Source: Fructilactobacillus cliffordii (GTDB lineage Bacteria; Bacillota; Bacilli; Lactobacillales; Lactobacillaceae). From it: a stretch of 64,000 nucleotides of DNA. The first letter of the stretch is position 1. Each line of letters begins with the position of its first letter. The stretch covers positions 992,001-1,056,000 of the forward strand of contig NZ_CP097117.1 in NCBI RefSeq assembly GCF_024029355.1, read 5' to 3'. The notes beneath the pieces were generated by a model, which did no database searches, was not told the origin of the DNA, and worked only from the letters and a program-made list of their open reading frames with translations. The position numbers and the translations under genes are program-made. Positions 1 to 64,000 of the stretch are shown one piece after another.

Positions 1-673
1 AGGTTGGTCTTCAACTGGTGACGAAAAGTACAAGGATCTTTTATTAGACACTGGTACTGAAGAAATTGCCCACGTAGAAATGATCTCTACTATGATTGCC
101 TACTTGTTAGAAGGTGCTCCATTTAGTGAACAAGATGCTGCTTACGAAAAGGATCCTGCTTTAGCTTCTGTAATGGCTGGTATGGACCCAGAACACGCCC
201 TTGTTCACGGGATGACTGCTAGCTTAAACAACCCGAACGGTTTTGGTTGGAACGCTGGCTACGCTACTTCTAGTGGTAACCTGGTTGCTGACATGCGGTT
301 CAACGTTACCCGTGAATCAGAAGCTCGGCTACAAGTTAGTCGTCTTTACTACATGACTGAAGACGAAGGAATTCGTGACATGTTGAAGTTCTTGTTGGCT
401 CGTGAAACTCAACACCAACTTCAATTCATGAAGGCTCAAGAAGAATTAGAAGATAAATACGGAGTAATCGTACCTGGTGATATGAAAGATATTGAACACC
501 AAGAATTCTCTCACGTATTGATGAACTTCTCCGATGGTGAAGGTTCCAAGGCCTTTGAAGGACAAGTTGCTAAAGACGGTGAGAAATTCACTTACCAAGA
601 AAACCCAGAAGCAATGGGTGGAGTTCCTAAGACGAAACCTGCTGACAAGCGGCTTCACAACGACCAAGGTTAA
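1..673 (+). CDS. Manganese catalase, C-terminal part (gene starts before the window)
   Basis: Non-haem dimanganese catalase, which breaks down hydrogen peroxide in the cytoplasm. The reading frame is open from base 2, giving residues GWSSTGDEKYKDLL and then EEIAHVEMI, a Glu/His-rich metal-ligand helix typical of the family; a second set of ligands is visible in RETQHQLQF near base 410. The first ATG in the window (80) is internal to this motif, so the true start lies upstream. The C-terminus ends in a family-like PKTKPADKRLHNDQG tail. An intrinsic terminator follows at 696-731. Mn-catalases are common in lactic acid bacteria that cannot make haem, and an NRAMP manganese importer lies at 26.6 kb. 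Family call is firm; the N-terminal portion cannot be judged. Confidence 0.93.
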   Translation, partial: GWSSTGDEKYKDLLLDTGTEEIAHVEMISTMIAYLLEGAPFSEQDAAYEKDPALASVMAGMDPEHALVHGMTASLNNPNGFGWNAGYATSSGNLVADMRFNVTRESEARLQVSRLYYMTEDEGIRDMLKFLLARETQHQLQFMKAQEELEDKYGVIVPGDMKDIEHQEFSHVLMNFSDGEGSKAFEGQVAKDGEKFTYQENPEAMGGVPKTKPADKRLHNDQG

Positions 674-695
674 TTTTTTAATCCATTTTTCAACG

Positions 696-731
696 AAAGA
701 CCGAATCTGCATTTGCAGAATCGGTCTTTTT
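696..731 (+). terminator. Intrinsic terminator of the catalase gene
   Basis: The arms AAAGACCGAATCTGC and GCAGAATCGGTCTTT form a 15-pair stem with one mismatch, followed by a T run. A closely related hairpin lies after the adhesin gene at 2870-2909. Confidence 0.85.
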
Positions 732-808
732 GTGTTTAAATAAACACTTACTCTATTGATTAAATTATTATTTTACTTGTTTAAGATTTTGAAAGTATAA
801 GTTTTTTA

Positions 809-845
809 CCTGATTCATTAATTTATATTAATGAATCAGGTTTTT
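809..845 (+). terminator. Second hairpin terminator upstream of the adhesin gene
   Basis: A perfect 14-bp stem (CCTGATTCATTAAT / ATTAATGAATCAGG) with loop TTAT is followed by TTTTT. No gene lies between it and the catalase terminator at 696-731. It is either a backup terminator or what remains of a lost gene. The rest of 732-949 is AT-rich and shows no gene. Confidence 0.6.
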
Positions 846-949
846 AAATGAGTAAAAATTTTTAAAGGAAGTTTAGGTGGTCACTGGGAGAAATAGTTAT
901 ATGCTAAGATTTTAATTTTTAATAAAAATACATAGGAGTGAGACTTTTA

Positions 950-2791
950 ATGTTTAACATAAAAAGCTTTTTAGTGTTTATTGCGACCCTTGTGGCATTT
1001 ATTAGTAGCTACGGATTAGTTGCTGGAGCTGCGACTAATAATGACGTTAGTAGTAACATTACATCATTAACTGCTAATCCTGATAATTTAAATGATGGGG
1101 ACATCACTACTGTTCATTTTGAATTTGATGACCATAGTCAACCAATTAAACCTGGGGATACTTTATCAGTTAATTGGCAGGGAGATAAAAATGTATATGG
1201 TAATGGTTATGAAAAGGAAATGGATTATAAAATTGACGGGATTAGTGTTGGGACACTGAAAATTTTTGAGTCTAAAGCGACCATTACGTTTAATGACAAC
1301 ATTAGTAATGTTAATAATGTCAAAGGCTACGCGGAGTTTCCAATTAAAGGTAGAAATGTAACGCCAACTAATGATGCCAATACTGGTTATTTTAATCTTT
1401 ACGGTGGTTCTAAGAATGTTAAAATCACCGTTAATAAAGCAGCGACGACTCCATCTAAAGAAAATTTTTACTACAAAGTTGGAGAAATATTGACTGACGA
1501 TGCTAATCGAGTTCGCTGGAGTCTTAATATTAATAATAATAAAGAAAATGTTAATAATTCAATTGTAATCGGTGATCAAACCCAAAGCGGACAACAACTA
1601 GATCCAAGTACATTTAATATTTATATTGATGGTAAAATTAATCAAAGATTTATTGGTAAAAATGCAGTTAATAATTTTAAAGCTGCTTATCCTGGGGTAA
1701 CTTTTGATATTAGTGGAAATGATTTTAAATTAATCATCCCAGAGAGTTTAGCTTCGGGTAATCATATTAATATTGATTATCGAGCAAATATTGAAGATTA
1801 TAATCAAACAACTTTTTTAAATAATTCTCAAATTAGTTATCAAGTTGAGAATGAAACCCCGGTTGTTGAAAAGGAATATGATGCGAGTGCCAAGAATATT
1901 AATATTAATGGTGGGATTGACGGAAGTGGAATTACTCAAGTATCGGTTAATAAAGTTTGGAATGATAACAATAATGAATACGGAGCAAGACCACAGAATG
2001 TAACTGTTCAGTTATATGCCAATGGTAAGCCAACTTTGCAACCAATTACTTTGGATGATGCGAATGCGTGGAAATATGTTTGGAGTAACTTAGTTAAACA
2101 AATTAATGGAGAGCCAGTTCAATATAGCGTGAAAGAAATAAATGTACCTGAAAATTATGAACAATCAATTAGTCAAAATGAGTCACAAAAATTTATTATT
2201 ACAAATACTTACAAAAAAATTCCAGTGGCTGGCGGCAAAGTAACTGTTAAATATGTTGATGAGAACGGTAATGAAGTGGCTACCCCAGAAATCTTGACTG
2301 GAAACATTGGTAATGATTATGAAACCAAAGAAAAACATGTCGATGGATACACGTTTAAAGAAGTTCAAGGTAATAAGCTAGGTAAATTTAGTGAAGAAGC
2401 TCAAACAGTAACTTATGTTTACACTAAAAATAATATTAACGTACCAGATAATCCCAAGAAGGATGATGGGGCTGACGTACCAGATAATCCCGAGAAGGAT
2501 GATGAGACTAACGTACCAGATAATCCCGAGAAGGATGATGGAATTAACGTATCAGATAAATCCAAAAAAGACGATAGGACTAATTTACCAGATAATCCCA
2601 AGAAAGATGATGGTACTAACTTAACGAATGATTCAAAACGGAATAAGAAAAATCCTGTTCATAAAATCATAGAAGAATTTAATAAAAAGTTACCAGCTAC
2701 TGGATCTGAAATGGGGATTGGTTTAAGTTTACTTGGTTTTTTGCTTTTAACTATCGCTAGCTTGGTTTATGTAAAAAGTAAGCGTAAATAA
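950..2791 (+). CDS. LPXTG cell-wall-anchored adhesin (collagen-binding-like, Cna-B, MucBP domains)
   Basis: Predicted surface protein of 613 residues linked to peptidoglycan by sortase. It has a signal peptide (residues 1-28, ending VAGAA), a long region resembling the collagen/fibrinogen-binding adhesin fold (about 40-330), a Cna-B-like domain (about 330-420, VNKVWNDNNNEYGARPQNV), a MucBP-like domain (about 428-490, VTVKYVDENGNEV), five 12-residue repeats (VPDNPEKDD type, 2438-2617), and a sorting signal LPATG at 2690-2704 with a hydrophobic stretch and KSKRK tail. ATG at 950 is preferred: AGGAG lies at 934-938 and an alternative GTG at 938 overlaps it. The gene is clearly richer in A+T than its neighbours, which suggests acquisition. 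The ligand is unknown. Confidence 0.88.
   Translation: MFNIKSFLVFIATLVAFISSYGLVAGAATNNDVSSNITSLTANPDNLNDGDITTVHFEFDDHSQPIKPGDTLSVNWQGDKNVYGNGYEKEMDYKIDGISVGTLKIFESKATITFNDNISNVNNVKGYAEFPIKGRNVTPTNDANTGYFNLYGGSKNVKITVNKAATTPSKENFYYKVGEILTDDANRVRWSLNINNNKENVNNSIVIGDQTQSGQQLDPSTFNIYIDGKINQRFIGKNAVNNFKAAYPGVTFDISGNDFKLIIPESLASGNHINIDYRANIEDYNQTTFLNNSQISYQVENETPVVEKEYDASAKNININGGIDGSGITQVSVNKVWNDNNNEYGARPQNVTVQLYANGKPTLQPITLDDANAWKYVWSNLVKQINGEPVQYSVKEINVPENYEQSISQNESQKFIITNTYKKIPVAGGKVTVKYVDENGNEVATPEILTGNIGNDYETKEKHVDGYTFKEVQGNKLGKFSEEAQTVTYVYTKNNINVPDNPKKDDGADVPDNPEKDDETNVPDNPEKDDGINVSDKSKKDDRTNLPDNPKKDDGTNLTNDSKRNKKNPVHKIIEEFNKKLPATGSEMGIGLSLLGFLLLTIASLVYVKSKRK
2438..2617 (+). repeat. Five tandem 36-bp repeats in the adhesin stalk
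   Basis: Five consecutive 12-codon units encode variants of NVPDNPEKDDGT; units 1-3 are nearly identical in DNA and units 4-5 have drifted. They form an acidic, proline-containing wall-spanning linker before the LPATG signal. Unit number may vary between strains by slippage. Confidence 0.85.
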
Positions 2792-2869
2792 TTAATGATT
2801 TACTTTTACGGTAAGTAGCTGATTATTAGTCATTTATAAATAAGTTAAATCATTTTGATTTTTCATCAT

Positions 2870-2909
2870 AAAGACTGGATTTGCATAATTGCAGACTCGG
2901 TCTTTTTTT
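2870..2909 (+). terminator. Intrinsic terminator of the adhesin gene
   Basis: Arms AAAGACTGGATTTGC and GCAGACTCGGTCTTT, with wobble pairs and one mismatch, are followed by TTTTTTTG. The sequence and flanking TGTTTA resemble the catalase terminator at 696-731. Confidence 0.8.
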
Positions 2910-2951
2910 GTTTATTTTTGATAAATACGCGGGCCACAATTGTGATGATGG

Positions 2952-3128
2952 TCAGCAACAACTCATTGCAGAGCGAGCAACCAAAGGTTCTTGCGGAGAA
3001 TTATAGACAATTACGGGTAGGAGGTTGAGCACGGCATTTGTTTTAATGGCGTTGACCAAAATGTAAATCGGCACCAACCAGCTAACTAATGTAATTGCTA
3101 AGAGTAGGTAAAAGTAGCCTTTTTTCAT
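2952..3128 (-). CDS. Small membrane protein, function unknown
   Basis: A 58-residue protein starting MKKGYFYLLLAITLVSWLVP, with one clear hydrophobic span (about 5-29), a second weaker hydrophobic stretch around residues 36-45, and a Cys-Cys C-terminus. The start at 3128 is chosen because GGAGGAGC lies 5 bases upstream on the minus strand; a longer frame to 3191 has no such site. It converges on the adhesin terminator. I do not recognise the family. Confidence 0.55.
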   Translation of the reverse strand: MKKGYFYLLLAITLVSWLVPIYILVNAIKTNAVLNLLPVIVYNSPQEPLVARSAMSCC

Positions 3129-3221
3129 GAAAAGCTCCTCCAAATTTAATTTTGTTACTAAATTAACAAATTTCATGCAGCAAAACAACATAATCGTGAT
3201 AAACTAAGAGCGAATCTAATT

Positions 3222-3280
3222 ACTTAGTGGGTTGCCATCCGCAAGTCGATTGTTCTTCGACACGCCACTTAAAAAACAAA
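3222..3280 (+). promoter_or_regulatory. Structured 5' leader of pnuC, candidate riboswitch
   Basis: The leader folds as an outer stem AGTGG (3226-3230) / CCACT (3265-3269) enclosing GTCGA (3245-3249) / TCGAC (3257-3261), and ends 11 bases before the AGGAGA ribosome site at 3281. Known NAD+-sensing leaders (the pnuC motif, NAD+-II class) sit in this position in Lactobacillales and act on translation. I cannot confirm the conserved ligand-binding bases here, so the class assignment is a guess. Confidence 0.4.
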
Positions 3281-3293
3281 AGGAGATTATACT

Positions 3294-4043
3294 ATGCAAT
3301 TATCCCAAAAATGTAGACAACAAATCATTAACTGGGCCTACCGGACAGCCGGTTCGAACTGGTTTGATTTACTAGGAGTTGCCATCGTACTAGCAGCTAC
3401 CATCTCAGCTGGCTACTACGCCACCACGTTAGCGCAATCACCGATTCCGTGGCTTCATGACAGTACCTGGAGGTGGTTCCCTTTAGGAATTGTCTCCACG
3501 ATTTCCGCGGTCTTGTCGGTACTATCTACGCGGTACGTGGGTAAGATTAATAACCTTGGGAATCTGATTGGATTCATTAACATTGTGATTGCCGGGTTTG
3601 TAGACTATGCGTTAGGAAACTTTGGGGCAATTTATACTTATCCAATTTCCTTCGTTCTCAACATGCTGGCCTGGTTCACATGGCGGACGATTTTTAAGCA
3701 TCGGAAGGGAACGGTTCCGCATGCCAAAATTATCATGCCGTTAATTGCGGTATTTGCTGTAATCGTTAGCTTCGGAATTAATTACTTTGCGTTCCGTCAG
3801 GTAAACTTCTTGTTCATCATGACGTCGTTAGTGTTCTCGTTTTCATTGATGGCGGATACTTTGAACGTCTTTAAGGTGAAATCGCAGTGGACCGCTTGGG
3901 GCGTTTACAACGTCCTCCAATTGGTTCGAAACGTAACGATGGGAAACTGGGCCAACGTCGGCAAGTACATTTACTACGTGCTCAACTCGATGATTTCATT
4001 TGTCTACTGGAAGTTAACGGGAAAAGCTTTGGACCATAACTAG
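3294..4043 (+). CDS. pnuC: Nicotinamide riboside transporter, PnuC family
   Basis: Integral membrane carrier of 249 residues that takes up nicotinamide riboside for NAD synthesis. Several hydrophobic spans are visible from residue 25 to about 205. The C-terminal segment NWANVGKYIYYVLNSMISFVYWK is typical of PnuC, as is an Asn/Trp-rich substrate region (LNMLAWFTWR). ATG at 3294 has AGGAGA 7 bases upstream. The gene stands alone between a structured leader and a terminator at 4076. Lactobacilli usually lack de novo NAD synthesis and depend on such salvage. Confidence 0.85.
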   Translation: MQLSQKCRQQIINWAYRTAGSNWFDLLGVAIVLAATISAGYYATTLAQSPIPWLHDSTWRWFPLGIVSTISAVLSVLSTRYVGKINNLGNLIGFINIVIAGFVDYALGNFGAIYTYPISFVLNMLAWFTWRTIFKHRKGTVPHAKIIMPLIAVFAVIVSFGINYFAFRQVNFLFIMTSLVFSFSLMADTLNVFKVKSQWTAWGVYNVLQLVRNVTMGNWANVGKYIYYVLNSMISFVYWKLTGKALDHN

Positions 4044-4075
4044 ATTTTAATCTTGATAAAAATAAGTAATAAAAT

Positions 4076-4121
4076 AAGCGTCTGCTTATTGCTGAAAAAT
4101 GCAATGAGGAGGCGCTTTTTC
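4076..4121 (+). terminator. Intrinsic terminator after pnuC
   Basis: The stem AAGCGTCTGCTTATTGC / GCAATGAGGAGGCGCTT has two wobble pairs and one mismatch and is followed by a T run. The 4122-4283 stretch after it is AT-rich, with no gene or repeat that I can see. Confidence 0.8.
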
Positions 4122-4283
4122 ATTTGAATAAATAATTAAACCAAAATAACGAGGAAAAATTAAAATTTTCTTCCTGTTTGATAATTCTGTAAAGTTGGCA
4201 ATAAAAATAGGGTGAAAGCGAATTCAAATTTAGGAAAAATTAAAGAAGTTCGTTATTTTCTTAGTGAAAATTAAAAAATTGCC

Positions 4284-4312
4284 TTGTAAGTTAAGAAAAT
4301 GCGTCCTATAAT
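4284..4312 (+). promoter_or_regulatory. Promoter of the opp operon
   Basis: TTGTAA at 4284-4289, 17 bases, then a perfect TATAAT at 4307-4312, about 48 bases before the oppD start. Confidence 0.75.
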
Positions 4313-4359
4313 GAGTAAAATTTAAATTAAAGTTAAGTTATTTATTTGGAGACGATTTT

Positions 4360-5373
4360 ATGACAGCACCGACAACAAAACGGCAAACGCTTCTCACGGT
4401 TAAGGATTTAACCACCTCATTTAAAATCGATGGGAAGTTTTATCCGGCGATTTCTGAAATTAATATGAAGATTAAACAAGATGAAATTCTGGCAATTGTG
4501 GGTGAATCTGGTTGTGGTAAGAGTACCTTGGTTAATTCCATCATGGGATTACAAGATCCTGCCGAAACTAAGATTAGCGGCGAAATCGACTTTGAAGGAC
4601 AAGATTTAACCCAAATTGATGATAATACATACAACCAAATTCGGGGTGCCAAGATTGGCATGATCTTCCAGGATCCACTGTCAGCCTTGGATCCCCTGAA
4701 ACGGATTGAAGATCAGATTCAAGAAACGTTGATCTATCATACCGATTTAAACGCAAATGAACGTCACGCACGGGTGTTGGAATTGTTAGACCAGGTCGGG
4801 ATTGTGGATCCGAAGCGAACGGCGCACCAATTTCCCCACCAGTTATCTGGGGGAATGCGGCAACGGGTCGTAATTGCCATCGCAATTGCATGTAAGCCGG
4901 ATTTCATCATTGCCGATGAACCAACCACCGCGCTGGATGTAACGATTCAAGCGCAAATTCTAGATTTACTGAGGAGCATCCAAACTGAAAACCACGCCAG
5001 CATCATCCTCATCACTCATGATTTAGGGGTGGTGGCCGAAACCGCCGACTACGTGCACGTTATGTATGCCGGTAAAATTGTGGAAAAGGGATCAGTTGAA
5101 CAAGTCTTCAACGACCCCAAACATCCTTACACTCGTTCATTATTAAAATCAATTCCGCAAGCGGACAGCGAAAATGATGATCTTTACGTGATTCAAGGTT
5201 CCGTTCCATCATTGCAAAAGATGCCACAGACCGGAGATGCCTTTGCACCACGGATTCCTTGGATTCCGGCTAGTGACCACGAAGAACATCCTGAGATGCA
5301 CCGCTTGGAGGATGGTCACGAAGTCCGGTGTACCTGCTACAAGAACTTTTACTTTAAGGAGGAAAGTGAATAA
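4360..5373 (+). CDS. oppD: Oligopeptide ABC transporter ATP-binding protein OppD
   Basis: One of two ATPases that drive peptide import through OppBC. This 337-residue protein has Walker [10 protein letters not shown] (about residue 50), signature LSGGMRQR (about 165), Walker [12 protein letters not shown], and the C-terminal oligopeptide/dipeptide extension ending [10 protein letters not shown], where Cys pairs may bind an iron-sulphur cluster in some homologues. The ribosome site is TTGGAG before ATG 4360. Its stop overlaps the oppF start by one base. The five genes oppDFBCA run in the order familiar from lactococci and lactobacilli, supplying amino acids as peptides. Confidence 0.95.
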
Positions 5374-6341
5374 TGAGCTTGTTAACGGTTAACAATTTAA
5401 AAGTTCACTTTCCCATTCGCGGCGGCTTTTTCAACCGCGTGGTCGACAAAGTTTACGCCGTCGACGGAGTGAGTTTTGAAATCCAACCAGGAGAATCGTT
5501 TGGATTAGTCGGGGAATCCGGTTCGGGTAAATCAACGACTGGAAAGACCATTATTGGACTGGAAAAAGCCACGTCCGGTGAGATTCAATTTAACGGGCAG
5601 CCAGTTGATACGAAACACGAACGGGAAAAGCTAAACTACGACAAAGAAGTGCAAATGATTTTCCAAGACTCCTTTTCGAGTTTGAACCCCCGCAAACGGG
5701 TGGAAAGTATTATCGCGGAACCACTGAAAAACTTCGAAAAATTAACTCCGGAACAAGAAAAAATTCGGGTCTTGCAACTAATGAAGATTGTGGGGCTGGC
5801 TCCCGACATGCTGTACAAGTACCCCCACCAATTTTCTGGGGGTCAACGGCAACGGATTGGAATTGCCCGCGCCGTAGCCATGAACCCGAAGCTGATTATC
5901 GCGGACGAACCGGTTTCTGCCTTGGATTTATCGGTTCAGGCGCAGGTCTTGAACTTCATGAAGAAGATTCAACGCGAGATTGGCGTTTCCTACCTCTTTA
6001 TCTCTCATGACCTCGGGGTGGTGCGACACATGTGTGACCGAATCGCCATTATGAATCGGGGCCAAATTGTTGAAGTTGGTAGTCGAGCCGATATTTATCA
6101 ACATGCTAAACACATTTACACCCAACGCTTACTCGCTGCCATTCCTAGTACCAACCTCGAAAAACGGCAGAGTAACTTAGAACATAGACGAGAGATTGAA
6201 AAACAATATCAGGAACATAAAGATGACTATTACGATGAAAACGGTCGGGTCTACCCCATGATTGAAGTTAGTCCCGGACATCTGGTTTCGTTACCACCAA
6301 AAGAAGCACTGCATTACAAGCAATTAAAGGAGGAAGATTAA
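5373..6341 (+). CDS. oppF: Oligopeptide ABC transporter ATP-binding protein OppF
   Basis: Second ATPase of the Opp importer, 322 residues. Walker A is GESGSGKST, the signature FSGGQRQRIGIARA, and Walker B IIADEPVSALD. The C-terminal OppF extension (about 230-300) ends with VYPMIEVSPGHLVSLP, a typical family tail. Its ATG overlaps the last base of the oppD stop, so the two are probably translated in a coupled way and form the heterodimeric ATPase. Confidence 0.95.
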   Translation: MSLLTVNNLKVHFPIRGGFFNRVVDKVYAVDGVSFEIQPGESFGLVGESGSGKSTTGKTIIGLEKATSGEIQFNGQPVDTKHEREKLNYDKEVQMIFQDSFSSLNPRKRVESIIAEPLKNFEKLTPEQEKIRVLQLMKIVGLAPDMLYKYPHQFSGGQRQRIGIARAVAMNPKLIIADEPVSALDLSVQAQVLNFMKKIQREIGVSYLFISHDLGVVRHMCDRIAIMNRGQIVEVGSRADIYQHAKHIYTQRLLAAIPSTNLEKRQSNLEHRREIEKQYQEHKDDYYDENGRVYPMIEVSPGHLVSLPPKEALHYKQLKEED

Positions 6342-6343
6342 TC

Positions 6344-7303
6344 ATGTGGAAAACAATTTTACGCCGAATCTTGATTATGATTCCCGAATTAATTGTCTTG
6401 AGTATCTTGGTGTTCTTGATGGCGAAGGCGATGCCGGGGGATCCATTTACTGGATCGATTAACCCGAAGAGCAACCCCGCTGAAATTCACCGATTGATGG
6501 CAGCCAATGGATTGTTTGATCCGTGGTACGTACAGTACTGGCACTGGGTGGTTAACTTGTTCCACGGCAACTTAGGGATGAGTTACGAATACCAGATGCC
6601 CGTGGTGGACTTGATTAAACAGCGGGGAATGAACACCCTTTGGTTAGCGGTCTTCACGATGATTCTGACCTACGCGATTGGATTACCACTCGGGATTTAC
6701 GCCGGGAAGAACGAAGGAAAATGGTCGGATACTTTGATTCGGATTTACACCTACGTCACGATGTCAATTCCATTCTTCGTGGTCCTCGTAATTGGGATTT
6801 GGATCTTTGGATACGCACTCGGATGGTTTCCAACCTCTGGATCAATTTCACCGAGTGTTTCAGGCTTTGGACCGTCGTTACTATCTCGTTTAGGCCACAT
6901 CATCCTACCGGGTCTCCTCGGAGCCTTGTTTGGAACTGTGAATATTATTCAATACTTACGGTCTCAGGTAATTGACTCCAAACATTCCGCCTTTGTAAAG
7001 ACGGAAGTTGCCAAGGGGGTTCCTAGCAAGGCAATCTACCGGCACCACATCTTTAGAAACTCCGTGTTACCAATTGCCGCTTTCGCTGGCTACTCAATTA
7101 CCGGATTACTAGGTGGTTCAATCTTTACCGAAATGATCTTCTCATATCCGGGGATGGGGCAACTGTTTCTAAATGCAGTGAACTTCCGGGATTACACTGT
7201 TATCACCACGTTAGTGTTACTGTACGGATTCTTGAACCTCTTAGGGACCTTGATTTCAGATATCGTCTTGAGTATCGTGGATCCTCGGATTCGGATTGAG
7301 TAG
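6344..7303 (+). CDS. oppB: Oligopeptide ABC transporter permease OppB
   Basis: Membrane permease of 319 residues with six predicted spans, the first at residues 10-30. The binding-protein-dependent transport signature appears as VKTEVAKGVPSKAIYRHHIFRNSVLP (EAA loop that contacts the ATPases; positions about 217-245). GGAGG precedes ATG 6344 by 7 bases, and the gene lies two bases after oppF. Confidence 0.94.
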   Translation: MWKTILRRILIMIPELIVLSILVFLMAKAMPGDPFTGSINPKSNPAEIHRLMAANGLFDPWYVQYWHWVVNLFHGNLGMSYEYQMPVVDLIKQRGMNTLWLAVFTMILTYAIGLPLGIYAGKNEGKWSDTLIRIYTYVTMSIPFFVVLVIGIWIFGYALGWFPTSGSISPSVSGFGPSLLSRLGHIILPGLLGALFGTVNIIQYLRSQVIDSKHSAFVKTEVAKGVPSKAIYRHHIFRNSVLPIAAFAGYSITGLLGGSIFTEMIFSYPGMGQLFLNAVNFRDYTVITTLVLLYGFLNLLGTLISDIVLSIVDPRIRIE

Positions 7304-7318
7304 GAAGGAGGAACGAAG

Positions 7319-8260
7319 ATGGCATATGAATTTAGTGGACGCGACGAGTTATCGGATGCCGAATTGCTCGAACTATCCAAAGAAGCTGAAAGTGAAGCTA
7401 CCCCCAGCACCATTCGGGTGATGTTCAACGAATTTAAAGCAGATAAGACTGCCATGGCCTCAGCAATCTTTATTGTGGCTTTTATCCTATTAGTGGTAAT
7501 TGGTTCCTTCTTTATAAACGTTCCACAAATCATGCAAACGGATTTGATGGGCTACTACGCGAAACCATTTACGAACTATATTTTAGGGGGAGACTCCTCT
7601 GGGCGACCAATTTTGTCGCAACTGGTTGTAGGGTCACGGAACTCAATCTTAATTGCGATTGGGCTAACCGCCATTTCTTCCACCTTTGGGGTGGTATATG
7701 GATTAGTTTCTGGTTATTATGGTGGGTACGTCGACTTAACCATGCAACGGGTTTACGACTTCATGATGATTATCCCGATGTTAATGACAATCATCGTGTT
7801 GGTTACGATTATCCCACACTACAACGCGATTACATTAACCCTGTTACTATCCATCTTTTACTGGATGGGAACGTCGCGGTTGATTCGGTCTAGTACGTTA
7901 GCCGAGTCGCAAAAGGATTACGTTGCTGCATCCAAGGTCTCTGGTACCAGTAATTTAAAGATTATGTTCCGAGAAATTTTGCCGAACATTTCATCTTTAA
8001 TCATCGTTGATACCACGTTATCCTTTGCAGAAAACATCGGGGTGGAAACGGGACTATCTTACTTAGGATTCGGACTTCCCGATGGTACCCCATCGCTAGG
8101 GACGTTAATCGCGAATGCCAACGATCCCAACAACATCACGCAGTACTGGTGGACTTGGTTACCGGCTGCTTTAGAAATTATTCTGTTATGTTTAGCCATT
8201 AGCTACGTGGGTCAAGTATTACGGCGCACCGCCAATGCTTCCCAACGGCGTGGAAACTAA
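7319..8260 (+). CDS. oppC: Oligopeptide ABC transporter permease OppC
   Basis: Partner permease of OppB, 313 residues. It has a cytoplasmic N-terminal segment with the FSGRDELSDAE stretch, a first membrane span at about 45-65, and the EAA-type loop YVAASKVSGTSNLKIMFREILPN (about 200-222). AAGGAGG lies just before ATG 7319. It is followed 88 bases later by the lipoprotein oppA. Confidence 0.94.
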   Translation: MAYEFSGRDELSDAELLELSKEAESEATPSTIRVMFNEFKADKTAMASAIFIVAFILLVVIGSFFINVPQIMQTDLMGYYAKPFTNYILGGDSSGRPILSQLVVGSRNSILIAIGLTAISSTFGVVYGLVSGYYGGYVDLTMQRVYDFMMIIPMLMTIIVLVTIIPHYNAITLTLLLSIFYWMGTSRLIRSSTLAESQKDYVAASKVSGTSNLKIMFREILPNISSLIIVDTTLSFAENIGVETGLSYLGFGLPDGTPSLGTLIANANDPNNITQYWWTWLPAALEIILLCLAISYVGQVLRRTANASQRRGN

Positions 8261-8348
8261 AATAATCAATCATTGAGGGAGGTGGTTGCGAATTTCACAT
8301 CAGTTACGCGGTTCACAGCATCTAAAATTAAGGGAGGAAAAGCAGAAA

Positions 8349-10136
8349 ATGAAGAAACGATACAAACTTGCTATGTGGGGAAGCGCAGCCTTAGTTGCCC
8401 TTTCACTAGCCGCCTGTTCTAATGGAGGAGACAGTGCCACGGCGAAAACGCCCAAATTGCCACAAACCTTTAGTGCCTCGGGAAAAGCAGATTCTAAAGC
8501 TAACGATGGAACTTTGAAGATTGGGGAAGTTTCTCCATCACCATTTACTGGGATTTCAGATCCATTGTTGATTAGTGCTAAAACCGACCAGGATGTTTTC
8601 TTACCTGGTGGGCAGAATAACTTATTTGCCACTGACAATAATTACAAAATTAAGGACGGTGGTTTGGCCAACCTCCGCTTAGACCGGAAGAACAATACTG
8701 CCACGGTTACGCTCCGGAATAACGCTAAGTGGTCCAATGGAATGCCAGTTACTGCTAAGGACGTTGAGTATTCCTATGAGGTATTGGCTAATCCCCAAAC
8801 GAAGTCCCAACAATATTCCGAAAACTTTGAAAACATTAAGGGAATGAAGGACTACCATGAAGGAAAGGCTGCTGGTATTTCAGGAATTACTTTCCCAGAT
8901 GGTGAAAACGGAAAGAAGACTGTGATTCACTTTGATCGGGTTACCCCGGCCATGCAATACGCTGGGAATGACTTTATGTGGGGAACAGTTGAACCTTACG
9001 AATATCTGAAAGACGTTAAGATTCCTGACCTAGTATCATCGGAAAAGATTCGGAAAACGCCAATCTTTACCGGTGCCTACAAGCTGGATAAAGTGGTTGA
9101 AGGTGAATCCACGAGTTGGAGTCCTAATAAGTACTACTGGGGTAAGAAAGCTCACATCAAGCACATTAATATCCAAATCGTTTCTCCAAGTAACGTGACC
9201 TCTGCATTGAAGGCCAAGAAGTATGACTTTACCCAAGGGGTTCAGGCCGCTGCCGATTATCCAAAGATTTCAAAGCTGAGTAACTATAAGGTGGTTGGTG
9301 CACCAGATCTAGGTTACTACTACTTCGGCTTTAACTTGGGTCACTTAGACACGAAGACGAACACGCAGGTTACGGACAAGAACAAGAAGATGAGTAACAA
9401 GAACCTGCGGCAAGCCATGATGTATGCCATTGATCAAGATGAAGTTACTAAGAAGTTTGGGAACGGAGTTTCATGGCGAGCTAATACCCTGCTTCCACCA
9501 GTATTTAAGAAGTACTACGACAAGAATGCTAAAGGATTTACTTACAATCAATCGAAGGCAGAGAAGTTGTTAGACCAAGCTGGTTACAAGAAGAAAGGCA
9601 AGTGGCGGACCCAACCGAATGGGAAACCATTGGAAATTAACTTTGCGGCACCAAACAGTTCTGAATCGGCTAACGCCACTAGTAAGTACTACGTGCAACA
9701 ATGGCGTAAGTTAGGTCTGAATGTGAAGTTTACTACTGGAAAGTTAATGGAAACAAACAGTTACTTTGAAGCACTACAAAAACCAGACAACAAGGATATC
9801 GATGTTTGGAGAGGTGGTTTTAGTGTTAGTTCCGAACCAACTCCGACTGGATTGTACGGTAAGAGTGCACCATTCAACATGGGTCACTTTGTATCAAAAG
9901 AAAACACGCAACTGATGAGTAACATGAACAACGACAAGGCTTGGAACGAGAAGTACCGGGCTAAACAGTTTAAGGACTGGCAAGAATACATGAACAAGGA
10001 AACGGCTTACGCTCCTGCTTCATTCTCGTTAGACTGGCAACCAGTTAACAAGCGGGTTAAGGGTTACAGCGTTAAACCAGCTGATTCTGATGACGCATTT
10101 AGTAACTTGCAACTTACGCAAACTGAAACCAAATAA
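8349..10136 (+). CDS. oppA: Oligopeptide-binding lipoprotein OppA
   Basis: Extracytoplasmic peptide receptor of the importer, 595 residues from ATG 8349. The lipoprotein signal (residues 1-20, KKRYKLAMWGSAALVALSL) ends in the lipobox LAAC, placing the lipid-modified Cys near residue 21. SBP family 5 features follow: the RLDRKNNTATVTLRNNAKWSNG region and a long C-terminal lobe. AGGGAGG at 8330-8336 supports this start over the longer frame from TTG 8286. A strong terminator follows at 10151. The substrate is presumably oligopeptides, by gene context. Confidence 0.94.
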   Translation: MKKRYKLAMWGSAALVALSLAACSNGGDSATAKTPKLPQTFSASGKADSKANDGTLKIGEVSPSPFTGISDPLLISAKTDQDVFLPGGQNNLFATDNNYKIKDGGLANLRLDRKNNTATVTLRNNAKWSNGMPVTAKDVEYSYEVLANPQTKSQQYSENFENIKGMKDYHEGKAAGISGITFPDGENGKKTVIHFDRVTPAMQYAGNDFMWGTVEPYEYLKDVKIPDLVSSEKIRKTPIFTGAYKLDKVVEGESTSWSPNKYYWGKKAHIKHINIQIVSPSNVTSALKAKKYDFTQGVQAAADYPKISKLSNYKVVGAPDLGYYYFGFNLGHLDTKTNTQVTDKNKKMSNKNLRQAMMYAIDQDEVTKKFGNGVSWRANTLLPPVFKKYYDKNAKGFTYNQSKAEKLLDQAGYKKKGKWRTQPNGKPLEINFAAPNSSESANATSKYYVQQWRKLGLNVKFTTGKLMETNSYFEALQKPDNKDIDVWRGGFSVSSEPTPTGLYGKSAPFNMGHFVSKENTQLMSNMNNDKAWNEKYRAKQFKDWQEYMNKETAYAPASFSLDWQPVNKRVKGYSVKPADSDDAFSNLQLTQTETK

Positions 10137-10150
10137 TTTCTAATTTTTGG

Positions 10151-10183
10151 ACTCATAACGATTTTATCGTTATGAGTTTTTTT
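10151..10183 (+). terminator. Intrinsic terminator of the opp operon
   Basis: A perfect 11-bp stem ACTCATAACGA / TCGTTATGAGT with loop TTTTA is followed by six Ts. Confidence 0.9.
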
Positions 10184-10313
10184 ATAACCAGGAGATGCTA
10201 GTATTAGAAAGCAACGAACTAACTTATATCTCATGTTGATTTCTATAACTTACAAAAGGATGCTTATCAATAGGAAGAAACTGATTTTACTTAGACGAAA
10301 AGAAGGGAGAATT

Positions 10314-10481
10314 ATGATTGTAAATAATCTGAATCAGACGATTAGAATTGAAACTAATTCCAAAACAGAGTTTAAACGGATGCTAGATGTGATTCGTCCT
10401 TCCGCACAAACTAGAAAAAGTTTAGAATACAGGAAGAGTGTGAAACAAGCACAATCTAAATTAAATAAAGCAGCATTTTAA
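10314..10481 (+). CDS. Small basic protein, function unknown
   Basis: A 55-residue hydrophilic, Lys/Arg-rich protein (MIVNNLNQTIRIETNSKTEF at the N-terminus). ATG 10314 has AAGGGAGA just upstream, while the longer frame from 10233 does not. The N-terminal half could form beta strands and the C-terminal half a basic helix (YRKSVKQAQSKLNKAAF). It is first in a row of three tiny genes between the opp terminator and the shared terminator at 10736. No family recognised. Confidence 0.5.
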   Translation: MIVNNLNQTIRIETNSKTEFKRMLDVIRPSAQTRKSLEYRKSVKQAQSKLNKAAF

Positions 10482-10494
10482 AAGGAGCAAACTT

Positions 10495-10602
10495 ATGAAC
10501 AAGAAACAGATTATTTCGCTAACGACCTTTGCAGTTGCTTTGGTTACTTTAGCCATTTCACTGTATGATTTTTTGCATGAACTAACGAATTTTGAGGATT
10601 AA
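10495..10602 (+). CDS. Single-span membrane mini-peptide, copy 1
   Basis: A 35-residue peptide, MNKKQIISLTTFAVALVTLA followed by ISLYDFLHELTNFED. A short charged head is followed by one hydrophobic helix (about 5-27) and an acidic tail. AAAGGAG lies 7 bases before ATG 10495. It resembles the next gene in head and helix (MNKxQxIS), so the two are probably paralogues. The size and layout fit membrane-active peptides, type I toxins or small membrane regulators, but nothing distinguishes these possibilities. Confidence 0.5.
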   Translation: MNKKQIISLTTFAVALVTLAISLYDFLHELTNFED

Positions 10603-10631
10603 TTTAGTTTTTTATTGAAATGGAGTTGTAA

Positions 10632-10721
10632 ATGAACAAAAATCAAGTTATTTCAGTGACCGCTTTTGTAGTTGCTGTGATTGCATTAGTAATTTCAATT
10701 TATGGTTGTTTCGTTAACTAA
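10632..10721 (+). CDS. Single-span membrane mini-peptide, copy 2
   Basis: A 29-residue peptide, MNKNQVISVTAFVVAVIALV then ISIYGCFVN. TGGAG lies 7 bases before ATG 10632. It aligns with copy 1 (10495-10602) over the head and the whole helix but lacks the acidic tail and carries a Cys. The conserved protein pattern together with a good ribosome site suggests a real gene despite its size. Confidence 0.48.
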   Translation: MNKNQVISVTAFVVAVIALVISIYGCFVN

Positions 10722-10734
10722 TTAATTTTATCCA

Positions 10735-10780
10735 TAAAAAAAGAGCCGCAACCGACAAAATGTCAGTTACGGCTCTTTTT
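10735..10780. terminator. Bidirectional terminator between the mini-peptide cluster and the multicopper oxidase
   Basis: The stem AAAAAGAGCCGCAACCGACA / TGTCAGTTACGGCTCTTTTT, with flanking A and T runs, can serve both convergent transcripts. Confidence 0.85.
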
Positions 10781-10794
10781 AGTTTGCGTTTAAA

Positions 10795-12348
10795 TTAGCA
10801 CATGTCCATTCCCATCTTGTGGTAGGATTCCAAACTCTTGATTTTCAAGTCTTCTGGACGACAGTGCCGTTCTTCTGCTAGAGCATTCATCAAAGTCTTC
10901 ATGTCCATCAACTTATACTTCTTGTATGGATCATCCTTGGTGTAAACCTGCAGTTGCGCCATCATTCCACCATCTTCGTGTTCGATGATGTGGCAGTGGT
11001 ACATGAAGATTCCCGGGTGGTTAAACTTCATCTTAACCCGGACGGTTTCACCAGCGTTAACCCCGATGGTATCTTTGTAACCGCGTTCGTTTGGATAAGG
11101 AGCTTCACCGTTCCGCGAAACTACCATAAATTGGCCACCGTGAGAGTGGTATGGGTGAATCATTCCACCACAGCAATCGTTGGTGTTCGTGATGTCCCAG
11201 TATTCGGATTTGCCGAGTTCTTGCCGGTCATCAATCCGCATCATGCCGAATTTCTTTCCGTTGATTTCGACTTCTTCGTCAGTTCCAGACATCACTACTT
11301 GGTGAACCAATGAGTCCTTATCAGGATCAGGGTAGTCCATGTCAGCGAGGTGGTCAGGAATTTCCGTGTCGTCCTTAGCGAATTCGTGAATCTTGAACTT
11401 CAAGATTGGCGTATCGTCGGAGTACAGGGTCACTTCGTCGCCTGGTTTGTACTTACCAAAGTCCAAGACCACTTCAGTCCGTTCGGCACAGGTCATCATT
11501 AACTTGGTCAGGTAAACGGGTTCGGGCAGTAAACCACCATCGGAAGCGATTTGGGTCATCACCATGTCATCGCTCAGGTGTAAACGCCATTCCCGCCGGT
11601 TCGATCCGTCTAAGAAGCGTAACCGTAACTTTTGCGTGGTAACGTCAAAGTAAGGGTTTACCGTTCCGTTGATTAAGGCCGTTGGTCCTTCAGTTCCATC
11701 TGGATCGTAGTCATCGTCGTAGTTCCATTGGTTGTGTTCGTCGAAACGACGGTCTTGTAAGATCACCGGAATGTCATCGACACCGTAGTTACGTGGCAAT
11801 GGCAGTGTGGCTTCGTGCTGGTCTTTTACGACCACGGCACAAGCCAAACCATGCCAAACATCCCAACCAGTTAATGGACATGGGTGTGCGTGCAACCACG
11901 TGGTAGCAGCTGGTTGGTGCACTGGGAATTCGATTTCCTTGGCTTCACCAGGGTAAACCGGGGCATGACAACCACCGTCAATGTAAGGACCGGGAACGTC
12001 TAAACCGTGCCAGTGGTAGGTAGTTAATTCGGGAAGACTATTTTTTAAGGTAACGTGGTAGTTCTTACCATCTTCATAAATAATCGTTTTCCCCAATAAA
12101 CTTTGGTTGTAACCCCAAGTCTTGGTCTTTTCACCAGGTAAAATCTGGGTTTCTCCCGTTTGTGCTTCGACAGTGTACCAAACGTCGTTGCCGTCCACCT
12201 TGTCTGGTTTTAAGACTTCGGGGATGTTCAGTTTGCTTTCGGGAGCATCGTGTTTTTCCAACGGAACGTAGCCGCCATCATGATAATCATAAGCGGATTC
12301 ATTGAAAAAGTAGTCAGTATAAACGTGATGTTGTTCTTGTTCTGCCAT
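10795..12348 (-). CDS. Multicopper oxidase (cytoplasmic laccase/CueO-like)
   Basis: A 517-residue blue copper oxidase of the cupredoxin type. Copper ligands are visible in order: HWHG (about residue 95), HAHP (about 138), HPYHSHGG (about 425) and the type 1/type 3 motif YHCHIIEHEDGGMM near the C-terminus. There is no signal peptide, so it should be cytoplasmic; roles proposed for such enzymes in lactobacilli include phenol or biogenic amine oxidation and copper tolerance, but the substrate is not visible here. ATG 12348 is preferred because AAAGGGTGG lies just upstream; a longer frame reaches 12420. The LysR gene lies upstream on the same strand. Confidence 0.9.
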   Translation of the reverse strand: MAEQEQHHVYTDYFFNESAYDYHDGGYVPLEKHDAPESKLNIPEVLKPDKVDGNDVWYTVEAQTGETQILPGEKTKTWGYNQSLLGKTIIYEDGKNYHVTLKNSLPELTTYHWHGLDVPGPYIDGGCHAPVYPGEAKEIEFPVHQPAATTWLHAHPCPLTGWDVWHGLACAVVVKDQHEATLPLPRNYGVDDIPVILQDRRFDEHNQWNYDDDYDPDGTEGPTALINGTVNPYFDVTTQKLRLRFLDGSNRREWRLHLSDDMVMTQIASDGGLLPEPVYLTKLMMTCAERTEVVLDFGKYKPGDEVTLYSDDTPILKFKIHEFAKDDTEIPDHLADMDYPDPDKDSLVHQVVMSGTDEEVEINGKKFGMMRIDDRQELGKSEYWDITNTNDCCGGMIHPYHSHGGQFMVVSRNGEAPYPNERGYKDTIGVNAGETVRVKMKFNHPGIFMYHCHIIEHEDGGMMAQLQVYTKDDPYKKYKLMDMKTLMNALAEERHCRPEDLKIKSLESYHKMGMDMC

Positions 12349-12445
12349 TGTTTTCCACCCTTTCTTTTGGTTCGTCTTTAGTTTACTACAATTCCAATTT
12401 GGATAAAGCTTTTTTTGCAAATCTTAGGAAAAAAGTAAGTTAGCT

Positions 12446-13333
12446 TTATTTATTTTGAATCTGCTTTGTAAGGACTTTGATGAGGTTCTTTTCTTTCGGC
12501 GTGAGCACGTGACTTTTGCGGTAGGCCACGGAAACGTAAAACGGGGGTAATTCGTCATCTTGAATGGGCAGAGCAACAACGTTATCGGTTTCCCGGATGG
12601 CTTCGTCCGTCAGCATGGCAACCCCGACGCCCCGACTGACCAGTTGCTTTAAAAGTTCGATGTCGCTGGTATTGTAACTGGTATGAACGTGGAGGCTGTG
12701 GTTCCTGATAAGTTGATTGAAAATTTGTTGGTGAATGAAACCGTCCGAAAATTCAATCACGTCCTGCTGGTCTAAGTCCCGGACCCGAATCTGTTTCTGC
12801 TTGGCTAACGGCGAGTTGGGTGGCACAATTAGCTTAAATTCACTGCGAGCAACCACCTGAGCGTCAATCGTAGGACTTTCTAAGGGAGCTGCTGATCCCA
12901 AGAGAGCGACGTCAACGCTGCCCTGTTTCAGTCGGTCTAGCAACGAGGCGGACCCCCCTTCGACGTTATCCAAACTATCGAGAATATCATCTTTCCGGAG
13001 GGTAATAGCTAGTTCAGGGAAGTAGTAATTGGCAATGATCGGGGGCATCCCAAAGTTAATGTGCCCGCGCCCGTTGTTGTTTAAGTCATGCTGAATTGCT
13101 TCAACCTGTTCCGCAATTTTTTGGGTGTGTTCATATAAAGTTTGGCCTGCTTGATTGATCTTTACGTGATGGTGGGCTTGATTCCGATTAATTAGTTCCA
13201 CGTTAAATTCGGTTTCTAGCCGGTGAATGGCGATTGAAACGGTGGGTTGGCTAACCCCAAAGTACGTGGACACGGCCGTATAGCTCTTTAGTTCAACGAG
13301 TTTATTAAAGTAGAGTAAATCCTGGAGTTTGAT
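12446..13333 (-). CDS. LysR-family regulator, likely MleR-type, apparently starting at ATC
   Basis: Likely activator of the divergent malolactic genes. The N-terminal helix-turn-helix reads KLQDLLYFNKLVELKSYTAV then STYFGVSQPTVSIAIHRLE, followed by a LysR effector domain (about 90-290). No ATG, GTG or TTG lies in frame at the expected start. The first such codon, GTG at 13273, would remove the first 20 residues of the DNA-binding domain and has no ribosome site. An ATC at 13333-13331 sits exactly where related proteins begin (they start M-x-I/L-Q-D-L) and has GAGGTG five bases upstream. I therefore infer an ATC start (295 residues). A loss-of-start mutation is the alternative. Confidence 0.75.
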   Translation of the reverse strand: MKLQDLLYFNKLVELKSYTAVSTYFGVSQPTVSIAIHRLETEFNVELINRNQAHHHVKINQAGQTLYEHTQKIAEQVEAIQHDLNNNGRGHINFGMPPIIANYYFPELAITLRKDDILDSLDNVEGGSASLLDRLKQGSVDVALLGSAAPLESPTIDAQVVARSEFKLIVPPNSPLAKQKQIRVRDLDQQDVIEFSDGFIHQQIFNQLIRNHSLHVHTSYNTSDIELLKQLVSRGVGVAMLTDEAIRETDNVVALPIQDDELPPFYVSVAYRKSHVLTPKEKNLIKVLTKQIQNK

Positions 13334-13346
13334 AGTGACACCTCAT

Positions 13347-13361
13347 ATAAATTCTATTTAT
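13347..13361. promoter_or_regulatory. LysR-type operator between the regulator and the malolactic gene
   Basis: The perfect inverted repeat ATAAAT-TCT-ATTTAT fits the T-N11-A pattern used by LysR proteins. It lies 13 bases before the malolactic -35 box and just upstream of the regulator's own ribosome site, so it could serve activation and autorepression. Confidence 0.5.
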
Positions 13362-13374
13362 GGAAAATCCGAGT

Positions 13375-13404
13375 TTGACTATCATTTTCCGTCTCTTTTA
13401 AGAT
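13375..13404 (+). promoter_or_regulatory. Promoter of the malolactic operon
   Basis: TTGACT at 13375-13380 and TAAGAT at 13399-13404 with an 18-base spacer, about 70 bases before the gene. Confidence 0.6.
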
Positions 13405-13475
13405 AGACGTGTTCAATGAATAATCTGAAAAGTAAATGTTACCTAATTATACTACGGAAAAAGGAGTCTTAGTTT

Positions 13476-15134
13476 ATGACAAAGAGTCAAGAGATTGTAA
13501 ATAACCCCTTCTTAAACAAGGGAACGGCCTTTACGGAGGCAGAACGGAAAGCCCTCAACCTGGAAGGAATGTTACCACCACGCGTCCAAACCCTCGATCA
13601 ACAAGTGGATCGGGTATACGCTGAATACCAACAAAAGAGTAACGACTTAGAAAAGCGCGTTTACTTAATGAGCATTTTTAACGAAAACCGGGTGTTATTC
13701 TACGCCACGTTTGCTAAGCACGTGAGTGAATTCATGCCCGTTGTTTACGATCCAACTATCGCAGATTCGATTGAAAACTACAGCCGGATGTACGTGAACC
13801 CCCAAAATGCTGCTTTCTTATCCATCAATGATGACAGTCGGGAAACGATTCGGCAAAGCTTAGTGAATGCTGCTGAAGGTCGCGACATTGAATTATTAGT
13901 GGTGACCGATGGGGAAGGAATTCTCGGAATTGGTGACTGGGCAACCCAAGGAATCGACATTCCCGTTGGAAAGTTAATGGTATATACAGCTGCGGCCGGA
14001 ATTGATCCAGCGAAAGTTTTGCCAGTGGTCTTAGATGCCGGAACAACGCGTGATGAATTACGGAAAGATCCGTTGTACGTGGGGCTAGACCAAGAACGGG
14101 ACTACTCCGACAAGTATTACAACTTTGTTGATAACTTCGTCCAAGAAGCTGAAGATTTATTCCCGAACCTGTACCTGCACTTTGAAGACTTTGGTCGTTC
14201 TAACGCTGCTAACATCTTGGATAAGTACAAGGATGAATTCTTGGTCTTTAACGATGACATCCAAGGAACGGGAATCATTGTGTTAGCTGGAGTTCTTGGA
14301 GCTTTGAACATCTCTGGTGAAAAGATGACAGACCAAACTTACTTGTGTTACGGAGCTGGAACTGCCGGAGCCGGAATTGCACAACGGGTTTGTGAAGAAA
14401 TGGTCCAAGCGGGTCTATCTGAAGATGAGGCCAAGAAGCACTTCTACATGGTGGATAAGCAAGGACTCTTGTTTAACGACATGCCTGACTTGACTCCAGC
14501 TCAAAAGGAATTTGCTCGGAGTCGTTCTGAATTTGATAACAGTGAAGATCTAACTGACTTACTTTCGATTGTAAAAGCCGTTCAACCAACCATTATGGTG
14601 GGAACTTCAACCAACCCCGGTGCCTTCACGGAAGACGTTGTGAAAGAAATGGCTGCTCACACGGATCGTCCGATTATCTTACCAATCTCAAACCCAACCA
14701 AGTTGTGTGAAGCAAAGGCCGAAGACTTGATTAAGTGGACCGACGGACGGGCTTTAGTTGCTACCGGAGTTCCAAGTGCTCCCGTTGAATACAACGGCGT
14801 TACTTATGAAATCGGTCAAGCTAACAATGCGTTGGTTTACCCTGGAATTGGCTTAGGAGCTATCGCTGCTACTGCTACCACGTTAAACGATGCCATGATC
14901 AGTGCCGCTGCTCACTCTTTAGGTGGAATCGTGGATCCTAAACAACCTGGAGCAGCCATCTTACCACCAGTGGATCAACTCACGAAGTTCTCACAAACGG
15001 TGGCCAATGCCGTCGCCCAAAGTGCTGTGGATCAAGGCGTTACCAGAGAACAAATCAGTGATGTCAAAGGAGCCGTGGAAAACGAAAAATGGTACCCGGT
15101 TTACACTGATCTCACTGACTTAGCAACTAAATAA
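13476..15134 (+). CDS. mleS: Malolactic enzyme
   Basis: NAD- and Mn-dependent enzyme that converts L-malate to L-lactate and CO2 without releasing pyruvate; it deacidifies the cell and helps generate a proton gradient. The 552-residue protein has the malic-enzyme fold: SRMYVNPQN and [15 protein letters not shown] (about 145), the catalytic/metal region [17 protein letters not shown] and FNDDIQGTG (about 230-265), and the NAD site [13 protein letters not shown] (about 288). AAAAAGGAG precedes ATG 13476. The divergent LysR gene and the following AEC carrier form the usual mleR-mleS-mleP set. A true NAD-malic enzyme is less likely given the context. Confidence 0.92.
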
Positions 15135-15166
15135 ATTTGTTTTTAACTTAGGAGGATTGAACGTCA

Positions 15167-16159
15167 ATGACAGCGTTTTTAACATCATTGTCAAGTGTCG
15201 GTGAAATCGTCCTCGTCATTGCCTTAGGTTATTGGTTACGAAAATCAGGCCGATTAGGCGACACTTTCAAAGGCAACATTTCGTTCATTATTATGAACAT
15301 TGCATTACCAGTTTCCATTTTTATGTCCGTGGTGACCAACTTAAATCGGGACAAACTGATTAGTCTGTCCAGCGGGTTACTGTACGTCTTCATCAGTTTT
15401 GTGATCGGATATGCGGTCGCCATCGCGTTGACCTACTTGTTTAAGATTCGCAAGGGGCGACGCGGAACCTTTATTAACATGTTCGTGAACGCCAACACCA
15501 TCTTCATTGGGATGCCACTGAACATGGCCCTGTTCGGGGATAAAGGATTACCATACTTCCTGCTGTACTACCTGATGAACACAATTTCGACTTGGGCAAT
15601 TGGGATCTTCTTCATTTCTGCGGATGATCCAACCAAGACCAAGTCAGATGGTGGCTCGGCTAAGTTTAACTGGAAGAAGTTACTGCCAGCACCGTTGATT
15701 GGATTCTTAGTGGCCTTAGTATGGTTAGTGCTGGGATTACCCATTACCTTCATCGTAGAACCACCGGCTTTTCCAATGCTTGGAAAGACCTTTACGATGA
15801 TTGGTGGCTTAGTAACACCATTGTCACTGATTTACATTGGTATTATTCTGGCGGATGCCGGATTAAACTCAATTCACTTTGACCGGGATTCGATTCTAGC
15901 CCTCGTGGGTCGGTTCGTAATCTCGCCGGCCATTATGATTGCGGTCTTGATGACCTTCACTGGGATGGGAGCTTCGGTTCCAGGACCAGAATTAAGTACC
16001 TTTGTCATCCAAGCTGCTGCACCGGGATTGGCAGTCTTACCAATCTTAGTTGGAAACGCCCACGGAGACGTCGACTACGCTACCAACGTGGTCGTTACCA
16101 GTACGGTGCTCTTCGTCGTGGTAGTGCCAATTTTGATGGAAATTATTACCTTCCTATAA
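15167..16159 (+). CDS. mleP: AEC-family carrier, probable malate permease
   Basis: Auxin efflux carrier family membrane protein of 330 residues with about ten hydrophobic spans arranged as two halves around a central loop (residues 140-170). Family-like segments include NTIFIGMPLNMALFG and GGLVTPLSLIYIGIILA. AGGAGG lies before ATG 15167, 33 bases after mleS, and a terminator follows, so it is probably cotranscribed with mleS and exchanges malate for lactate. The substrate is inferred from context. Confidence 0.85.
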   Translation: MTAFLTSLSSVGEIVLVIALGYWLRKSGRLGDTFKGNISFIIMNIALPVSIFMSVVTNLNRDKLISLSSGLLYVFISFVIGYAVAIALTYLFKIRKGRRGTFINMFVNANTIFIGMPLNMALFGDKGLPYFLLYYLMNTISTWAIGIFFISADDPTKTKSDGGSAKFNWKKLLPAPLIGFLVALVWLVLGLPITFIVEPPAFPMLGKTFTMIGGLVTPLSLIYIGIILADAGLNSIHFDRDSILALVGRFVISPAIMIAVLMTFTGMGASVPGPELSTFVIQAAAPGLAVLPILVGNAHGDVDYATNVVVTSTVLFVVVVPILMEIITFL

Positions 16160-16176
16160 TCAAGAACTGTAATTAC

Positions 16177-16210
16177 AAAAGGGGTTCTGCCAGAGGCAGA
16201 CCTCTTTTTG
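16177..16210 (+). terminator. Intrinsic terminator after the malolactic operon
   Basis: The stem AAAAGGGGTTCTGCC / GGCAGACCTCTTTT with loop AGA is followed by a T run. Confidence 0.85.
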
Positions 16211-16271
16211 TGTTTCCAGCCCGTTTGTGGCAGAATTAAACGAATAATGGAGAAAGGCGGATGGAAGCACA

Positions 16272-16907
16272 ATGACAGAACGACTAACGGCAGTTGCCAA
16301 TTTTGCCCAGCAGATGATGACGGGAGACCGTTCGGGGCATGGTTTTGATCACATTGAACGAGTGGTTAATCTGACCCGTCAGTTGCTGGCCGAAAATCCG
16401 GTTAACGGTGAAATTGCCCTCACAGCAGCATATTTACACGATTGTTTTGATGATAAGCTAACTGATGATCCGGCCGCCCGCCGCGCAGAGGTGGTGAACG
16501 AGCTGACGCAGGTGGGTTACCAACCAGCTGAAGTGGACCACATTTTATCAATCATTGACCACATGCCGTTTGCCGCTAACCTGGAACAGCACCAGGAATT
16601 AAGCCCAGAAGGTCAGTTGGTACAGGATGCCGACCGGCTGGATGCCATCGGGGCGATTGGCATTGCTCGAGCCTTTTCGTACGGAGCCGTGCATGGGTAT
16701 GCGATGTATGATCCGAAGGTGCAACCTCGCGAAAATTTAACGAAGGAAAACTATCGGCAGCCGGAAACAACGATTAATCATTTTTATGAGAAGCTGTTTA
16801 AGTTGCCGGACCAAATGAACACGGCGACGGCTCGGCGGATTGGAAACGAACGGAAACGCTACATGCAATCCTTTGTGACAGAGTTTAAGCGGGAGTGGGA
16901 ACTGTAA
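16272..16907 (+). CDS. HD-domain phosphohydrolase, copy 1
   Basis: Cytoplasmic metal-dependent phosphohydrolase of the HD superfamily (YedJ/YpgQ-like), 211 residues. Metal ligands are visible in HGFDHIERV (about residue 22), the HD pair in YLHDCFDDKL (about 58), and QDADRLDAIGAIGIARAF (about 120). The substrate is unknown; relatives include nucleotide pyrophosphohydrolases. It lies 12 bases before a second copy and the two form a small operon ending in a terminator at 17573. The ribosome site is weak (AAAGGCGG, about 16 bases upstream of the ATG). Confidence 0.82.
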   Translation: MTERLTAVANFAQQMMTGDRSGHGFDHIERVVNLTRQLLAENPVNGEIALTAAYLHDCFDDKLTDDPAARRAEVVNELTQVGYQPAEVDHILSIIDHMPFAANLEQHQELSPEGQLVQDADRLDAIGAIGIARAFSYGAVHGYAMYDPKVQPRENLTKENYRQPETTINHFYEKLFKLPDQMNTATARRIGNERKRYMQSFVTEFKREWEL

Positions 16908-16919
16908 AAGGAGTAACCC

Positions 16920-17561
16920 ATGGATGAACGATTGCAATTAGTAAGGGAATACGTGCAAGCACAACTGGCGTCTGACCATACGGGGCATGACTTTGCCCAC
17001 ATTCAGCGGGTGGTTAAACTGACGCAAACGTTGTTACGAACGGAATCAGCGGATGCAACGTTGGCGCTGACAATTGCCTATCTACATGATGTTCCGGACG
17101 AAAAACTGACGGCTAATCCAGAACAGAAACGACAAGAAATTGCCACAAAACTGGCCAAATGGGGTTATTCAGCGGCAACCATTCGGTTAATTATGGACGA
17201 CATTGCCCATTTGTCATTTTCCACTAACTTGCAACATCACTATGAGCTGGATTCGGCGGGGCAACTGGCGCAAGATGCGGATCGGTTAGACGCCATCGGT
17301 CCGGTGGCGATTGCCCGCACATTTGCGTATGGGGCGGTCCATGGGATCCCCTTGTATGAAGCGCATGCAGATGCTTCAGAGTTGACCAGTAAAAGTGCAT
17401 ATCGGCATCCTACTGACACCTTTCATCACTACCAAGCGCGGACCCAGCGGGTGATGCAGCAGTTAAATACCACGACGGCACAGCAACTGGCGCAACCACG
17501 GTTAGCGGCGACCCAACGATTTTTAGATCAATTTCTGGCTGAATGGCAAGGAAAAAGGTAA
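16920..17561 (+). CDS. HD-domain phosphohydrolase, copy 2
   Basis: Paralogue of the preceding gene, 213 residues, with the same ligand sets: HDFAHIQRV, YLHDVPDEKL and QDADRLDAIGPVAIARTFAYGAVHG. AAAGGAG lies 8 bases before ATG 16920. The copies differ at many positions, so the duplication is old and both seem maintained, perhaps as a heterodimer or with different substrates. Confidence 0.82.
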   Translation: MDERLQLVREYVQAQLASDHTGHDFAHIQRVVKLTQTLLRTESADATLALTIAYLHDVPDEKLTANPEQKRQEIATKLAKWGYSAATIRLIMDDIAHLSFSTNLQHHYELDSAGQLAQDADRLDAIGPVAIARTFAYGAVHGIPLYEAHADASELTSKSAYRHPTDTFHHYQARTQRVMQQLNTTTAQQLAQPRLAATQRFLDQFLAEWQGKR

Positions 17562-17572
17562 CCTTCTGATGA

Positions 17573-17607
17573 AACTCTCATCTGCGTTAGCAGGTGGGAG
17601 CTTTTTT
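17573..17607 (+). terminator. Intrinsic terminator after the HD genes
   Basis: ACTCTCATCTGC pairs with GCAGGTGGGAGC, with wobbles, followed by TTTTTT. Confidence 0.8.
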
Positions 17608-17667
17608 GTGATTGATTCTGAATCCTACGGGAATAATTGCTCCAATTAATCCCCAATTTAATTAAAA

Positions 17668-17775
17668 GTGACAAAGTGTTACAATGGACTTGAGCCTAGT
17701 AAATTCAGCGTTCCGTTGGATTTAGAATGTGGTAAGATTAGATGGGTAAAAAAATTGCTAGTTAGATGAACTAGC
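17668..17775 (+). promoter_or_regulatory. Regulatory region before ndh-cydABDC
   Basis: This gap holds an imperfect repeat GTGACA-AAG-TGTTAC (17668-17682), a possible -10 TAAGAT (17733-17738) with a poor -35, and a perfect inverted repeat GCTAGTT-AGATG-AACTAGC (17757-17775) just before the ribosome site. The last could be an operator or an RNA hairpin in the leader. No match to the Rex consensus is evident. Confidence 0.35.
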
Positions 17776-17796
17776 CAATAGAAGGAGGCAAGTCAA

Positions 17797-18972
17797 ATGA
17801 AAAAAGTATTAGTGATTGGAGCTGGGTTTGCTGGACTCCGGGCGTGTAAACGACTAGCAAAAAGCAAGCAAGACCTTGAGGTTACTCTAGTCGACCGGAC
17901 TCCTTACCATTACGATTCCACGCAACTTTATCGCGTGGCGGCGGGCAGCATTGCTCCCGAGAAAATTATGTTCCGGATTGAAGACATCATTAGTCCCAAG
18001 ATCAAGTTCATTCAAGATGAGGTTCAAGTGATTAATGGGAAGCAAAACACGGTGACGTTGGCTAACCACCGAGATATTAGTTACGACTACCTGTTTAACG
18101 CGCTGGGCTTTGAACCAGAAACGTTCAACACGCCGGGAGCAGATACAGATGGGCTCCAAATTAGTAACATTGAAAACTCTAGTCGGGATGCCAAGGCACT
18201 GCAGGATTCCTTAGCGAAATATGCACAAACTAAAGATCCAAAGTATTTGAGCATTTTGACCGTCGGTGGTGGTTTTACCAGCATCGAACTGTTGGGTGAA
18301 TTAGTACATATGGTGCCAACTTGGGCTAAAAAATACGGATTTCAGCCGAATGAATTAAAGATTACCTGTGTGGCGCCCGCCTTTTTAGGGATGTTTAACG
18401 AGAAGCAATCTACATATGCAAAGCGATACTTGGAAAAGAAAGGCGTTAACTTTATCCTGGGTTCAAACGTTAACAAGGTAACGGATGATGGGGTTTACTA
18501 CGGTCAGGATAATCAATTCCTGCCGGCTGCCAACATTTTCTGGACTGCTGGAGTGAAGGGTAGCGACGTTATTGCCGCTTCTGGATACGACCAACACCGT
18601 AACCGGGTCGCCGTCAACGACGACATGAGCTTACAAGCTTACCCGAACCAGTACCTCATTGGAGACGTTTCAGCCGTGAAGGACCCTACTTCAGGACAGA
18701 TGTACCCCACGACTGCGCAAATTTCGATTTACGAAGCTAGTAACGCGGTCGCTAACTTAGAAAATAAGTTAGCCGGTAAGTCCGTGGCACCGTTTAACTA
18801 CCATTCATTGGGAACGGTCTGCTCACTCGGACCACACAACGCGGTTGCTGATGTTTCGATGTTAGGCCTGAACGTTAAAATTAACGGCTTCATCGCTGCT
18901 GTCGTTAAAAACATCATTTTCAAACGTAGTAGTTACGAACTCTCTGGGTTGAAAATGATGCTACAAAGTTAA
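17797..18972 (+). CDS. ndh: Type II NADH dehydrogenase
   Basis: Peripheral membrane flavoenzyme (391 residues) that passes electrons from NADH to menaquinone without pumping protons. The N-terminal FAD site VIGAGFAGLRA and the central NAD site TVGGGFTSIELLGEL (about residue 155) are plain; the FAD-binding GDVSA motif is present at about 288, and the C-terminus has a short amphipathic helix. GAAGGAGG precedes ATG 17797. It lies 17 bases upstream of cydA, giving a minimal NADH-to-oxygen chain. Confidence 0.93.
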   Translation: MKKVLVIGAGFAGLRACKRLAKSKQDLEVTLVDRTPYHYDSTQLYRVAAGSIAPEKIMFRIEDIISPKIKFIQDEVQVINGKQNTVTLANHRDISYDYLFNALGFEPETFNTPGADTDGLQISNIENSSRDAKALQDSLAKYAQTKDPKYLSILTVGGGFTSIELLGELVHMVPTWAKKYGFQPNELKITCVAPAFLGMFNEKQSTYAKRYLEKKGVNFILGSNVNKVTDDGVYYGQDNQFLPAANIFWTAGVKGSDVIAASGYDQHRNRVAVNDDMSLQAYPNQYLIGDVSAVKDPTSGQMYPTTAQISIYEASNAVANLENKLAGKSVAPFNYHSLGTVCSLGPHNAVADVSMLGLNVKINGFIAAVVKNIIFKRSSYELSGLKMMLQS

Positions 18973-18989
18973 TTGAGGAGAGATGAAAG

Positions 18990-20429
18990 ATGTTCAACAT
19001 TGGCATGAGCGTGGTTTCATTGGCGCGGTTCCAGTTCGCCATGACCACGATTTTTCACTTTTTCTTTGTCCCGATGTCCATTGGATTAGGATTGTTAGTT
19101 GCAATCATGGAGACGATGTACGTCATTAAGAAGAAGCCGATTTACCTCACCATGACCAAGTTCTGGGGCAAGATTTTCTTGCTGAGCTTTGCCGTGGGAG
19201 TCGTAACCGGGATTATTCAAGAATTCCAGTTTGGGATGAACTGGTCTAACTACTCCCGTTTCATGGGAGATATCTTCGGGGCTCCGTTAGCCATCGAAGC
19301 GTTGCTGGCTTTCTTCCTGGAATCAACCTTCCTAGGGGTTTGGATGTTTACCTGGGATAAAATGAAGCCAGTTTGGCACTCGCTAATGATTTGGTTGGTA
19401 GTAATTGGTTCAACATTATCCGCCCTTTGGATCTTAGCGGCCAACAGTTTTATGCAGAACCCAGTGGGGTACAAGATTGACCCCAAAACTGGTCACGCAG
19501 TGATGACGGATTTCTTTGCCATCATTAAGAACCAACAACTCTGGTACGAATTTCCCCACGTTATCTTTGGGGCCTTCGTAACGGGGAGTTTCATCGTCGC
19601 TGGAGCATCTGCCTGGATGCTTTTTCGGAAGAAATCACCAGCTTTCTTCCGGAAATCAATGCGCCTTGGCCTGATTGTTGGGCTGTTTGGTCTACTCGGC
19701 GGATTTGTATCTGGAGACGGCCAGATGCTGTACTTAACTAAGGATCAGCCAATGAAGTTTGCGGCTGCCGAAGGGGAGTACAAAAACGTGAAAAGTCCAG
19801 CGGCTTGGAGCGTGGTGCAAATTTCAAATACCAAGGAAAAAACAGCTTCCTATCGAATCGAAATTCCGTACATGTTGGACTTGTTAACCTACCACAAACC
19901 GAGTGGAGATATCACCGGGATGGACCAAGTGAACAAAGACCTGCACAAGAAATACGATAAGAAGTTCGGGAAAAACATGAACTACTATCCACCAGTTAAC
20001 ACGTTGTTCTATTCCTTCCGGATTATGGTGGCAGGAGCCGGAGCCCTCGGAATGCTTTCCATTTTAGGACTGTGGTTCTCAAGAAAACGGAAAAATACGA
20101 TCGTCAAACAGAAGTGGTTACTGCTCCTATTGACCCTCGCCACCTTCGGCCCGTTCTTAATTAACAGTTGTGGTTGGATTGTGACCGAATTAGGTCGGAA
20201 TCCATGGGTTGTGTACGGATTACTCCCAATCGCGGATGCCGTTTCACCAAGTACAAGTGCCACAGCGGTCTTGTTTACGATTATTGTGTACTTCTTCCTC
20301 TTCTCGTTCCTGGGTGCGTTCATGTTTGTCTACGCCAAAAAGAACTTGGAAAAGGGACCAGAAGCCATCGACGATACAATCGAATACGATACGGAAGATC
20401 CGTTCTCAAAGGAGGCCTTTAGCAAATGA
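18990..20429 (+). CDS. cydA: Cytochrome bd quinol oxidase subunit I
   Basis: Haem-bearing subunit (479 residues) that oxidises quinol and reduces oxygen to water. Residue His23 in IFHFFFVPMS corresponds to the high-spin haem ligand, His in WYEFPHVIFGAF to a low-spin haem ligand, and the GRNPWVVYGLLP motif is family-typical. About nine membrane spans are visible. The genome must obtain haem and probably quinone from outside, as no synthesis genes are visible here. GGAGAG precedes ATG 18990; its stop overlaps the cydB start. Confidence 0.95.
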   Translation: MFNIGMSVVSLARFQFAMTTIFHFFFVPMSIGLGLLVAIMETMYVIKKKPIYLTMTKFWGKIFLLSFAVGVVTGIIQEFQFGMNWSNYSRFMGDIFGAPLAIEALLAFFLESTFLGVWMFTWDKMKPVWHSLMIWLVVIGSTLSALWILAANSFMQNPVGYKIDPKTGHAVMTDFFAIIKNQQLWYEFPHVIFGAFVTGSFIVAGASAWMLFRKKSPAFFRKSMRLGLIVGLFGLLGGFVSGDGQMLYLTKDQPMKFAAAEGEYKNVKSPAAWSVVQISNTKEKTASYRIEIPYMLDLLTYHKPSGDITGMDQVNKDLHKKYDKKFGKNMNYYPPVNTLFYSFRIMVAGAGALGMLSILGLWFSRKRKNTIVKQKWLLLLLTLATFGPFLINSCGWIVTELGRNPWVVYGLLPIADAVSPSTSATAVLFTIIVYFFLFSFLGAFMFVYAKKNLEKGPEAIDDTIEYDTEDPFSKEAFSK

Positions 20430-21451
20430 GTTTCTTACAATTACTATGGTATTTTGTAGTAGGTCTGTTATTTGCCGCTTTCTTAGTGCTAGACGGGGCC
20501 GACTTAGGAATCGGAATGGCAACGCGCTTTTTAGCGTTTAACTACGACGAACGGCAACAGTTACTACGCACAATTGGACCTCACTGGGACGGAAACGAAG
20601 TGTTCCTGATTGCTGCTGGGGGATCAATGTTTGCCTCGATGCCGATGTGGTATGCGAGCCTCTTTTCTGGTTTCTACTTGCTCCTCTTCTTAGTGTTAAT
20701 TGCTCTAATTTTTCGGGGAGTTTCGTTTGAATTTGCCGAAAACGCCGAAACCAAAAAGGGCCGGAACGCGTGGATGTGGACGAACTTCTGGGGTAGTTTA
20801 TGTACGGCCTTCCTGTTTGGAATGCTCTTTACGGCCATGATTCAACCAGTGCCAATTGATGCCCAAGGTAATATCTTTGCAAGCTTTCTTGACGTGGTCA
20901 ACCCATTGTCACTGCTGGGTGGGGTGGCTTTGACGGCATTGTGTCTCTACCAAGGACTACATTATGCTACGTTACGAACCTCCGGCTTAATGCGGGACCA
21001 CGCCGCCACTTTGTGTGGGAACTTGTACTGGGCTGCTTACCCGGTAGAAGTGCTCTTTGCGATTGCACTCTACTTTCAAACGGATTTCTTTGTGACCCAT
21101 CCGCTTGCTACGCTATTCTTCTTAGTGGTAATTGTGGCTACAACCGTGTGGGGGCACATCGCGACGATTCGGGATCGAGAATGGTCGGCTTACATTGCCA
21201 GCACAGTCACTTTGGTAGCCCTCGTGGCGTTAATCTTTGTGGGATTGTTCCCGAACGTTTTGATTGCCAGAAATTCGGCCCACACGATTAGCATTGTGTC
21301 CGCTTCTGCTACTAGTTACACACTTGGAGTGATGACGGTGGTCTTGTGCATTCTCTTGCCAATTGTGATTGCTTACTTTGCGTGGAGCTACATCTCCCAG
21401 TGGCACCGGGTTTCATTACAGGAAGTTCAAGAAGACCAAGACGGTTATTAG
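20426..21451 (+). CDS. cydB: Cytochrome bd quinol oxidase subunit II
   Basis: Membrane partner of CydA, 341 residues, about eight to nine spans. The family start LDGADLGIGMATRF (about residue 28) and GPHWDGNEVFLI (about 50) are visible. It overlaps the end of cydA by four bases (ATGA), which implies coupled translation and a one-to-one complex. Confidence 0.95.
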   Translation: MSFLQLLWYFVVGLLFAAFLVLDGADLGIGMATRFLAFNYDERQQLLRTIGPHWDGNEVFLIAAGGSMFASMPMWYASLFSGFYLLLFLVLIALIFRGVSFEFAENAETKKGRNAWMWTNFWGSLCTAFLFGMLFTAMIQPVPIDAQGNIFASFLDVVNPLSLLGGVALTALCLYQGLHYATLRTSGLMRDHAATLCGNLYWAAYPVEVLFAIALYFQTDFFVTHPLATLFFLVVIVATTVWGHIATIRDREWSAYIASTVTLVALVALIFVGLFPNVLIARNSAHTISIVSASATSYTLGVMTVVLCILLPIVIAYFAWSYISQWHRVSLQEVQEDQDGY

Positions 21452-21472
21452 ACCTCAGTAAGGATTGATAAT

Positions 21473-23221
21473 ATGTTTGATCAACAGTTACTATCAATTC
21501 CGGGAATTAAAAAATTGATTGGAAAACTTAGCGGGCTTGCCGTGTTACAGGCACTAACCATCGTGTTAGAGGCGGTGTTCTTAGCGCGAGCGCTCGTGGT
21601 GGTTTGGCAGCGAGAAAAGATAGCGGCACTAGTGGTGCCGGTGCTATCTTTTTTTGTTTTTTTTGCCCTTCGGTATTTAATTACTCGAATTGAAAGTCAA
21701 ATTACGGATAATTTTGCTGATCACACGGTTGATCAGTTAAAGGAACAACTCTTACAACAGGAATTTCGCCTGGGACCACGAATGGTAGCTGACGTTGGTT
21801 CGGGGCACGTGGCCACGCTGGCATTAGAAGGGCTGGACCAGGTGCAAAATTACCTAGATTTAATCGTGCTGAAAACGATTAACATGGCAATTATTCCTTG
21901 GATTATCGTAGCCTACATCTTCTTCGTAGATTGGCTGTCCGCTGTGATTTTGTTACTAATGTTTCCCGTGATTATTTTATTCATGGTTATCTTGGGACTG
22001 TCAGCCAAATCTAAATCAGACCAACAGTATGCCGAGTTTAAACAGATGGCGAACGTCTTTGTCGACAGTATTCGGGGACTCAAGACGCTGAAGCTGTTTG
22101 GTTTGAGTAAAAAGTACGGTGACAACATCTATCGGGTGAGTGAAAACTACCGGAAAAGTACGATGAGTGTGCTGAAGGTAGCGTTATTGTCAACGTTTGC
22201 ACTCGATTTCTTTACCACGATTTCGATTGCCATCGTGGCGGTTTTATTGGGGCAGGCTTTAATTGTCGGTTCGATTGGTTTGCTCCCGGCGCTGATCATC
22301 CTGATTCTGTGTCCGGACTACTTTTTCCCGGTGCGCGACTACGGAGATGACTACCACGCCACCTTGGACGGAAAGAACGCGCTGACGGAAATTAACCGGA
22401 TTCTCGCGATTCCTGCTCCGCATAGCGAAGTCCCACTCGTGGACTTTCAGAATTGGGCAAAGGATAGTCAGTTAGACGTGCGCGACTTGAACTTTACCTA
22501 TCCCCAAGCAGACCAACCGGCGCTATCTGACCTGAACTTTACGTTACACGGCGACTCGAATGTTGGTATTATCGGAAAATCGGGAGCCGGGAAGTCAACA
22601 CTTCTCAACGTGTTAGGTGGTTGGTTACAACCAGATGCTACTGAAAAAGATCAGCCGTTGGTTGTCGACGGTCAGGACGTGGATAGTCTGGCGCAACCCG
22701 CTTGGCAAAAGCACATCAGTTACATTCCCCAGCACCCTTACATTTTTGCTGGTACGATTGCCCAAAACGTGGCTTTTTATAAGCCGGTTGCCGACAAAGC
22801 CGCCATTCAACAAGCAGTGCACCAAGCAGGTCTCGACAAGTTTATTGCCGAATTACCGCAGGGATTGGAAACGGTAATTGGTGAAGGAGGCCGGGGAATT
22901 AGTGGGGGGCAAGCTCAACGAATTGCTTTGGCACGGGCGCTGCTAGACACGGAACGGACGATTCTATTGTTTGACGAACCAACCGCCCACCTGGATTTGG
23001 AAACAGAATACGAATTAAAACAAACCATGACCAAGGTCTTTCACAATCATTTGGTCTTCTTTTCGACCCACCGCTTGCATTGGGTGAGCGCGATGGATTA
23101 TGTGTTAGTGATGGACCAGGGTCGGATTGTGGAACAAGGAACGCCGGCGGAATTAAAGCAAAAGAATGGTGTTTATCAAGAACTAGTGAATGAGATTCGA
23201 GGTGAAAACAATGCAGAATAA
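21473..23221 (+). CDS. cydD: Heterodimeric ABC exporter subunit CydD
   Basis: One half of the CydDC ABC exporter required for assembly of cytochrome bd (thiol/haem export). 582 residues: an N-terminal six-span membrane domain (about 15-290), then a nucleotide-binding domain with Walker A GKSGAGKST (about 370), signature ISGGQAQRIALARAL (about 477) and Walker B ILLFDEPTAHLD. The ribosome site is weak (AAGGATTGATA). It overlaps cydC by 11 bases. Confidence 0.92.
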   Translation: MFDQQLLSIPGIKKLIGKLSGLAVLQALTIVLEAVFLARALVVVWQREKIAALVVPVLSFFVFFALRYLITRIESQITDNFADHTVDQLKEQLLQQEFRLGPRMVADVGSGHVATLALEGLDQVQNYLDLIVLKTINMAIIPWIIVAYIFFVDWLSAVILLLMFPVIILFMVILGLSAKSKSDQQYAEFKQMANVFVDSIRGLKTLKLFGLSKKYGDNIYRVSENYRKSTMSVLKVALLSTFALDFFTTISIAIVAVLLGQALIVGSIGLLPALIILILCPDYFFPVRDYGDDYHATLDGKNALTEINRILAIPAPHSEVPLVDFQNWAKDSQLDVRDLNFTYPQADQPALSDLNFTLHGDSNVGIIGKSGAGKSTLLNVLGGWLQPDATEKDQPLVVDGQDVDSLAQPAWQKHISYIPQHPYIFAGTIAQNVAFYKPVADKAAIQQAVHQAGLDKFIAELPQGLETVIGEGGRGISGGQAQRIALARALLDTERTILLFDEPTAHLDLETEYELKQTMTKVFHNHLVFFSTHRLHWVSAMDYVLVMDQGRIVEQGTPAELKQKNGVYQELVNEIRGENNAE

Positions 23222-24950
23222 GTGGCAACAAGATCAGTGGGTCCGCCCCAACTTAAAACGGTATCGTAAGTTGCTCTGCCTAGTTTTCTTCCTGGGAGTC
23301 ATCACGATCTTATGTGGGGTTGGGTTGATGTTTGTGGCCGGGTATTTGATTAGTCGGACCGCGACGCATCCCTATAACATCCTGGTCGTGTACGTGCCAG
23401 TGCTGTTAACCCGGGCATTTGGGATTGGCCGACCGGTCTTTAAATACCTAGAACGAATCAATAGTCACAACTGGGTCTTAAAGATTACGTCTAGCTTGCG
23501 AAAACGGCTGTACGTGACCCTCGAAAGTTCTGCTTTGTTTTTAAGCGAACAATTTCAATCAGGGAAACTGCTGGGATTTTTAGCCGATGACATTGATCAC
23601 CTGGAAAACCTCTACCTGCGGACGATTTTTCCCATCGTAGTGGCCTACCTAACCGGAATTGTGCTGTTAATTGGACTAGGAATCGTGAGCTGGCCATACG
23701 CGCTGGTGATGTTCGTCCTCTTTGCCATCATCTTGGGGGTGATTCCACTTCTCTCCCAATCGATTCAGGGAGCCACCCGGGTTCGGCAACGAGAATTGGT
23801 GCAGGATTCCTATCAACGACTGACGGATGCCACTTTTGGGATTGCCGACTGGATGATTTCGGGCCGGGAAACTGAATTCGTGCAAACAGTACGTAAACAG
23901 GACGAACCCGCCGGAAAGTTGAACCGCAAGGCCAACCTGTTTGAATGGAACCGGGACTTTGTAGTAAAGCTGTTATTTGGACTGATGATTATGGTGACCA
24001 TCGGCTGGGCAGCGTTAGCGCTAACAGGACACCAAGAAAGTGCTAATTACGCGGCCGCCTTTACTCTGGGGATTTTCCCGCTGATGGATTCCTTTGGCGC
24101 GGTTCCACAGGCGGCTGAGGAAGGACCGATGTATCAAGAATCACTGAATCGGTTAAACGACCTCTCCCACCAGGTGAAACCCCAACCAGTAAAGCCAGAA
24201 CATTTACCAGCTCCACAATCATTACAAAAGATTCACTTTGAGAACGTTAGTTTTCACTATCCCAAGACGGACACGGACATCATTCAACAAGTGTCGTTTA
24301 CCGTTCCAGCGGGACAGTCGCTTGCCATTATTGGCCCAAGTGGGGTGGGGAAAACGACCCTTTTGGAATTGCTAACTGGAAGTTTGGTTCCCACCCAAGG
24401 ACAGGTTTGGTTTGACCAGTTGCCAGCGCATGACCTCCAGGCCGTGGCCGATCAGTGGTTTAGTGTGTTAGACCAGCAACCGTTCTTATTTAACACTACC
24501 ATCATGAACAACGTCCGGATTGGAAATGAGCAAGCTACAGATGACGACGTCAAAAAAGCCATCCAGGAAGTGGGTCTCGCTGACTTAGTCAACGAGCTCC
24601 CGGATGGCTTGGAAACGGATGTAAGTGAAAATGGAGTGCGGTTATCCGGCGGTCAACGGCAACGCTTGGCATTAGCTCGAATTTTACTGCAGGATAACCC
24701 AGTGGTGGTTTTAGATGAACCCACCGTGGGGCTTGATCCGATTACCGAACAGCAGTTAATCACGACGATTAACCGCGTCTTGGCTGGGAAAACCATGATT
24801 TGGGTGACCCATCATTTACAGGGATTGAACCACGTGAACCAGATTATCTTTTTGGAAAACGGGCACCTGAAAATGCAGGGGACGCCAGCAGAGTTATATC
24901 GGACCAACGAACGCTACCGCAACTTGTACCGGATGGATTTAGGCGAATAA
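23211..24950 (+). CDS. cydC: Heterodimeric ABC exporter subunit CydC
   Basis: Partner of CydD, 579 residues, with the same layout: membrane domain, then Walker A GPSGVGKTT (about 380), signature LSGGQRQRLALARI (about 480) and Walker B VVLDEPTVGLD. ATG 23211 is chosen because GAGGTG lies 6 bases upstream; an in-frame ATG at 23190 is possible. The stop codon directly abuts the stop of the convergent polyprenyl synthase gene, with no room for a terminator. Confidence 0.92.
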   Translation: MQNKWQQDQWVRPNLKRYRKLLCLVFFLGVITILCGVGLMFVAGYLISRTATHPYNILVVYVPVLLTRAFGIGRPVFKYLERINSHNWVLKITSSLRKRLYVTLESSALFLSEQFQSGKLLGFLADDIDHLENLYLRTIFPIVVAYLTGIVLLIGLGIVSWPYALVMFVLFAIILGVIPLLSQSIQGATRVRQRELVQDSYQRLTDATFGIADWMISGRETEFVQTVRKQDEPAGKLNRKANLFEWNRDFVVKLLFGLMIMVTIGWAALALTGHQESANYAAAFTLGIFPLMDSFGAVPQAAEEGPMYQESLNRLNDLSHQVKPQPVKPEHLPAPQSLQKIHFENVSFHYPKTDTDIIQQVSFTVPAGQSLAIIGPSGVGKTTLLELLTGSLVPTQGQVWFDQLPAHDLQAVADQWFSVLDQQPFLFNTTIMNNVRIGNEQATDDDVKKAIQEVGLADLVNELPDGLETDVSENGVRLSGGQRQRLALARILLQDNPVVVLDEPTVGLDPITEQQLITTINRVLAGKTMIWVTHHLQGLNHVNQIIFLENGHLKMQGTPAELYRTNERYRNLYRMDLGE

Positions 24951-25922
24951 TTAGAGCGTGGAAAACACACGGTGTAGTAACTTACGGAGCAGTCTGGTAC
25001 TCGAGTTTTGGGGCAACTGGTCTAACAGTTGTAAGGACGCATGAACGTAGTTTTCCCCAATGGTTTGAGCGGCTGCTAGTCCACCACTTTCCGTTACTAA
25101 CTGAACAATTAGATTAAGATCACCAAGTTCGAGGTGGTCTTTTTTTAATAGGACGGCTAATTCAGGACCCCGGTCGCTAGCCAGCGTTTTAATAATCGGG
25201 AGGGTGTAGGTCCCTTCCTGGACATCATTCAGGCGGGGTAACCCGGTTTTAGGATCCACCCGAAAGTCAGTTAAGTCGTTCAAAATTTGAAAGGCAAAGC
25301 CAATTTGATTGCCCAATTCTTCAGCCGTTTGAGCGGTCGCGTAATCAGCACCGGCTAATCGAGCGCCCTGCCCAAAGCTAATCCGAAATAGCTCGTTCGT
25401 TTTCCCTTGGACGGCACGCAAGTAGTCGGCTTCCGTCCGGTGCAAGTTAAAGTTTAATTCCGTTTGTTGAATTTCTCCGGCTAGCACGGCTTTCATGGCA
25501 GTGACACAGTATTCCAGGTTGGTAAAATCAGTTGAATAGCTCAAGAGCAGTTCAAAGTACTTGGTAAAAAGGTAATCACCTAGGTAGATGGCTGTTTGTT
25601 CCCCAAACTGAGAGTTCAGGGTCGGTTGCCCCCGGCGGATGGTGGCGTCGTCAATGACGTCATCGTGCACGAGGGATGCCAAATGAATGACCTCGACCGC
25701 CGCCGCTGCGTTGATTACCCGGTCACGGTCGGGAGTTTCCGGTCCCCAGGTACTGGCCAGGAGGACAAATGTGGCCCGTAACATTTTCCCACTACCGGTA
25801 ATTAACTTTTGCAGGGCTGCTTTTTGGGTGGGATTTTCGACGTTTAACTGGAGTAGGCGCTGTTCCACCGCATGTAAATCGGTTTGGAGTTGTGGGGGCA
25901 AAACGTGAGTTAGTTTATCCAT
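24951..25922 (-). CDS. Polyprenyl diphosphate synthase (menaquinone side chain)
   Basis: Trans-prenyltransferase of 323 residues, probably making the long isoprenoid tail of menaquinone used by ndh and cydAB. The first Asp-rich motif HDDVIDDATIRRGQPT (about residue 80) is intact. The second reads FQILNDLTDF, with Asn in place of the first Asp of the usual DDxxD, which may alter chain length or rate. ATG 25922 has AGAAGGA 12 bases upstream; an alternative ATG at 25976 overlaps the ybaK stop in an ATGA arrangement, so either start is possible. Confidence 0.85.
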   Translation of the reverse strand: MDKLTHVLPPQLQTDLHAVEQRLLQLNVENPTQKAALQKLITGSGKMLRATFVLLASTWGPETPDRDRVINAAAAVEVIHLASLVHDDVIDDATIRRGQPTLNSQFGEQTAIYLGDYLFTKYFELLLSYSTDFTNLEYCVTAMKAVLAGEIQQTELNFNLHRTEADYLRAVQGKTNELFRISFGQGARLAGADYATAQTAEELGNQIGFAFQILNDLTDFRVDPKTGLPRLNDVQEGTYTLPIIKTLASDRGPELAVLLKKDHLELGDLNLIVQLVTESGGLAAAQTIGENYVHASLQLLDQLPQNSSTRLLRKLLHRVFSTL

Positions 25923-25972
25923 TGATTTGTGTTTTCCTTCTAAACTAAAGTGTGCAAATGAGTGAAAATTAA

Positions 25973-26470
25973 TCATTCGGTAAGATTGGCAAAGTGACCG
26001 TGGACGAGGTCCGCAATTTGTTTCGCGTTGACGAGGACGGACCGACCAATTTGACCAGAGGAGACCACGATGTCACCTTGGTCCCGGGCGCTCTTGTCAA
26101 AGTAAATGGGATAACCTTTTTTTTCATAAATGCCGATGGGCGTGTTGGCACCGTGCTCGTAAGTAGTGGTCTGTTCGAGCTCTTTGAGAGGAATCATTCC
26201 CACTTTTTTATTGCCAGAAGCTTGCGCCATTTTTTTATAACTTAACCGAGAATCCAGCGGCACCACGCCGACGACGGGTCCCGTATTTTTACCAGTTAAC
26301 GCGAGTGTTTTGTAGATTTGGTGGTCGGGATAATCGGATGCGTTGGTATCTAGTTGGGCGACGTCCCCATCTTTGTAAGTGGGAAAGATAACTTGTTGGT
26401 AGGGGATCTTGTGTTGACTTAAAATTTGTTCCACTAGGGTTTTGTGAATTTTATTTTTCTTGTGCGCCAT
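25973..26470 (-). CDS. ybaK: YbaK/EbsC-family aminoacyl-tRNA deacylase
   Basis: Editing enzyme of 165 residues that removes Cys from tRNA-Pro (YbaK class) in the cytoplasm. Family features: KTLALTGKNTGPVVGVVPLDSRLSYKKMA, with the catalytic Lys region at about 50-80, and GYPIYFDKSARDQGDIVVSSGQIGRSV near the C-terminus. GGAGGTG lies 7 bases before the ATG at 26470. It sits directly upstream of the polyprenyl synthase gene and the two are probably cotranscribed. Confidence 0.9.
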   Translation of the reverse strand: MAHKKNKIHKTLVEQILSQHKIPYQQVIFPTYKDGDVAQLDTNASDYPDHQIYKTLALTGKNTGPVVGVVPLDSRLSYKKMAQASGNKKVGMIPLKELEQTTTYEHGANTPIGIYEKKGYPIYFDKSARDQGDIVVSSGQIGRSVLVNAKQIADLVHGHFANLTE

Positions 26471-26591
26471 TGTAGTTCACCTCCGTTTTATTTTAGCATA
26501 ACTTACCGGCCGGAAATTTTTAATGACAATCTCTACTTTATAATGTACAATGGGTTTGAATTCCAATTAATTTATAAAGGAGAGATTGCGG

Positions 26592-28166
26592 ATGGCAGAA
26601 GAACAAAAGAAACACCATTTAGTTGAATATGCGAACGGCAAATCACTAGATGAGATCAACGGTTCCATCGAAGTTCCGAAGAACATTGGCTTTTGGAAAA
26701 CCTTGTTCATGTATTCAGGACCAGGAGCACTGGTAGCGGTGGGGTACATGGATCCCGGAAACTGGGCGACGTCCATCACTGGGGGACAAAACTTCCAATT
26801 CATGCTGATGTCCATCATCTTGATTTCAAGTTTGATTGCGATGTTGCTACAATACATGGCAGCTAAACTTGGGATCGTGACCCAAATGGATTTAGCCCAA
26901 GCAATTCGAGCCCGGACTAGTAAAGGACTCGGAATTGTACTTTGGATTATGACTGAGTTAGCGATTATGGCAACTGATATCGCGGAAGTTATCGGGGGTG
27001 CGATTGCCCTCTACTTACTGTTCGGGATTCCGATTGTCTGGGCGGTAATGATTACCGTACTGGACGTGTTGGTCTTGTTGCTATTAACCTCGATTGGATT
27101 TAGAAAGATTGAAGCCCTTGTCGTTGCTTTGATTTTAGTAATTTTCTTAGTCTTTGCTTACGAAGTGGCCTTGTCTAAACCAGACTGGTTAGGCGTTTTA
27201 AAGGGCTTGGTTCCTAGCTTAGACACGATTAAGGAAAAACCAGTAGTGCACGGAATGACGCCGTTAACCGGGACGTTAGGGATTATCGGGGCAACGGTGA
27301 TGCCCCATAACTTGTACTTGCACTCTGCGATTGCCCAAACGCGGAAAATCGATCACAGTGACGAAGATGATATTGCTCGTGGCGTGAAATTCTCCGCCTT
27401 TGATTCCAACATCCAGTTATCAATGGCTTTCTTCGTGAACGCCCTCCTCTTAATCATGGGGGTGGCCGTCTTCAAATCTGGAGTAGTGGAAGATACTTCC
27501 TTCTTCGGATTGTACGATGCTTTGAAGAACCCGGCCTTTATGACCAACGGGTTACTGGCTGGAGTTGCTAAAACGGGGATTCTTTCTACGTTGTTTGCGG
27601 TGGCCTTGTTAGCTTCCGGACAAAACTCGACGATTACGGGAACCTTAACCGGTCAAGTAATCATGGAAGGATTCGTCCACATGCGGATGCCGTTGTGGGC
27701 CCGGCGGTTAGTAACTCGGTTGCTTTCCATCATCCCAGTGTTACTCTGTGTCTTGATGTCAGCTGGAAAACCAGAATTGGCACAACATGCGGACATCAAC
27801 AACCTGATGGAAAACTCCCAGGTCTTTCTGGCGATTGCTTTGCCATTTTCAATGTTACCAGTGCTGATGTTTACGAATAGCCCAGTTGAAATGCACGGGA
27901 AACGCTTCGTGAACTCTTGGTGGATTAAGATCTGTGGTTGGGTTTCTGTAATTACCTTAGTGTTCTTGAACATTTACAACATGCCGAGTGCGGTGCAAGG
28001 ATTCTTCGGGGATAACCCATCAGCCAGTCAAGTGACGTTGGCTAACGGAATTGCCTGGACGGTTAACATCTTCATCTTGGCCTTATTAGCTTGGGTTCTG
28101 TACGATATCATTCGTTCAGACAAAAAGCTGGAAGCCAAGCACGAAGCGCAAGCTGACGCTGAATAA
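26592..28166 (+). CDS. mntH: NRAMP-family Mn2+/Fe2+ importer
   Basis: Proton-coupled divalent metal importer, 524 residues, about 11 spans. The metal-binding motifs are intact: YMDPGNWATS (about residue 54) and TVMPHNLYLHS (about 236). ATG 26592 has AAGGAGAG 6 bases upstream; a TTG at 26586 would overlap the site. Manganese supply matters here because the cell has a Mn-catalase (start of window), malolactic enzyme and the metal-rich cytoplasm typical of lactobacilli. I could not find a convincing MntR box. Confidence 0.93.
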   Translation: MAEEQKKHHLVEYANGKSLDEINGSIEVPKNIGFWKTLFMYSGPGALVAVGYMDPGNWATSITGGQNFQFMLMSIILISSLIAMLLQYMAAKLGIVTQMDLAQAIRARTSKGLGIVLWIMTELAIMATDIAEVIGGAIALYLLFGIPIVWAVMITVLDVLVLLLLTSIGFRKIEALVVALILVIFLVFAYEVALSKPDWLGVLKGLVPSLDTIKEKPVVHGMTPLTGTLGIIGATVMPHNLYLHSAIAQTRKIDHSDEDDIARGVKFSAFDSNIQLSMAFFVNALLLIMGVAVFKSGVVEDTSFFGLYDALKNPAFMTNGLLAGVAKTGILSTLFAVALLASGQNSTITGTLTGQVIMEGFVHMRMPLWARRLVTRLLSIIPVLLCVLMSAGKPELAQHADINNLMENSQVFLAIALPFSMLPVLMFTNSPVEMHGKRFVNSWWIKICGWVSVITLVFLNIYNMPSAVQGFFGDNPSASQVTLANGIAWTVNIFILALLAWVLYDIIRSDKKLEAKHEAQADAE

Positions 28167-28179
28167 AATCAATCAAAGG

Positions 28180-28216
28180 AACGCCTCACTCCGATTTCGG
28201 AGGGGGGCGTTTTTTA
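28180..28216 (+). terminator. Intrinsic terminator after mntH
   Basis: AACGCCTCACTCCGA pairs with TCGGAGGGGGGCGTT, followed by TTTTT. Confidence 0.85.
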
Positions 28217-28288
28217 ATGCCGGATTCCAGTTGGCACCGTAATTCTGCTATACTCTAATTATTCAATGAAAAATGAGGTAGGTTGTTT

Positions 28289-29014
28289 GTGGCTGATTTA
28301 GTGTATCAAAAAGTAATGAAAAAATTGAAAGAACAAATTCGGAGCGGCCAGTTTACGAATAATCGCTTGCCAGACGAGCGGACCCTCAGCGAAACGTATC
28401 AGGTTAGTCGCAGTTCGATTAAGCGCGCCCTCAGCATTTTGGCTCAGCAGGGGGTCATCTTTAAAAAACGGGGATCGGGAACGTTTGTGAACCCGTTGTA
28501 CCTTAAGAACAAATCGATTTTTCGCTACGAAGGTTCGAACTTAGGAATTACCAACAACTTGAAAACGGAGGGGTACGAACCCAGCATTCGGGTGCTGGAT
28601 TTTCAGGTGATTCCCGCGCCCGCTGAGGTCAAGGAAAGTCTGTTTTTACAGGACGAAGAGTTTGTCTACGAAATTAAACGACTCCGGCTGTTAAACGACC
28701 AAGCGATTATTATCGAAACGAGCTACATTCCGATTAAGATTGCACCGGCATTGACCAGAGAAATCGTGGCTGGGTCCTTGTTTGCTTACTTTGCCAAGGA
28801 ATTGCACCATACCGGAACCAAGGCGGTGATGTCGTTAAAGGTTGAACCGAGCAACGCTAACGATCAAGAACTGTTGCACCTGACCGCGACCGAACCGGTG
28901 GGCATCATGGAAGGCATCTTTTTCCTGGATAACGGGACGCCGTTTGAACTGTCGAAGATGCGGGTTCACTACTCTTACTTTAGCTATAACACCTTCGTGG
29001 ACCTGCCTAATTAG
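28289..29014 (+). CDS. GntR/HutC-family transcriptional regulator
   Basis: A 241-residue regulator: N-terminal winged helix (about 5-75, with VSRSSIKRALSILAQQGVIF and GSGTFV) and a UTRA ligand-binding domain (about 90-240, ending FELSKMRVHYSYF). GTG 28289 fits AGGTAGG 6 bases upstream better than TTG 28283. It lies upstream of the phosphoketolase gene in the same direction, with a palindrome in the gap, so it probably controls central carbon flow in response to a sugar phosphate; the ligand is unknown. Confidence 0.87.
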   Translation: MADLVYQKVMKKLKEQIRSGQFTNNRLPDERTLSETYQVSRSSIKRALSILAQQGVIFKKRGSGTFVNPLYLKNKSIFRYEGSNLGITNNLKTEGYEPSIRVLDFQVIPAPAEVKESLFLQDEEFVYEIKRLRLLNDQAIIIETSYIPIKIAPALTREIVAGSLFAYFAKELHHTGTKAVMSLKVEPSNANDQELLHLTATEPVGIMEGIFFLDNGTPFELSKMRVHYSYFSYNTFVDLPN

Positions 29015-29044
29015 GGTAAAAACGATTTGGTTAAATTTCTATAA

Positions 29045-29060
29045 ATTGATACGTACCAAT
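29045..29060. promoter_or_regulatory. Candidate GntR operator
   Basis: ATTGATACGTACCAAT is a 16-bp near-perfect palindrome (one unmatched pair) centred on TACGTA, 12 bases upstream of the -35 box. Confidence 0.5.
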
Positions 29061-29071
29061 TGCTGAATTGT

Positions 29072-29099
29072 TTGACTTTTCAATAAAAGTTGTTAAGAT
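29072..29099 (+). promoter_or_regulatory. Promoter of the phosphoketolase gene
   Basis: TTGACT at 29072-29077, 16 bases, then TAAGAT at 29094-29099; the leader to the ATG is about 80 bases. Confidence 0.7.
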
Positions 29100-29186
29100 A
29101 GATGTTGTAGTTGAGTGCGGATGAGAGCGCATTCAGACTGTTTCTTCAGCCGTTAGGTTGATAATATTAAAAAGGAGTGTTATTGC

Positions 29187-31583
29187 ATGTCAGTAGATTA
29201 TGATTCAAAAGAATACCTTGACAGAATGAAGCAATACTGGAACACTGCCAACTACTTATCAGTTGGTCAATTGTTCTTACGTGCCAATCCTTTACTTAAG
29301 GAACCCTTAACTGCAGATGACGTTAAGGTTAAACCAATTGGACATTGGGGTACGATTTCATCACAAAACTTTATTTACACCCATTTAAACCGTGTAATTA
29401 ACAAGTACGACCTCAACATGTTCTACATTGAAGGTTCTGGTCACGGTGGCCAAGTAATGGTTTCTAACTCATACATTGATGGAAGCTATTCTGACATTTA
29501 TCCAGAAATCACCCAAGACGAAAAGGGTATGGCTAAGTTGTTCAAACAATTCTCCTTCCCAGGTGGAATTGCTTCTCACGCTGCCCCAGAAACACCAGGT
29601 TCAATCCACGAAGGTGGAGAATTAGGTTACTCACTTTCTCACGGGGTTGGTGCCATCTTGGATAACCCAGATGTAATCGCTGCCGTTGAAATCGGTGATG
29701 GTGAATCTGAAACTGGTCCTTTAGCTGGTTCATGGTTCTCAAGCAACTTCATTAACCCAGTTACTGATGGTGCTGCACTTCCAATTATCAACTTGAACGG
29801 TTTCAAGATTGCTAACCCAACGATCTTTAACCGGACTTCTGACGAAGACTTACAAAAATACTTTGAAGGTTTAGGTTGGAAGCCATACTTCGTTGAAACG
29901 AACGAACCTCACGGAACTGACGTTGACGAAGTTAACGAAAAATTAGCTAAAGCAATGGATGCTGCCATCGAAGACATTCAGGCCATTCAAAAGAACGCTC
30001 GTGAAAACGAAACTGCTGAAACAGCAACTCGTCCACAATGGCCAATGATTATCTTCCGTTCCCCTAAGGGTTGGACTGGTCCAAAGGAAAACCCAGAAGG
30101 CTTACCAATCGAGGGTTCCTTCCGTGCTCACCAAGTTCCATTGTCATTAAGCTCTGACAACATGGAAACTGCTGACGAATTTGTTAAATGGATGGAAAGC
30201 TACAAGCCAGAAGAATCATTTAACGAAGACGGTTCTATCAAGGAAGAATTGGTAGAATTAGCACCTAAGGGCGACAAGCGTATGTCAGTTAACCCAATTA
30301 CTAACGGTGGAATTGACCCGCAACCATTAGACTTGCCTGATTACAAAAACTACGCTGTTGACGTTCAAACTCCAGGTGCTACTGAAGCAATGGACATGGT
30401 CGTTTGGTCTGACTGGGTTCGTGACACAATGAAGAAGAACCCGAACAACTTCCGGGCCTTTGGACCTGATGAAGCTTGGTCAAACCGGCTTTGGGGTGTC
30501 TTTGAAACCACTAACCGTCAATGGGAACGTCAAATTGACGAACCATACGACGAACACATGGCTCACTATGGTCGGATTATTGATTCTCAATTATCCGAAC
30601 ACGATGACGAAGGTTGGTTAGAAGGTTACGTCTTAACTGGTCGTCACGGTTTCTTTGCAACTTACGAAGCCTTTGGACGAGTAGTAGACTCTATGCTGAC
30701 CCAACACTTCAAGTGGTTACGGAAAGCTTCAGAAATGAAGTGGAGAAAACAATACCCATCATTGAACTTCATTGATTCGTCAACTGTTTTCCAACAAGAC
30801 CACAATGGTTACACTCACCAAGATCCAGGTATGATTACCCACTTGGCTGAAAAGAAACCAGCTTTCATCCGGGAATACTTCCCAGCTGATGCTAATACGT
30901 TATTAGCTACTGCTGATGTTGCTTTCTCAGATTACGAAAAGATCAACTTGATCACCACTTCAAAACACCCACGTCCACAATGGTTTAACATTGACGAAGC
31001 TACTGATTTAGTTCACAACGGACTTGGTAAGGTAGAATGGGCTTCAACTGACAACGGTGAAAAGCCTGACATCGTCATTGCTTCTGCCGGAGTTGAACCA
31101 ACGCTGGAAGCATTAGCTGCTATTTCAATCTTGCACAAGAGCTTCCCAGACTTGAAGATTCGGTTTATCAACGTGGTTGACTTACTGAAGTTGCGGAGTC
31201 CTAAGTTTGACCCTCGTGGCTTGAGTGATGCTGAATTTAACAGCTACTTCACCACTGATACTCCAGTTCTGTTTGCCTTCCACGGTTTTGAAGACATTAT
31301 CAGAACGATCTTCTTTGACCGTGACAACCACAACGTTGACGTGCACGGTTACCGTGAAAATGGTGATATCACTACTCCATTCGACATGCGGGTCTTGAAC
31401 CAATTAGACCGGTTCGACCTTGCTAAAGATGTTGTGGAAAATGTGCCTGGCTTAGCTGAAAAGCACCCAGAATTCATCCAAAAGATGAATGCAATGGTAG
31501 ACAAGCACAACCGTTACATCCGCGAAGTTGGTACTGATTTACCAGAAGTAACGAACTGGAAATGGGAACCATTAAACAAATAA
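29187..31583 (+). CDS. xpkA: Xylulose-5-phosphate/fructose-6-phosphate phosphoketolase
   Basis: Key enzyme of heterolactic fermentation: splits xylulose 5-phosphate with phosphate into acetyl phosphate and glyceraldehyde 3-phosphate, using thiamine diphosphate. 798 residues, the usual length. Visible motifs are [54 protein letters not shown] (about 130-160), the ThDP site [16 protein letters not shown], and [11 protein letters not shown] (about 530). AAAAGGAG precedes the ATG. Codon choice is strongly biased, as expected for an abundant protein. This gene is the main evidence for heterofermentative metabolism. Confidence 0.97.
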
Positions 31584-31601
31584 GCTTGTAACGAGCTGAT
31601 G

Positions 31602-31630
31602 AAAAAGACTCGCATTGCGGGTCTTTTTTA
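31602..31630 (+). terminator. Intrinsic terminator after phosphoketolase
   Basis: AAAAGACTCGC pairs with GCGGGTCTTTT, followed by more Ts. Confidence 0.85.
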
Positions 31631-31700
31631 TTATGCGTTTAATTACGAATGATGGTTCTGATTTTGAAGCTTTGAAGTAGAAAAAAATTGATACATGGGT

Positions 31701-31729
31701 TTGACAGCCATGGATTTTCGTGTTTAAAT
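31701..31729 (+). promoter_or_regulatory. Promoter of the aromatic amino acid operon
   Basis: Perfect TTGACA at 31701-31706, 17 bases, then TTAAAT at 31724-31729. The layout and the sequence GGTTTGACA...TTAAATAA match the promoter of the second attenuator at 50394. Confidence 0.75.
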
Positions 31730-31763
31730 AAAAACATCATCTTTTCAGAAAGGAATTAAACTC

Positions 31764-31832
31764 ATGCCAACTCGGAAGGTAACGATGACGACCATGTGGG
31801 TCAACTTTTATAACTTCGCTTATTTTCAGTAG
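31764..31832 (+). CDS. Leader peptide of the aromatic amino acid operon
   Basis: A 22-residue peptide whose end reads MWVNFYNFAYFQ, that is Trp12, Phe15, Tyr16, Phe18, Tyr20 and Phe21. AAGGAA lies about 10 bases upstream of ATG 31764. Six of the last eleven codons are aromatic, matching the products of the downstream aro/tyrA genes. It is followed without a gap by a chain of alternative RNA stems, so its role is almost certainly to sense charged aromatic tRNAs by ribosome stalling. The peptide itself need have no function. Confidence 0.8.
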   Translation: MPTRKVTMTTMWVNFYNFAYFQ

Positions 31833-32029
31833 CCGTTCGCAGGAATTTAGATGCGAACGGGACCGTTCGTATCTAAGCGGAGTAGGTTTAAGTTACTCAG
31901 TTAGATGCGCTAACCATAGTTAATCTAACTGGGACTCATCGTTAATTGCCACGGGAAGCATCTTTAATTCCACAAATGCAATTTTAAAACCAGTCAGACT
32001 AGCTTCAGGTTAGCCGGGCTGGTTTTTTT
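31833..32029 (+). promoter_or_regulatory. Transcription attenuator with antiterminator and intrinsic terminator
   Basis: Six segments can pair in competing ways. S1 CCGTTCGCA (31833-31841) pairs S2 TGCGAACGG (31852-31860). S2 TTAGATGCGAACGG (31847-31860) pairs S3 CCGTTCGTATCTAA (31863-31876). S3 pairs S4 TTAGATGCG (31901-31909). S4 CAGTTAGAT (31898-31906) pairs S5 ATCTAACTG (31923-31931). S5 TCTAACTGG pairs the terminator arm CCAGTCAGA (31990-31998; 8 of 9). The terminator is AAAACCAG...CTGGTTTT (31986-32026) with Ts. A ribosome at the stop codon covers S1, giving S2:S3, S4:S5 and termination; stalling at aromatic codons leaves S1:S2, S3:S4, S5:terminator arm and readthrough. Confidence 0.78.
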
Positions 32030-32051
32030 GTTGTTTAAGAAGGGAGTAGTT

Positions 32052-33224
32052 ATGGAAATTCATAAACGGCGGTTAAGCTGGAGCTTATACTTCAATTATT
32101 TCATTCATGGGTTTGCACTGATTATTTTAGCCCAAAATATGACCAGTTTAGCGACTAGCTGGCAGACCACGATTGCGGTGGTCTCCTACGTTATGTCGGG
32201 AGTTGGGATTGGGCGGTTAATCGCTTATCCGTTGACCGGTTTGCTCGCTGACCGACTGAGTCGCAAGCTCTTTGTTTATCTTGGGATGGTCGGGTACCTG
32301 ATTTTTGCCCTCGGCATGGTCTTAACGCCTAATTTAGTGATTGCGTACGGACTAGCTATTATTGCCGGGATGTCCAATTCAGCTTTAGATACGGGAACAT
32401 ACACCACGTTGGTGGAGTTAAACGATGGTAACGGAGCCGGAACGGTTTTAATCAAGGCGTTTATGTCAGCCGGAGAATTCATCCTACCGTTAATTGTGGT
32501 TGCCTTACACGATCATCGCTGGTGGTATGGTTGGGCCTTTGTTCTAATGGCACTTTTGTTAGTTGTTAACCTAGTTAATTTAATTCCGTTGCATTTCCCC
32601 AAGGTCCAATCAGGTGTTACTACGGAAGCTACGAGCGTCCAACCAGTATTGACCCGCAACCGGCGGGGGATAGTGACAGCGCTCCTCCTAGTCTACGGGT
32701 TTACCTCCATGGCGGTGATGATCTGTTTCACGCAGTGGATTACCCTTTTTGCCCAGCAAAGTCTGCACTTTTCCACCGGATTGGCCCACTTATTACTGTC
32801 GCTATACAGCATCGGTTCAATCAGCGGGGTATTGGTGTTGTACTGGCTGTTAAAACGCCAAGTAGCAGAAAAATTACTGTTAGTCCTTCTTAATGGAGGA
32901 GCTTTGGTTTCATTGCTGATGGTTAGTTGGGGTCAACTGCCGTTGGTCGTGGCAATTGGCGGTATTCTCTTTGGCTTTTGTGCCGCAGGTGGAGTAATGC
33001 AAACTGGTCTGACGCTCTTCATGAAACTATATCCGCGCCATCGTGGGTTGGTAACCGGATTGTTCTACTTTTTCGGGAGTTTAGCGTCATTGTTAGTCCC
33101 ACTATTGAGTGGCTGGCTCTCCCGAACCAGCATTCGGAGTGCTTTTAGTGCTGATGTGCTGGTGGCAGCCTTGGGAGTAGGCTTAACGCTTGTTACGTTT
33201 TTATTATTACGCAAGGAGGATTAA
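32052..33224 (+). CDS. MFS transporter in the aromatic amino acid operon
   Basis: A 390-residue major facilitator with 12 predicted spans; the MFS loop motif appears as GLLADRLSRKLFVYLG (about residue 62). ATG 32052 has AAGAAGGGAG upstream; the longer frame from TTG 32028 would start inside the attenuator terminator. It is the first gene behind the aromatic leader and lies two bases before the chorismate mutase gene, so it may move shikimate, quinate, an aromatic amino acid or a related compound. The substrate is not visible. Confidence 0.8.
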   Translation: MEIHKRRLSWSLYFNYFIHGFALIILAQNMTSLATSWQTTIAVVSYVMSGVGIGRLIAYPLTGLLADRLSRKLFVYLGMVGYLIFALGMVLTPNLVIAYGLAIIAGMSNSALDTGTYTTLVELNDGNGAGTVLIKAFMSAGEFILPLIVVALHDHRWWYGWAFVLMALLLVVNLVNLIPLHFPKVQSGVTTEATSVQPVLTRNRRGIVTALLLVYGFTSMAVMICFTQWITLFAQQSLHFSTGLAHLLLSLYSIGSISGVLVLYWLLKRQVAEKLLLVLLNGGALVSLLMVSWGQLPLVVAIGGILFGFCAAGGVMQTGLTLFMKLYPRHRGLVTGLFYFFGSLASLLVPLLSGWLSRTSIRSAFSADVLVAALGVGLTLVTFLLLRKED

Positions 33225-33226
33225 CC

Positions 33227-33508
33227 ATGGAACCATTAGAACAACAACGACATCGGATTAACCAGATGGACGAGCAACTGATTTCGTTGCTGGAAGAACG
33301 ATTAACCGTTGCCACTGAAATTGCGACCGCTAAAGCACGGCAGCACCAACCGATTTATGATTCACGGCGCGAAGCAGTGGTCTATGAACACATTCAGAAA
33401 CAGGCGGAGCAGCAACAATTAGTTCCGTATTTAACTGAGATTTATGCCGCCATCATGCAAGCCACCAAAAAATTAGAAGAAGACGAACAGGAGGATCAAC
33501 ATGCTTAA
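33227..33508 (+). CDS. Chorismate mutase, AroQ class
   Basis: All-helical chorismate mutase of 93 residues that turns chorismate into prephenate. The AroQ signature is visible: RHRINQMDEQLISLLEERL at the N-terminus, with the Arg, Asp and Glu positions, and DSRREAVVYEHI (about 43-55). AAGGAGG precedes ATG 33227. It overlaps aroC by 8 bases. Confidence 0.9.
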   Translation: MEPLEQQRHRINQMDEQLISLLEERLTVATEIATAKARQHQPIYDSRREAVVYEHIQKQAEQQQLVPYLTEIYAAIMQATKKLEEDEQEDQHA

Positions 33509-34670
33509 TTACGTTACTGCCGGAGAATCACACGGTCCCCAATTAACCGGGATCATTACGGGAGTTCCCGCCGGACTGAAATTGGATTTGGATGAAATTA
33601 ACGCCGCGTTAGCAGCCCGCCAAGGGGGTTACGGCCGGGGAAATCGACAAAAAATTGAGCACGATCAGGTTCAAATCGTGGGTGGGGTTCGGCATCTGAT
33701 TACCCTCGGGAGTCCAGTGGCACTGGTAATCCAAAATCGCGATCACGCTCATTGGAGTCAGATTATGGATCCGACCGCTCCAGAAACGTCGCAGAACACG
33801 CTGCGGAAGGTAGAACGGCCGCGACCCGGTCACGCGGATTTGGTAGGCGGAATGAAGTACCGGCACCGCGACCTGCGGAACGTGTTGGAACGGTCGTCGG
33901 CGCGGGAAACCGCGATGCGAGTGGCCATTGGGAACATCTGTAAGCAACTGCTCCGGCAGTTAGACATCGATCTGGTGGGCTTTGTAACACAGGTGGGTTC
34001 CATCGGTGGCGAGCAAGTTCCGACTCACGATGTGGCGCGGGTGACCGCTGCAATTCAACAAAACGACCTCCGGATGGTCGATCAGGAGGAGGTCACTGCG
34101 GTGCACGATTTGATTGACCAAACGAAACGTGATGGCGATACCGTCGGCGGCATCATTCGGGTGATTGCTGAAAACGTACCCGCCGGATTAGGGAGTTACG
34201 TCAACTGGGATACCAAGTTAGACGCGAAACTCGCTGCAGCCGTGATGGGTGTCAACGCGATGAAGGGCGTTAGCATCGGGGATGGTTTTACGGCCGCCCA
34301 AAGTTTCGGAAGCCAGGTCATGGATCCGATTAACTGGGACGAAACGGAGCACTGGTCGCGTGCAAGTGACCATCTCGGGGGCTTTGAAGGTGGGATGACA
34401 AACGGAATGCCGATCATCGTGAATGCCGCAATGAAGCCAATTCCGACTCTGTATAAACCGTTACAGACCGCGGATGTGAACACCAAGGAAGCCAAGAAAG
34501 CGAACGTGGAACGCTCGGATACGACTGCGATTGTGCCAGCTTCCCTAGTAATCGAAAGCGTGGTAGAGATTGAACTGGCCAAGGTCCTGACGGAGACCTT
34601 TGATGGCAGCACTTTAGGCCGGTTACAGGAACAAGTGGCGGCTTACCGCCAGGAATTAGCGGATTATTAA
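33501..34670 (+). CDS. aroC: Chorismate synthase
   Basis: Last shared step to chorismate: removes phosphate from EPSP with reduced FMN. 389 residues. Family motifs: GESHGPQLTGIITGVPAGL (about 8-26), RQGGYGRGNRQKIE (about 40-52), RPRPGHADLVGGMKYRHRDLRNVLERSSARETA (about 109-140) and EGGMTNGMPI (about 297). GGAGG lies just before ATG 33501. It starts inside the end of the chorismate mutase gene and ends one base before the next gene. Confidence 0.96.
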   Translation: MLNYVTAGESHGPQLTGIITGVPAGLKLDLDEINAALAARQGGYGRGNRQKIEHDQVQIVGGVRHLITLGSPVALVIQNRDHAHWSQIMDPTAPETSQNTLRKVERPRPGHADLVGGMKYRHRDLRNVLERSSARETAMRVAIGNICKQLLRQLDIDLVGFVTQVGSIGGEQVPTHDVARVTAAIQQNDLRMVDQEEVTAVHDLIDQTKRDGDTVGGIIRVIAENVPAGLGSYVNWDTKLDAKLAAAVMGVNAMKGVSIGDGFTAAQSFGSQVMDPINWDETEHWSRASDHLGGFEGGMTNGMPIIVNAAMKPIPTLYKPLQTADVNTKEAKKANVERSDTTAIVPASLVIESVVEIELAKVLTETFDGSTLGRLQEQVAAYRQELADY

Positions 34671-34671
34671 G

Positions 34672-35196
34672 ATGACGCGGGTGCATACGTTAGGACCACA
34701 AACCACTGATTGTTATCGCGCTGCGCAGGCTTATGTCGAACGCCATCCGGAGCATGAATATCAAATCATGCTGCATTCTAGTTTTGCCGCGGCCATTGCC
34801 GCTGTTACGAAGTACCCCGGGGAACAAATTTTACTACCGACGGCGCTGCAACTAGCGGATGGAACCGACTGGGGTGCTTTACACTATCGTTATCTGGAAC
34901 GGTGGCAGTTGGTTGATGTTTTTTCCCATCCGCTCGATCCGTTGGTTTTGGTCCAGAGTCAGCGCCAGACGGGGTTCATCGATTTACATCCCGCGACGGC
35001 AGAATTAGCCCGGCGGTTGGTTGACGACCAACATGAACGGCGCTTTGCTGCGAGCAAGTGGGCTGCCTACCAAGCCTATCGGAACGATGGGGAATTTTGC
35101 ATTACCAATCAAGCTAATTTAGACCCGCAAGAACGAATCTTAAACCGGTGGGACGTCGACATGGTCTGGACGGTTTACCAAGAACAGGAGGAGTAA
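34672..35196 (+). CDS. Short prephenate dehydratase-like protein, function uncertain
   Basis: A 174-residue protein whose N-terminus VHTLGPQTTDCYRAAQAY recalls the start of prephenate dehydratase (LGPxGT), and whose middle (SSFAAAIAAVTKYPGEQILLPTAL) fits the segment before the substrate PxEN motif. It is much shorter than PheA (about 270-280 residues), lacks the TRF catalytic motif and has no ACT domain. Its place between aroC and aroA, with one-base and two-base gaps, shows it is part of the operon. It may be a binding-fold relative, such as the prephenate decarboxylase (BacA-like) group, a regulator, or a decayed PheA. I would not assign an activity. Confidence 0.55.
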   Translation: MTRVHTLGPQTTDCYRAAQAYVERHPEHEYQIMLHSSFAAAIAAVTKYPGEQILLPTALQLADGTDWGALHYRYLERWQLVDVFSHPLDPLVLVQSQRQTGFIDLHPATAELARRLVDDQHERRFAASKWAAYQAYRNDGEFCITNQANLDPQERILNRWDVDMVWTVYQEQEE

Positions 35197-35198
35197 AG

Positions 35199-36497
35199 AT
35201 GCGCAAGTTAGAGCAAGCCCCCCACGGACTGCACGGAGAGCTCGCGGTGCCCGGGGACAAGAGTATTTCTCACCGAGCCCTGATGCTGGGCGCGGTGGCC
35301 ACGGGAACCACGACTATCGAACATTGGTTAACCGGAGAAGATTGTCAGCACACGTTACAAGCATTGCGGGACGTCGGTGTTCCGATTGAACGGAAAGGAA
35401 CTATGGTGACCGTGCACGGTAAGGGAAGCGCTGGCAACTTCGTGGCTCCCGCAACGTCGTTAGCAATGGGGAATTCTGGAACCACGACGCGCTTATTGAT
35501 GGGACTTTTGAGCGGGACGTCATTTACCAGCAAACTGGTGGGGGATGATTCTCTAGAACGTCGGCCGATGCAGCGGGTTACGCAGCCGTTGGCAGAACTG
35601 GGCGTTAGAATTGACCTCACTGCAGCTGGAACGCTGCCAGCCCAAGTCCACGGTGGTCCGGTTCATGGTGGCACGGTGCGGTTGAACGTCGCCAGCGCGC
35701 AGGTGAAGAGTGCGGTGCTCCTAGCGGGTCTCAACGCGCCGACGCCCACGGTGGTAGTAGAAAAACTGCCCACCCGGGATCATACGGAAATCATGCTGCG
35801 CCAGTTTGGAGCGGATATCACAACGTCCGCGGATCAACGCACCATTACGCTGCAACCGCAGCCACACTTAACCGGGCAGACCGTGGTGGTGCCCGGGGAC
35901 CTCTCCTCAGCCGCCTTCTTTTTGGTGGCGGCCACCATTGTCCCACAGTCCGAAGTGAAACTGACGAACGTTAACTTAAACCCAACCCGGACCGGCATTC
36001 TACGGGTCTTAGACCAGATGGGAGCGGATGTTACCATCGAACCGATTCCAACCACTGGAGAACCCCGGGGTAATTTGCTGGTTCGTAGCAGTCAGTTACA
36101 ACCAATTCACCTGACGGCTTCTGACATTCCGGCGGTAATTGACGAGCTTCCGCTGGTGGCACTCTTAGCCGCTACGGCAGACGGGACCAGTACAATTCGC
36201 GGCGCTGTCGAGTTACGGGTTAAAGAAACCGATCGAATTTCGGTGCTGAAAACGGAACTAGAGAAACTGGGGGTCGCGGTGACCGAGTATCCCGACGGAT
36301 TGGCGATTACCGGGCGTCCGGCGTGGGATGTCCAGGATTCAAAACTGGATAGCCATGGGGACCACCGAATTGGCATGATGCTTTCAATCGCAGCGTTACG
36401 GAGTCACACGCCGTTGATTCTGCAAAATGAGGAGGCCGTAGCGGTTTCCTATCCCCAATTTTTCACTGATTTAGAGCAACTACGGGAGGATCATTAA
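35199..36497 (+). CDS. aroA: 5-enolpyruvylshikimate-3-phosphate synthase
   Basis: Sixth step of the shikimate pathway, 432 residues from ATG 35199. GGAGGAG lies 5 bases upstream of this ATG, while the longer frame from 35148 runs inside the preceding gene. Motifs: VPGDKSISHRALMLGA (about 18), GNSGTTTRLLMGLL (about 90), the ERRPMQR segment, and RVKETDRI (about 340). Glu and Lys active-site residues are present. It ends sharing one base with tyrA. Confidence 0.95.
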   Translation: MRKLEQAPHGLHGELAVPGDKSISHRALMLGAVATGTTTIEHWLTGEDCQHTLQALRDVGVPIERKGTMVTVHGKGSAGNFVAPATSLAMGNSGTTTRLLMGLLSGTSFTSKLVGDDSLERRPMQRVTQPLAELGVRIDLTAAGTLPAQVHGGPVHGGTVRLNVASAQVKSAVLLAGLNAPTPTVVVEKLPTRDHTEIMLRQFGADITTSADQRTITLQPQPHLTGQTVVVPGDLSSAAFFLVAATIVPQSEVKLTNVNLNPTRTGILRVLDQMGADVTIEPIPTTGEPRGNLLVRSSQLQPIHLTASDIPAVIDELPLVALLAATADGTSTIRGAVELRVKETDRISVLKTELEKLGVAVTEYPDGLAITGRPAWDVQDSKLDSHGDHRIGMMLSIAALRSHTPLILQNEEAVAVSYPQFFTDLEQLREDH

Positions 36498-37591
36498 TGA
36501 CAACGGTTTTCATTCACGGATTTGGTTTGTTAGGAAGTTCGCTGGCGCGGGTGCTCCGGCAGGAAGCTGAACCGGTAACCATCATCGGGAGTGACCATAA
36601 TCCTGCGCAAATTGAATATGCAAGGGAACACCAGTTGCTAGATCAAACGAGCACCGGCTTAGAGCGGGCGCCTGAAGCAGATGTGATTATTTTAGCGACC
36701 CCAGTGGATCAAATTAAGCAAACGTTGCGTGCGTTGGCAAAGTTGCCACTTCAACCGGGTGTGATTGTTACCGACGTGGGCAGCACAAAACAAAGCGTGG
36801 TGAAAGCGAGTCAAGCATTAGCGGCCACCCCCGCGGTCTTTGTTGGTGGTCATCCGATGGCCGGATCTCACAAAACGGGAGCACGCGCTGGGCGCGCCGA
36901 TTTATTTGAAAATGCCTTCTACTTTCAAACTCCGCAAAGTAGTGCCGAACGAGCCGCAGCGCAGCAACTACAACACTTGCTTGCTGGAACGAAAGTCAAA
37001 TTTGTCCAGATTACGCCCGAACGCCACGATCGGTTGGTGGGGCAGGTTAGCCATTTACCGCACGTGTTGGCGGCTGGACTGGTTAATCAGAGTAAGCAGG
37101 CACTGCAATCAGATTCGTTGGGACTGCGCGTGGCAGCCGGTGGTTTTAAATCCATGACCCGGATTGCAGCGGCTGATCCCACGATGTGGCAGTCGATTTT
37201 GCTCAACAATGGTCCGGTGGTAAGCGACCAAGTAGCTGCTTACATTGAAACGTTGCAACGGGTCCAGACTGCCATTAACCAGCAGGATGGTCCGGCTCTC
37301 TGGGAGTACTTTCAAAGCGCCCAACAAAGTCGGCAACAGCTGGAGCAACAGGATGATAACCAGGGTGCGGGCTTTTACGACCTCTTTTTAGACATTCCGG
37401 ACCAACCGGGGACCATTGCGCGGGTGACAACGTTATTAGCCCAGGCTCACCTAAACTTGGTCAACCTGCAGATTTTGGAAGTGCGCGAGGATGTCAACGG
37501 AATCTTACAGCTAACCTTTAGTACGGCGGCAGATGCCCAACGGGCGGAGACGGCGCTCGCGCCCGAGTATCACATTGTGAGGAGGGATTAG
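36497..37591 (+). CDS. tyrA: Prephenate dehydrogenase with ACT domain
   Basis: NAD-dependent conversion of prephenate to 4-hydroxyphenylpyruvate on the tyrosine branch; 364 residues. The N-terminal Rossmann motif GFGLLGSSLA (about 8), the VTDVGSTKQ segment and GGHPMAGSHKTG (about 117) are typical, and the last 75 residues (FLDIPDQPGTIARVTTLLAQ) form an ACT domain for tyrosine feedback. ATG 36497 overlaps the final base of aroA. Confidence 0.93.
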   Translation: MTTVFIHGFGLLGSSLARVLRQEAEPVTIIGSDHNPAQIEYAREHQLLDQTSTGLERAPEADVIILATPVDQIKQTLRALAKLPLQPGVIVTDVGSTKQSVVKASQALAATPAVFVGGHPMAGSHKTGARAGRADLFENAFYFQTPQSSAERAAAQQLQHLLAGTKVKFVQITPERHDRLVGQVSHLPHVLAAGLVNQSKQALQSDSLGLRVAAGGFKSMTRIAAADPTMWQSILLNNGPVVSDQVAAYIETLQRVQTAINQQDGPALWEYFQSAQQSRQQLEQQDDNQGAGFYDLFLDIPDQPGTIARVTTLLAQAHLNLVNLQILEVREDVNGILQLTFSTAADAQRAETALAPEYHIVRRD

Positions 37592-37592
37592 G

Positions 37593-38093
37593 ATGGATTT
37601 AATTTTGATTGGATTCATGGGTAGTGGCAAAACCACGATTAGCCAGTTACTTGGCGAACGGCTAGGAGTGCCCGTGACCGATTTAGACCAGGTGATTGTA
37701 GAAACCGCCGAACGATCCATCGCAGCCATTTTTGCTGAACAGGGCGAAGTAGGGTTTCGCCTGTTAGAAACTCAGGCGCTCGCCACCCAACTGGATCAAC
37801 CGGGGATTTTAGCGACCGGAGGCGGCGTTCCCACGCAGGAACAGAATCGGGAACTTTTACAGTGCCACGCGGCTCCGGTGGTTTTACTAGAGATTGCCCC
37901 CGAAACAGCTTACGAACGGGTGAAAGCGGATGAGCATCGGCCGATTGCGAAAAACCTCGATTTAGCGGAACTAGCGGCGTTGAAAGACTCTCGTCAGGGA
38001 TATTATCAAAGCTGTGCTGATTTAGTTGTGGACGCTAATCAGGATCCGAAGGCGATTGTGAATGAGATCATGAATTATTATCAGTTAAACTAA
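37593..38093 (+). CDS. aroK: Shikimate kinase
   Basis: ATP-dependent phosphorylation of shikimate, 166 residues. Walker A GFMGSGKTT (about 7), the shikimate-binding DLD (about 31), the VGFRLLE stretch with the conserved Arg, GGG at about 75, and the lid RPIAKNL. GAGGAGGG precedes the ATG. It is last in the operon; aroB, aroD, aroE and DAHP synthase are not in this window. Confidence 0.93.
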   Translation: MDLILIGFMGSGKTTISQLLGERLGVPVTDLDQVIVETAERSIAAIFAEQGEVGFRLLETQALATQLDQPGILATGGGVPTQEQNRELLQCHAAPVVLLEIAPETAYERVKADEHRPIAKNLDLAELAALKDSRQGYYQSCADLVVDANQDPKAIVNEIMNYYQLN

Positions 38094-38126
38094 AAGATTT
38101 TCTGAAATTTTCACGATAATAAAAAT

Positions 38127-38183
38127 AAACTACCAATGGTCGTCAGCAATTTGAAGATTGCTAATAATTATTGGTAGTTTTTG
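38127..38183 (+). terminator. Intrinsic terminator of the aromatic operon
   Basis: AAACTACCAAT pairs with ATTGGTAGTTT; an inner AGCAAT / ATTGCT stem extends it, followed by Ts. Confidence 0.85.
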
Positions 38184-38238
38184 CTTTAAAGATCTTTTTT
38201 AGAAGAGAAAATGGGTGATGGTTAAAATAACTCCATCT

Positions 38239-39054
38239 TTAATTAACCCGATTGCTAACTCGAAATTCTAGTATGCCAAATTGCGATGCACCGTTTGTGA
38301 CAAACTGGTTATTGTCATTGATTTGCCACAGATAGTTCTCGGTCTGTAGGTGCTGCTGCTGGCAAAAATGCCGAAGCTTGGTTAATCCTTGGTGAATGCC
38401 AGCTAGCGTATTTTCAACGCGGATGCCAACAAACAAACCCGCTGGCTTGGTAATGCTGGGAATCATCACGGTTGGAGCTGGTTTATGAACTTCGCGGATG
38501 ATGCGAAACGAAGCAGTTGGATAGCCATCCGGTTGATCAACGCCTAAGTTGGTTAAAAATCCAGATTGATTGGTATCAAGAACTGCTAGTTGGTTAAATT
38601 GTTGATAAAATTCTGCAAATAATTGCGCCACTTCCTCCTCCGTACAATTAACTGATTGCTGGGAACACCAAAAGGCCGTTTCAATCTCGTTTTGCAGAAA
38701 CGGTTCATCCAAAGGTCGTTTGGGGGTGGTAGTTTGGTGGAGTTGATGATTAATCACCGTTTGAATGGCAGTTAATTCATCAATTTTATGGTTAATCTGA
38801 GTTTGAAGTTCAACTAGTTTATCAGGAGCTAGTCCCTGTCGGTGCTTACCCTGTAGTTTTTTAATTTCATCTAATGAAACGCCCAAGCTGCGTAAGCCCA
38901 GGATAAAAGTTAAATTGTATAATTGATTGTAATCGTAATAGCGATAACCATGGGCATCCCGCCGTTGGGGACGAAAAATGCCCTGCTTATCATAGAAAAT
39001 TAAGGTCCGCCTGGTGGTGTTAGCAAGGCGCGCCATTTCACTGATTTTTAGCAT
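38239..39054 (-). CDS. MerR-family regulator with GyrI-like effector domain
   Basis: A 271-residue regulator: N-terminal MerR helix-turn-helix (MLKISEMARLANTTRRTLIF then DKQGIFRPQRR), a coiled-coil dimer helix (about 75-120) and a C-terminal GyrI/BmrR-like ligand domain (about 150-270). ATG 39054 has AAAAAGGAG upstream. It is divergent from rarA and may sense a cationic or hydrophobic compound; the targets are unknown. Confidence 0.8.
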   Translation of the reverse strand: MLKISEMARLANTTRRTLIFYDKQGIFRPQRRDAHGYRYYDYNQLYNLTFILGLRSLGVSLDEIKKLQGKHRQGLAPDKLVELQTQINHKIDELTAIQTVINHQLHQTTTPKRPLDEPFLQNEIETAFWCSQQSVNCTEEEVAQLFAEFYQQFNQLAVLDTNQSGFLTNLGVDQPDGYPTASFRIIREVHKPAPTVMIPSITKPAGLFVGIRVENTLAGIHQGLTKLRHFCQQQHLQTENYLWQINDNNQFVTNGASQFGILEFRVSNRVN

Positions 39055-39156
39055 AACTGCTCCTTTTTGACTGTAACGTGACGTTACATCGTATAATGGA
39101 ATTAAATTAATTATCAAATCTTTAGAGACGTTTATCAAGGAAAGGTGGCAATAACC

Positions 39157-40476
39157 TTGCGGCAATCATCGCTATTTGCAAATGATGAAGAGACGGCTCC
39201 GTTGGCTAGTCGGGTTCGGCCGCAAACTTTAGAGCAGTTTGTGGGGCAACAAACTTTGTTAGGCCACGGGAAAATTCTCCGAGAACTTATCGAAAACGAC
39301 CAGGTTTCGTCAATGATTTTTTGGGGTCCTCCAGGAACCGGGAAAACGACGTTAGCAGAAATAATTGCTAAAACAACCCAGGCGCATTTCATTAGTTTTA
39401 GCGCGGTGGATAGTAGTATTAGCAAAATTAAAAAGGTAATGCAACAGGCAGAAACGGAACGAGAAGTCGGCCAGAAGACGATTGTTTTTGTTGATGAAAT
39501 TCATCGGTTTAATAAGGCTCAACAAGATGCCTTTTTACCCTACGTGGAACAAGGTAGCATTATTTTAATCGGAGCCACCACCGAAAATCCGTCGTTTGAG
39601 ATTAACTCGGCCTTATTATCACGGTGTAAGGTGTTCGTGTTAAAACCACTGCAGGTGCCAGACATTGTGAAACTGCTCCACCAGGCCTTAAACCATCCGA
39701 ACGGTTTTCCCAACCAAACCATTAAAATTGGTGATAATGAGTTACAGGCAATTGCGACTTTCTCCAACGGGGATGCTCGGACCGCTTTAAATACGCTAGA
39801 AATGGCGGTTTTAAATGGCAAGCGGGACCAAAACGTGGTCACCATTACGACTGATGATCTCTCACAACTAATTAGTCAAAAGTCAGTACTCTACGATAAA
39901 AACGGAGAAGAACACTATAATTTAATTTCCGCACTGCATAAGTCGATGCGCAATAGTGACGTTGATGCGGCTATTTATTGGTTATCCCGCATGTTAGCAG
40001 GTGGCGAATATCCGCTCTACATTGCGAGACGGTTGGTCCGCTTTGCCAGCGAAGACATTGGATTAGCGGATTCGAATGCTTTGAACGTGGCGATTAACGT
40101 GTTTCAAGCCTGCCAGTTCCTGGGAATGCCAGAGTGTGACGTTCACTTGGTAGAGGCAGTAACTTACTTATCCTTAGCACCCAAATCGAATGCCTTGTAT
40201 AAGGCCCGGCTCGCTGCGGAGAAGGACGTGAAAAAGACCATCAATGATCCGGTTCCACTGCAAATTCGCAATGCTCCCACCAAATTAATGAAAGACCTCG
40301 GTTATGGGAAAGATTATCAACTAGCGCATTCTCATCAAGCTAAATTAACCACGATGAAAACAATGCCGCCCAATCTAGAGGGAAGTGAGTACTACTTACC
40401 CACCACTTCTGGCAACGAACGACGCTTTAAAGACCGGTTAGAGCAAATTAAAGCATGGCATCAAAAACACGACTAA
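39157..40476 (+). CDS. rarA: Replication-associated recombination protein A
   Basis: AAA+ ATPase of the RarA/MgsA/WRNIP1 family, 439 residues, active at stalled replication forks. Walker A WGPPGTGKTTLAE (about 56), Walker B FVDEIHRFNKAQQD (about 110), sensor 1 GATTENPSFEIN (about 143), and the C-terminal tetramer region. TTG 39157 is preferred, with AAAGGTGG about 8 bases upstream; GTG 39145 overlaps that site. It is followed 13 bases later by the UvrA-like gene. Confidence 0.92.
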   Translation: MRQSSLFANDEETAPLASRVRPQTLEQFVGQQTLLGHGKILRELIENDQVSSMIFWGPPGTGKTTLAEIIAKTTQAHFISFSAVDSSISKIKKVMQQAETEREVGQKTIVFVDEIHRFNKAQQDAFLPYVEQGSIILIGATTENPSFEINSALLSRCKVFVLKPLQVPDIVKLLHQALNHPNGFPNQTIKIGDNELQAIATFSNGDARTALNTLEMAVLNGKRDQNVVTITTDDLSQLISQKSVLYDKNGEEHYNLISALHKSMRNSDVDAAIYWLSRMLAGGEYPLYIARRLVRFASEDIGLADSNALNVAINVFQACQFLGMPECDVHLVEAVTYLSLAPKSNALYKARLAAEKDVKKTINDPVPLQIRNAPTKLMKDLGYGKDYQLAHSHQAKLTTMKTMPPNLEGSEYYLPTTSGNERRFKDRLEQIKAWHQKHD

Positions 40477-40489
40477 TGGAGATATTGTA

Positions 40490-43030
40490 ATGGACCATAA
40501 ACAGAATGAAATTACTCAAATCGAAGTCCGGGGTGGCAACGTCCACAACCTGAAAAACATTAACGTCAACATTCCCTTAAAGCAATTTGTGGCCATCTCC
40601 GGCCTCTCTGGTTCGGGGAAGAGTTCGTTAGCAATGGGAATCTTGTACGCCGAGGGGTCGCGTCGTTACTTAGAAGCGCTTTCGACCTACACCCGCCGGC
40701 GGATTAGCCAGAATCAGGGAGCGCCACAAGTACAAGAAGTTAAACACATTCCGTCGGCCTTAGCCCTGCGCCAACGACCCGATGTTCCGTCCGAACGTTC
40801 CACGGTGGGGTCGATGACGGAGGTTTTTAACGTAGTGCGGCTAATTTTTTCGCGGTTGGGTTCGCCAGTTTGTCCCAACGGGCACCGGTTGAAACCCAGT
40901 CTGAACATCGCCCAAGTCATGGATTTGCCGGGCGACAACCCCGAAATGGGTTGGGTGACCTGTCCCGTGTGTGGCATTCACTTTATGATCAAGTCGGCCG
41001 AGGATTTTTCCTTTAATTCTGCCGGGCGCTGTCCTAAATGTGATGGAACGGGAGAGGTACGGGAACTCGATGAACGCAAATTGATTGGTAACGAGAACCT
41101 GACCCTCGACGAGGGGGCCGTGGCGTCTTGGCACTTACCGGGTCGTAACTTCATGCCGACGGTAGCGGCTACGTTGGGTGTCCGGACGGATGTTCCGTAT
41201 AAGGACCTAACGGACCACGAAAAAGACATTGTCCTGCACGGAGCCAAAAAACAGTATCCAGTGGACTTTCGGACGTCAACCGGACGAGTTTTTCATACTG
41301 ATAACACGCTGTATGAGAACGCCTACGCCGCTGTTTATGATTCATTGAAAACGGCCAAGAGTGAACGGTCCCTGAACAAGATTAACCAGTTCTTTCACTT
41401 CTCAGTGTGCCCGGTTTGTCACGGTAGTCGGCTGAATCCCGATTTATTAACCCAAATTGTCGGGGAAAAGAACATTGCCGAAGTAGCGGACCTAGCGTTG
41501 GGTGATTTAGCGGATTGGGAACGCGTGACGAAGCACGAGCTACCGGCTGACATGCACCACATGGCCGATATTTTATTTTCCAACATGCAGGATACCCTCC
41601 ATCCGTTGTTAGAACTGGGTTTGGATTATTTGACCCTTTCTCGGGGAAGCAACACGCTGTCGACTGGTGAATTGCAACGGATTCAACTAGCTAAAACCCT
41701 GCGGACCGAGACCACCGGGGTCTTGTACGTCCTAGATGAACCATCGATCGGACTGCATCCAGATAACGTGAAAGGACTTCTCCACGTCTTTCGAGCCTTG
41801 ATTGCGCAGGGAAATTCCCTGGTTGTAGTGGATCACGACGTGGACATTATTGCCGCCGCCGATTGGATTATTGAAATTGGTCCCGGATCGGGGGCCCAGG
41901 GAGGCCAGGTGATTGCGGAAGGAACGCCAGCGCACTTACAGTCGGATCCACAATCTTTAATCGGACCATTTTTATCTGGAAAAGCACCAGTTATGCACGA
42001 GAAGATGGCTAGTCAGCAGGATGCACAACAGCTTGATACCACGGTGCAGGTGGCTGATTACTTTAACCTTCACGATGTGACCGTTACGATTCCCGGCAAT
42101 CAGATTACGACGGTCACTGGTTTTTCGGGAGCGGGAAAAACTAGTTTGATTTTAGATAGTTTGGTACCGGCAATTACGGCGCAAACTCGGGGTCAGCAAC
42201 TGCCGGAACAAGTCCGCCGCTTGGACACTCAGTTAGATCACGTGGTTAGCGTCGATGCTAAACCAGTGGGGAAGAACGCCCGCTCCAGTCTAGCCACCTA
42301 CACAAACATCATGGATAACTTACGGAAGCTGTTTGCCGGTTTACCGGCCGCCCAGGAGCATCACTACAGTGTTTCGGACTTTTCGTACAACAATAAAAAG
42401 GGCGCTTGCCCGCACTGTGGTGGAATTGGCGTTATTACTTTAGACATTCAGTATCTGCCAGACATTGAACAAACTTGTCCGGTGTGTCATGGAAATCGGT
42501 ACAACGATGAGATTCAAGCAATTAAGTGGCACGGCTATTCCATCGTGGACCTACTCAAGTTGTCCGTCCGGGATGCATTACCGGTCTTTCAAGAAGTACC
42601 CGCCATTCAACGGACTCTGCAGACCTTAGCTGAAATTGGCCTTGATTACTTCCACTTGGGGGAAAGTACTCCAACCTTGTCGGGAGGGGAAGCCCAACGA
42701 CTGAAACTGATTAACCACCTCGGCAAGCACCAGGAACGGACCCTGTTCGTGTTTGACGAACCGTCGATTGGATTGCATCCCCTCGATGTCCAAACTTTGT
42801 TGGGAGTCATGAACCAGCTTAAACAACGCGGGGCTACCATCATTATCATCACGCATGATCTGGAGCTGGTGGCGAACGCTGATTATCTGATTGATTTGGG
42901 TCCCAAAGGGGGAGCAGCCGGGGGTCAACTGATGGCAGCTGGCACACCGCAAACTTTAGTTCAGCACCCGACTAGTTTGACGACGCAGTATTTAGAACAG
43001 TACTGGCAGAAATTTGGGTTAGGAGGTTAA
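40490..43030 (+). CDS. UvrA paralogue (drug-resistance/DNA-damage ABC protein)
   Basis: Double ABC-type ATPase of the excinuclease UvrA family, 846 residues against about 940 for true UvrA. Walker A GLSGSGKSS (about 36) and GFSGAGKTS (about 546), signatures LSTGELQRIQLAK and LSGGEAQRLKL, and zinc-finger pairs CPVCGIHF...CPKC, CPVCHGSRL and CPHCGGIG...CPVCHGNRY are visible. The shorter insertion region and the LSTGE variant suggest a paralogue, not the repair enzyme. Together with the MFS exporter gene that follows one base after its stop it may form a resistance or damage-tolerance unit. Confidence 0.88.
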   Translation: MDHKQNEITQIEVRGGNVHNLKNINVNIPLKQFVAISGLSGSGKSSLAMGILYAEGSRRYLEALSTYTRRRISQNQGAPQVQEVKHIPSALALRQRPDVPSERSTVGSMTEVFNVVRLIFSRLGSPVCPNGHRLKPSLNIAQVMDLPGDNPEMGWVTCPVCGIHFMIKSAEDFSFNSAGRCPKCDGTGEVRELDERKLIGNENLTLDEGAVASWHLPGRNFMPTVAATLGVRTDVPYKDLTDHEKDIVLHGAKKQYPVDFRTSTGRVFHTDNTLYENAYAAVYDSLKTAKSERSLNKINQFFHFSVCPVCHGSRLNPDLLTQIVGEKNIAEVADLALGDLADWERVTKHELPADMHHMADILFSNMQDTLHPLLELGLDYLTLSRGSNTLSTGELQRIQLAKTLRTETTGVLYVLDEPSIGLHPDNVKGLLHVFRALIAQGNSLVVVDHDVDIIAAADWIIEIGPGSGAQGGQVIAEGTPAHLQSDPQSLIGPFLSGKAPVMHEKMASQQDAQQLDTTVQVADYFNLHDVTVTIPGNQITTVTGFSGAGKTSLILDSLVPAITAQTRGQQLPEQVRRLDTQLDHVVSVDAKPVGKNARSSLATYTNIMDNLRKLFAGLPAAQEHHYSVSDFSYNNKKGACPHCGGIGVITLDIQYLPDIEQTCPVCHGNRYNDEIQAIKWHGYSIVDLLKLSVRDALPVFQEVPAIQRTLQTLAEIGLDYFHLGESTPTLSGGEAQRLKLINHLGKHQERTLFVFDEPSIGLHPLDVQTLLGVMNQLKQRGATIIIITHDLELVANADYLIDLGPKGGAAGGQLMAAGTPQTLVQHPTSLTTQYLEQYWQKFGLGG

Positions 43031-43031
43031 C

Positions 43032-44204
43032 GTGTCGATGAAAAAAGTTACTTCTGACCGCAACTTATGGGTTTACCTAACCTCATTTTTCCTCTATAAC
43101 TTTGCCCGGGTGCTACCCCATGCGGTGTTAACCGTGATTTTACTGGATAAGGGGATGAGCATCGGTGAGATTGCAATCATTCAAAGTTTCTTCATGGTGG
43201 CGGTCTTATTGTTTGAATTTCCGTCCGGAATTTTAACCGACACCTGGTCCGAGAAAAAAATTTACCTGTTAGCGCTCGCACTGTTAGCCGTTTCTTACTG
43301 TTTGATTATGGGCTCGCACTCTTTCGTAGTGCTGTGTTTGTCCTGGTTTATCTACGGAATCAGTAGTGCCTCCATCAGTAGCTCGTTGGAAACCTTTTTC
43401 TTGCGCAAGTATCGGAATAACGAAACGTTAATTAAACGGTTCAACGTCCGGTTTAACAACACGGATCTAATCAGTGGCCTGGTGGGCGGAGGACTCGGTT
43501 CTTTCATTTATGCTTATCTAGAAAACGCGCTCTACATCATTTCGATTGTACTAATTATCGTTTCGGCAGCTCTGATTGTGCTCTTTTTTCGGGGCGATGA
43601 ACGAGTTAGTGTGGGCGAACTAACCAGTCTGAAAACGATTCTAGCGGAATTACGGAGCATCAAATCGCCCAGTCTCTATCGGAGCATCTTTTTGCTGGCC
43701 GTGTTTCAAATCATCATGCAGCTTTTTTTCCAATTTTGGCAGGTGTTGTTTCTAGACGCCGGAATTAATAAAAAACAATTTGGACTGTTCTACGTTGTCT
43801 TTCAGATCATCGCGCTGTTCAGCAACTGGATCTTTGGCCGGGTGAGTTTTAAGCACCATCAGGTTAGTTTGGTGGTTTTAATGGCCGCGTTATTGATTGG
43901 TGGAATTTATTTCAATCAGGGCACGGGTCTGTTTGTGGTTTTAATTTGCCTCTTTTTATTGCCATTCAACATTTACAGCAATCAACTTCAATTAGACATT
44001 CAACGTGAATCGCCCACGACCGCCGTGGCTTCGGTAGTTTCTTTTGCCGGGACCTGTGGGAGCGTGGTGTCGATGTTGTTCTTATGGATAGTCGGACTGT
44101 TGGACCACTTTCAAACCTTTAACGTGGTTGCGATTGAGGCTACGCTAGTATTTCTAGTAATTTCATTAGGCGCTTACTATGGCAGTCGGTTACGGACGAA
44201 ATAA
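43032..44204 (+). CDS. MFS transporter, probable drug exporter
   Basis: A 390-residue major facilitator with 12 spans; the motif GILTDTWSEKKIYLLALA (about 60) is that of MFS exporters. GTG 43032 with AGGAGG 5 bases upstream is chosen; ATG 43038 is possible. It is coupled to the UvrA paralogue. Confidence 0.8.
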   Translation: MSMKKVTSDRNLWVYLTSFFLYNFARVLPHAVLTVILLDKGMSIGEIAIIQSFFMVAVLLFEFPSGILTDTWSEKKIYLLALALLAVSYCLIMGSHSFVVLCLSWFIYGISSASISSSLETFFLRKYRNNETLIKRFNVRFNNTDLISGLVGGGLGSFIYAYLENALYIISIVLIIVSAALIVLFFRGDERVSVGELTSLKTILAELRSIKSPSLYRSIFLLAVFQIIMQLFFQFWQVLFLDAGINKKQFGLFYVVFQIIALFSNWIFGRVSFKHHQVSLVVLMAALLIGGIYFNQGTGLFVVLICLFLLPFNIYSNQLQLDIQRESPTTAVASVVSFAGTCGSVVSMLFLWIVGLLDHFQTFNVVAIEATLVFLVISLGAYYGSRLRTK

Positions 44205-44216
44205 TTGATGTAATTT

Positions 44217-44243
44217 AAGTCAGCTGGAATGCTGACTTTTTTT
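44217..44243 (+). terminator. Intrinsic terminator after the UvrA-like/MFS pair
   Basis: AAGTCAGC pairs with GCTGACTT, followed by TTTTT. Confidence 0.85.
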
Positions 44244-44267
44244 GTAAGGAAAATTAAATCTAAACGT

Positions 44268-44297
44268 TGACTTAGAGTGTACTCTAAGGAATACCAT
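44268..44297 (+). promoter_or_regulatory. MerR-type promoter and operator
   Basis: Eight-base arms CTTAGAGT / ACTCTAAG with a GT centre (44271-44288) lie between TTGACT (44268-44273) and TACCAT (44292-44297), an 18-base spacer. An operator inside a stretched spacer is the hallmark of MerR-family promoters. A related site serves the SDR gene at 47352-47382. Confidence 0.75.
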
Positions 44298-44319
44298 TAG
44301 GTTGTGAGTAGGAAAGGAG

Positions 44320-44754
44320 TTGGTTAGCATCGCGAACGATTACTATTCCATCGGTGAATTTGCAAAAAAAACGGGACTTTCAACGTATACGCTGCGGTAT
44401 TATGAGCGGGAAAATTTGATTGTACCGCATCGGGATCAGAAACAACGGCGCTTTTATACGGAACAAGACGTCGGCTGGGTCCATTTCCTCATGCATCTGA
44501 AGGGCACCGGCATGTCTATGAATGAGATTCAACAGTACATTACCTGGCGGGCGCAGGGGGATGCGACCATTGAACAACGTAAAGAGTTACTACAAAACGT
44601 CCGAGAACGAAGCTTAGCCCAGATTCGGGAAACGCAAAATCATTTGGAGATTCTTTCCCATAAAATCGATTGGTATGACGGTAAATTGGACCATTCGATT
44701 CAGGATTCGGAATCTTTTGCGGAGTATTTAAAACAATTTAAAACCGAAAATTAA
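44320..44754 (+). CDS. MerR-family regulator (NmlR/AdhR-like)
   Basis: A 144-residue MerR protein, HTH at YYSIGEFAKKTGLSTYTLRY (about 8-27) and a coiled-coil C-terminus. It has no cysteine suited to metal or aldehyde sensing, so the signal is unclear. It probably regulates its own operon and the SDR gene. The start is uncertain: TTG 44320 touches the AAAGGAG site (no spacing), whereas an in-frame ATC at 44329 has a good 9-base spacing; no ATG or GTG is available. Confidence 0.8.
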   Translation: MVSIANDYYSIGEFAKKTGLSTYTLRYYERENLIVPHRDQKQRRFYTEQDVGWVHFLMHLKGTGMSMNEIQQYITWRAQGDATIEQRKELLQNVRERSLAQIRETQNHLEILSHKIDWYDGKLDHSIQDSESFAEYLKQFKTEN

Positions 44755-44770
44755 TTGAAGGAGTATGAAT

Positions 44771-45187
44771 ATGGCAAACGAAATTAAAAATGAAAATGTC
44801 AAAAACGGAGTAATTTTTCCCGTCGGAGAAGATAATCCGTACGGACAATATTTTACCGGGAAGAGCTTTCTGGACACTTTAGTGGCGGACCCCGATCTTG
44901 ATGCTAGTGTTGGAAATGTGACTTTTGAACCCGGGACGCGGAATAACTGGCACGTCCACTACGGATACCAAATTTTGTTAGTTACAGGTGGTGAAGGTTG
45001 GTACCAAGAAGAAGGGAAACCAGCTCGGCACCTTGTTCCTGGAGACGTCGTAGTCACTAAAAAGAACATCAAACACTGGCACGGGGCTACAAAAGACAGT
45101 TGGTTCGCCCACATTGCGATTACCAGTGGAAAATCAGAATTTTTAGAACCAGTTTCTGATGCAGAATACGATCAGTTAGGAGAATAA
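44771..45187 (+). CDS. Cupin-domain protein
   Basis: A 138-residue beta-barrel protein with cupin metal ligands in WHVHYGYQ (motif 1, about residue 60) and KHWHGATKDSWFAHIAI (motif 2, about 97). Such proteins accompany carboxymuconolactone decarboxylase-like genes and may act on quinones or small aldehydes, but the substrate is unknown. ATG 44771 has GAAGGAG 7 bases upstream; ATG 44765 is only one base from it. Confidence 0.82.
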   Translation: MANEIKNENVKNGVIFPVGEDNPYGQYFTGKSFLDTLVADPDLDASVGNVTFEPGTRNNWHVHYGYQILLVTGGEGWYQEEGKPARHLVPGDVVVTKKNIKHWHGATKDSWFAHIAITSGKSEFLEPVSDAEYDQLGE

Positions 45188-45189
45188 TT

Positions 45190-45513
45190 ATGGTGCAAAA
45201 ACAAACAGCAGGGCACGATAACTTTGGTGATTTTGCCCCGAAATTTGCCGAAATGAACGATGACGTTTTGTTTGGTGAAATTTGGTCGCGGGAACAACAA
45301 CTTCCTGCCAAGCAACGGAGTTTAATTACGTGCACGAGCCTCATTTCCCAGGGCATCTTTGGCCCGTTGCAGTATCACTTAGAAACGGCGAAAAAGAACG
45401 GTGTTACCAAAGAAGAAATGGTGGAAGCCATTACCCAGTTAGCGTTCTACGCGGGTTGGCCCAAGGCGTGGACAGCTATGAGTCTCGCTAAGGAAGTTTA
45501 TGCAGAGGACTAA
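45190..45513 (+). CDS. Carboxymuconolactone decarboxylase-family protein
   Basis: A 107-residue CMD/AhpD-like protein: helix SREQQLPAKQRSLITCTSLI, then PLQYHLETAKKNGVTKEEMVEAITQLAFYAGWPKAW, the typical family core. It has the His but only one Cys, so it lacks the AhpD CxxC redox pair. It lies two bases after the cupin gene. Confidence 0.85.
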   Translation: MVQKQTAGHDNFGDFAPKFAEMNDDVLFGEIWSREQQLPAKQRSLITCTSLISQGIFGPLQYHLETAKKNGVTKEEMVEAITQLAFYAGWPKAWTAMSLAKEVYAED

Positions 45514-45530
45514 AAGAAAGGATGATTGAA

Positions 45531-45914
45531 ATGGCTGAAAAATGGACTGTTGCCCAACTAAAAGAGTTTAGTGAAGCTGATGACATGAAGGTTTCACCGT
45601 TTTACAGTGACGGAAAGACTTACGGAACCCCAACCTGGATTTGGTCCGTAGTTACAAACGATAATTTATACGTCCGGGCCTATAACGGCCAAAACTCGTC
45701 GTGGTACCAAGCAGCGATGCAGCAAGGAGCTGGTAAGATTCATTTGGCGGGTCAGAACTACGAGGTTAAATTTGAAGGAGTTTCTAATACTCCCGAATTA
45801 GACCGCGCCATTAGTGCGGCTTACCAAACTAAGTATGCTAATAGTCCTTATTTGCCACCGATGCTAAAAGAGGGACCGGTTGGAGCAACGGTGAAGATTA
45901 TTCCTAATAATTAG
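45531..45914 (+). CDS. DUF2255-like protein
   Basis: A 127-residue protein with a flavin-reductase-like barrel pattern (DGKTYGTPTWIWSVVTNDNLYVRAYNGQNSSWYQAAM), found with MerR, cupin and CMD genes in lactobacilli. ATG 45531 has AAGAAAGGA upstream; the frame also has ATG 45522 inside that site. Function unknown; oxidative or acid stress is a guess. Confidence 0.7.
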   Translation: MAEKWTVAQLKEFSEADDMKVSPFYSDGKTYGTPTWIWSVVTNDNLYVRAYNGQNSSWYQAAMQQGAGKIHLAGQNYEVKFEGVSNTPELDRAISAAYQTKYANSPYLPPMLKEGPVGATVKIIPNN

Positions 45915-45977
45915 ATAGATTACAGAATTCATTGCTAGTTTTGCTGGCAGTGAATTTTAATTTGGGAGGAAAAATTA

Positions 45978-46523
45978 ATGACTAATCACCATATTTTTAA
46001 CCGTAACAGTTCGGAATATGCTGAAATTCAAAAAATTAAAAGTGCCAATGAACCTTTAATTCAACGCTTGAATTTAGAACCGCATTCGCCGGCAGAGATC
46101 AGAACCTTGCTAACTCAAATTACTGGGAAAGAAATTCCAGCTAGTACGGAAATTAACGTTCCGTTTGAAACCGATTTCGGCAAGAATATTACAATTGGAA
46201 AAGATGGATTTATCAATAAGAACGCAATGTTTGTTGACCTAGGTGGAATTTCAATTGGAGATCGTTGTTTAATCGGTCCCAACGTTACCTTAGTTAGTGT
46301 TAATCATGCCCAACCAGTGGCAGACAGAAGAAGCCTTGAATTGGATCCAGTTAAAATTGAGGATGACGTTTGGCTGGGTGCCAACGTAACGGTATTACCA
46401 GGTGTCACGATTGGAAAAGGAGCAATTATTGGTGCTAATAGCTTGGTTACTAAGGACGTTCCCGCCGGAATGATTGCGGTGGGTAGTCCTGCTAAAGTCA
46501 TTAAACCGGTTGCTTCTAAATAA
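45978..46523 (+). CDS. Sugar O-acetyltransferase (maltose/galactoside acetyltransferase type)
   Basis: Left-handed beta-helix acetyltransferase of 181 residues with hexapeptide repeats ([20 protein letters not shown] and [20 protein letters not shown]). Catalytic His in LVSVNHAQ (about 113). It acetylates sugars with acetyl-CoA. GGAGG precedes ATG 45978. It is last in the MerR operon or has its own promoter; a bidirectional terminator follows. Confidence 0.88.
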
Positions 46524-46525
46524 AC

Positions 46526-46558
46526 AAAAAAACCGACTATTTTGTAGTCGGTTTTTTA
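46526..46558. terminator. Bidirectional terminator between acetyltransferase and SDR genes
   Basis: AAAAAACCGACTA pairs perfectly with TAGTCGGTTTTTT around TTTTG. Confidence 0.9.
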
Positions 46559-46570
46559 TAATTTCACTAA

Positions 46571-47320
46571 TTAGATTGGTTGTCCCGTGGGCCGAACCAA
46601 GACTTCGTTGATATCTACGTTTTCTGGTTGACTCATCATGAAGACCGCAATTTCAGCAATGTCTTCGGATTTTAACCAACCATTCTTGTTGGCACTGTTG
46701 CCTTCCAGCATTTGTTTTCTGATTTTTTCATCATGAACCGTTGAGTAGAGGTTCGTGTCCACAGCTCCAGGCGAAACAATTCCGGTTTTGATGCCATTTT
46801 GATGTTCTTCTTGGCGAAGTCCTTCCATGATGGCTCGGACGGCGTACTTGGAACCGTTGTAAACCGCGGAACCAGGGTAAACCACGTGCCCAGCAACGGA
46901 GTCGGTTGCCATAATCAAACCATGACCTTGCTTACGCATGATTGGAGTGGCAGCACTAATCCCGTTGAGTACCCCCATGATGTTGGTATTTAAAATGGCT
47001 TGCCATTCAGCCAACTTCTCGGCATCGGCAACCATTCCCTGGGGCATGATCCCGGCGTTGTTGTAGAGCACGTCTAGTTGACCAAATTTTTCCACCGCCA
47101 ATTTAACTAAACTTTGTACGTCCGCTAGCTTAGTTACATCGGTTAATTGAACAGCGAAATTTTCAGGATGAGCCACCGTATTTAGCATTTCATCTAACTT
47201 GGCTTGGTTCCGCGAACCAATTACCACCTTAGCCCCGCGTTCGTTAGCTAACTTTGCGGTAGCGGCACCCATTCCAGATGAGCCACCGGTAATGACAACT
47301 ACTTTATCTTTAATTGGCAT
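46571..47320 (-). CDS. Short-chain dehydrogenase/reductase
   Basis: NAD(P)-dependent oxidoreductase of 249 residues. Cofactor site TGGSSGMGAAT (about 11), the NNAG motif in YNNAGIMPQG (about 87) and the catalytic YNGSK (about 154) are intact. AGGAGG precedes ATG 47320. A MerR-type promoter like that of the 44.3-kb operon lies upstream, so it should belong to that regulon. The substrate is unknown. Confidence 0.88.
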   Translation of the reverse strand: MPIKDKVVVITGGSSGMGAATAKLANERGAKVVIGSRNQAKLDEMLNTVAHPENFAVQLTDVTKLADVQSLVKLAVEKFGQLDVLYNNAGIMPQGMVADAEKLAEWQAILNTNIMGVLNGISAATPIMRKQGHGLIMATDSVAGHVVYPGSAVYNGSKYAVRAIMEGLRQEEHQNGIKTGIVSPGAVDTNLYSTVHDEKIRKQMLEGNSANKNGWLKSEDIAEIAVFMMSQPENVDINEVLVRPTGQPI

Positions 47321-47351
47321 AATTTTTTCCTCCTTTAATCTTTATGATATT

Positions 47352-47382
47352 AATATAAACCTTCCACTGCACTCTAAGTCAA
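47352..47382 (-). promoter_or_regulatory. MerR-type promoter of the SDR gene
   Basis: On the minus strand TTGACT (47382-47377) is followed by 19 bases and TATATT (47357-47352). The spacer contains CTTAGAGTGCAGTGGAAG (47378-47361), whose left arm equals that of the operator at 44271. Confidence 0.65.
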
Positions 47383-47499
47383 AGAGAAAGGATTATAGGA
47401 TCTAGAACGAAAAACTTAAATTAATTCTAGTTTCGACAAGCAATAGAAATAAAAATTCTCCGCTGGTGTAATACTTAATTGCGTTTTAGCGTGGTTAAA

Positions 47500-48189
47500 T
47501 TAAGGGTGATTGGTCGTTGATTGCGCCAGAAAATCTAGTAACTGAAACATTGCGGTTTTGTTTTCACTAGGGATCGGCGTGGTATCAATCTCCGTTGGCG
47601 TTTGCTGCAAGTCGTTGTGATCCAAGGCATACCGACCGTCATTGACTATCATCTCGTGCACGTTATCCTGGGTGGGTTCCAGGTGAAACTGCAGTCCGAT
47701 GATATTGTCTCCAATTAAAAAGCCCTGCTGTTGCACTAAATCCGAACTGAACAACAATTCGGCCTGGTCGGGGAGTTCGCAACAATCTTCGTGCCAATGC
47801 AAGGCAGTTAGTTGGTGGGGCAGACCCGGAATTTGGTCACTTTGTAAGTAAACGGAAGCCCAGCCCACTTCTTTAGCAGGAGATTTAACCACTTGTTTGC
47901 CAAAAACTTTGGTAATTTGTTGAGCGCCAAAGCAGGCTCCAAAGATGGGTTTATGGTCTTTAACTAGTTGCTGAATTAGTTCCCGTTCTTGTTCAATCCA
48001 CGGAATCCCGTTGTTAGGACTCATGGGACCACCGAGAATTACCAAGAAGTCGGTTTCTGCGGCCGTGGGTAACATCCCAAACATGTACGGGTGATAGACG
48101 TATAACTCGTAGTCGTGATTATCTGCCCATTCTTTAATGGTGCCCGGACCTTCATCCGGAGTGTGTTGTAAAACGTTGATGCGCATCAT
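47500..48189 (-). CDS. Class I glutamine amidotransferase-like protein
   Basis: A 229-residue GATase: nucleophile Cys in GACFGAQ (about 86), His/Glu in LQFHLEPT (about 172), and GGPMSPNN oxyanion region (about 53). It is a free-standing domain like those annotated as GMP synthase-like. Its partner and substrate are unknown. AGAGGGA lies before the tandem ATG codons at 48189/48186. Confidence 0.83.
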   Translation of the reverse strand: MMRINVLQHTPDEGPGTIKEWADNHDYELYVYHPYMFGMLPTAAETDFLVILGGPMSPNNGIPWIEQERELIQQLVKDHKPIFGACFGAQQITKVFGKQVVKSPAKEVGWASVYLQSDQIPGLPHQLTALHWHEDCCELPDQAELLFSSDLVQQQGFLIGDNIIGLQFHLEPTQDNVHEMIVNDGRYALDHNDLQQTPTEIDTTPIPSENKTAMFQLLDFLAQSTTNHP

Positions 48190-48334
48190 AATTCCCTCTT
48201 TTTAGCTCTTAATTTGTGGTAATCATACCATTTTCTAGCAATCAGAAGGAATCACATTGATTAGTTCATTCCAGGACTCGGCGTATAATTAAGTTAGGAA
48301 AAGAGCAGTTTAATTTAAGTAAGCGAGTGATAGC

Positions 48335-48580
48335 ATGGTAGTTTTAATTGGATACAGTTGGTTAATTATTCTCAAAAAATTAGGATACTTGATCCAACAC
48401 GGTCTAACTGGGAGCCGGAGCATGGTGGTGCTTGCCACGTTATTGGTCACGGTGCTGGTGGTCGGCGTGTACTACTGGGCCAGGCACAGCCAACAGCAAA
48501 ACAGCCAGACGATTGCGCGGATTGTGGGCCGAATCGGGTCGATGATGAAGCGGATGATGGAATGGTTGCCGTTTAAATAA
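48335..48580 (+). CDS. Small membrane protein, function unknown
   Basis: An 81-residue protein with two hydrophobic stretches (2-22, weak, and 29-49) and a basic amphipathic tail IARIVGRIGSMMKRMMEWL. TATAAT lies at 48284-48289 upstream; the ribosome site is weak. A terminator follows. No family recognised. Confidence 0.5.
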   Translation: MVVLIGYSWLIILKKLGYLIQHGLTGSRSMVVLATLLVTVLVVGVYYWARHSQQQNSQTIARIVGRIGSMMKRMMEWLPFK

Positions 48581-48598
48581 AAGATAGTAATGCAAATT

Positions 48599-48634
48599 AA
48601 AAATTAGCTATGCAGTTAGCATAGCTAATTTTAT
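48599..48634. terminator. Bidirectional terminator between two small membrane protein genes
   Basis: AAATTAGCTATGC (48601-48613) pairs perfectly with GCATAGCTAATTT (48619-48631), with A and T runs outside. Confidence 0.85.
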
Positions 48635-48843
48635 TTATGGGCAATCCAAGCCCAAATGATTTGAATGATTAGTAAAACAAAGCAAAAGGCCGTTAAAATC
48701 CCCCAGGTGATGATTTTTAAAGTGGGTGATTGATTAATGCCAGCTCCATCGGACTGACGGATAAAAATGATAATTGTCAGCCCAATGTAGGCAATTAATT
48801 CAACGAAGGAAACGATTTTCCAAGTTCTAGATAAATTTTTCAT
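48631..48843 (-). CDS. Small two-span membrane protein, function unknown
   Basis: A 70-residue protein with two clear membrane spans (about 10-28 and 43-66) and a short polar loop. AGGAG lies 6 bases before ATG 48843 on the minus strand. Conserved-looking layout but no family that I recognise. Confidence 0.6.
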   Translation of the reverse strand: MKNLSRTWKIVSFVELIAYIGLTIIIFIRQSDGAGINQSPTLKIITWGILTAFCFVLLIIQIIWAWIAHK

Positions 48844-48898
48844 TTTTGGCTCCTAGATGAAAAAAATTATTAATACATTAATTATATCAAAAACTCAC

Positions 48899-49789
48899 TT
48901 AGTTGCCAAAGCTAATTTCCATCTCCGGTGGGACCGGAGCCGTTATAGTTAGCGGTTGATTAGTAAAGGGGGTCTGCATTCGCACCCGCCACGAATGCAG
49001 CTGCATCGCCTGCCCAGTCTCTGCCTGCGGATCATACAACGGATCGTTTTGAATCGGATGACCGAGGAACGCGAGGTGCACCCGAATTTGGTGGGTCCTC
49101 CCGGTCTCTAGCTGAACCGCGAGCAAGCTTTCCGTCGGGCTACTTTGGAGCACGCGGTAATGGGTGACGGATGCCTGGGCATTTGGTCCGTTGACCCGCC
49201 GTTTGCGCTGGTCGGTGGGGTCCAAACCGATGGGCGCCTTGATGATGCCAGCCGGGGCTAGTAGTTGTCCCCGAATCCGGACTAAGTATTCACGTTGGAT
49301 TTGTTTTTCGCGGATCATCTTGGTAAGAATCGGCACGGCGGCGGGGCTTTTGCCAAAGAGCAGTGCGCCACTGGTTTCCTGGTCTAAACGGTGAATCATG
49401 TAGACCGGATGGGGTGCATAGTGGGCTGCTACACCGTTTAATACTGCGCCACTTTCGCTCGGTTGGTTAGCGTGGGTCTTGATCCCGCGTGGTTTATTGA
49501 CAATGACAAAGTCGGAGTTTTCAAAGAGAATCGGAATCGTGAGGTGCTCGTCTAACAGCGTCTTTGGGAACGGATTGCGAAAATCCTGCGGGAGAAAGGT
49601 TAAACTAACCACATCGGAAGCTCGAAGCATCGTATTCATGGGTTGGTAGCGGTGGTTAACCAGCACCCGCTGGTTTCTCCGTAAGTCGCCCACTAACCGT
49701 TTGGGCAGTTGCAACTGTTTCTTTAAAAAATCCCGCAGCGCGATTGTCCCGGTCGCTGTTGCAACGGGTAATTCATAGTGCCACTGCAT
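48899..49789 (-). CDS. RluA-family rRNA pseudouridine synthase
   Basis: Converts specific uridines in rRNA to pseudouridine; 296 residues. The catalytic motif IHRLDQETSGALLF (about 130) holds the nucleophilic Asp. An N-terminal S4-like region (DFLKKQLQLPKRLVGDLRRN) and the C-terminal GRTHQIRVHLAFLGHPIQND are family-typical. Whether it is RluD- or RluC-like cannot be decided from sequence alone. Confidence 0.9.
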   Translation of the reverse strand: MQWHYELPVATATGTIALRDFLKKQLQLPKRLVGDLRRNQRVLVNHRYQPMNTMLRASDVVSLTFLPQDFRNPFPKTLLDEHLTIPILFENSDFVIVNKPRGIKTHANQPSESGAVLNGVAAHYAPHPVYMIHRLDQETSGALLFGKSPAAVPILTKMIREKQIQREYLVRIRGQLLAPAGIIKAPIGLDPTDQRKRRVNGPNAQASVTHYRVLQSSPTESLLAVQLETGRTHQIRVHLAFLGHPIQNDPLYDPQAETGQAMQLHSWRVRMQTPFTNQPLTITAPVPPEMEISFGN

Positions 49790-49807
49790 CTTAACTCCTT
49801 GTGGTTA

Positions 49808-49840
49808 CGAAAAACCGACCACAAATGTGATCGGTTTTAA
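49808..49840 (-). terminator. Intrinsic terminator after the universal stress gene
   Basis: On the minus strand, AAAACCGATCACA pairs with TGTGGTCGGTTTT, followed by Ts. Confidence 0.75.
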
Positions 49841-49854
49841 TGATTGAACTTTAA

Positions 49855-50295
49855 TTATTTTACGATTAAAACGTCTGGCTTAGCGCTCCGAATGACGTAG
49901 TTAGTTACAGAACCAACCACTAGTTGTTCCACGGCGGATAAGCCGGTGGCGCCCATGACAATTAAGTCATCCTTGTGGTCTTCTGGGAATTCATGGGCAA
50001 TAATCCGCTTCGGATTGCCGAACCGCATGTGAATGGAAACATCGGTTAAACCAGCTTTCACGGCTGTTTGTTTCAAAGTTTCCAAAATTTCCTTGGTTTG
50101 ATCCGTCAACTTGTAAACCGTATCAGCAGAAACTGCGTTACCGTAGTTTCGGTTGAATTGCGTCACTTGGATGACGTTTAAGATGTCTAAGTGGCTGTTA
50201 TTTTGTTTAGCTAATTCTACGGCGCGGTTCAAAACCGGCATGGTGTCTTCGCCGCCGTCTACAGGAGCTAAAATCCGTTTGTAATTCTCTGTCAT
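49855..50295 (-). CDS. Universal stress protein, UspA family
   Basis: A 146-residue cytoplasmic protein with the ATP-binding pattern GATGLSAVEQLVVGSVTN near the C-terminus and an N-terminal ILAPVDGGED. ATG 50295 has GGGGTGA 5 bases upstream; GTG 50304 lies in that site. The family is induced by stress; the specific role is unknown. Confidence 0.9.
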   Translation of the reverse strand: MTENYKRILAPVDGGEDTMPVLNRAVELAKQNNSHLDILNVIQVTQFNRNYGNAVSADTVYKLTDQTKEILETLKQTAVKAGLTDVSIHMRFGNPKRIIAHEFPEDHKDDLIVMGATGLSAVEQLVVGSVTNYVIRSAKPDVLIVK

Positions 50296-50393
50296 TACGA
50301 TCACCCCGTTATTCTATTTCCTTAACTATATCATTTTTTAGCCTAATTGACACGCACAGGAGGGTCATTTCAACCGAAAAAATAAAAAAGGGT

Positions 50394-50422
50394 TTGACAA
50401 GCAATAACGTCCGTGCTTAAAT
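50394..50422 (+). promoter_or_regulatory. Promoter of the branched-chain leader
   Basis: TTGACA at 50394-50399, 17 bases, then TTAAAT at 50417-50422; same boxes and spacing as the promoter at 31701. Confidence 0.75.
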
Positions 50423-50452
50423 AATACCAACTCAAAAGAGAGGAATTTACTA

Positions 50453-50515
50453 ATGAAGACTAGAACTTATTCAACTACAAATCGTGCCATTTTAGTCATT
50501 GCGTTTGTCTCCTAA
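50453..50515 (+). CDS. Leader peptide with Ile-Leu-Val-Ile control codons
   Basis: A 20-residue peptide starting MKTRTYSTTN and ending RAILVIAFVS. GAGAGGAA lies about 8 bases before ATG 50453. The run Ile13-Leu14-Val15-Ile16, plus Val19, sits just before the stop codon, and attenuator stems follow directly, matching the logic of the aromatic leader at 31764. Confidence 0.78.
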   Translation: MKTRTYSTTNRAILVIAFVS

Positions 50516-50652
50516 CCGGAATCTACGCAGGGACGATTTGTTAGTGCTCAGCTAGATTCACCAGGTGACTGTAGCTGAGCGGTTCTTCTAAGTTAATTCG
50601 AGAAGAAAGATTTAAAAGCTCGCTACCAGTTACACTGGGGGCGAGCTTTTTG
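50516..50652 (+). promoter_or_regulatory. Transcription attenuator of the reductase-aminotransferase operon
   Basis: S1 GAATCTA (50519-50525), four bases after the stop, pairs TAGATTC (50553-50559). S2 GCTCAGCTA (50546-50554) pairs S3 TAGCTGAGC (50572-50580). S3 can also pair the terminator arm GCTCGCTA (50618-50625) with one bulged base. The terminator is AAAAGCTCGC (50614-50623) / GCGAGCTTTT (50641-50650) with an inner CCAGT / ACTGG. An extra stem TTCTTCT / AGAAGAA (50583-50607) lies between. If the ribosome finishes the peptide it covers S1, S2:S3 forms and the terminator closes; stalling at Ile/Leu/Val leaves S1:S2, and S3 opens the terminator. Confidence 0.76.
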
Positions 50653-50692
50653 TTTAGGCCGGGAATTCAATTAGTTAGAGGAGGAATTGATG

Positions 50693-51652
50693 ATGCGATA
50701 TGGAATCATTGGCGCCGGAGCCATGGGTTACCGGTACGGAGTTTTATTACAAGAAAAGGCGGGCGTTCCGGTTGATTTTATTGAAACTTGGGATCCGAAC
50801 CGCGAACAAGTTCGTGAACAGGGAGGCGTCTACGTGTCTCGTGATCATGAGAATCGGCATCTCGTTCCGATTAACATTTACGCCCCAGAAGAGTACGACG
50901 GCCATCCTGATGTGTGGATTGTCTTTAAAAAACAAATGCAATTAGCCACCGAACTGGAACGGGACGCAGCCGCCGGTTTATTTACGGATGACCAGTACGT
51001 CTTTTCCGCCATGAACGGATTGGGCCACTTTGAAAAGTTAGCCCAGCATTTCAATCCCGACCAGATGCTCGCCGGAACGGCCATGATTGCGACCGTTTTA
51101 AACGGGCCGGGCGACGTGGATTTCATGGGTCCAGAAAACGGGGAAGCGATGCACATGGCTCCGTACAACGACCAAGCCCCGGACGAAACGATGGAAGAAA
51201 TCTATGCTGACTTTCAACGAGCAACTTTAGGACCAGAGATGAGCAATAACTGGTTAGGAATGTGTTTGACGAAGGTGGCCTTTAACGCCGTTTGTAACAC
51301 GCTTTGTACCATGTTTGAAATCAACATGGGGCAGTTTGGTGCCTACCCCGGCGCCGCGGAAATGGCCGTGCAACTCTTTAACGAAGCTCATGATGCTGCC
51401 GCTCGGGCCGGCATCAAAATGATTGAAAATCGGGGGCAACAGGTCCAAAGCGTGCTGGATTCCTGTGTGAAACTGAAGTACCACTATCCATCGATGTACC
51501 AGGACTTTTCGAAGGGTCGGCCCACGGAGGTTGACTACATTAACGGCTACATCGCGCGGTTAGGCCGGAAAAACGATTATCCGTGCCGGACGCACGAATT
51601 TGTCACCCACGAAGTTCATTTAGCCGAACAAATGCGGAACTCTAAAAATTAA
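50693..51652 (+). CDS. PanE/ApbA-family ketoacid reductase
   Basis: A 319-residue NAD(P)-dependent reductase with the N-terminal dinucleotide site GIIGAGAMGYRYG and the two-domain layout of ketopantoate reductases; the catalytic Lys region is LGMCLTKVAFNAVCN (about 185-200). In Lactococcus a PanE-family enzyme reduces branched-chain 2-ketoacids to hydroxyacids, and the Ile/Leu/Val leader upstream supports that role here over pantothenate synthesis. GAGGAGG lies before ATG 50690/50693; the latter has the better spacing. Confidence 0.78.
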   Translation: MRYGIIGAGAMGYRYGVLLQEKAGVPVDFIETWDPNREQVREQGGVYVSRDHENRHLVPINIYAPEEYDGHPDVWIVFKKQMQLATELERDAAAGLFTDDQYVFSAMNGLGHFEKLAQHFNPDQMLAGTAMIATVLNGPGDVDFMGPENGEAMHMAPYNDQAPDETMEEIYADFQRATLGPEMSNNWLGMCLTKVAFNAVCNTLCTMFEINMGQFGAYPGAAEMAVQLFNEAHDAAARAGIKMIENRGQQVQSVLDSCVKLKYHYPSMYQDFSKGRPTEVDYINGYIARLGRKNDYPCRTHEFVTHEVHLAEQMRNSKN

Positions 51653-51670
51653 ACAAGCGAGGTCAAAATT

Positions 51671-52858
51671 ATGCCATTTCATTATTCTAACTGTGTTCCT
51701 AAAAGCGATAGCAACGCTACCGAGGACATCTTAAAGGCGGCTGCCAATCCAAACGTAATCTCCTTTGCCGGTGGATTACCGGCTCCAGAACTATTCCCAG
51801 TTGCCGCTGTAAAAAAGGCCACCGATAAGGTTTTTGATCAATATGGGCAACAAGTTTTACAGTACGCGGGAACGCTGGGCTACCCCAAGCTACGCAAACA
51901 GATTGCACAAATCATGCAGGACCGGCAGGTAGATGCTAGCACTGATAACATTGCAATTGCGACGGGTTCCCAACAAGCCATTGATTTGGTGGCCAAAATG
52001 TTGATTAATCCGGGAGACGTGGTACTGGTGGAAGATCCCACCTACTTAGCAGCCTTAGACGTTTTTCGTTCCTACGGCGCTGATTTAGTCGGAGTCGCCA
52101 TGGACGATGATGGCATGCAGATGGACGACTTGGAACAAAAGTTAGCCGCTCATCCAGATGCCAAGTTTATCTACACGGTACCGAACTTCCAAAACCCAAC
52201 CGGCCGAACCATGACGGTTGCACGACGGGAACGGATGACGAAGATTGCTGATGCGGCTGGAGTTCCCATCGTGGAAGACGACCCGTACGGAGCCATCCGT
52301 TACGCAGGTGAGATGTTACCTCCGATCAAGCACTACGACCACACGGGGAACGTGGTTTCCATCAGTTCCTTTTCTAAGATGTTAGCTCCGGGACTCCGGA
52401 TTGGGTGGTTAACGGCCGAACCGGCTTTCTTAAAGAAATATACGTTACTGAAGCAAAATGCTGATTTGCACACTGACAATTTGACCCAGTACATCATCTC
52501 CCAATTCTTGATGGATGAAGATTTGCCAGCGCACATCAAGAAGATTACGGATGTTTACGAACACCGCGCAAAGTTGATGTTAGCTGAGATTGACCGGGAA
52601 TTTCCGGATGACGTTTACCATAGTCAACCCGAGGGTGGCATGTTCATCTGGGTGGAAGTGCCCGGCAACATTTACAGTGATGAGTTAGCCAAACGGTGCT
52701 TGGAAGCCAACGTGGCCGTGGTACCGGGCTCTGCATTTTACTCAGGAAAGGCTCAACCGGGAACCTTCCGGCTGAACTTCTCCAACATGAATGACGATCA
52801 AATCAAAGTGGGAATCAAACGGATTGCCCAGGTGTTGAATGATTTAGGTGCTAAATAA
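51671..52858 (+). CDS. PLP-dependent aminotransferase, class I/II
   Basis: Cytoplasmic aminotransferase of 395 residues in the LysN/ARO8-like group: GGLPAPELFP (about 35), ATGSQQAIDL (about 98), NPTGRTMT (about 175), the PLP lysine region SISSFSKMLAPGLRIGW (about 235) and the carboxylate-binding FRLNFSNMN near the end. It is 18 bases after the reductase gene and shares its attenuator, so branched-chain or aromatic amino acids are likely substrates. No terminator is evident after it. Confidence 0.85.
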   Translation: MPFHYSNCVPKSDSNATEDILKAAANPNVISFAGGLPAPELFPVAAVKKATDKVFDQYGQQVLQYAGTLGYPKLRKQIAQIMQDRQVDASTDNIAIATGSQQAIDLVAKMLINPGDVVLVEDPTYLAALDVFRSYGADLVGVAMDDDGMQMDDLEQKLAAHPDAKFIYTVPNFQNPTGRTMTVARRERMTKIADAAGVPIVEDDPYGAIRYAGEMLPPIKHYDHTGNVVSISSFSKMLAPGLRIGWLTAEPAFLKKYTLLKQNADLHTDNLTQYIISQFLMDEDLPAHIKKITDVYEHRAKLMLAEIDREFPDDVYHSQPEGGMFIWVEVPGNIYSDELAKRCLEANVAVVPGSAFYSGKAQPGTFRLNFSNMNDDQIKVGIKRIAQVLNDLGAK

Positions 52859-52938
52859 TGATGCTTGTCCTTCGCTTTCAATGACCGACAATAGTCAGCT
52901 TGACGAAAATTCGGTATACTGAAAGGGAAAAGGATGGG

Positions 52939-53352
52939 ATGGCAATGAAAATTAAACGACTTACCTGGTGGACTCTGTTGACATTAGGCTGTTTCTTACT
53001 TCTGAACGCCGTGCTGAGTCTAGGGATTTTTCGGAGCAGCGTGGCTTCTTTCTGGCGGTCCGAAATTGCCGCCGTTGTCATGATTTTGTTACCGTTAGCG
53101 GTCGCCTGGTTGGGGATCCGCCTGGGTCTCTACGTATTAGCGCTGGTGCAAGCGCTCTACGTGTTGGGCTACTGTAATGCCGTGTACCGTCTAATTCAGC
53201 TTCCACACTTAGGATTGCCAGTCCGCTTGGGCGGGCTCGTCTTGGTAGTGGGAGCGCTGGGAGTACTGTTATACTGGTTCCGGTTGGCTTGGCAAGTTCG
53301 TCAATCCTTAACCAAGGAACGAGTGCAGCGCTACCTGAAATTTAGAAAATAG
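52939..53352 (+). CDS. Four-span membrane protein, function unknown
   Basis: A 137-residue protein with four hydrophobic spans (about 8-28, 38-58, 60-80, 98-120) and a basic C-terminus KERVQRYLKFRK. ATG 52939 follows AAAAGGATGG; ATG 52945 is also possible. It is 11 bases before the next gene and likely cotranscribed. Confidence 0.6.
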   Translation: MAMKIKRLTWWTLLTLGCFLLLNAVLSLGIFRSSVASFWRSEIAAVVMILLPLAVAWLGIRLGLYVLALVQALYVLGYCNAVYRLIQLPHLGLPVRLGGLVLVVGALGVLLYWFRLAWQVRQSLTKERVQRYLKFRK

Positions 53353-53363
53353 CGAGGATTTTC

Positions 53364-53837
53364 ATGAAGATTGAAGAAAATGACTTTGTCACGGAAGCAG
53401 AAGCCGGAACGTACGCACACAAAACGGTTACGTCGTCGTTGGCAGATTTAAACGAAGCAACGAGCCAAACGTTGCGGCCGTTGGTTGAATTTGTGGAAGC
53501 AGCCGTGAACTCTGATAAGTTAGCTAGTGCCGACTTACAGGTCAGCGATGCGGATATCTTAGTACAACTACAGACATCGATTATTAATCTCCCGTTGGCA
53601 TACGGGAAGAACATCCACAAGATCATGGTGGGTGATGGTGAAGTCGACGTGAACGTGTACATGATTATTGCGGCTCCAGAGATTAACCGCTCCAAGTTGC
53701 GAATTGATGAGTTAATGGCCGCTGAGCAATTGGTAAAGGATCCCGACCAAGCGTTAAATCAGTTTACGGACTGGCTCGAAGCTCAGTTAACCACGCTGGC
53801 CGAAAACCAACAGGCCGCCGCGGAAGAAGCAGACTAG
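53364..53837 (+). CDS. Acidic protein, function unknown
   Basis: A 157-residue, strongly acidic protein with no Cys. The middle (residues 55-110) looks like alternating strands (ADLQVSDADILVQLQTSIINL, then GEVDVNVYMIIAAPEINRSK) and the C-terminus is a helix with an Ala/Glu tail. AGCGAGGA lies before the ATG. No family recognised. A structured RNA follows directly. Confidence 0.6.
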   Translation: MKIEENDFVTEAEAGTYAHKTVTSSLADLNEATSQTLRPLVEFVEAAVNSDKLASADLQVSDADILVQLQTSIINLPLAYGKNIHKIMVGDGEVDVNVYMIIAAPEINRSKLRIDELMAAEQLVKDPDQALNQFTDWLEAQLTTLAENQQAAAEEAD

Positions 53838-53857
53838 CTAAATTAAAGTTAGTTTGC

Positions 53858-54032
53858 TATAATAAAGGCATGCGACGAGCCGCATAAGCATAGCTTATGA
53901 TGGGAACCACATTAACTGCCGAATTGCAGGTGGTTTGACTAGGCAGTGATGTGAACACTTACCAAGTCCACTTGGGAAACTAAGTGCCGAACAAAAAAGC
54001 ACCTCTGATTTTTAAATCAGAGGTGCTTTTTT
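53858..54032 (+). ncRNA. Structured small RNA of unknown family with promoter and terminator
   Basis: An extended -10 box (TGC-TATAAT, 53856-53863) is followed by about 160 bases without an ORF, rich in perfect stems: CATAAGC/GCTTATG (53883-53899), CACAT/ATGTG (53908-53953) enclosing ACTGCC/GGCAGT (53915-53947), CACTTA/TAAGTG (53956-53986) enclosing CCAAG/CTTGG (53962-53975). A strong terminator, AAAAAAGCACCTCTGATT with its complement (53993-54032), closes it. The next gene is convergent, so this is not a leader. It does not match SRP, tmRNA, RNase P or 6S features that I know. Confidence 0.6.
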
Positions 54033-54567
54033 ATTTACTTGTAATTTTAAAATAATCTGTCTGGGTTAAGCCCATGTAGTGGGCGTCCCGGTAGGACCCG
54101 GCTGCAAAGAACTGGTCCTTAATTGTCCCTTCAATGTGAAAGCCAAACTTTTGGTAGATGTGCAGTGCTGGCGCGTTAGCGACATCAACGTACAGATAGA
54201 GTTTGTGGAGGTTCAACTGGGCAAAGGCTAAGTGGAGCAATTGTTCCATAGCGGCCTGGGCATAACCATGACCGTTTTCGTTATCCAACAGGGCAATTTC
54301 AAATTCACCGACGCGGGCAATCGGATCTAAGTCAATGATTTCTACTAGTCCGACACCGTGGTGTGGGGTTTCGGTGGTTTGAATCGTCTGACTGACAATC
54401 TGGGGGTCAGTGGTATGCTGTTTTAAAAAGTCACTGACCTCATTTGCACCCAGTAGGGGTGGTTTAAACCAAAACCGTTGGGTGCTGGCTTGTTGAAACA
54501 AGGTTTGAATCAAGTCGTAATCAGCGGGTTCCGTGGTGAGGGGCTGTAAAAAGATGGAAGTGGGCAT
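54031..54567 (-). CDS. GNAT-family N-acetyltransferase
   Basis: A 178-residue acetyltransferase of the RimJ/RimL or spermidine acetyltransferase type. The acetyl-CoA site is NENGHGYAQAAMEQLLHLAF (about 92-111), followed by LHKLYLYVDVANAPALHIYQKFGFHIEGTIKDQFF. It may share the terminator at 53993 in the opposite direction. The substrate is unknown. Confidence 0.87.
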   Translation of the reverse strand: MPTSIFLQPLTTEPADYDLIQTLFQQASTQRFWFKPPLLGANEVSDFLKQHTTDPQIVSQTIQTTETPHHGVGLVEIIDLDPIARVGEFEIALLDNENGHGYAQAAMEQLLHLAFAQLNLHKLYLYVDVANAPALHIYQKFGFHIEGTIKDQFFAAGSYRDAHYMGLTQTDYFKITSK

Positions 54568-54577
54568 TGCATTTCTC

Positions 54578-55423
54578 CTATTTGACTAAGTAAACGCGAT
54601 CGTTAATTAAATCGAAGTGGGGCAGGTACTGATTGAGCTGTTCAATCCCATGGTCATTAACCAACTCGGCGTGTTCCCAAAAGGCCGGGGAATTCGTGGC
54701 ACCGTCCTTTTCGCCAATCACAATCAGCTGGACCTGATGACCGTCACGGCGGATGGCGGCTAAGAGTTCGTCATCAACCGGCACTCCGTCGGGCGACCAG
54801 CTCATGATGATGTAATCGACCTGATCCTTGTATTTTTCGTAGGCCTCCAGAGCGTTGAGCTTTTCAATCGGAGCTACTTGGTGCTTACCAGTTTCGTTTT
54901 CCGATTGCCATTCAAGGCTGTCGGTCCCAATCACGTTGGCCTTTTGGTCCAGGAGCCCCTTGGTAATGTAGCCGTTGCCGGCCATCACTTCTAACGCCGG
55001 CTTACCGTCTAGATATTGAGCCAGCTGTTGGGTAAAGGACGACGAAATATAGGCCCACATCCCGTAGTGTTCCTCTAAGTAATCCCGAAACGAACGCAGG
55101 TCTTTGTCTACCTGGGGCAGTAGATTGGAAATTCGATCCCACTCGCGGTCACCAGCCGGATCGCCCAGCGCATAGCGGTCGTTGACCCGCTGGTACAGAC
55201 GATCCTGGATGTCATCCGGTAAAGTTAGATTAGGTAAGTCCTGGGGTAACCGGCCAGCTTGCAGGAGCTGATCCGCCATCAAGGCGTGGTTTAGCAGGAA
55301 CTTCACCTCCGGATAGTGGTCAAAGGCCTTGCGGTCGGTCTGTAACCGTTGAATGTAGTCCGGAGTTTTTTTGACTGGCGGATGATTCTTTTGAAAGTTC
55401 TTCAGTAATTTTTTTCGTTTCAT
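54578..55423 (-). CDS. SAM-dependent methyltransferase-like protein
   Basis: A 281-residue protein with a helical N-terminal half (1-125) and a C-terminal Rossmann-like half with motif I LEVMAGNGYITKGL (about 142) and an acidic strand end NVIGTDS (about 163). The later motif VDYIIMSWSPDG (about 200) replaces the usual D/NPP signature. Target unknown. It is 10 bases upstream of the acetyltransferase gene and after the XRE regulator, all on one strand. Confidence 0.6.
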   Translation of the reverse strand: MKRKKLLKNFQKNHPPVKKTPDYIQRLQTDRKAFDHYPEVKFLLNHALMADQLLQAGRLPQDLPNLTLPDDIQDRLYQRVNDRYALGDPAGDREWDRISNLLPQVDKDLRSFRDYLEEHYGMWAYISSSFTQQLAQYLDGKPALEVMAGNGYITKGLLDQKANVIGTDSLEWQSENETGKHQVAPIEKLNALEAYEKYKDQVDYIIMSWSPDGVPVDDELLAAIRRDGHQVQLIVIGEKDGATNSPAFWEHAELVNDHGIEQLNQYLPHFDLINDRVYLVK

Positions 55424-55437
55424 TGTTGCTCCTAGGA

Positions 55438-55845
55438 TTAATAGTTTAAATCAAGCTCCTCTTGGGTATCACGACCATCGTCGTGACGGCCCTTTTTTCC
55501 GTGCAAAAATCCATCGATTAGTTGGTAAATCTCATACCGATCGTTTCCAGTTAACAGTTGCTCGTTAAAGTAGAGGTCCGTTCCGGAAATGAATAGTTTG
55601 GATAAGTCCGTCTTTTCGCTGTCGACTCGTCCACTGAGATAGTCCATCGAAATCCCAAAGTAGGTCGCTAATTTGCGGACCTCTACATACGATGGGTTGC
55701 GGATGCCGCGCTCCCAGTTGCCAATTTGGGATGCGGTGTTTTCGTGCCGCTTATCACTTGGAAACATTTCGTTTAGTTCAGTGGCTAGTTCGGCTAGGGT
55801 AATGTGTTTTCCGGTCCGTAAGGCCTTCAGTCTTTCTGGGAACAT
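55438..55845 (-). CDS. XRE-family transcriptional regulator
   Basis: A 135-residue protein with a Cro/CI-type HTH in residues 1-70 (LKALRTGKHITLAELATELN ... NTASQIGNWERGIRNPSYVEV) and an acidic C-terminal part of unknown role. AAGGAGG precedes ATG 55845. It is divergent from rny and first in the three-gene minus-strand operon. Confidence 0.83.
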   Translation of the reverse strand: MFPERLKALRTGKHITLAELATELNEMFPSDKRHENTASQIGNWERGIRNPSYVEVRKLATYFGISMDYLSGRVDSEKTDLSKLFISGTDLYFNEQLLTGNDRYEIYQLIDGFLHGKKGRHDDGRDTQEELDLNY

Positions 55846-55971
55846 AGCACGACCTCCTTTTTCTTAATATTATACTTCATCCATCCCTAAATGATAGGGG
55901 GCTCCGTTTTAAATTAGAGGGTTAAATGGTATGATTAAAGTATAAAAATTACTAAAGAAGGGAGGGATTAG

Positions 55972-57561
55972 ATGCTGTATTTAGGAATTGCGGTTGTAAC
56001 GTTAATTCTGGGCTTGGTGGTTGGTTATGGTCGTGAAAACCACCAGTTGAATCACCGCCTATCAAAAGCGACTGCCCAAGCCGAGCAAATCGAACAGGAG
56101 AACCAGCACCAGATTAAACAAGCGGTGCAGGCCATCCAAACTAAGGTGGAAACGGACGTGGCTGAGCATCAGGACGAGGTCAACGAAGAAATTGACGAGC
56201 AAGTCGTTGAAAACCAACTGCGCCAGGAACGAGTTGAATTGCAGGAAAAGAGTTTGCAGAGTTTTGCCAGTCGGTTAGAGAAAAGTGAGCAGAACGTGCA
56301 ACGGGAGCAAACCGAATTGCAGGAGCTGGAGCAGACCATTGACCAAACGCAGCAACAGGCCGACCAGTTGGTTCAGCAACGCACCGATCTACTTCATGAA
56401 AAGAGTGGATTGTTGCCCGAGCAAGCCGAACAGACCGTGTTGAACATGACCCAAACCGCGTTACAACAGGATTATGAACAATCGGTTCGAGATGAACACG
56501 AGGAACACGTATTGACGGCCACGAAGGAAGCCCGCCAGTTAATGGTGGAAGCCATTCAAAATGGACCAATCGACGTGCCGCGCGATCACATTGACCGCAA
56601 CGTGATTATTCCAGATGAGGGGATGCGTAATAAGATTACCGGGAAAAACGAGCAACGATTGCGTCTGTTAGAAACGTTAATCGGAGTGGATTTAATCTTC
56701 AATCCTGATAGTCCAGAAACCCTAATCATCAGTACGAACGATCCGATTCGTCGGGAAATTGCTCGAGGCACGATTAACGAATTAATCACGGCGCGGCAAC
56801 TGAATAACGCGGTGATTGAAAACGTGGTTCGTAGTACCGAACGGCAGGTAATTGAGCAACTTCGTTTGACCGGAGAAGAAACGTGTGCAAACCTCCACTT
56901 AGGTTGGGTGCATCCGGATCTGATGAAGCTAATCGGACGCTTGCAGTACCGAACTAGTTACGGGCAAAACGTTTTGCAACACTCGGTCGAAGTAGCCGAA
57001 CTCTGTGGGATTATGGCTACGGAGCTAGGTGTGAACGTCCGTCTCGCTAAACGGGCTGGTCTGCTCCATGATATTGGAAAAGCGGTTGACCGCGAGGTAA
57101 ATGGCACCCACGTGGAGTTGGGAGTGCAAATTGCTGAGGCCTATGGAGAAGAAGAGTCCGTGGTGGATGCGATTGCATCATCTCACGGAGACGTCGATTC
57201 TGAAACCACGATTTCTGTCCTAGTCCGAGTGGCCGACTCCATGTCGGGAGCGCGGCCGGGCGCGCGGAGTGAATCCGTGGAAGAATATTTGAACCGACTC
57301 AAGGGCTTAGAACGAATTGCCAACGCTCATCCAGAAGTAAAGGATAGCTATGCAATTCAAGCCGGTCGGGAAATCCGGATGATGGTTGATCCGAAGGCCA
57401 GTGATGATGAGCAAACGGAGCAGTTAGCTCAACAGGTTTGTGCGCAAATCGAAGCTGAACTGACGTATCCCGGTAAAATCAAGGTAACGGCGATTCGTCG
57501 GTCGAACGCCGTTCAGTACGTGGGTGGCAAACAAGTCCCACGGAAAAAACACGTTAGTTAA
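55972..57561 (+). CDS. rny: Ribonuclease Y
   Basis: Membrane-anchored endoribonuclease that starts mRNA decay in Firmicutes, 529 residues. N-terminal span (2-19, YLGIAVVTLILGLVVGY), a long Gln/Glu-rich coiled coil (about 25-210), a KH domain (about 210-275, PDEGMRNKITGKNEQRL) and an HD domain (HSVEVAEL ... LLHDIGKAVD, about 335-375). GGGAGGG lies before ATG 55972. A terminator follows. Confidence 0.95.
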   Translation: MLYLGIAVVTLILGLVVGYGRENHQLNHRLSKATAQAEQIEQENQHQIKQAVQAIQTKVETDVAEHQDEVNEEIDEQVVENQLRQERVELQEKSLQSFASRLEKSEQNVQREQTELQELEQTIDQTQQQADQLVQQRTDLLHEKSGLLPEQAEQTVLNMTQTALQQDYEQSVRDEHEEHVLTATKEARQLMVEAIQNGPIDVPRDHIDRNVIIPDEGMRNKITGKNEQRLRLLETLIGVDLIFNPDSPETLIISTNDPIRREIARGTINELITARQLNNAVIENVVRSTERQVIEQLRLTGEETCANLHLGWVHPDLMKLIGRLQYRTSYGQNVLQHSVEVAELCGIMATELGVNVRLAKRAGLLHDIGKAVDREVNGTHVELGVQIAEAYGEEESVVDAIASSHGDVDSETTISVLVRVADSMSGARPGARSESVEEYLNRLKGLERIANAHPEVKDSYAIQAGREIRMMVDPKASDDEQTEQLAQQVCAQIEAELTYPGKIKVTAIRRSNAVQYVGGKQVPRKKHVS

Positions 57562-57592
57562 AATCCGTTTCCGCCGGGAACGGATTTTTTTA
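57561..57592 (+). terminator. Intrinsic terminator after rny
   Basis: AAATCCGTTTCC pairs with GGGAACGGATTT around GCC, followed by Ts. Confidence 0.85.
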
Positions 57593-57659
57593 GTAATGTG
57601 ACATTTGGAGGAATGCGTGGACCGATTGCGTGGGATTACGTCGTTCTGTTGTCCGCATG

Positions 57660-57689
57660 TTGAGTTTTAGGGACAGTTCTCGGTATAAT
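57660..57689 (+). promoter_or_regulatory. Promoter of the ECF transporter operon
   Basis: TTGAGT at 57660-57665, 18 bases, then TATAAT at 57684-57689. No riboswitch consensus is recognisable in the 130-base gap. Confidence 0.6.
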
Positions 57690-57731
57690 AAGTTTTAATG
57701 AAGCCCAAACAACTGGAGGAATTATTAGCTG

Positions 57732-58325
57732 ATGATTAAACAAACCAAAGCGTTTCACCTAGCCATTTTAGCCCTGTTCATTGCCATTGTGATTTTACAA
57801 AGTTTTGTTCCGTTTCTGGGATACATTCCGGTCGGACCGATTAACATTACAATTGTGCAGATTACCGTAATCATCGCGGCGGTATTGCTAGGACCAAAGG
57901 ATGGCGCCCTCTTAGGACTGGTGTGGGGACTTTTGTCCTGGGTTCGAGCCTTTGTGGCGCCCACGAGTCCCCTGAGTACGCTGGTGTTTACTAACCCATT
58001 GGTTTCGGTGGTCCCGCGGGTTTTAGTGGGCCTCTTTGCCGGGTACGTCTTTTTGTGGCTCACGCGGGCCCACTGGCGCCAAACCTGGGCGTTAATTGTG
58101 ACCGGGGCCGTGGGTTCGGCGTTAAATACCCTACTGGTAGTGGGCTTAATCGGGATTTTCTATCGCACCCCCGCTGTGGCGCACGCGTATGGAGTTTCTA
58201 GCCCCGCTTTACTGGGGAACGTATTGATGACGTTGGTCGGGACGAATGGAATTCCGGAACTAATCCTGTCAGCAATCGTGGTGCCAATCATTGCCACCCC
58301 GTTGCTGAAACTCTGGCGCCGGTAA
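57732..58325 (+). CDS. ECF transporter substrate-specific (S) component
   Basis: A 197-residue, six-span membrane protein that binds a vitamin or other micronutrient. The opening VPFLGYIPVGPINITIVQITVII (about 25-48) is shared with the pantothenate/folate-like S components (PanT/FolT group). The substrate cannot be decided. ACTGGAGG precedes ATG 57732. It leads an operon with its own energising module. Confidence 0.8.
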   Translation: MIKQTKAFHLAILALFIAIVILQSFVPFLGYIPVGPINITIVQITVIIAAVLLGPKDGALLGLVWGLLSWVRAFVAPTSPLSTLVFTNPLVSVVPRVLVGLFAGYVFLWLTRAHWRQTWALIVTGAVGSALNTLLVVGLIGIFYRTPAVAHAYGVSSPALLGNVLMTLVGTNGIPELILSAIVVPIIATPLLKLWRR

Positions 58326-58340
58326 TGAAAGGAAAATAGG

Positions 58341-59183
58341 ATGGAAAAGCATACGGGCATTAGGTTCGATCACGTTCAATTTCACTATCCGCATCAGGCT
58401 GACCCGGTGTTGCAAGCGATTAACTGGCAGATTCCTACAGGCAGTTGGGTGTCGCTATTGGGTAATAACGGGAGTGGGAAATCGACCCTGTTGAAACTGT
58501 TGGTGGGGCTAGAGTGGCCCCAGTCTGGAACAATTACCATCAACGGTCAGCCCGTCCAACCAATCACTCAATCCGTTAATCCGACTGTCGGAATGGTCTT
58601 TCAAGATCCCGATAATCAGTTTGTGGGGGCGACCGTAGCCGATGATGTGGCGTTCGGATTGGCGAATCAAGATTTAGATCAGGCTGAGTTACAACAGCGG
58701 GTCCGAGAATCGCTCCAGTTAGTCGAGATGGAAACAGCCTTAGACCGAGCTCCGGACCAGCTCTCCGGAGGCCAGAAACAACGAGTGGCCGTTGCCAGCG
58801 TGATGGCGCGTCGGCCCGCGGTGTTATTGTTAGATGAAGTTACCAGCATGCTGGATCCGCAGGGACGCCAGGAGTTGATTACGCAACTGCACCAACTACA
58901 CCGGCAGTTTGGCATCACCGTCATTGAGGTTACCCATCAACCAAACGAGGCGATGCTAGCCGACGAAGTCGTGGTTTTACACGATGGTAAAATTGCCATG
59001 CAGGGAAAGCCTACCGCTGTTTTAAGTCAAAGTGAGCAGCTAGCGGACTGGGGACTGCAGGCCCCGTTGCTGTACCGGTTGCGCACTTGGCTAGCAACTC
59101 AAGGTTATTTCGTTTCGGAACAACAGGCGGCAACCAGCGCTGATTTGAGGGACGCTTTATGGCAATTGAAATCAAAAATTTAA
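58341..59183 (+). CDS. ECF transporter ATP-binding protein EcfA1
   Basis: First ATPase of the energy-coupling module, 280 residues. Walker A GNNGSGKST (about 38), Q-loop GMVFQDPDNQFVGATVADDVAFG (about 90, typical of EcfA1), signature LSGGQKQRVAVASVMA and Walker B LLLDEVTSMLD. It overlaps the next gene by 25 bases. Confidence 0.9.
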   Translation: MEKHTGIRFDHVQFHYPHQADPVLQAINWQIPTGSWVSLLGNNGSGKSTLLKLLVGLEWPQSGTITINGQPVQPITQSVNPTVGMVFQDPDNQFVGATVADDVAFGLANQDLDQAELQQRVRESLQLVEMETALDRAPDQLSGGQKQRVAVASVMARRPAVLLLDEVTSMLDPQGRQELITQLHQLHRQFGITVIEVTHQPNEAMLADEVVVLHDGKIAMQGKPTAVLSQSEQLADWGLQAPLLYRLRTWLATQGYFVSEQQAATSADLRDALWQLKSKI

Positions 59184-60028
59184 CCCACTGGTATCCAGAT
59201 CAACCAACGGCGGCCTTGCAATCAATTTCGCTGACCATACCAGATCACGAGATAACCGCTATCGTGGGGAAGACCGGAAGCGGGAAATCGACCCTGATTA
59301 AGCATCTCAATGGTCTTTTACAACCAACGACGGGAGAAATTGAAATTGTGGGGCAACGGTTAACCCAGCGTAGTTTGGCGCGGGACTTACAACGAGTTCG
59401 TCAGCAAGTCGGCATGGTGTTTCAAAATCCGGCTCAGCAGCTCTTTGCAAAGACGGTGCTGGACGACGTGATGGCGGGACCAGTGGCATTAGGAATGGAA
59501 CGAGATCAAGCCCAGCAACGAGCACAGACGGCGCTGCAGTTGGTGCATTTTCCTGTGCGGCTACAGAGCCAGGATCCCGTCTTACTTTCCAGTGGACAAC
59601 AGCGCCGGGCAGCGATTGCTGGTGTTTTAGCCTTAGAACCACAGGTGGTAATTTTTGACGAACCCACAGCCGGATTGGATGCCCAGGGACAACGCGAGTT
59701 ACTGCATTTATTACGTGACTTGCAAAGTGTGGGACGTACCATCATTATGGTGACCCACGAAATGGACCTTGTGGCCCAGTTAGCTAGTCAGGTAGTAGTG
59801 CTTGCGAACGGGCAATTGGCGTTTGCTGGCGCGCCCCGGACGCTATTTCAATCTGAACCGGAGTTGGTGCGATCCACTAATTTAGTACTGCCCGAACCAC
59901 TGCAGGTGGCACAAACACTGGATACTACTACGCCCAGGTCGGAACTACCGTTGACAGAAACTGAATTACAGCGCTGGCTCTTACGTTACTTAGGAAGGGA
60001 TGATGACCATGGCTCCACATCGGGATAA
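59159..60028 (+). CDS. ECF transporter ATP-binding protein EcfA2
   Basis: Second ATPase, 289 residues. Walker A GKTGSGKST (about 40), Q-loop GMVFQNPAQQLFAKTVLDDVMAG (about 85), Walker B VIFDEPTAGLD. The signature reads LLSSGQQRRAAIAG, with Ser where the family has the first Gly of LSGGQ, a small departure that may slow turnover. ATG 59159 is inside ecfA1; the ecfT start lies within its end. Confidence 0.88.
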   Translation: MAIEIKNLTHWYPDQPTAALQSISLTIPDHEITAIVGKTGSGKSTLIKHLNGLLQPTTGEIEIVGQRLTQRSLARDLQRVRQQVGMVFQNPAQQLFAKTVLDDVMAGPVALGMERDQAQQRAQTALQLVHFPVRLQSQDPVLLSSGQQRRAAIAGVLALEPQVVIFDEPTAGLDAQGQRELLHLLRDLQSVGRTIIMVTHEMDLVAQLASQVVVLANGQLAFAGAPRTLFQSEPELVRSTNLVLPEPLQVAQTLDTTTPRSELPLTETELQRWLLRYLGRDDDHGSTSG

Positions 60029-60785
60029 TTGGGTGCGCCAGTTGACGCCGGGAACGCAATTAATGAGCATCCTCCTGGGACTTTTGGCTGTCTTTTTGAA
60101 CCAGAAGCTAGGGTTAGCGTTCTTGTTGCTGCTGGGAAGCTTCGGGTTGGTTAAGTTGTCCGGTTTCAGCATGCGACGTTTTCTCCGGCGCATTCGTTTA
60201 TTCGTCTTCTTTCTGATTTTAACCGCATTCTTTCAATTACTCTTGGTGCATACGGGTCCAATCTTGTGGCAGTGGGGGATTTTGCAGGTGACGGCCGGGA
60301 GTTTACGAGTAGCGCTGCTTTTGCTTGCTAAGTTTGGCACGGCCCTGGTGGTACTGAACCTTTTGACGTTAATTGCCAATCCGGTCGCAATGACTGCTGC
60401 TTGTGAACGGGGACTGGCCCCGCTTCAAAAGGTGGGCATTCCGGTGGGAGATGTTGCGTTAACCCTCAGCATTGCGTTTCGGTTTGTTCCCACTCTGACC
60501 AATGAGTTTCAGACGGTCACCGCGGCACAACAGGCCCGGGGGATTACCTATCGCACTGGTCCGCTGAAACAAAGAACCCAGGCGCTTTTAGCCGTGTTCC
60601 TACCGGTGCTCGTGAATAGTTTTCGCCGGGCCGAGGATTTAGCTGCAGCGATGCTCCTCCGGGGCTATGATGGGAAGCATCGATTACCTCAGTACCTGAT
60701 TCCTCAACGAACGGGCAAGGACTGGTTCACGTTTGGAACGAGCTTATTACTTCTAGTATTAATCGTCGGGATTAATTATTTATAA
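60009..60785 (+). CDS. ECF transporter transmembrane protein EcfT
   Basis: Membrane coupling subunit of 258 residues. It has spans at about 15-65 and further on, and the two coupling-helix motifs, here QQARGITYR (about 175) and AEDLAAAMLLRGYDG (about 206). ATG 60009 fits AAGGG 9 bases upstream; ATG 60000 is too close. EcfA1A2T normally lies in the ribosomal-protein region; this set stands next to a dedicated S gene, so a second, stand-alone transporter is likely. Confidence 0.86.
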   Translation: MAPHRDNWVRQLTPGTQLMSILLGLLAVFLNQKLGLAFLLLLGSFGLVKLSGFSMRRFLRRIRLFVFFLILTAFFQLLLVHTGPILWQWGILQVTAGSLRVALLLLAKFGTALVVLNLLTLIANPVAMTAACERGLAPLQKVGIPVGDVALTLSIAFRFVPTLTNEFQTVTAAQQARGITYRTGPLKQRTQALLAVFLPVLVNSFRRAEDLAAAMLLRGYDGKHRLPQYLIPQRTGKDWFTFGTSLLLLVLIVGINYL

Positions 60786-60828
60786 TTAAAAAACAGTTAT
60801 TTCATCGCGAAATAACTGTTTTTTAATT
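60784..60828. terminator. Bidirectional terminator between ecfT and the 5'-nucleotidase gene
   Basis: AATTAAAAAACAGTTATTTC pairs perfectly with its complement around ATCGC. Confidence 0.92.
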
Positions 60829-60829
60829 G

Positions 60830-62383
60830 CTATTTAATTACTTTAAAGTTGCGGGTGTGATCGGCCTTCACTTCAGGATGCTTTTGCAAGTACTTGGCAA
60901 TCAGGTTGCTCATCGTAATCGTGTCATACCGAATCACCTTATCTTCACTATACATTGGGTAGTGGCCCCCTCCGACGGCCCGGTAGGTATTTAAGACGAT
61001 CTTTAATTTCATTTTATTGGTCACCGGTTTGCCGTGGTAGGTCGGATTAATGACGCGTTTCCCAATCGGATTAGAAACCTTAATCGTATAGTCAATTCCA
61101 GCGTACATGTCGTAGTTGTAATCACGAATTTTAGGATGGTGATACTTGGGATCAACGATAATTTGGTCGTTTTTAATTGTAAAGTATTCGGCCGTTTTTT
61201 CAAGCGCCGCCTTTAAATCAGCTCCCGTAATTTCTAACAATGAGAGGGTGTTGGGGTAGACGTAGTTTGTGATAATGTTGCGCATTGTGATCGGATTTTC
61301 AAAACCCCGAGCTTCGTTCGAAAAGAGGGCGGTAGCCGAAACGTCACAGCCCATCGTTTCCATCTGGACCTTTTGAATGAAGTTGACGAAGGCCGAACCG
61401 TGGAGCCGAACCTGGAACGGATCGTCGTAGGTCATGCTGCCATCAATGTGAGCCAAGGGAAGGGCTAGCCACTTTTCAACGTTGGCTTCCGTTGCCGTAA
61501 AACTGTCGGCCGTTGTGGCATCCGGTTTAGCGTCGCCCGTCTTAATCAATTTTTGGTGACTCTTTTGCACTTGGTAGCGCCCGTTTACGCGTTCGAGGTC
61601 GAGTTGAATTCGGCCAACGTAACTGCCCCGGTGTCCTGGCTGGACGTAAGGAATCCCAAATAACTTACCGGCGAGCGCCCGGTGTTGGTGCCCCGTTGCC
61701 ATCACGTCAATGCCCGGCACTTGTTGCATAATCGCGTAGGCCTCGTTTTCACCATCAATTTTATCGTTTGGTTTTCCGTCACTTAGATCACGTTCAAACC
61801 CACCGTGGTAGAGGACCACCACGACGTCTGCTTTTTCCCGCATTTCGGGAACGTACTTCTGGGCCGCTTCTAACGCGGAGATAAATTTTAAATTGTGAAT
61901 ACTCGCCTGGTTTTCCCAGGCATCCACGGATTGAGTGGTAAGCCCTAGGACCGCCACCTTTAAGTCTCCAAAGGTTTTAATGGCATAGGGATCTCCAAAC
62001 GCGGGGGTTCCGTCAGCGTTTAAAATGTTCGCGGACACGAACTGGCGCTGACTGCCCGCAATGGCATTTTTCAGGTACTCTTGTCCGTAGTTAAACTCGT
62101 GATTACCAACCGTCCCAAAGTCATACTCGATGCTATTAAAGGCCGCGTTAATGGCAGTGGGAGCCACCGCTTTTTCGACCTCAGCTTGATAGTAAGCGAG
62201 CGGTGATCCTTCCAAAAAGTCACCGTCGTCGAGGGTCAAGTGATACTCACTTTTTTCTTGCTCCCGCTTTAAAATGGTGGCCGCTTTTTCCAGGCCAAAG
62301 GGCTGATTAGCGTGGGGCTTAACGTAATTCGTGGGTGCCAAGAAGCCGTGCGTATCGCTAGTGGTTAAGATTGTCAATTTCAT
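60830..62383 (-). CDS. 5'-nucleotidase/2',3'-cyclic phosphodiesterase family metallophosphatase
   Basis: A 517-residue two-domain phosphatase: N-terminal calcineurin-like metal centre with DTHG (about 10), GDFLEG (about 54), GNHEFNYG (about 99) and GHQHRAL (about 225), and a C-terminal 5'-nucleotidase domain (about 320-500). There is no signal peptide, so it seems cytoplasmic, unlike UshA. Likely hydrolyses nucleotides or cyclic nucleotides. Confidence 0.88.
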   Translation of the reverse strand: MKLTILTTSDTHGFLAPTNYVKPHANQPFGLEKAATILKREQEKSEYHLTLDDGDFLEGSPLAYYQAEVEKAVAPTAINAAFNSIEYDFGTVGNHEFNYGQEYLKNAIAGSQRQFVSANILNADGTPAFGDPYAIKTFGDLKVAVLGLTTQSVDAWENQASIHNLKFISALEAAQKYVPEMREKADVVVVLYHGGFERDLSDGKPNDKIDGENEAYAIMQQVPGIDVMATGHQHRALAGKLFGIPYVQPGHRGSYVGRIQLDLERVNGRYQVQKSHQKLIKTGDAKPDATTADSFTATEANVEKWLALPLAHIDGSMTYDDPFQVRLHGSAFVNFIQKVQMETMGCDVSATALFSNEARGFENPITMRNIITNYVYPNTLSLLEITGADLKAALEKTAEYFTIKNDQIIVDPKYHHPKIRDYNYDMYAGIDYTIKVSNPIGKRVINPTYHGKPVTNKMKLKIVLNTYRAVGGGHYPMYSEDKVIRYDTITMSNLIAKYLQKHPEVKADHTRNFKVIK

Positions 62384-62480
62384 GTGCAGCCCTCCATCGG
62401 ATTGTAGAATGTTTAAATTATAATATTAAAAAGCGTTCGTGTAAATTAAGTAAAGTAATTATTAAGTTTTAAAAAGTGCG

Positions 62481-62508
62481 TTGAACTCTTGGATTATTAT
62501 GATAAGAT
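62481..62508 (+). promoter_or_regulatory. Promoter of the spx-like gene
   Basis: TTGAAC at 62481-62486, 16 bases, then TAAGAT at 62503-62508; the leader to the gene is about 70 bases. Confidence 0.55.
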
Positions 62509-62585
62509 AGAGTTGTCTAATAAATAGTCAATATTTGTCAGACGTACTTTATGTCACATGCTTTGCATGAGGAGGTAGGCTGATA

Positions 62586-62981
62586 ATGTTAAACTTATAT
62601 GTTGCACCAAGTAGCGCATCTAGTCGGAAGGCTCGGGCTTGGTTAAAAGATCATGACATTCCCTTTAAAGAAAGAAACATTAATTCAAAACCATTAAATG
62701 CTGCCGAAGTAAAACACATTTTACGGTTAACTGAAAACGGGAGTGAAGACATCATCTCCACTCGTTCTAACATTTTCAAGAAGCTGCACTTAAACTTGGA
62801 TGACTTGTCCTTAACTCAATTAGTTGACTTACTGGTTAAGTACCCAGATTTAATCAAGCGGCCGATTATCTTTGATGACAAGCGGCTCGAAGTGGGTTAC
62901 AACGAAGAAGAAATTCGTCGTTTCTTACCACGCAGTATTCGGCAAGCAGAACTCAAAGAACTAGAAGCAAAATTAAGTTAA
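62586..62981 (+). CDS. Spx-family RNA polymerase-binding regulator without the redox CxxC
   Basis: A 131-residue ArsC/Spx-fold protein that aligns along its whole length with Spx (ARAWLKDHDIPFKERNI, ENGSEDIISTRS with the conserved Gly, RPIIFDDKRLEVGYNEEEIRRFLPR). The N-terminal switch that is CTSC at positions 10-13 in Bacillus reads SASS here; the protein has no Cys at all. It should bind the alpha subunit of RNA polymerase but cannot form the disulphide that activates Spx, so control must be by amount or another signal. GAGGAGG lies upstream of ATG 62586. Confidence 0.88.
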   Translation: MLNLYVAPSSASSRKARAWLKDHDIPFKERNINSKPLNAAEVKHILRLTENGSEDIISTRSNIFKKLHLNLDDLSLTQLVDLLVKYPDLIKRPIIFDDKRLEVGYNEEEIRRFLPRSIRQAELKELEAKLS

Positions 62982-63032
62982 TAATTACTATGGGCGCCTT
63001 GTATAAGGCGTCTTTTTGATTGGAGTAAACTC

Positions 63033-63839
63033 ATGATTAAGTTGATTGCGTTGGATTTAGACAATACCCTCTTAAACTACCAAAAGCAGATTAGTCCCGC
63101 AAACGAACGGGAACTGCGGCGCTTACATGAAGCGGGAATGAAGGTCGTACTCTGTACTGGGCGTCCGATTAACGCCATTTGGAATTACATTGAACAACTG
63201 GGACTAACAGAACCAGAGGATGCCACCATCACTTTTAACGGAGGGTTGGTGCTTGATAACACCACCCGCAAAGTGTTGGCTCAACGGGGGATGAGCAAGC
63301 AAGCCTTACAACCTTTGTACCAATTTGCGCAGGAGCAGGGCGTTCCGTTGGATGTGCTCGATTTTGACCGAGTTTATCCAGTTAATGATCTGGGCAGTTC
63401 GATTTATCGCGATAAGTTAAACGGAAAGATCGACTTTGAACCCCGTTCGTTTGTCGATTTACCGGAGCAAGAGTATGCAAAGGGCATCCTTGCCAATACT
63501 TCCGCTGAACTAGACCAGTTACAACGAGCTTTACCGGATTCCGTAAAACAACAATATCACATCGTCCGTTCGCAACCCGAAATTTTGGAATTTTTACCAC
63601 CGAAAGTGGACAAAGCGGTCGGATTAGCAGATCTCTTACACCACTTTGGTTGGGATTTTTCAAACCTGATGGCATTTGGAGATGCAGAAAACGATGCTGG
63701 CATGTTAGAGAAAGCAGCTGTGGGAGTCGCAATGGGTAATGCTTCTCCAGAAATTAAACAAATTGCAAACTACATCACGACGACGAATGACGCAGACGGG
63801 GTAGCGGTCTTTTTAAGTCAATATTTTCCAAAGGAATAA
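63033..63839 (+). CDS. HAD-superfamily Cof-type phosphatase
   Basis: Sugar-phosphate or nucleotide phosphatase of 268 residues. Motif I DLDNTLLNYQ holds the nucleophile Asp8, motif II is CTGRP, and motif IV GDAENDAGML (about 215). The Cof-type cap is present. The substrate is unknown. It follows spx closely but has its own ribosome site. Confidence 0.9.
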   Translation: MIKLIALDLDNTLLNYQKQISPANERELRRLHEAGMKVVLCTGRPINAIWNYIEQLGLTEPEDATITFNGGLVLDNTTRKVLAQRGMSKQALQPLYQFAQEQGVPLDVLDFDRVYPVNDLGSSIYRDKLNGKIDFEPRSFVDLPEQEYAKGILANTSAELDQLQRALPDSVKQQYHIVRSQPEILEFLPPKVDKAVGLADLLHHFGWDFSNLMAFGDAENDAGMLEKAAVGVAMGNASPEIKQIANYITTTNDADGVAVFLSQYFPKE

Positions 63840-63903
63840 ACGAACTTTTTCGTTGAAAAATATCCTAAAATAACCATAAACCGAAAATCATCCCAAAAAG
63901 TGG

Positions 63904-63931
63904 TTGACTTTATGACTTTTTCCTGTATATT
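63904..63931 (+). promoter_or_regulatory. Promoter of the last, truncated gene
   Basis: TTGACT at 63904-63909, 16 bases, then TATATT at 63926-63931. Confidence 0.6.
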
Positions 63932-63957
63932 TAGAAAAAACGCAAAGGAGACCCATC

Positions 63958-64000
63958 ATGAAACCAACGATGAATTTTACGAACAACGTCTTATTCTTGA
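63958..64000 (+). CDS. Start of a gene that runs out of the window
   Basis: ATG 63958 with AAAGGAG nearby opens the frame MKPTMNFTNNVLFL, which is cut by the window end. It could be an ordinary gene or a third leader peptide like those at 31764 and 50453, since the start and the promoter spacing are alike. It cannot be decided here. Confidence 0.45.
   Translation, partial: MKPTMNFTNNVLFL

Follow-up and report, generated by a model that had tools for sequence, protein, structure and literature searches.

The leader region of the aro/tyrA operon

The window is a stretch of 64,000 nucleotides from Fructilactobacillus cliffordii (contig NZ_CP097117.1). The locus is flanked by a phosphoketolase gene and an aro/tyrA operon, in a genome of 1.46 Mb (G000). 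Upstream of the operon, a promoter-like site, a Shine-Dalgarno sequence, a leader ORF, its TAG stop codon and a chain of pairing segments follow one another. The features are, in window coordinates:

31701–31729, + strand: promoter-like TTGACA-17-TTAAAT, read from the sequence
31764–31832, + strand: leader peptide ORF, 22 codons plus TAG, MPTRKVTMTTMWVNFYNFAYFQ, with counterparts in the genus and family
31797–31826, + strand: control codons W12, F15, Y16, F18, Y20 and F21, by positional enrichment over 65 members
31833–31841, + strand: S1, CCGTTCGCA, pairs with S2; a ribosome at the stop codon would cover it
31846–31860, + strand: S2, partner S1 or S3
31863–31877, + strand: S3, partner S2 or S4 (inner extension GAGTA:TACTC)
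31894–31909, + strand: S4, partner S3 or S5
31923–31933, + strand: S5, antiterminator strand, partner S4 or T5'
31986–32003, + strand: T5', terminator 5' arm, partner S5 or T3'
32008–32029, + strand: T3' arm (32008–32026) and T-run of the intrinsic terminator
32052–33224, + strand: MFS transporter, first gene of the operon (PF07690)
33227–33508, + strand: chorismate mutase (TIGR01805, above cut-off)
33501–34670, + strand: aroC, chorismate synthase (TIGR00033, above cut-off)
34672–35196, + strand: divergent prephenate-dehydratase-like (PDT-like) protein, 174 aa
35193–36497, + strand: aroA, EPSP synthase, start codon provisional (TIGR01356, above cut-off)
36497–37591, + strand: tyrA, prephenate dehydrogenase (NF005107, above cut-off)
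37593–38093, + strand: aroK, shikimate kinase (PF01202)

The 22-codon ORF described in the initial annotation, with Trp, Phe, Tyr, Phe, Tyr and Phe in its last 11 codons, was found at 31764–31832, preceded by AGAAAGGA and the promoter-like site. Its end had been placed one base before S1; S1 directly adjoins the TAG. A consensus promoter scan of 31000–33000, in which the second hexamer must have A as its second base, returned no site. The same scan missed the terminator at 31986–32029, which direct folding shows. In 62 of 65 family members, the 110 nt before the leader start contain a promoter-like site scoring at least 9/12, and its position was -59 to -64 in the seven members inspected. The 174-aa PDT-like family gave nothing convincing against PDB sequences.

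As the initial annotation had noted, no T-box sequence is present. RF00230 had no match at gathering in the window and none up to E 10 in 31600–32200. Elsewhere in the genome there were 23 T-box matches at E 0.001 or better, two of them over the cut-off, and none falls at the relay locus. A terminator-like hairpin lies at 31604–31631, directly 3' of the phosphoketolase gene; a weak, below-cut-off Thr_leader match at these positions was judged to be due to chance.

A chain of mutually exclusive helices

Seven segments can form six successive, mutually exclusive helices, the last of which is the terminator (31986–32029). Duplex energies in the window were -14.8 for S1:S2 (9 bp), -21.3 for S2:S3 (14 bp), -15.9 for S3:S4 (15 pairs in three blocks), -14.4 for S4:S5 (11 bp), -9.9 for S5:T5' (8 bp with one mismatch) and -17.3 for T5':T3'. 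The chain of six alternative helices compares with at most four in 2,000 dinucleotide-preserving shuffles, which bears out the earlier claim that the segments pair in a chain up to the terminator. Stems of 8–12 pairs had also been reported; this holds for some of them, whereas S2:S3 and S3:S4 are longer. Fold z-scores were -7.7 for 31737–32035 and -5.7 for 31846–32035.

Distribution in Lactobacillales

Parts of the leader were found by DNA search in 8 of 41 genomes, its own genome counted. One of these, locus L008, has the same chain, but Cys codons in its leader and a different gene downstream. R1, a covariance model built on eight leaders, had matches in 100 of 397 Lactobacillaceae genomes at E 0.01. 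A second model of 64 rows (R2), whose alignment A3 includes one antisense row (L003), matched 200 of the 397. R2 also had matches at E 0.001 in 93 of 246 Lactobacillales genomes, of which 79 belong to families other than that of the window; some of the 93 may be false since L208, L209 and L210 are doubtful loci.

Among 47 loci from other families, 38 (the doubtful L208 included) had at least three aromatic residues in the last 11 leader residues, and five had at least three Ile. The other four include L157, with a Leu/Ile/Val leader before acetolactate synthase, and L182, whose Trp leader precedes a protein resembling TrpX. A short ORF with a ribosome-binding site, directly ahead of the structures, was picked in 97 of 100 rows, although three picks were wrong. 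The design is thus not confined to the aro/tyrA operon; it recurs across Lactobacillales with other amino acids. In the open-access PMC literature, which leaves most subscription papers outside, no paper was found that treats the relay family as leader-peptide attenuators.

The set used for pairing analysis started from 108 loci (eight from the DNA search and 100 fetched). Three proved false on reading: L117, in a tRNA-like stretch, L133, in a coding region, and L138. Five near-identical-looking loci (L041, L060, L063, L125 and L129) were left out. From the remaining 100, we dropped three with short chains (L107, L110 and L135), five that were misplaced (L086, L101, L102, L122 and L136) and four in which the script found no terminator (L040, L082, L105 and L121). 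The resulting 88 loci were reduced to 65 by removing those more than 90% identical. Leaders were 18–20 codons long in 51 of these 65 non-redundant members.

Covariation of the pairings

Each segment was paired with its cognate partner or with the partner from another of the 65 members. Mean energies, cognate versus swapped, were -15.4 versus -10.6 for S1:S2, -20.9 versus -15.0 for S2:S3, -15.3 versus -10.4 for S3:S4, -16.1 versus -9.8 for S4:S5 and -14.0 versus -9.7 for S5:T5', the cognate value being reached in 0 of 5,000 permutations each time; S2:S3 and S4:S5 segments had been cut with a model of those very helices. The non-neighbour pairings S1:S4 and S3:T5', run as controls in the same test, showed no cognate preference. 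The permutations ignore phylogeny, and the controls share that phylogeny. Covariation in each pairing, which had been proposed as a check of the initial annotation, was thus found for all five and for neither control.

Column-wise counts over the 64 rows agreed for the termination state, with changes on both sides in 22 of 28 pairs versus 14.2 in shuffles (0 of 500). For S3:S4, which lies outside the model, 57 cells had changed on both sides versus 24 in shuffles (0 of 500), and covariation was 0.31 versus 0.20 (0 of 500). The number of S3:S4 pairs changed on both sides, five of nine, was not above shuffles, 435 of 500 of which reached it; two of the nine pairs were unpaired in 34 and 38 rows. 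When the partner was shifted by one to three columns, the signal fell in both the termination-state and the S3:S4 counts. Columns 55–57 of S3 co-change with S2 and with S4.

No clear shielding segment for S1 was found in the leader. The mean leader:S1 energy was -5.8, against -5.7 for shuffled S1 and -5.5 for swapped S1, a cognate value that 100 of 2,000 permutations reached, so that a weak tendency is possible.

Control codons and downstream genes

Aromatic codons were concentrated near the end of the 65 leaders. They occupied positions -9, -8 and -7 in 49%, 80% and 74% of members and positions -5, -3 and -2 in 63%, 86% and 82%, compared with at most 8% per position from -20 to -10. The leader stop lay 6–22 nt upstream of S2 in all 65. 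A stalled ribosome covers about 11 nt beyond its A site. Stalls at -4 or earlier would therefore free S1, and a ribosome at the stop codon would cover it. The spacing of codons, stop codon and S1 claimed earlier is supported by the cluster of control codons at -9 to -7 and -5, where a stall would free S1.

Leader residues follow the gene downstream. The first gene at 105 loci encoded an MFS transporter (54), an NhaC-type protein (12), a TrpX-type protein (9), AroE (8), a PDT-like protein (7), AroC (4) or others (11). The last nine leader residues contained 174 Tyr, 110 Phe and 11 Trp before MFS genes, 35 Tyr and 14 Phe before aroE, 21 Phe and 1 Tyr before PDT-like genes, 45 Tyr and 2 Phe before NhaC-type genes, and 31 Phe and 1 Trp before TrpX-type genes, in counts from which the leaders of L060, L101, L110, L125 and L129 are missing and in which those of L086, L107 and L135 were wrongly picked. 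Shared aro genes go with Tyr and Phe (and Trp), PDT-like genes with Phe, NhaC-type genes with Tyr and ilv genes with Ile.

Three leaders with 4–5 Cys each (L039, L043 and L137; L008 has two) precede a solute-binding protein, an M20 peptidase and an SDF-family symporter, respectively. The best NCBIfam match of this solute-binding protein was a cystine-binding one, below cut-off. In other families, Ile leaders were found before ilvA (L156), ilvE (L172) and a branched-chain binding protein matched below cut-off (L207). There was no obvious fit of leader and gene for L043 (M20 peptidase, Cys), L113 (POT transporter, Trp) and L203 (BcaP-like permease, Phe/Tyr).

In our reading, the locus is a long-relay transcription attenuator of the leader-peptide (ribosome-mediated) kind and belongs to a family spread across Lactobacillales; we give this reading a probability of about 0.85. 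In nascent peptide arrest, of which TnaC is an example, a free amino acid is sensed in the ribosome. Were the leader peptide to act in this way, the signal would be the free amino acid, not a ribosome awaiting charged tRNA. The tails of the leaders are indeed alike and often end in Arg, in 24 of 65 family members and in 23 of 30 loci of the trpB class described below. However, which residue is used (Phe, Tyr, Trp, Cys or Ile) depends on the gene, as codon starvation predicts, and at the RNA level the triplets of the tail make up a recurring sequence, which makes peptide arrest very unlikely. This sequence, TTTAGATAG, is formed by the Arg codon and TAG in 13 of 65 members, and it resembles part of S2 and S4. 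The leader stop was TAG in 53 of 65 family members and in 16 of 30 trpB-class loci.

Relation to the trpB motif

The trpB motif (RF04312) has conserved hairpins and a terminator. It has been proposed as a strong riboswitch candidate and has more than 900 representatives; excerpts of the report name no uORF (PMC11109978). A scan of 20 relay loci against Rfam gave RF04312 matches below cut-off for L201, L061 and L175 (E 0.0008, 0.03 and 0.23). In 31600–32200 of the window, neither RF04312 nor RF02863 matched up to E 10. RF04312 matched 74 of 128 Lactobacillales genomes, 28 of them over the cut-off; among 169 genomes of the phylum it had two matches, both below the cut-off.

The best match of each of the 30 best genomes was taken from the 89 matches listed. 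At 29 of these 30 loci, the best-placed upstream ORF carried a Trp codon among its last eight codons, and at 18 it carried two; in single-base shuffles of the upstream regions the values were 6.8% for one Trp codon and 0.3% for two. Neither of the two weak loci from the phylum had a Trp-codon uORF. The genes tested at trpB loci encode TrpX (L216) and TrpB (L217), and most others look alike; L213, L215 and L227 had no TrpX- or TrpB-like gene in the stretch read. R2 found 22 of the 30 trpB loci at E 0.011 or better, and it matched none of eight T-box loci and neither phylum locus.

In 23 non-redundant trpB-class members, cognate preference was seen for S1:S2, S2:S3 and S4:S5 (0 of 2,000 each), with segments cut by folding each sequence in a way that favours S2:S3 and S4:S5 and with poor cutting in L228, L233 and L238. 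The preference was small for S3:S4 (-12.0 versus -11.0, 5 of 2,000) and absent for S1:S4. By our reading, P1 of the motif corresponds to S2:S3 and P2 to S4:S5, S3 is the antiterminator, and S4:S5 itself is the terminator. The motif would then be a three-segment relay with Trp codons, two segments shorter than the relay in the window and of the same logic. Judged by sequence, the Lactobacillales members of RF04312 appear to be the Trp branch of the relay family.

If the relay were instead a riboswitch that binds a metabolite, the role suggested for the trpB motif, the short ORF would be incidental. We regard this as even less probable than peptide arrest. The ORF carries matching control codons at fixed positions, and the residue varies with the gene while the RNA core is still recognised by one model. 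The authors of the motif themselves, in the excerpted text, leave a classic attenuator possible (PMC11109978).

Folding and proposed mechanism

For the ribosome-mediated attenuator, we infer stalling, timing and regulatory outcome as follows. With ample charged aromatic tRNAs, the ribosome would reach the stop codon at 31830–31832 and cover S1. S2:S3 and S4:S5 would then form, T5' would stay free, and the terminator would form, ending transcription at about 32023–32029. With Trp, Phe or Tyr tRNA in short supply, the ribosome would stall at Trp12 to Phe18, 11 to 5 codons from the end, and leave S1 free. S1:S2, S3:S4 and S5:T5' would follow, the terminator would be blocked, and the aro/tyrA operon would be read. 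In the family, the count of relay segments ahead of the terminator arm is odd: the trpB-motif branch has three and the relay here five. Aromatic amino acid genes are thus probably switched on by a ribosome that stalls for lack of those amino acids.

Equilibrium folding with S1 free or masked had been suggested as a check, and it bore out only part of the switch. For a window transcript ending after S4, the probabilities were 0.99 for S1:S2 and 0.91 for S3:S4 with S1 free, and 0.83 for S2:S3 with S1 masked. At this stage, S3:S4 was likelier with S1 free than masked in 47 of 65 members (less likely in 13), and likelier than with shuffled S1 in 49 (less likely in eight). Masking S1 raised S2:S3 in 52 of 65 and lowered it in four.

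The whole relay was not reproduced at equilibrium. With S1 free, S2:S3 dominated when S3 had just emerged (0.81, against 0.07 for S1:S2), and S4:S5 dominated once S5 had emerged (0.98, against 0.02 for S3:S4). The readthrough path therefore needs the earlier helices to persist kinetically. When T5' emerged, S5:T5' stood at 0.35 with S1 free and 0.05 with S1 masked in the window; across the family, a difference above 0.05 had the expected sign in only 26 of 65 members, and it had the opposite sign in 11. At full length the terminator won either way (0.67 with S1 free, 0.85 with S1 masked), and we therefore take the decision to be co-transcriptional and kinetic. This we infer, and it is the weakest step of the proposal.

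These values bear on a plainer attenuator, in which only S4, S5 and the terminator would matter and S1–S3 would serve for processing or form a hairpin of their own. In its favour, mean stability is highest for S2:S3 and S4:S5, the effect of S1 on S5:T5' is modest at equilibrium, and S4:S5 wins in the window once S5 has emerged. Yet cognate partners are preferred in S1:S2 and S3:S4 just as in the other pairings, and the distance from leader stop to S2 stays within 6–22 nt in every member. The chance of the plainer scheme is slim, below that of a riboswitch.

Relation to sRNA_2410 and to known attenuators

In the Rfam scan of the 20 loci, RF02863 matched L162, an aroE locus with an aromatic leader, above the cut-off (66.4 bits versus 61), and eight further loci below the cut-off at E <0.05. 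This family was founded on sRNA_2410 of E. faecium, which was 195 nt long by RNA-seq and detected by qPCR and Northern blotting, with two transcripts; it is filed as an sRNA, and neither leader peptide nor attenuation is noted in the excerpts of the report (PMC5593968). The relay family appears, from the sequence matches, to take in RF02863 as well, and the two transcripts, as excerpted there, would fit premature termination in a relay-type leader. Although RF02863 is filed as an Enterococcus sRNA detected by three methods (PMC5593968, in excerpt), a trans-acting small RNA whose source stands before amino acid genes by chance is the least probable of all the readings, since leader codons match the downstream gene in the main classes and an attenuator likewise produces a short RNA.

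Several known systems resemble the ribosome-gated relay. T-box leaders (RF00230) control the same kind of genes with uncharged tRNA as the signal; in the relay, the tRNA shortage would be sensed by the ribosome, not by RNA–tRNA binding. The his operon attenuator of E. coli and Salmonella has segments A–F, leader-peptide control codons and alternating hairpins. The relay is like it in its control codons, in its alternating hairpins and in an antiterminator that would block the terminator, but is two segments longer ahead of the terminator arm and lacks a clear counterpart of the shielding segment A. Untranslated leader RNA should therefore read through by default, which would be the opposite of trp and his. 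The E. coli trp attenuator has four segments and Trp codons, and stalling masks a segment. Ribosome position picks antiterminator or terminator in that system as proposed here, and Trp codons are shared; unlike in trp, the control codons precede S1 and stalling would free it. The antibiotic-inducible ermK-type attenuators are multi-segment relays of alternative hairpins, gated by a stalled ribosome and ending in terminators; they sense a drug, whereas the relay would sense an amino acid.

Leader-peptide attenuators of his genes have been described in other Firmicutes (PMC2965389, PMC9413887), and a candidate uORF, uORFC-13-1, precedes aroF in Acholeplasma (PMC8632094). These share a uORF with control codons and a terminator with the relay, but belong to other lineages and genes, and no long relay is described in the excerpts of these papers.

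Implications

The interpretation given in the initial annotation stands and can be widened to a new, long-relay variant of ribosome-mediated attenuation. We consider it likely that one homologous, reprogrammable class of ribosome-gated relays serves amino acid genes of Lactobacillales. The codons of a leader of about 18–20 codons would set the sensed residue (Tyr, Phe, Trp, Cys, Ile, perhaps Ser), and relay length would change in steps of two, so that the logic is kept. RF04312 and RF02863 would be branches of this class, and the class would form a second general control beside T-boxes.

Such a class would offer a mechanism for the orphan riboswitch candidate RF04312, at least for its Lactobacillales members. 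It suggests that Lactobacillales, which are rich in T-boxes, also rely widely on leader-peptide attenuation. Leader codons hint at the amino acid of the downstream gene and can help to name transporters and enzymes, as here for the divergent prephenate dehydratase, the NhaC-type genes with Tyr leaders and the TrpX-type proteins. The relay would also be a naturally occurring case of RNA strand displacement in relay form; its length and input differ between species, which makes relay length usable as a parameter.

Additional leaders

Four TrpX-type proteins were compared. Those behind Phe/Tyr leaders (L061 and L153) scored 349 and 319 bits, below the NCBIfam cut-off of 390, and those behind Trp leaders (L083 and L216) scored 468 and 625 bits, above it. 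The leader may thus reveal the substrate of TrpX-type transporters.

A second relay-type leader was found in the same genome (L193, G000:C1:1321170-1321270, minus strand; R2 E 9e-5). It has the aromatic stretch SFYFYFTW and a short chain, and precedes a membrane protein that may be a transporter of an aromatic compound. L110 and L135 are arranged alike, and the protein downstream of L110 matches PF13303 (PTS_EIIC_2).

In a single case, L107 (G005:C3), four Ser codons and a shorter chain precede an APC-type permease, making it a possible Ser-sensing member. At L049 (G009:C18), three Ile codons precede a PanE-like gene with an in-frame stop in the assembly, followed by an aminotransferase-like frame, both names having been assigned by eye.
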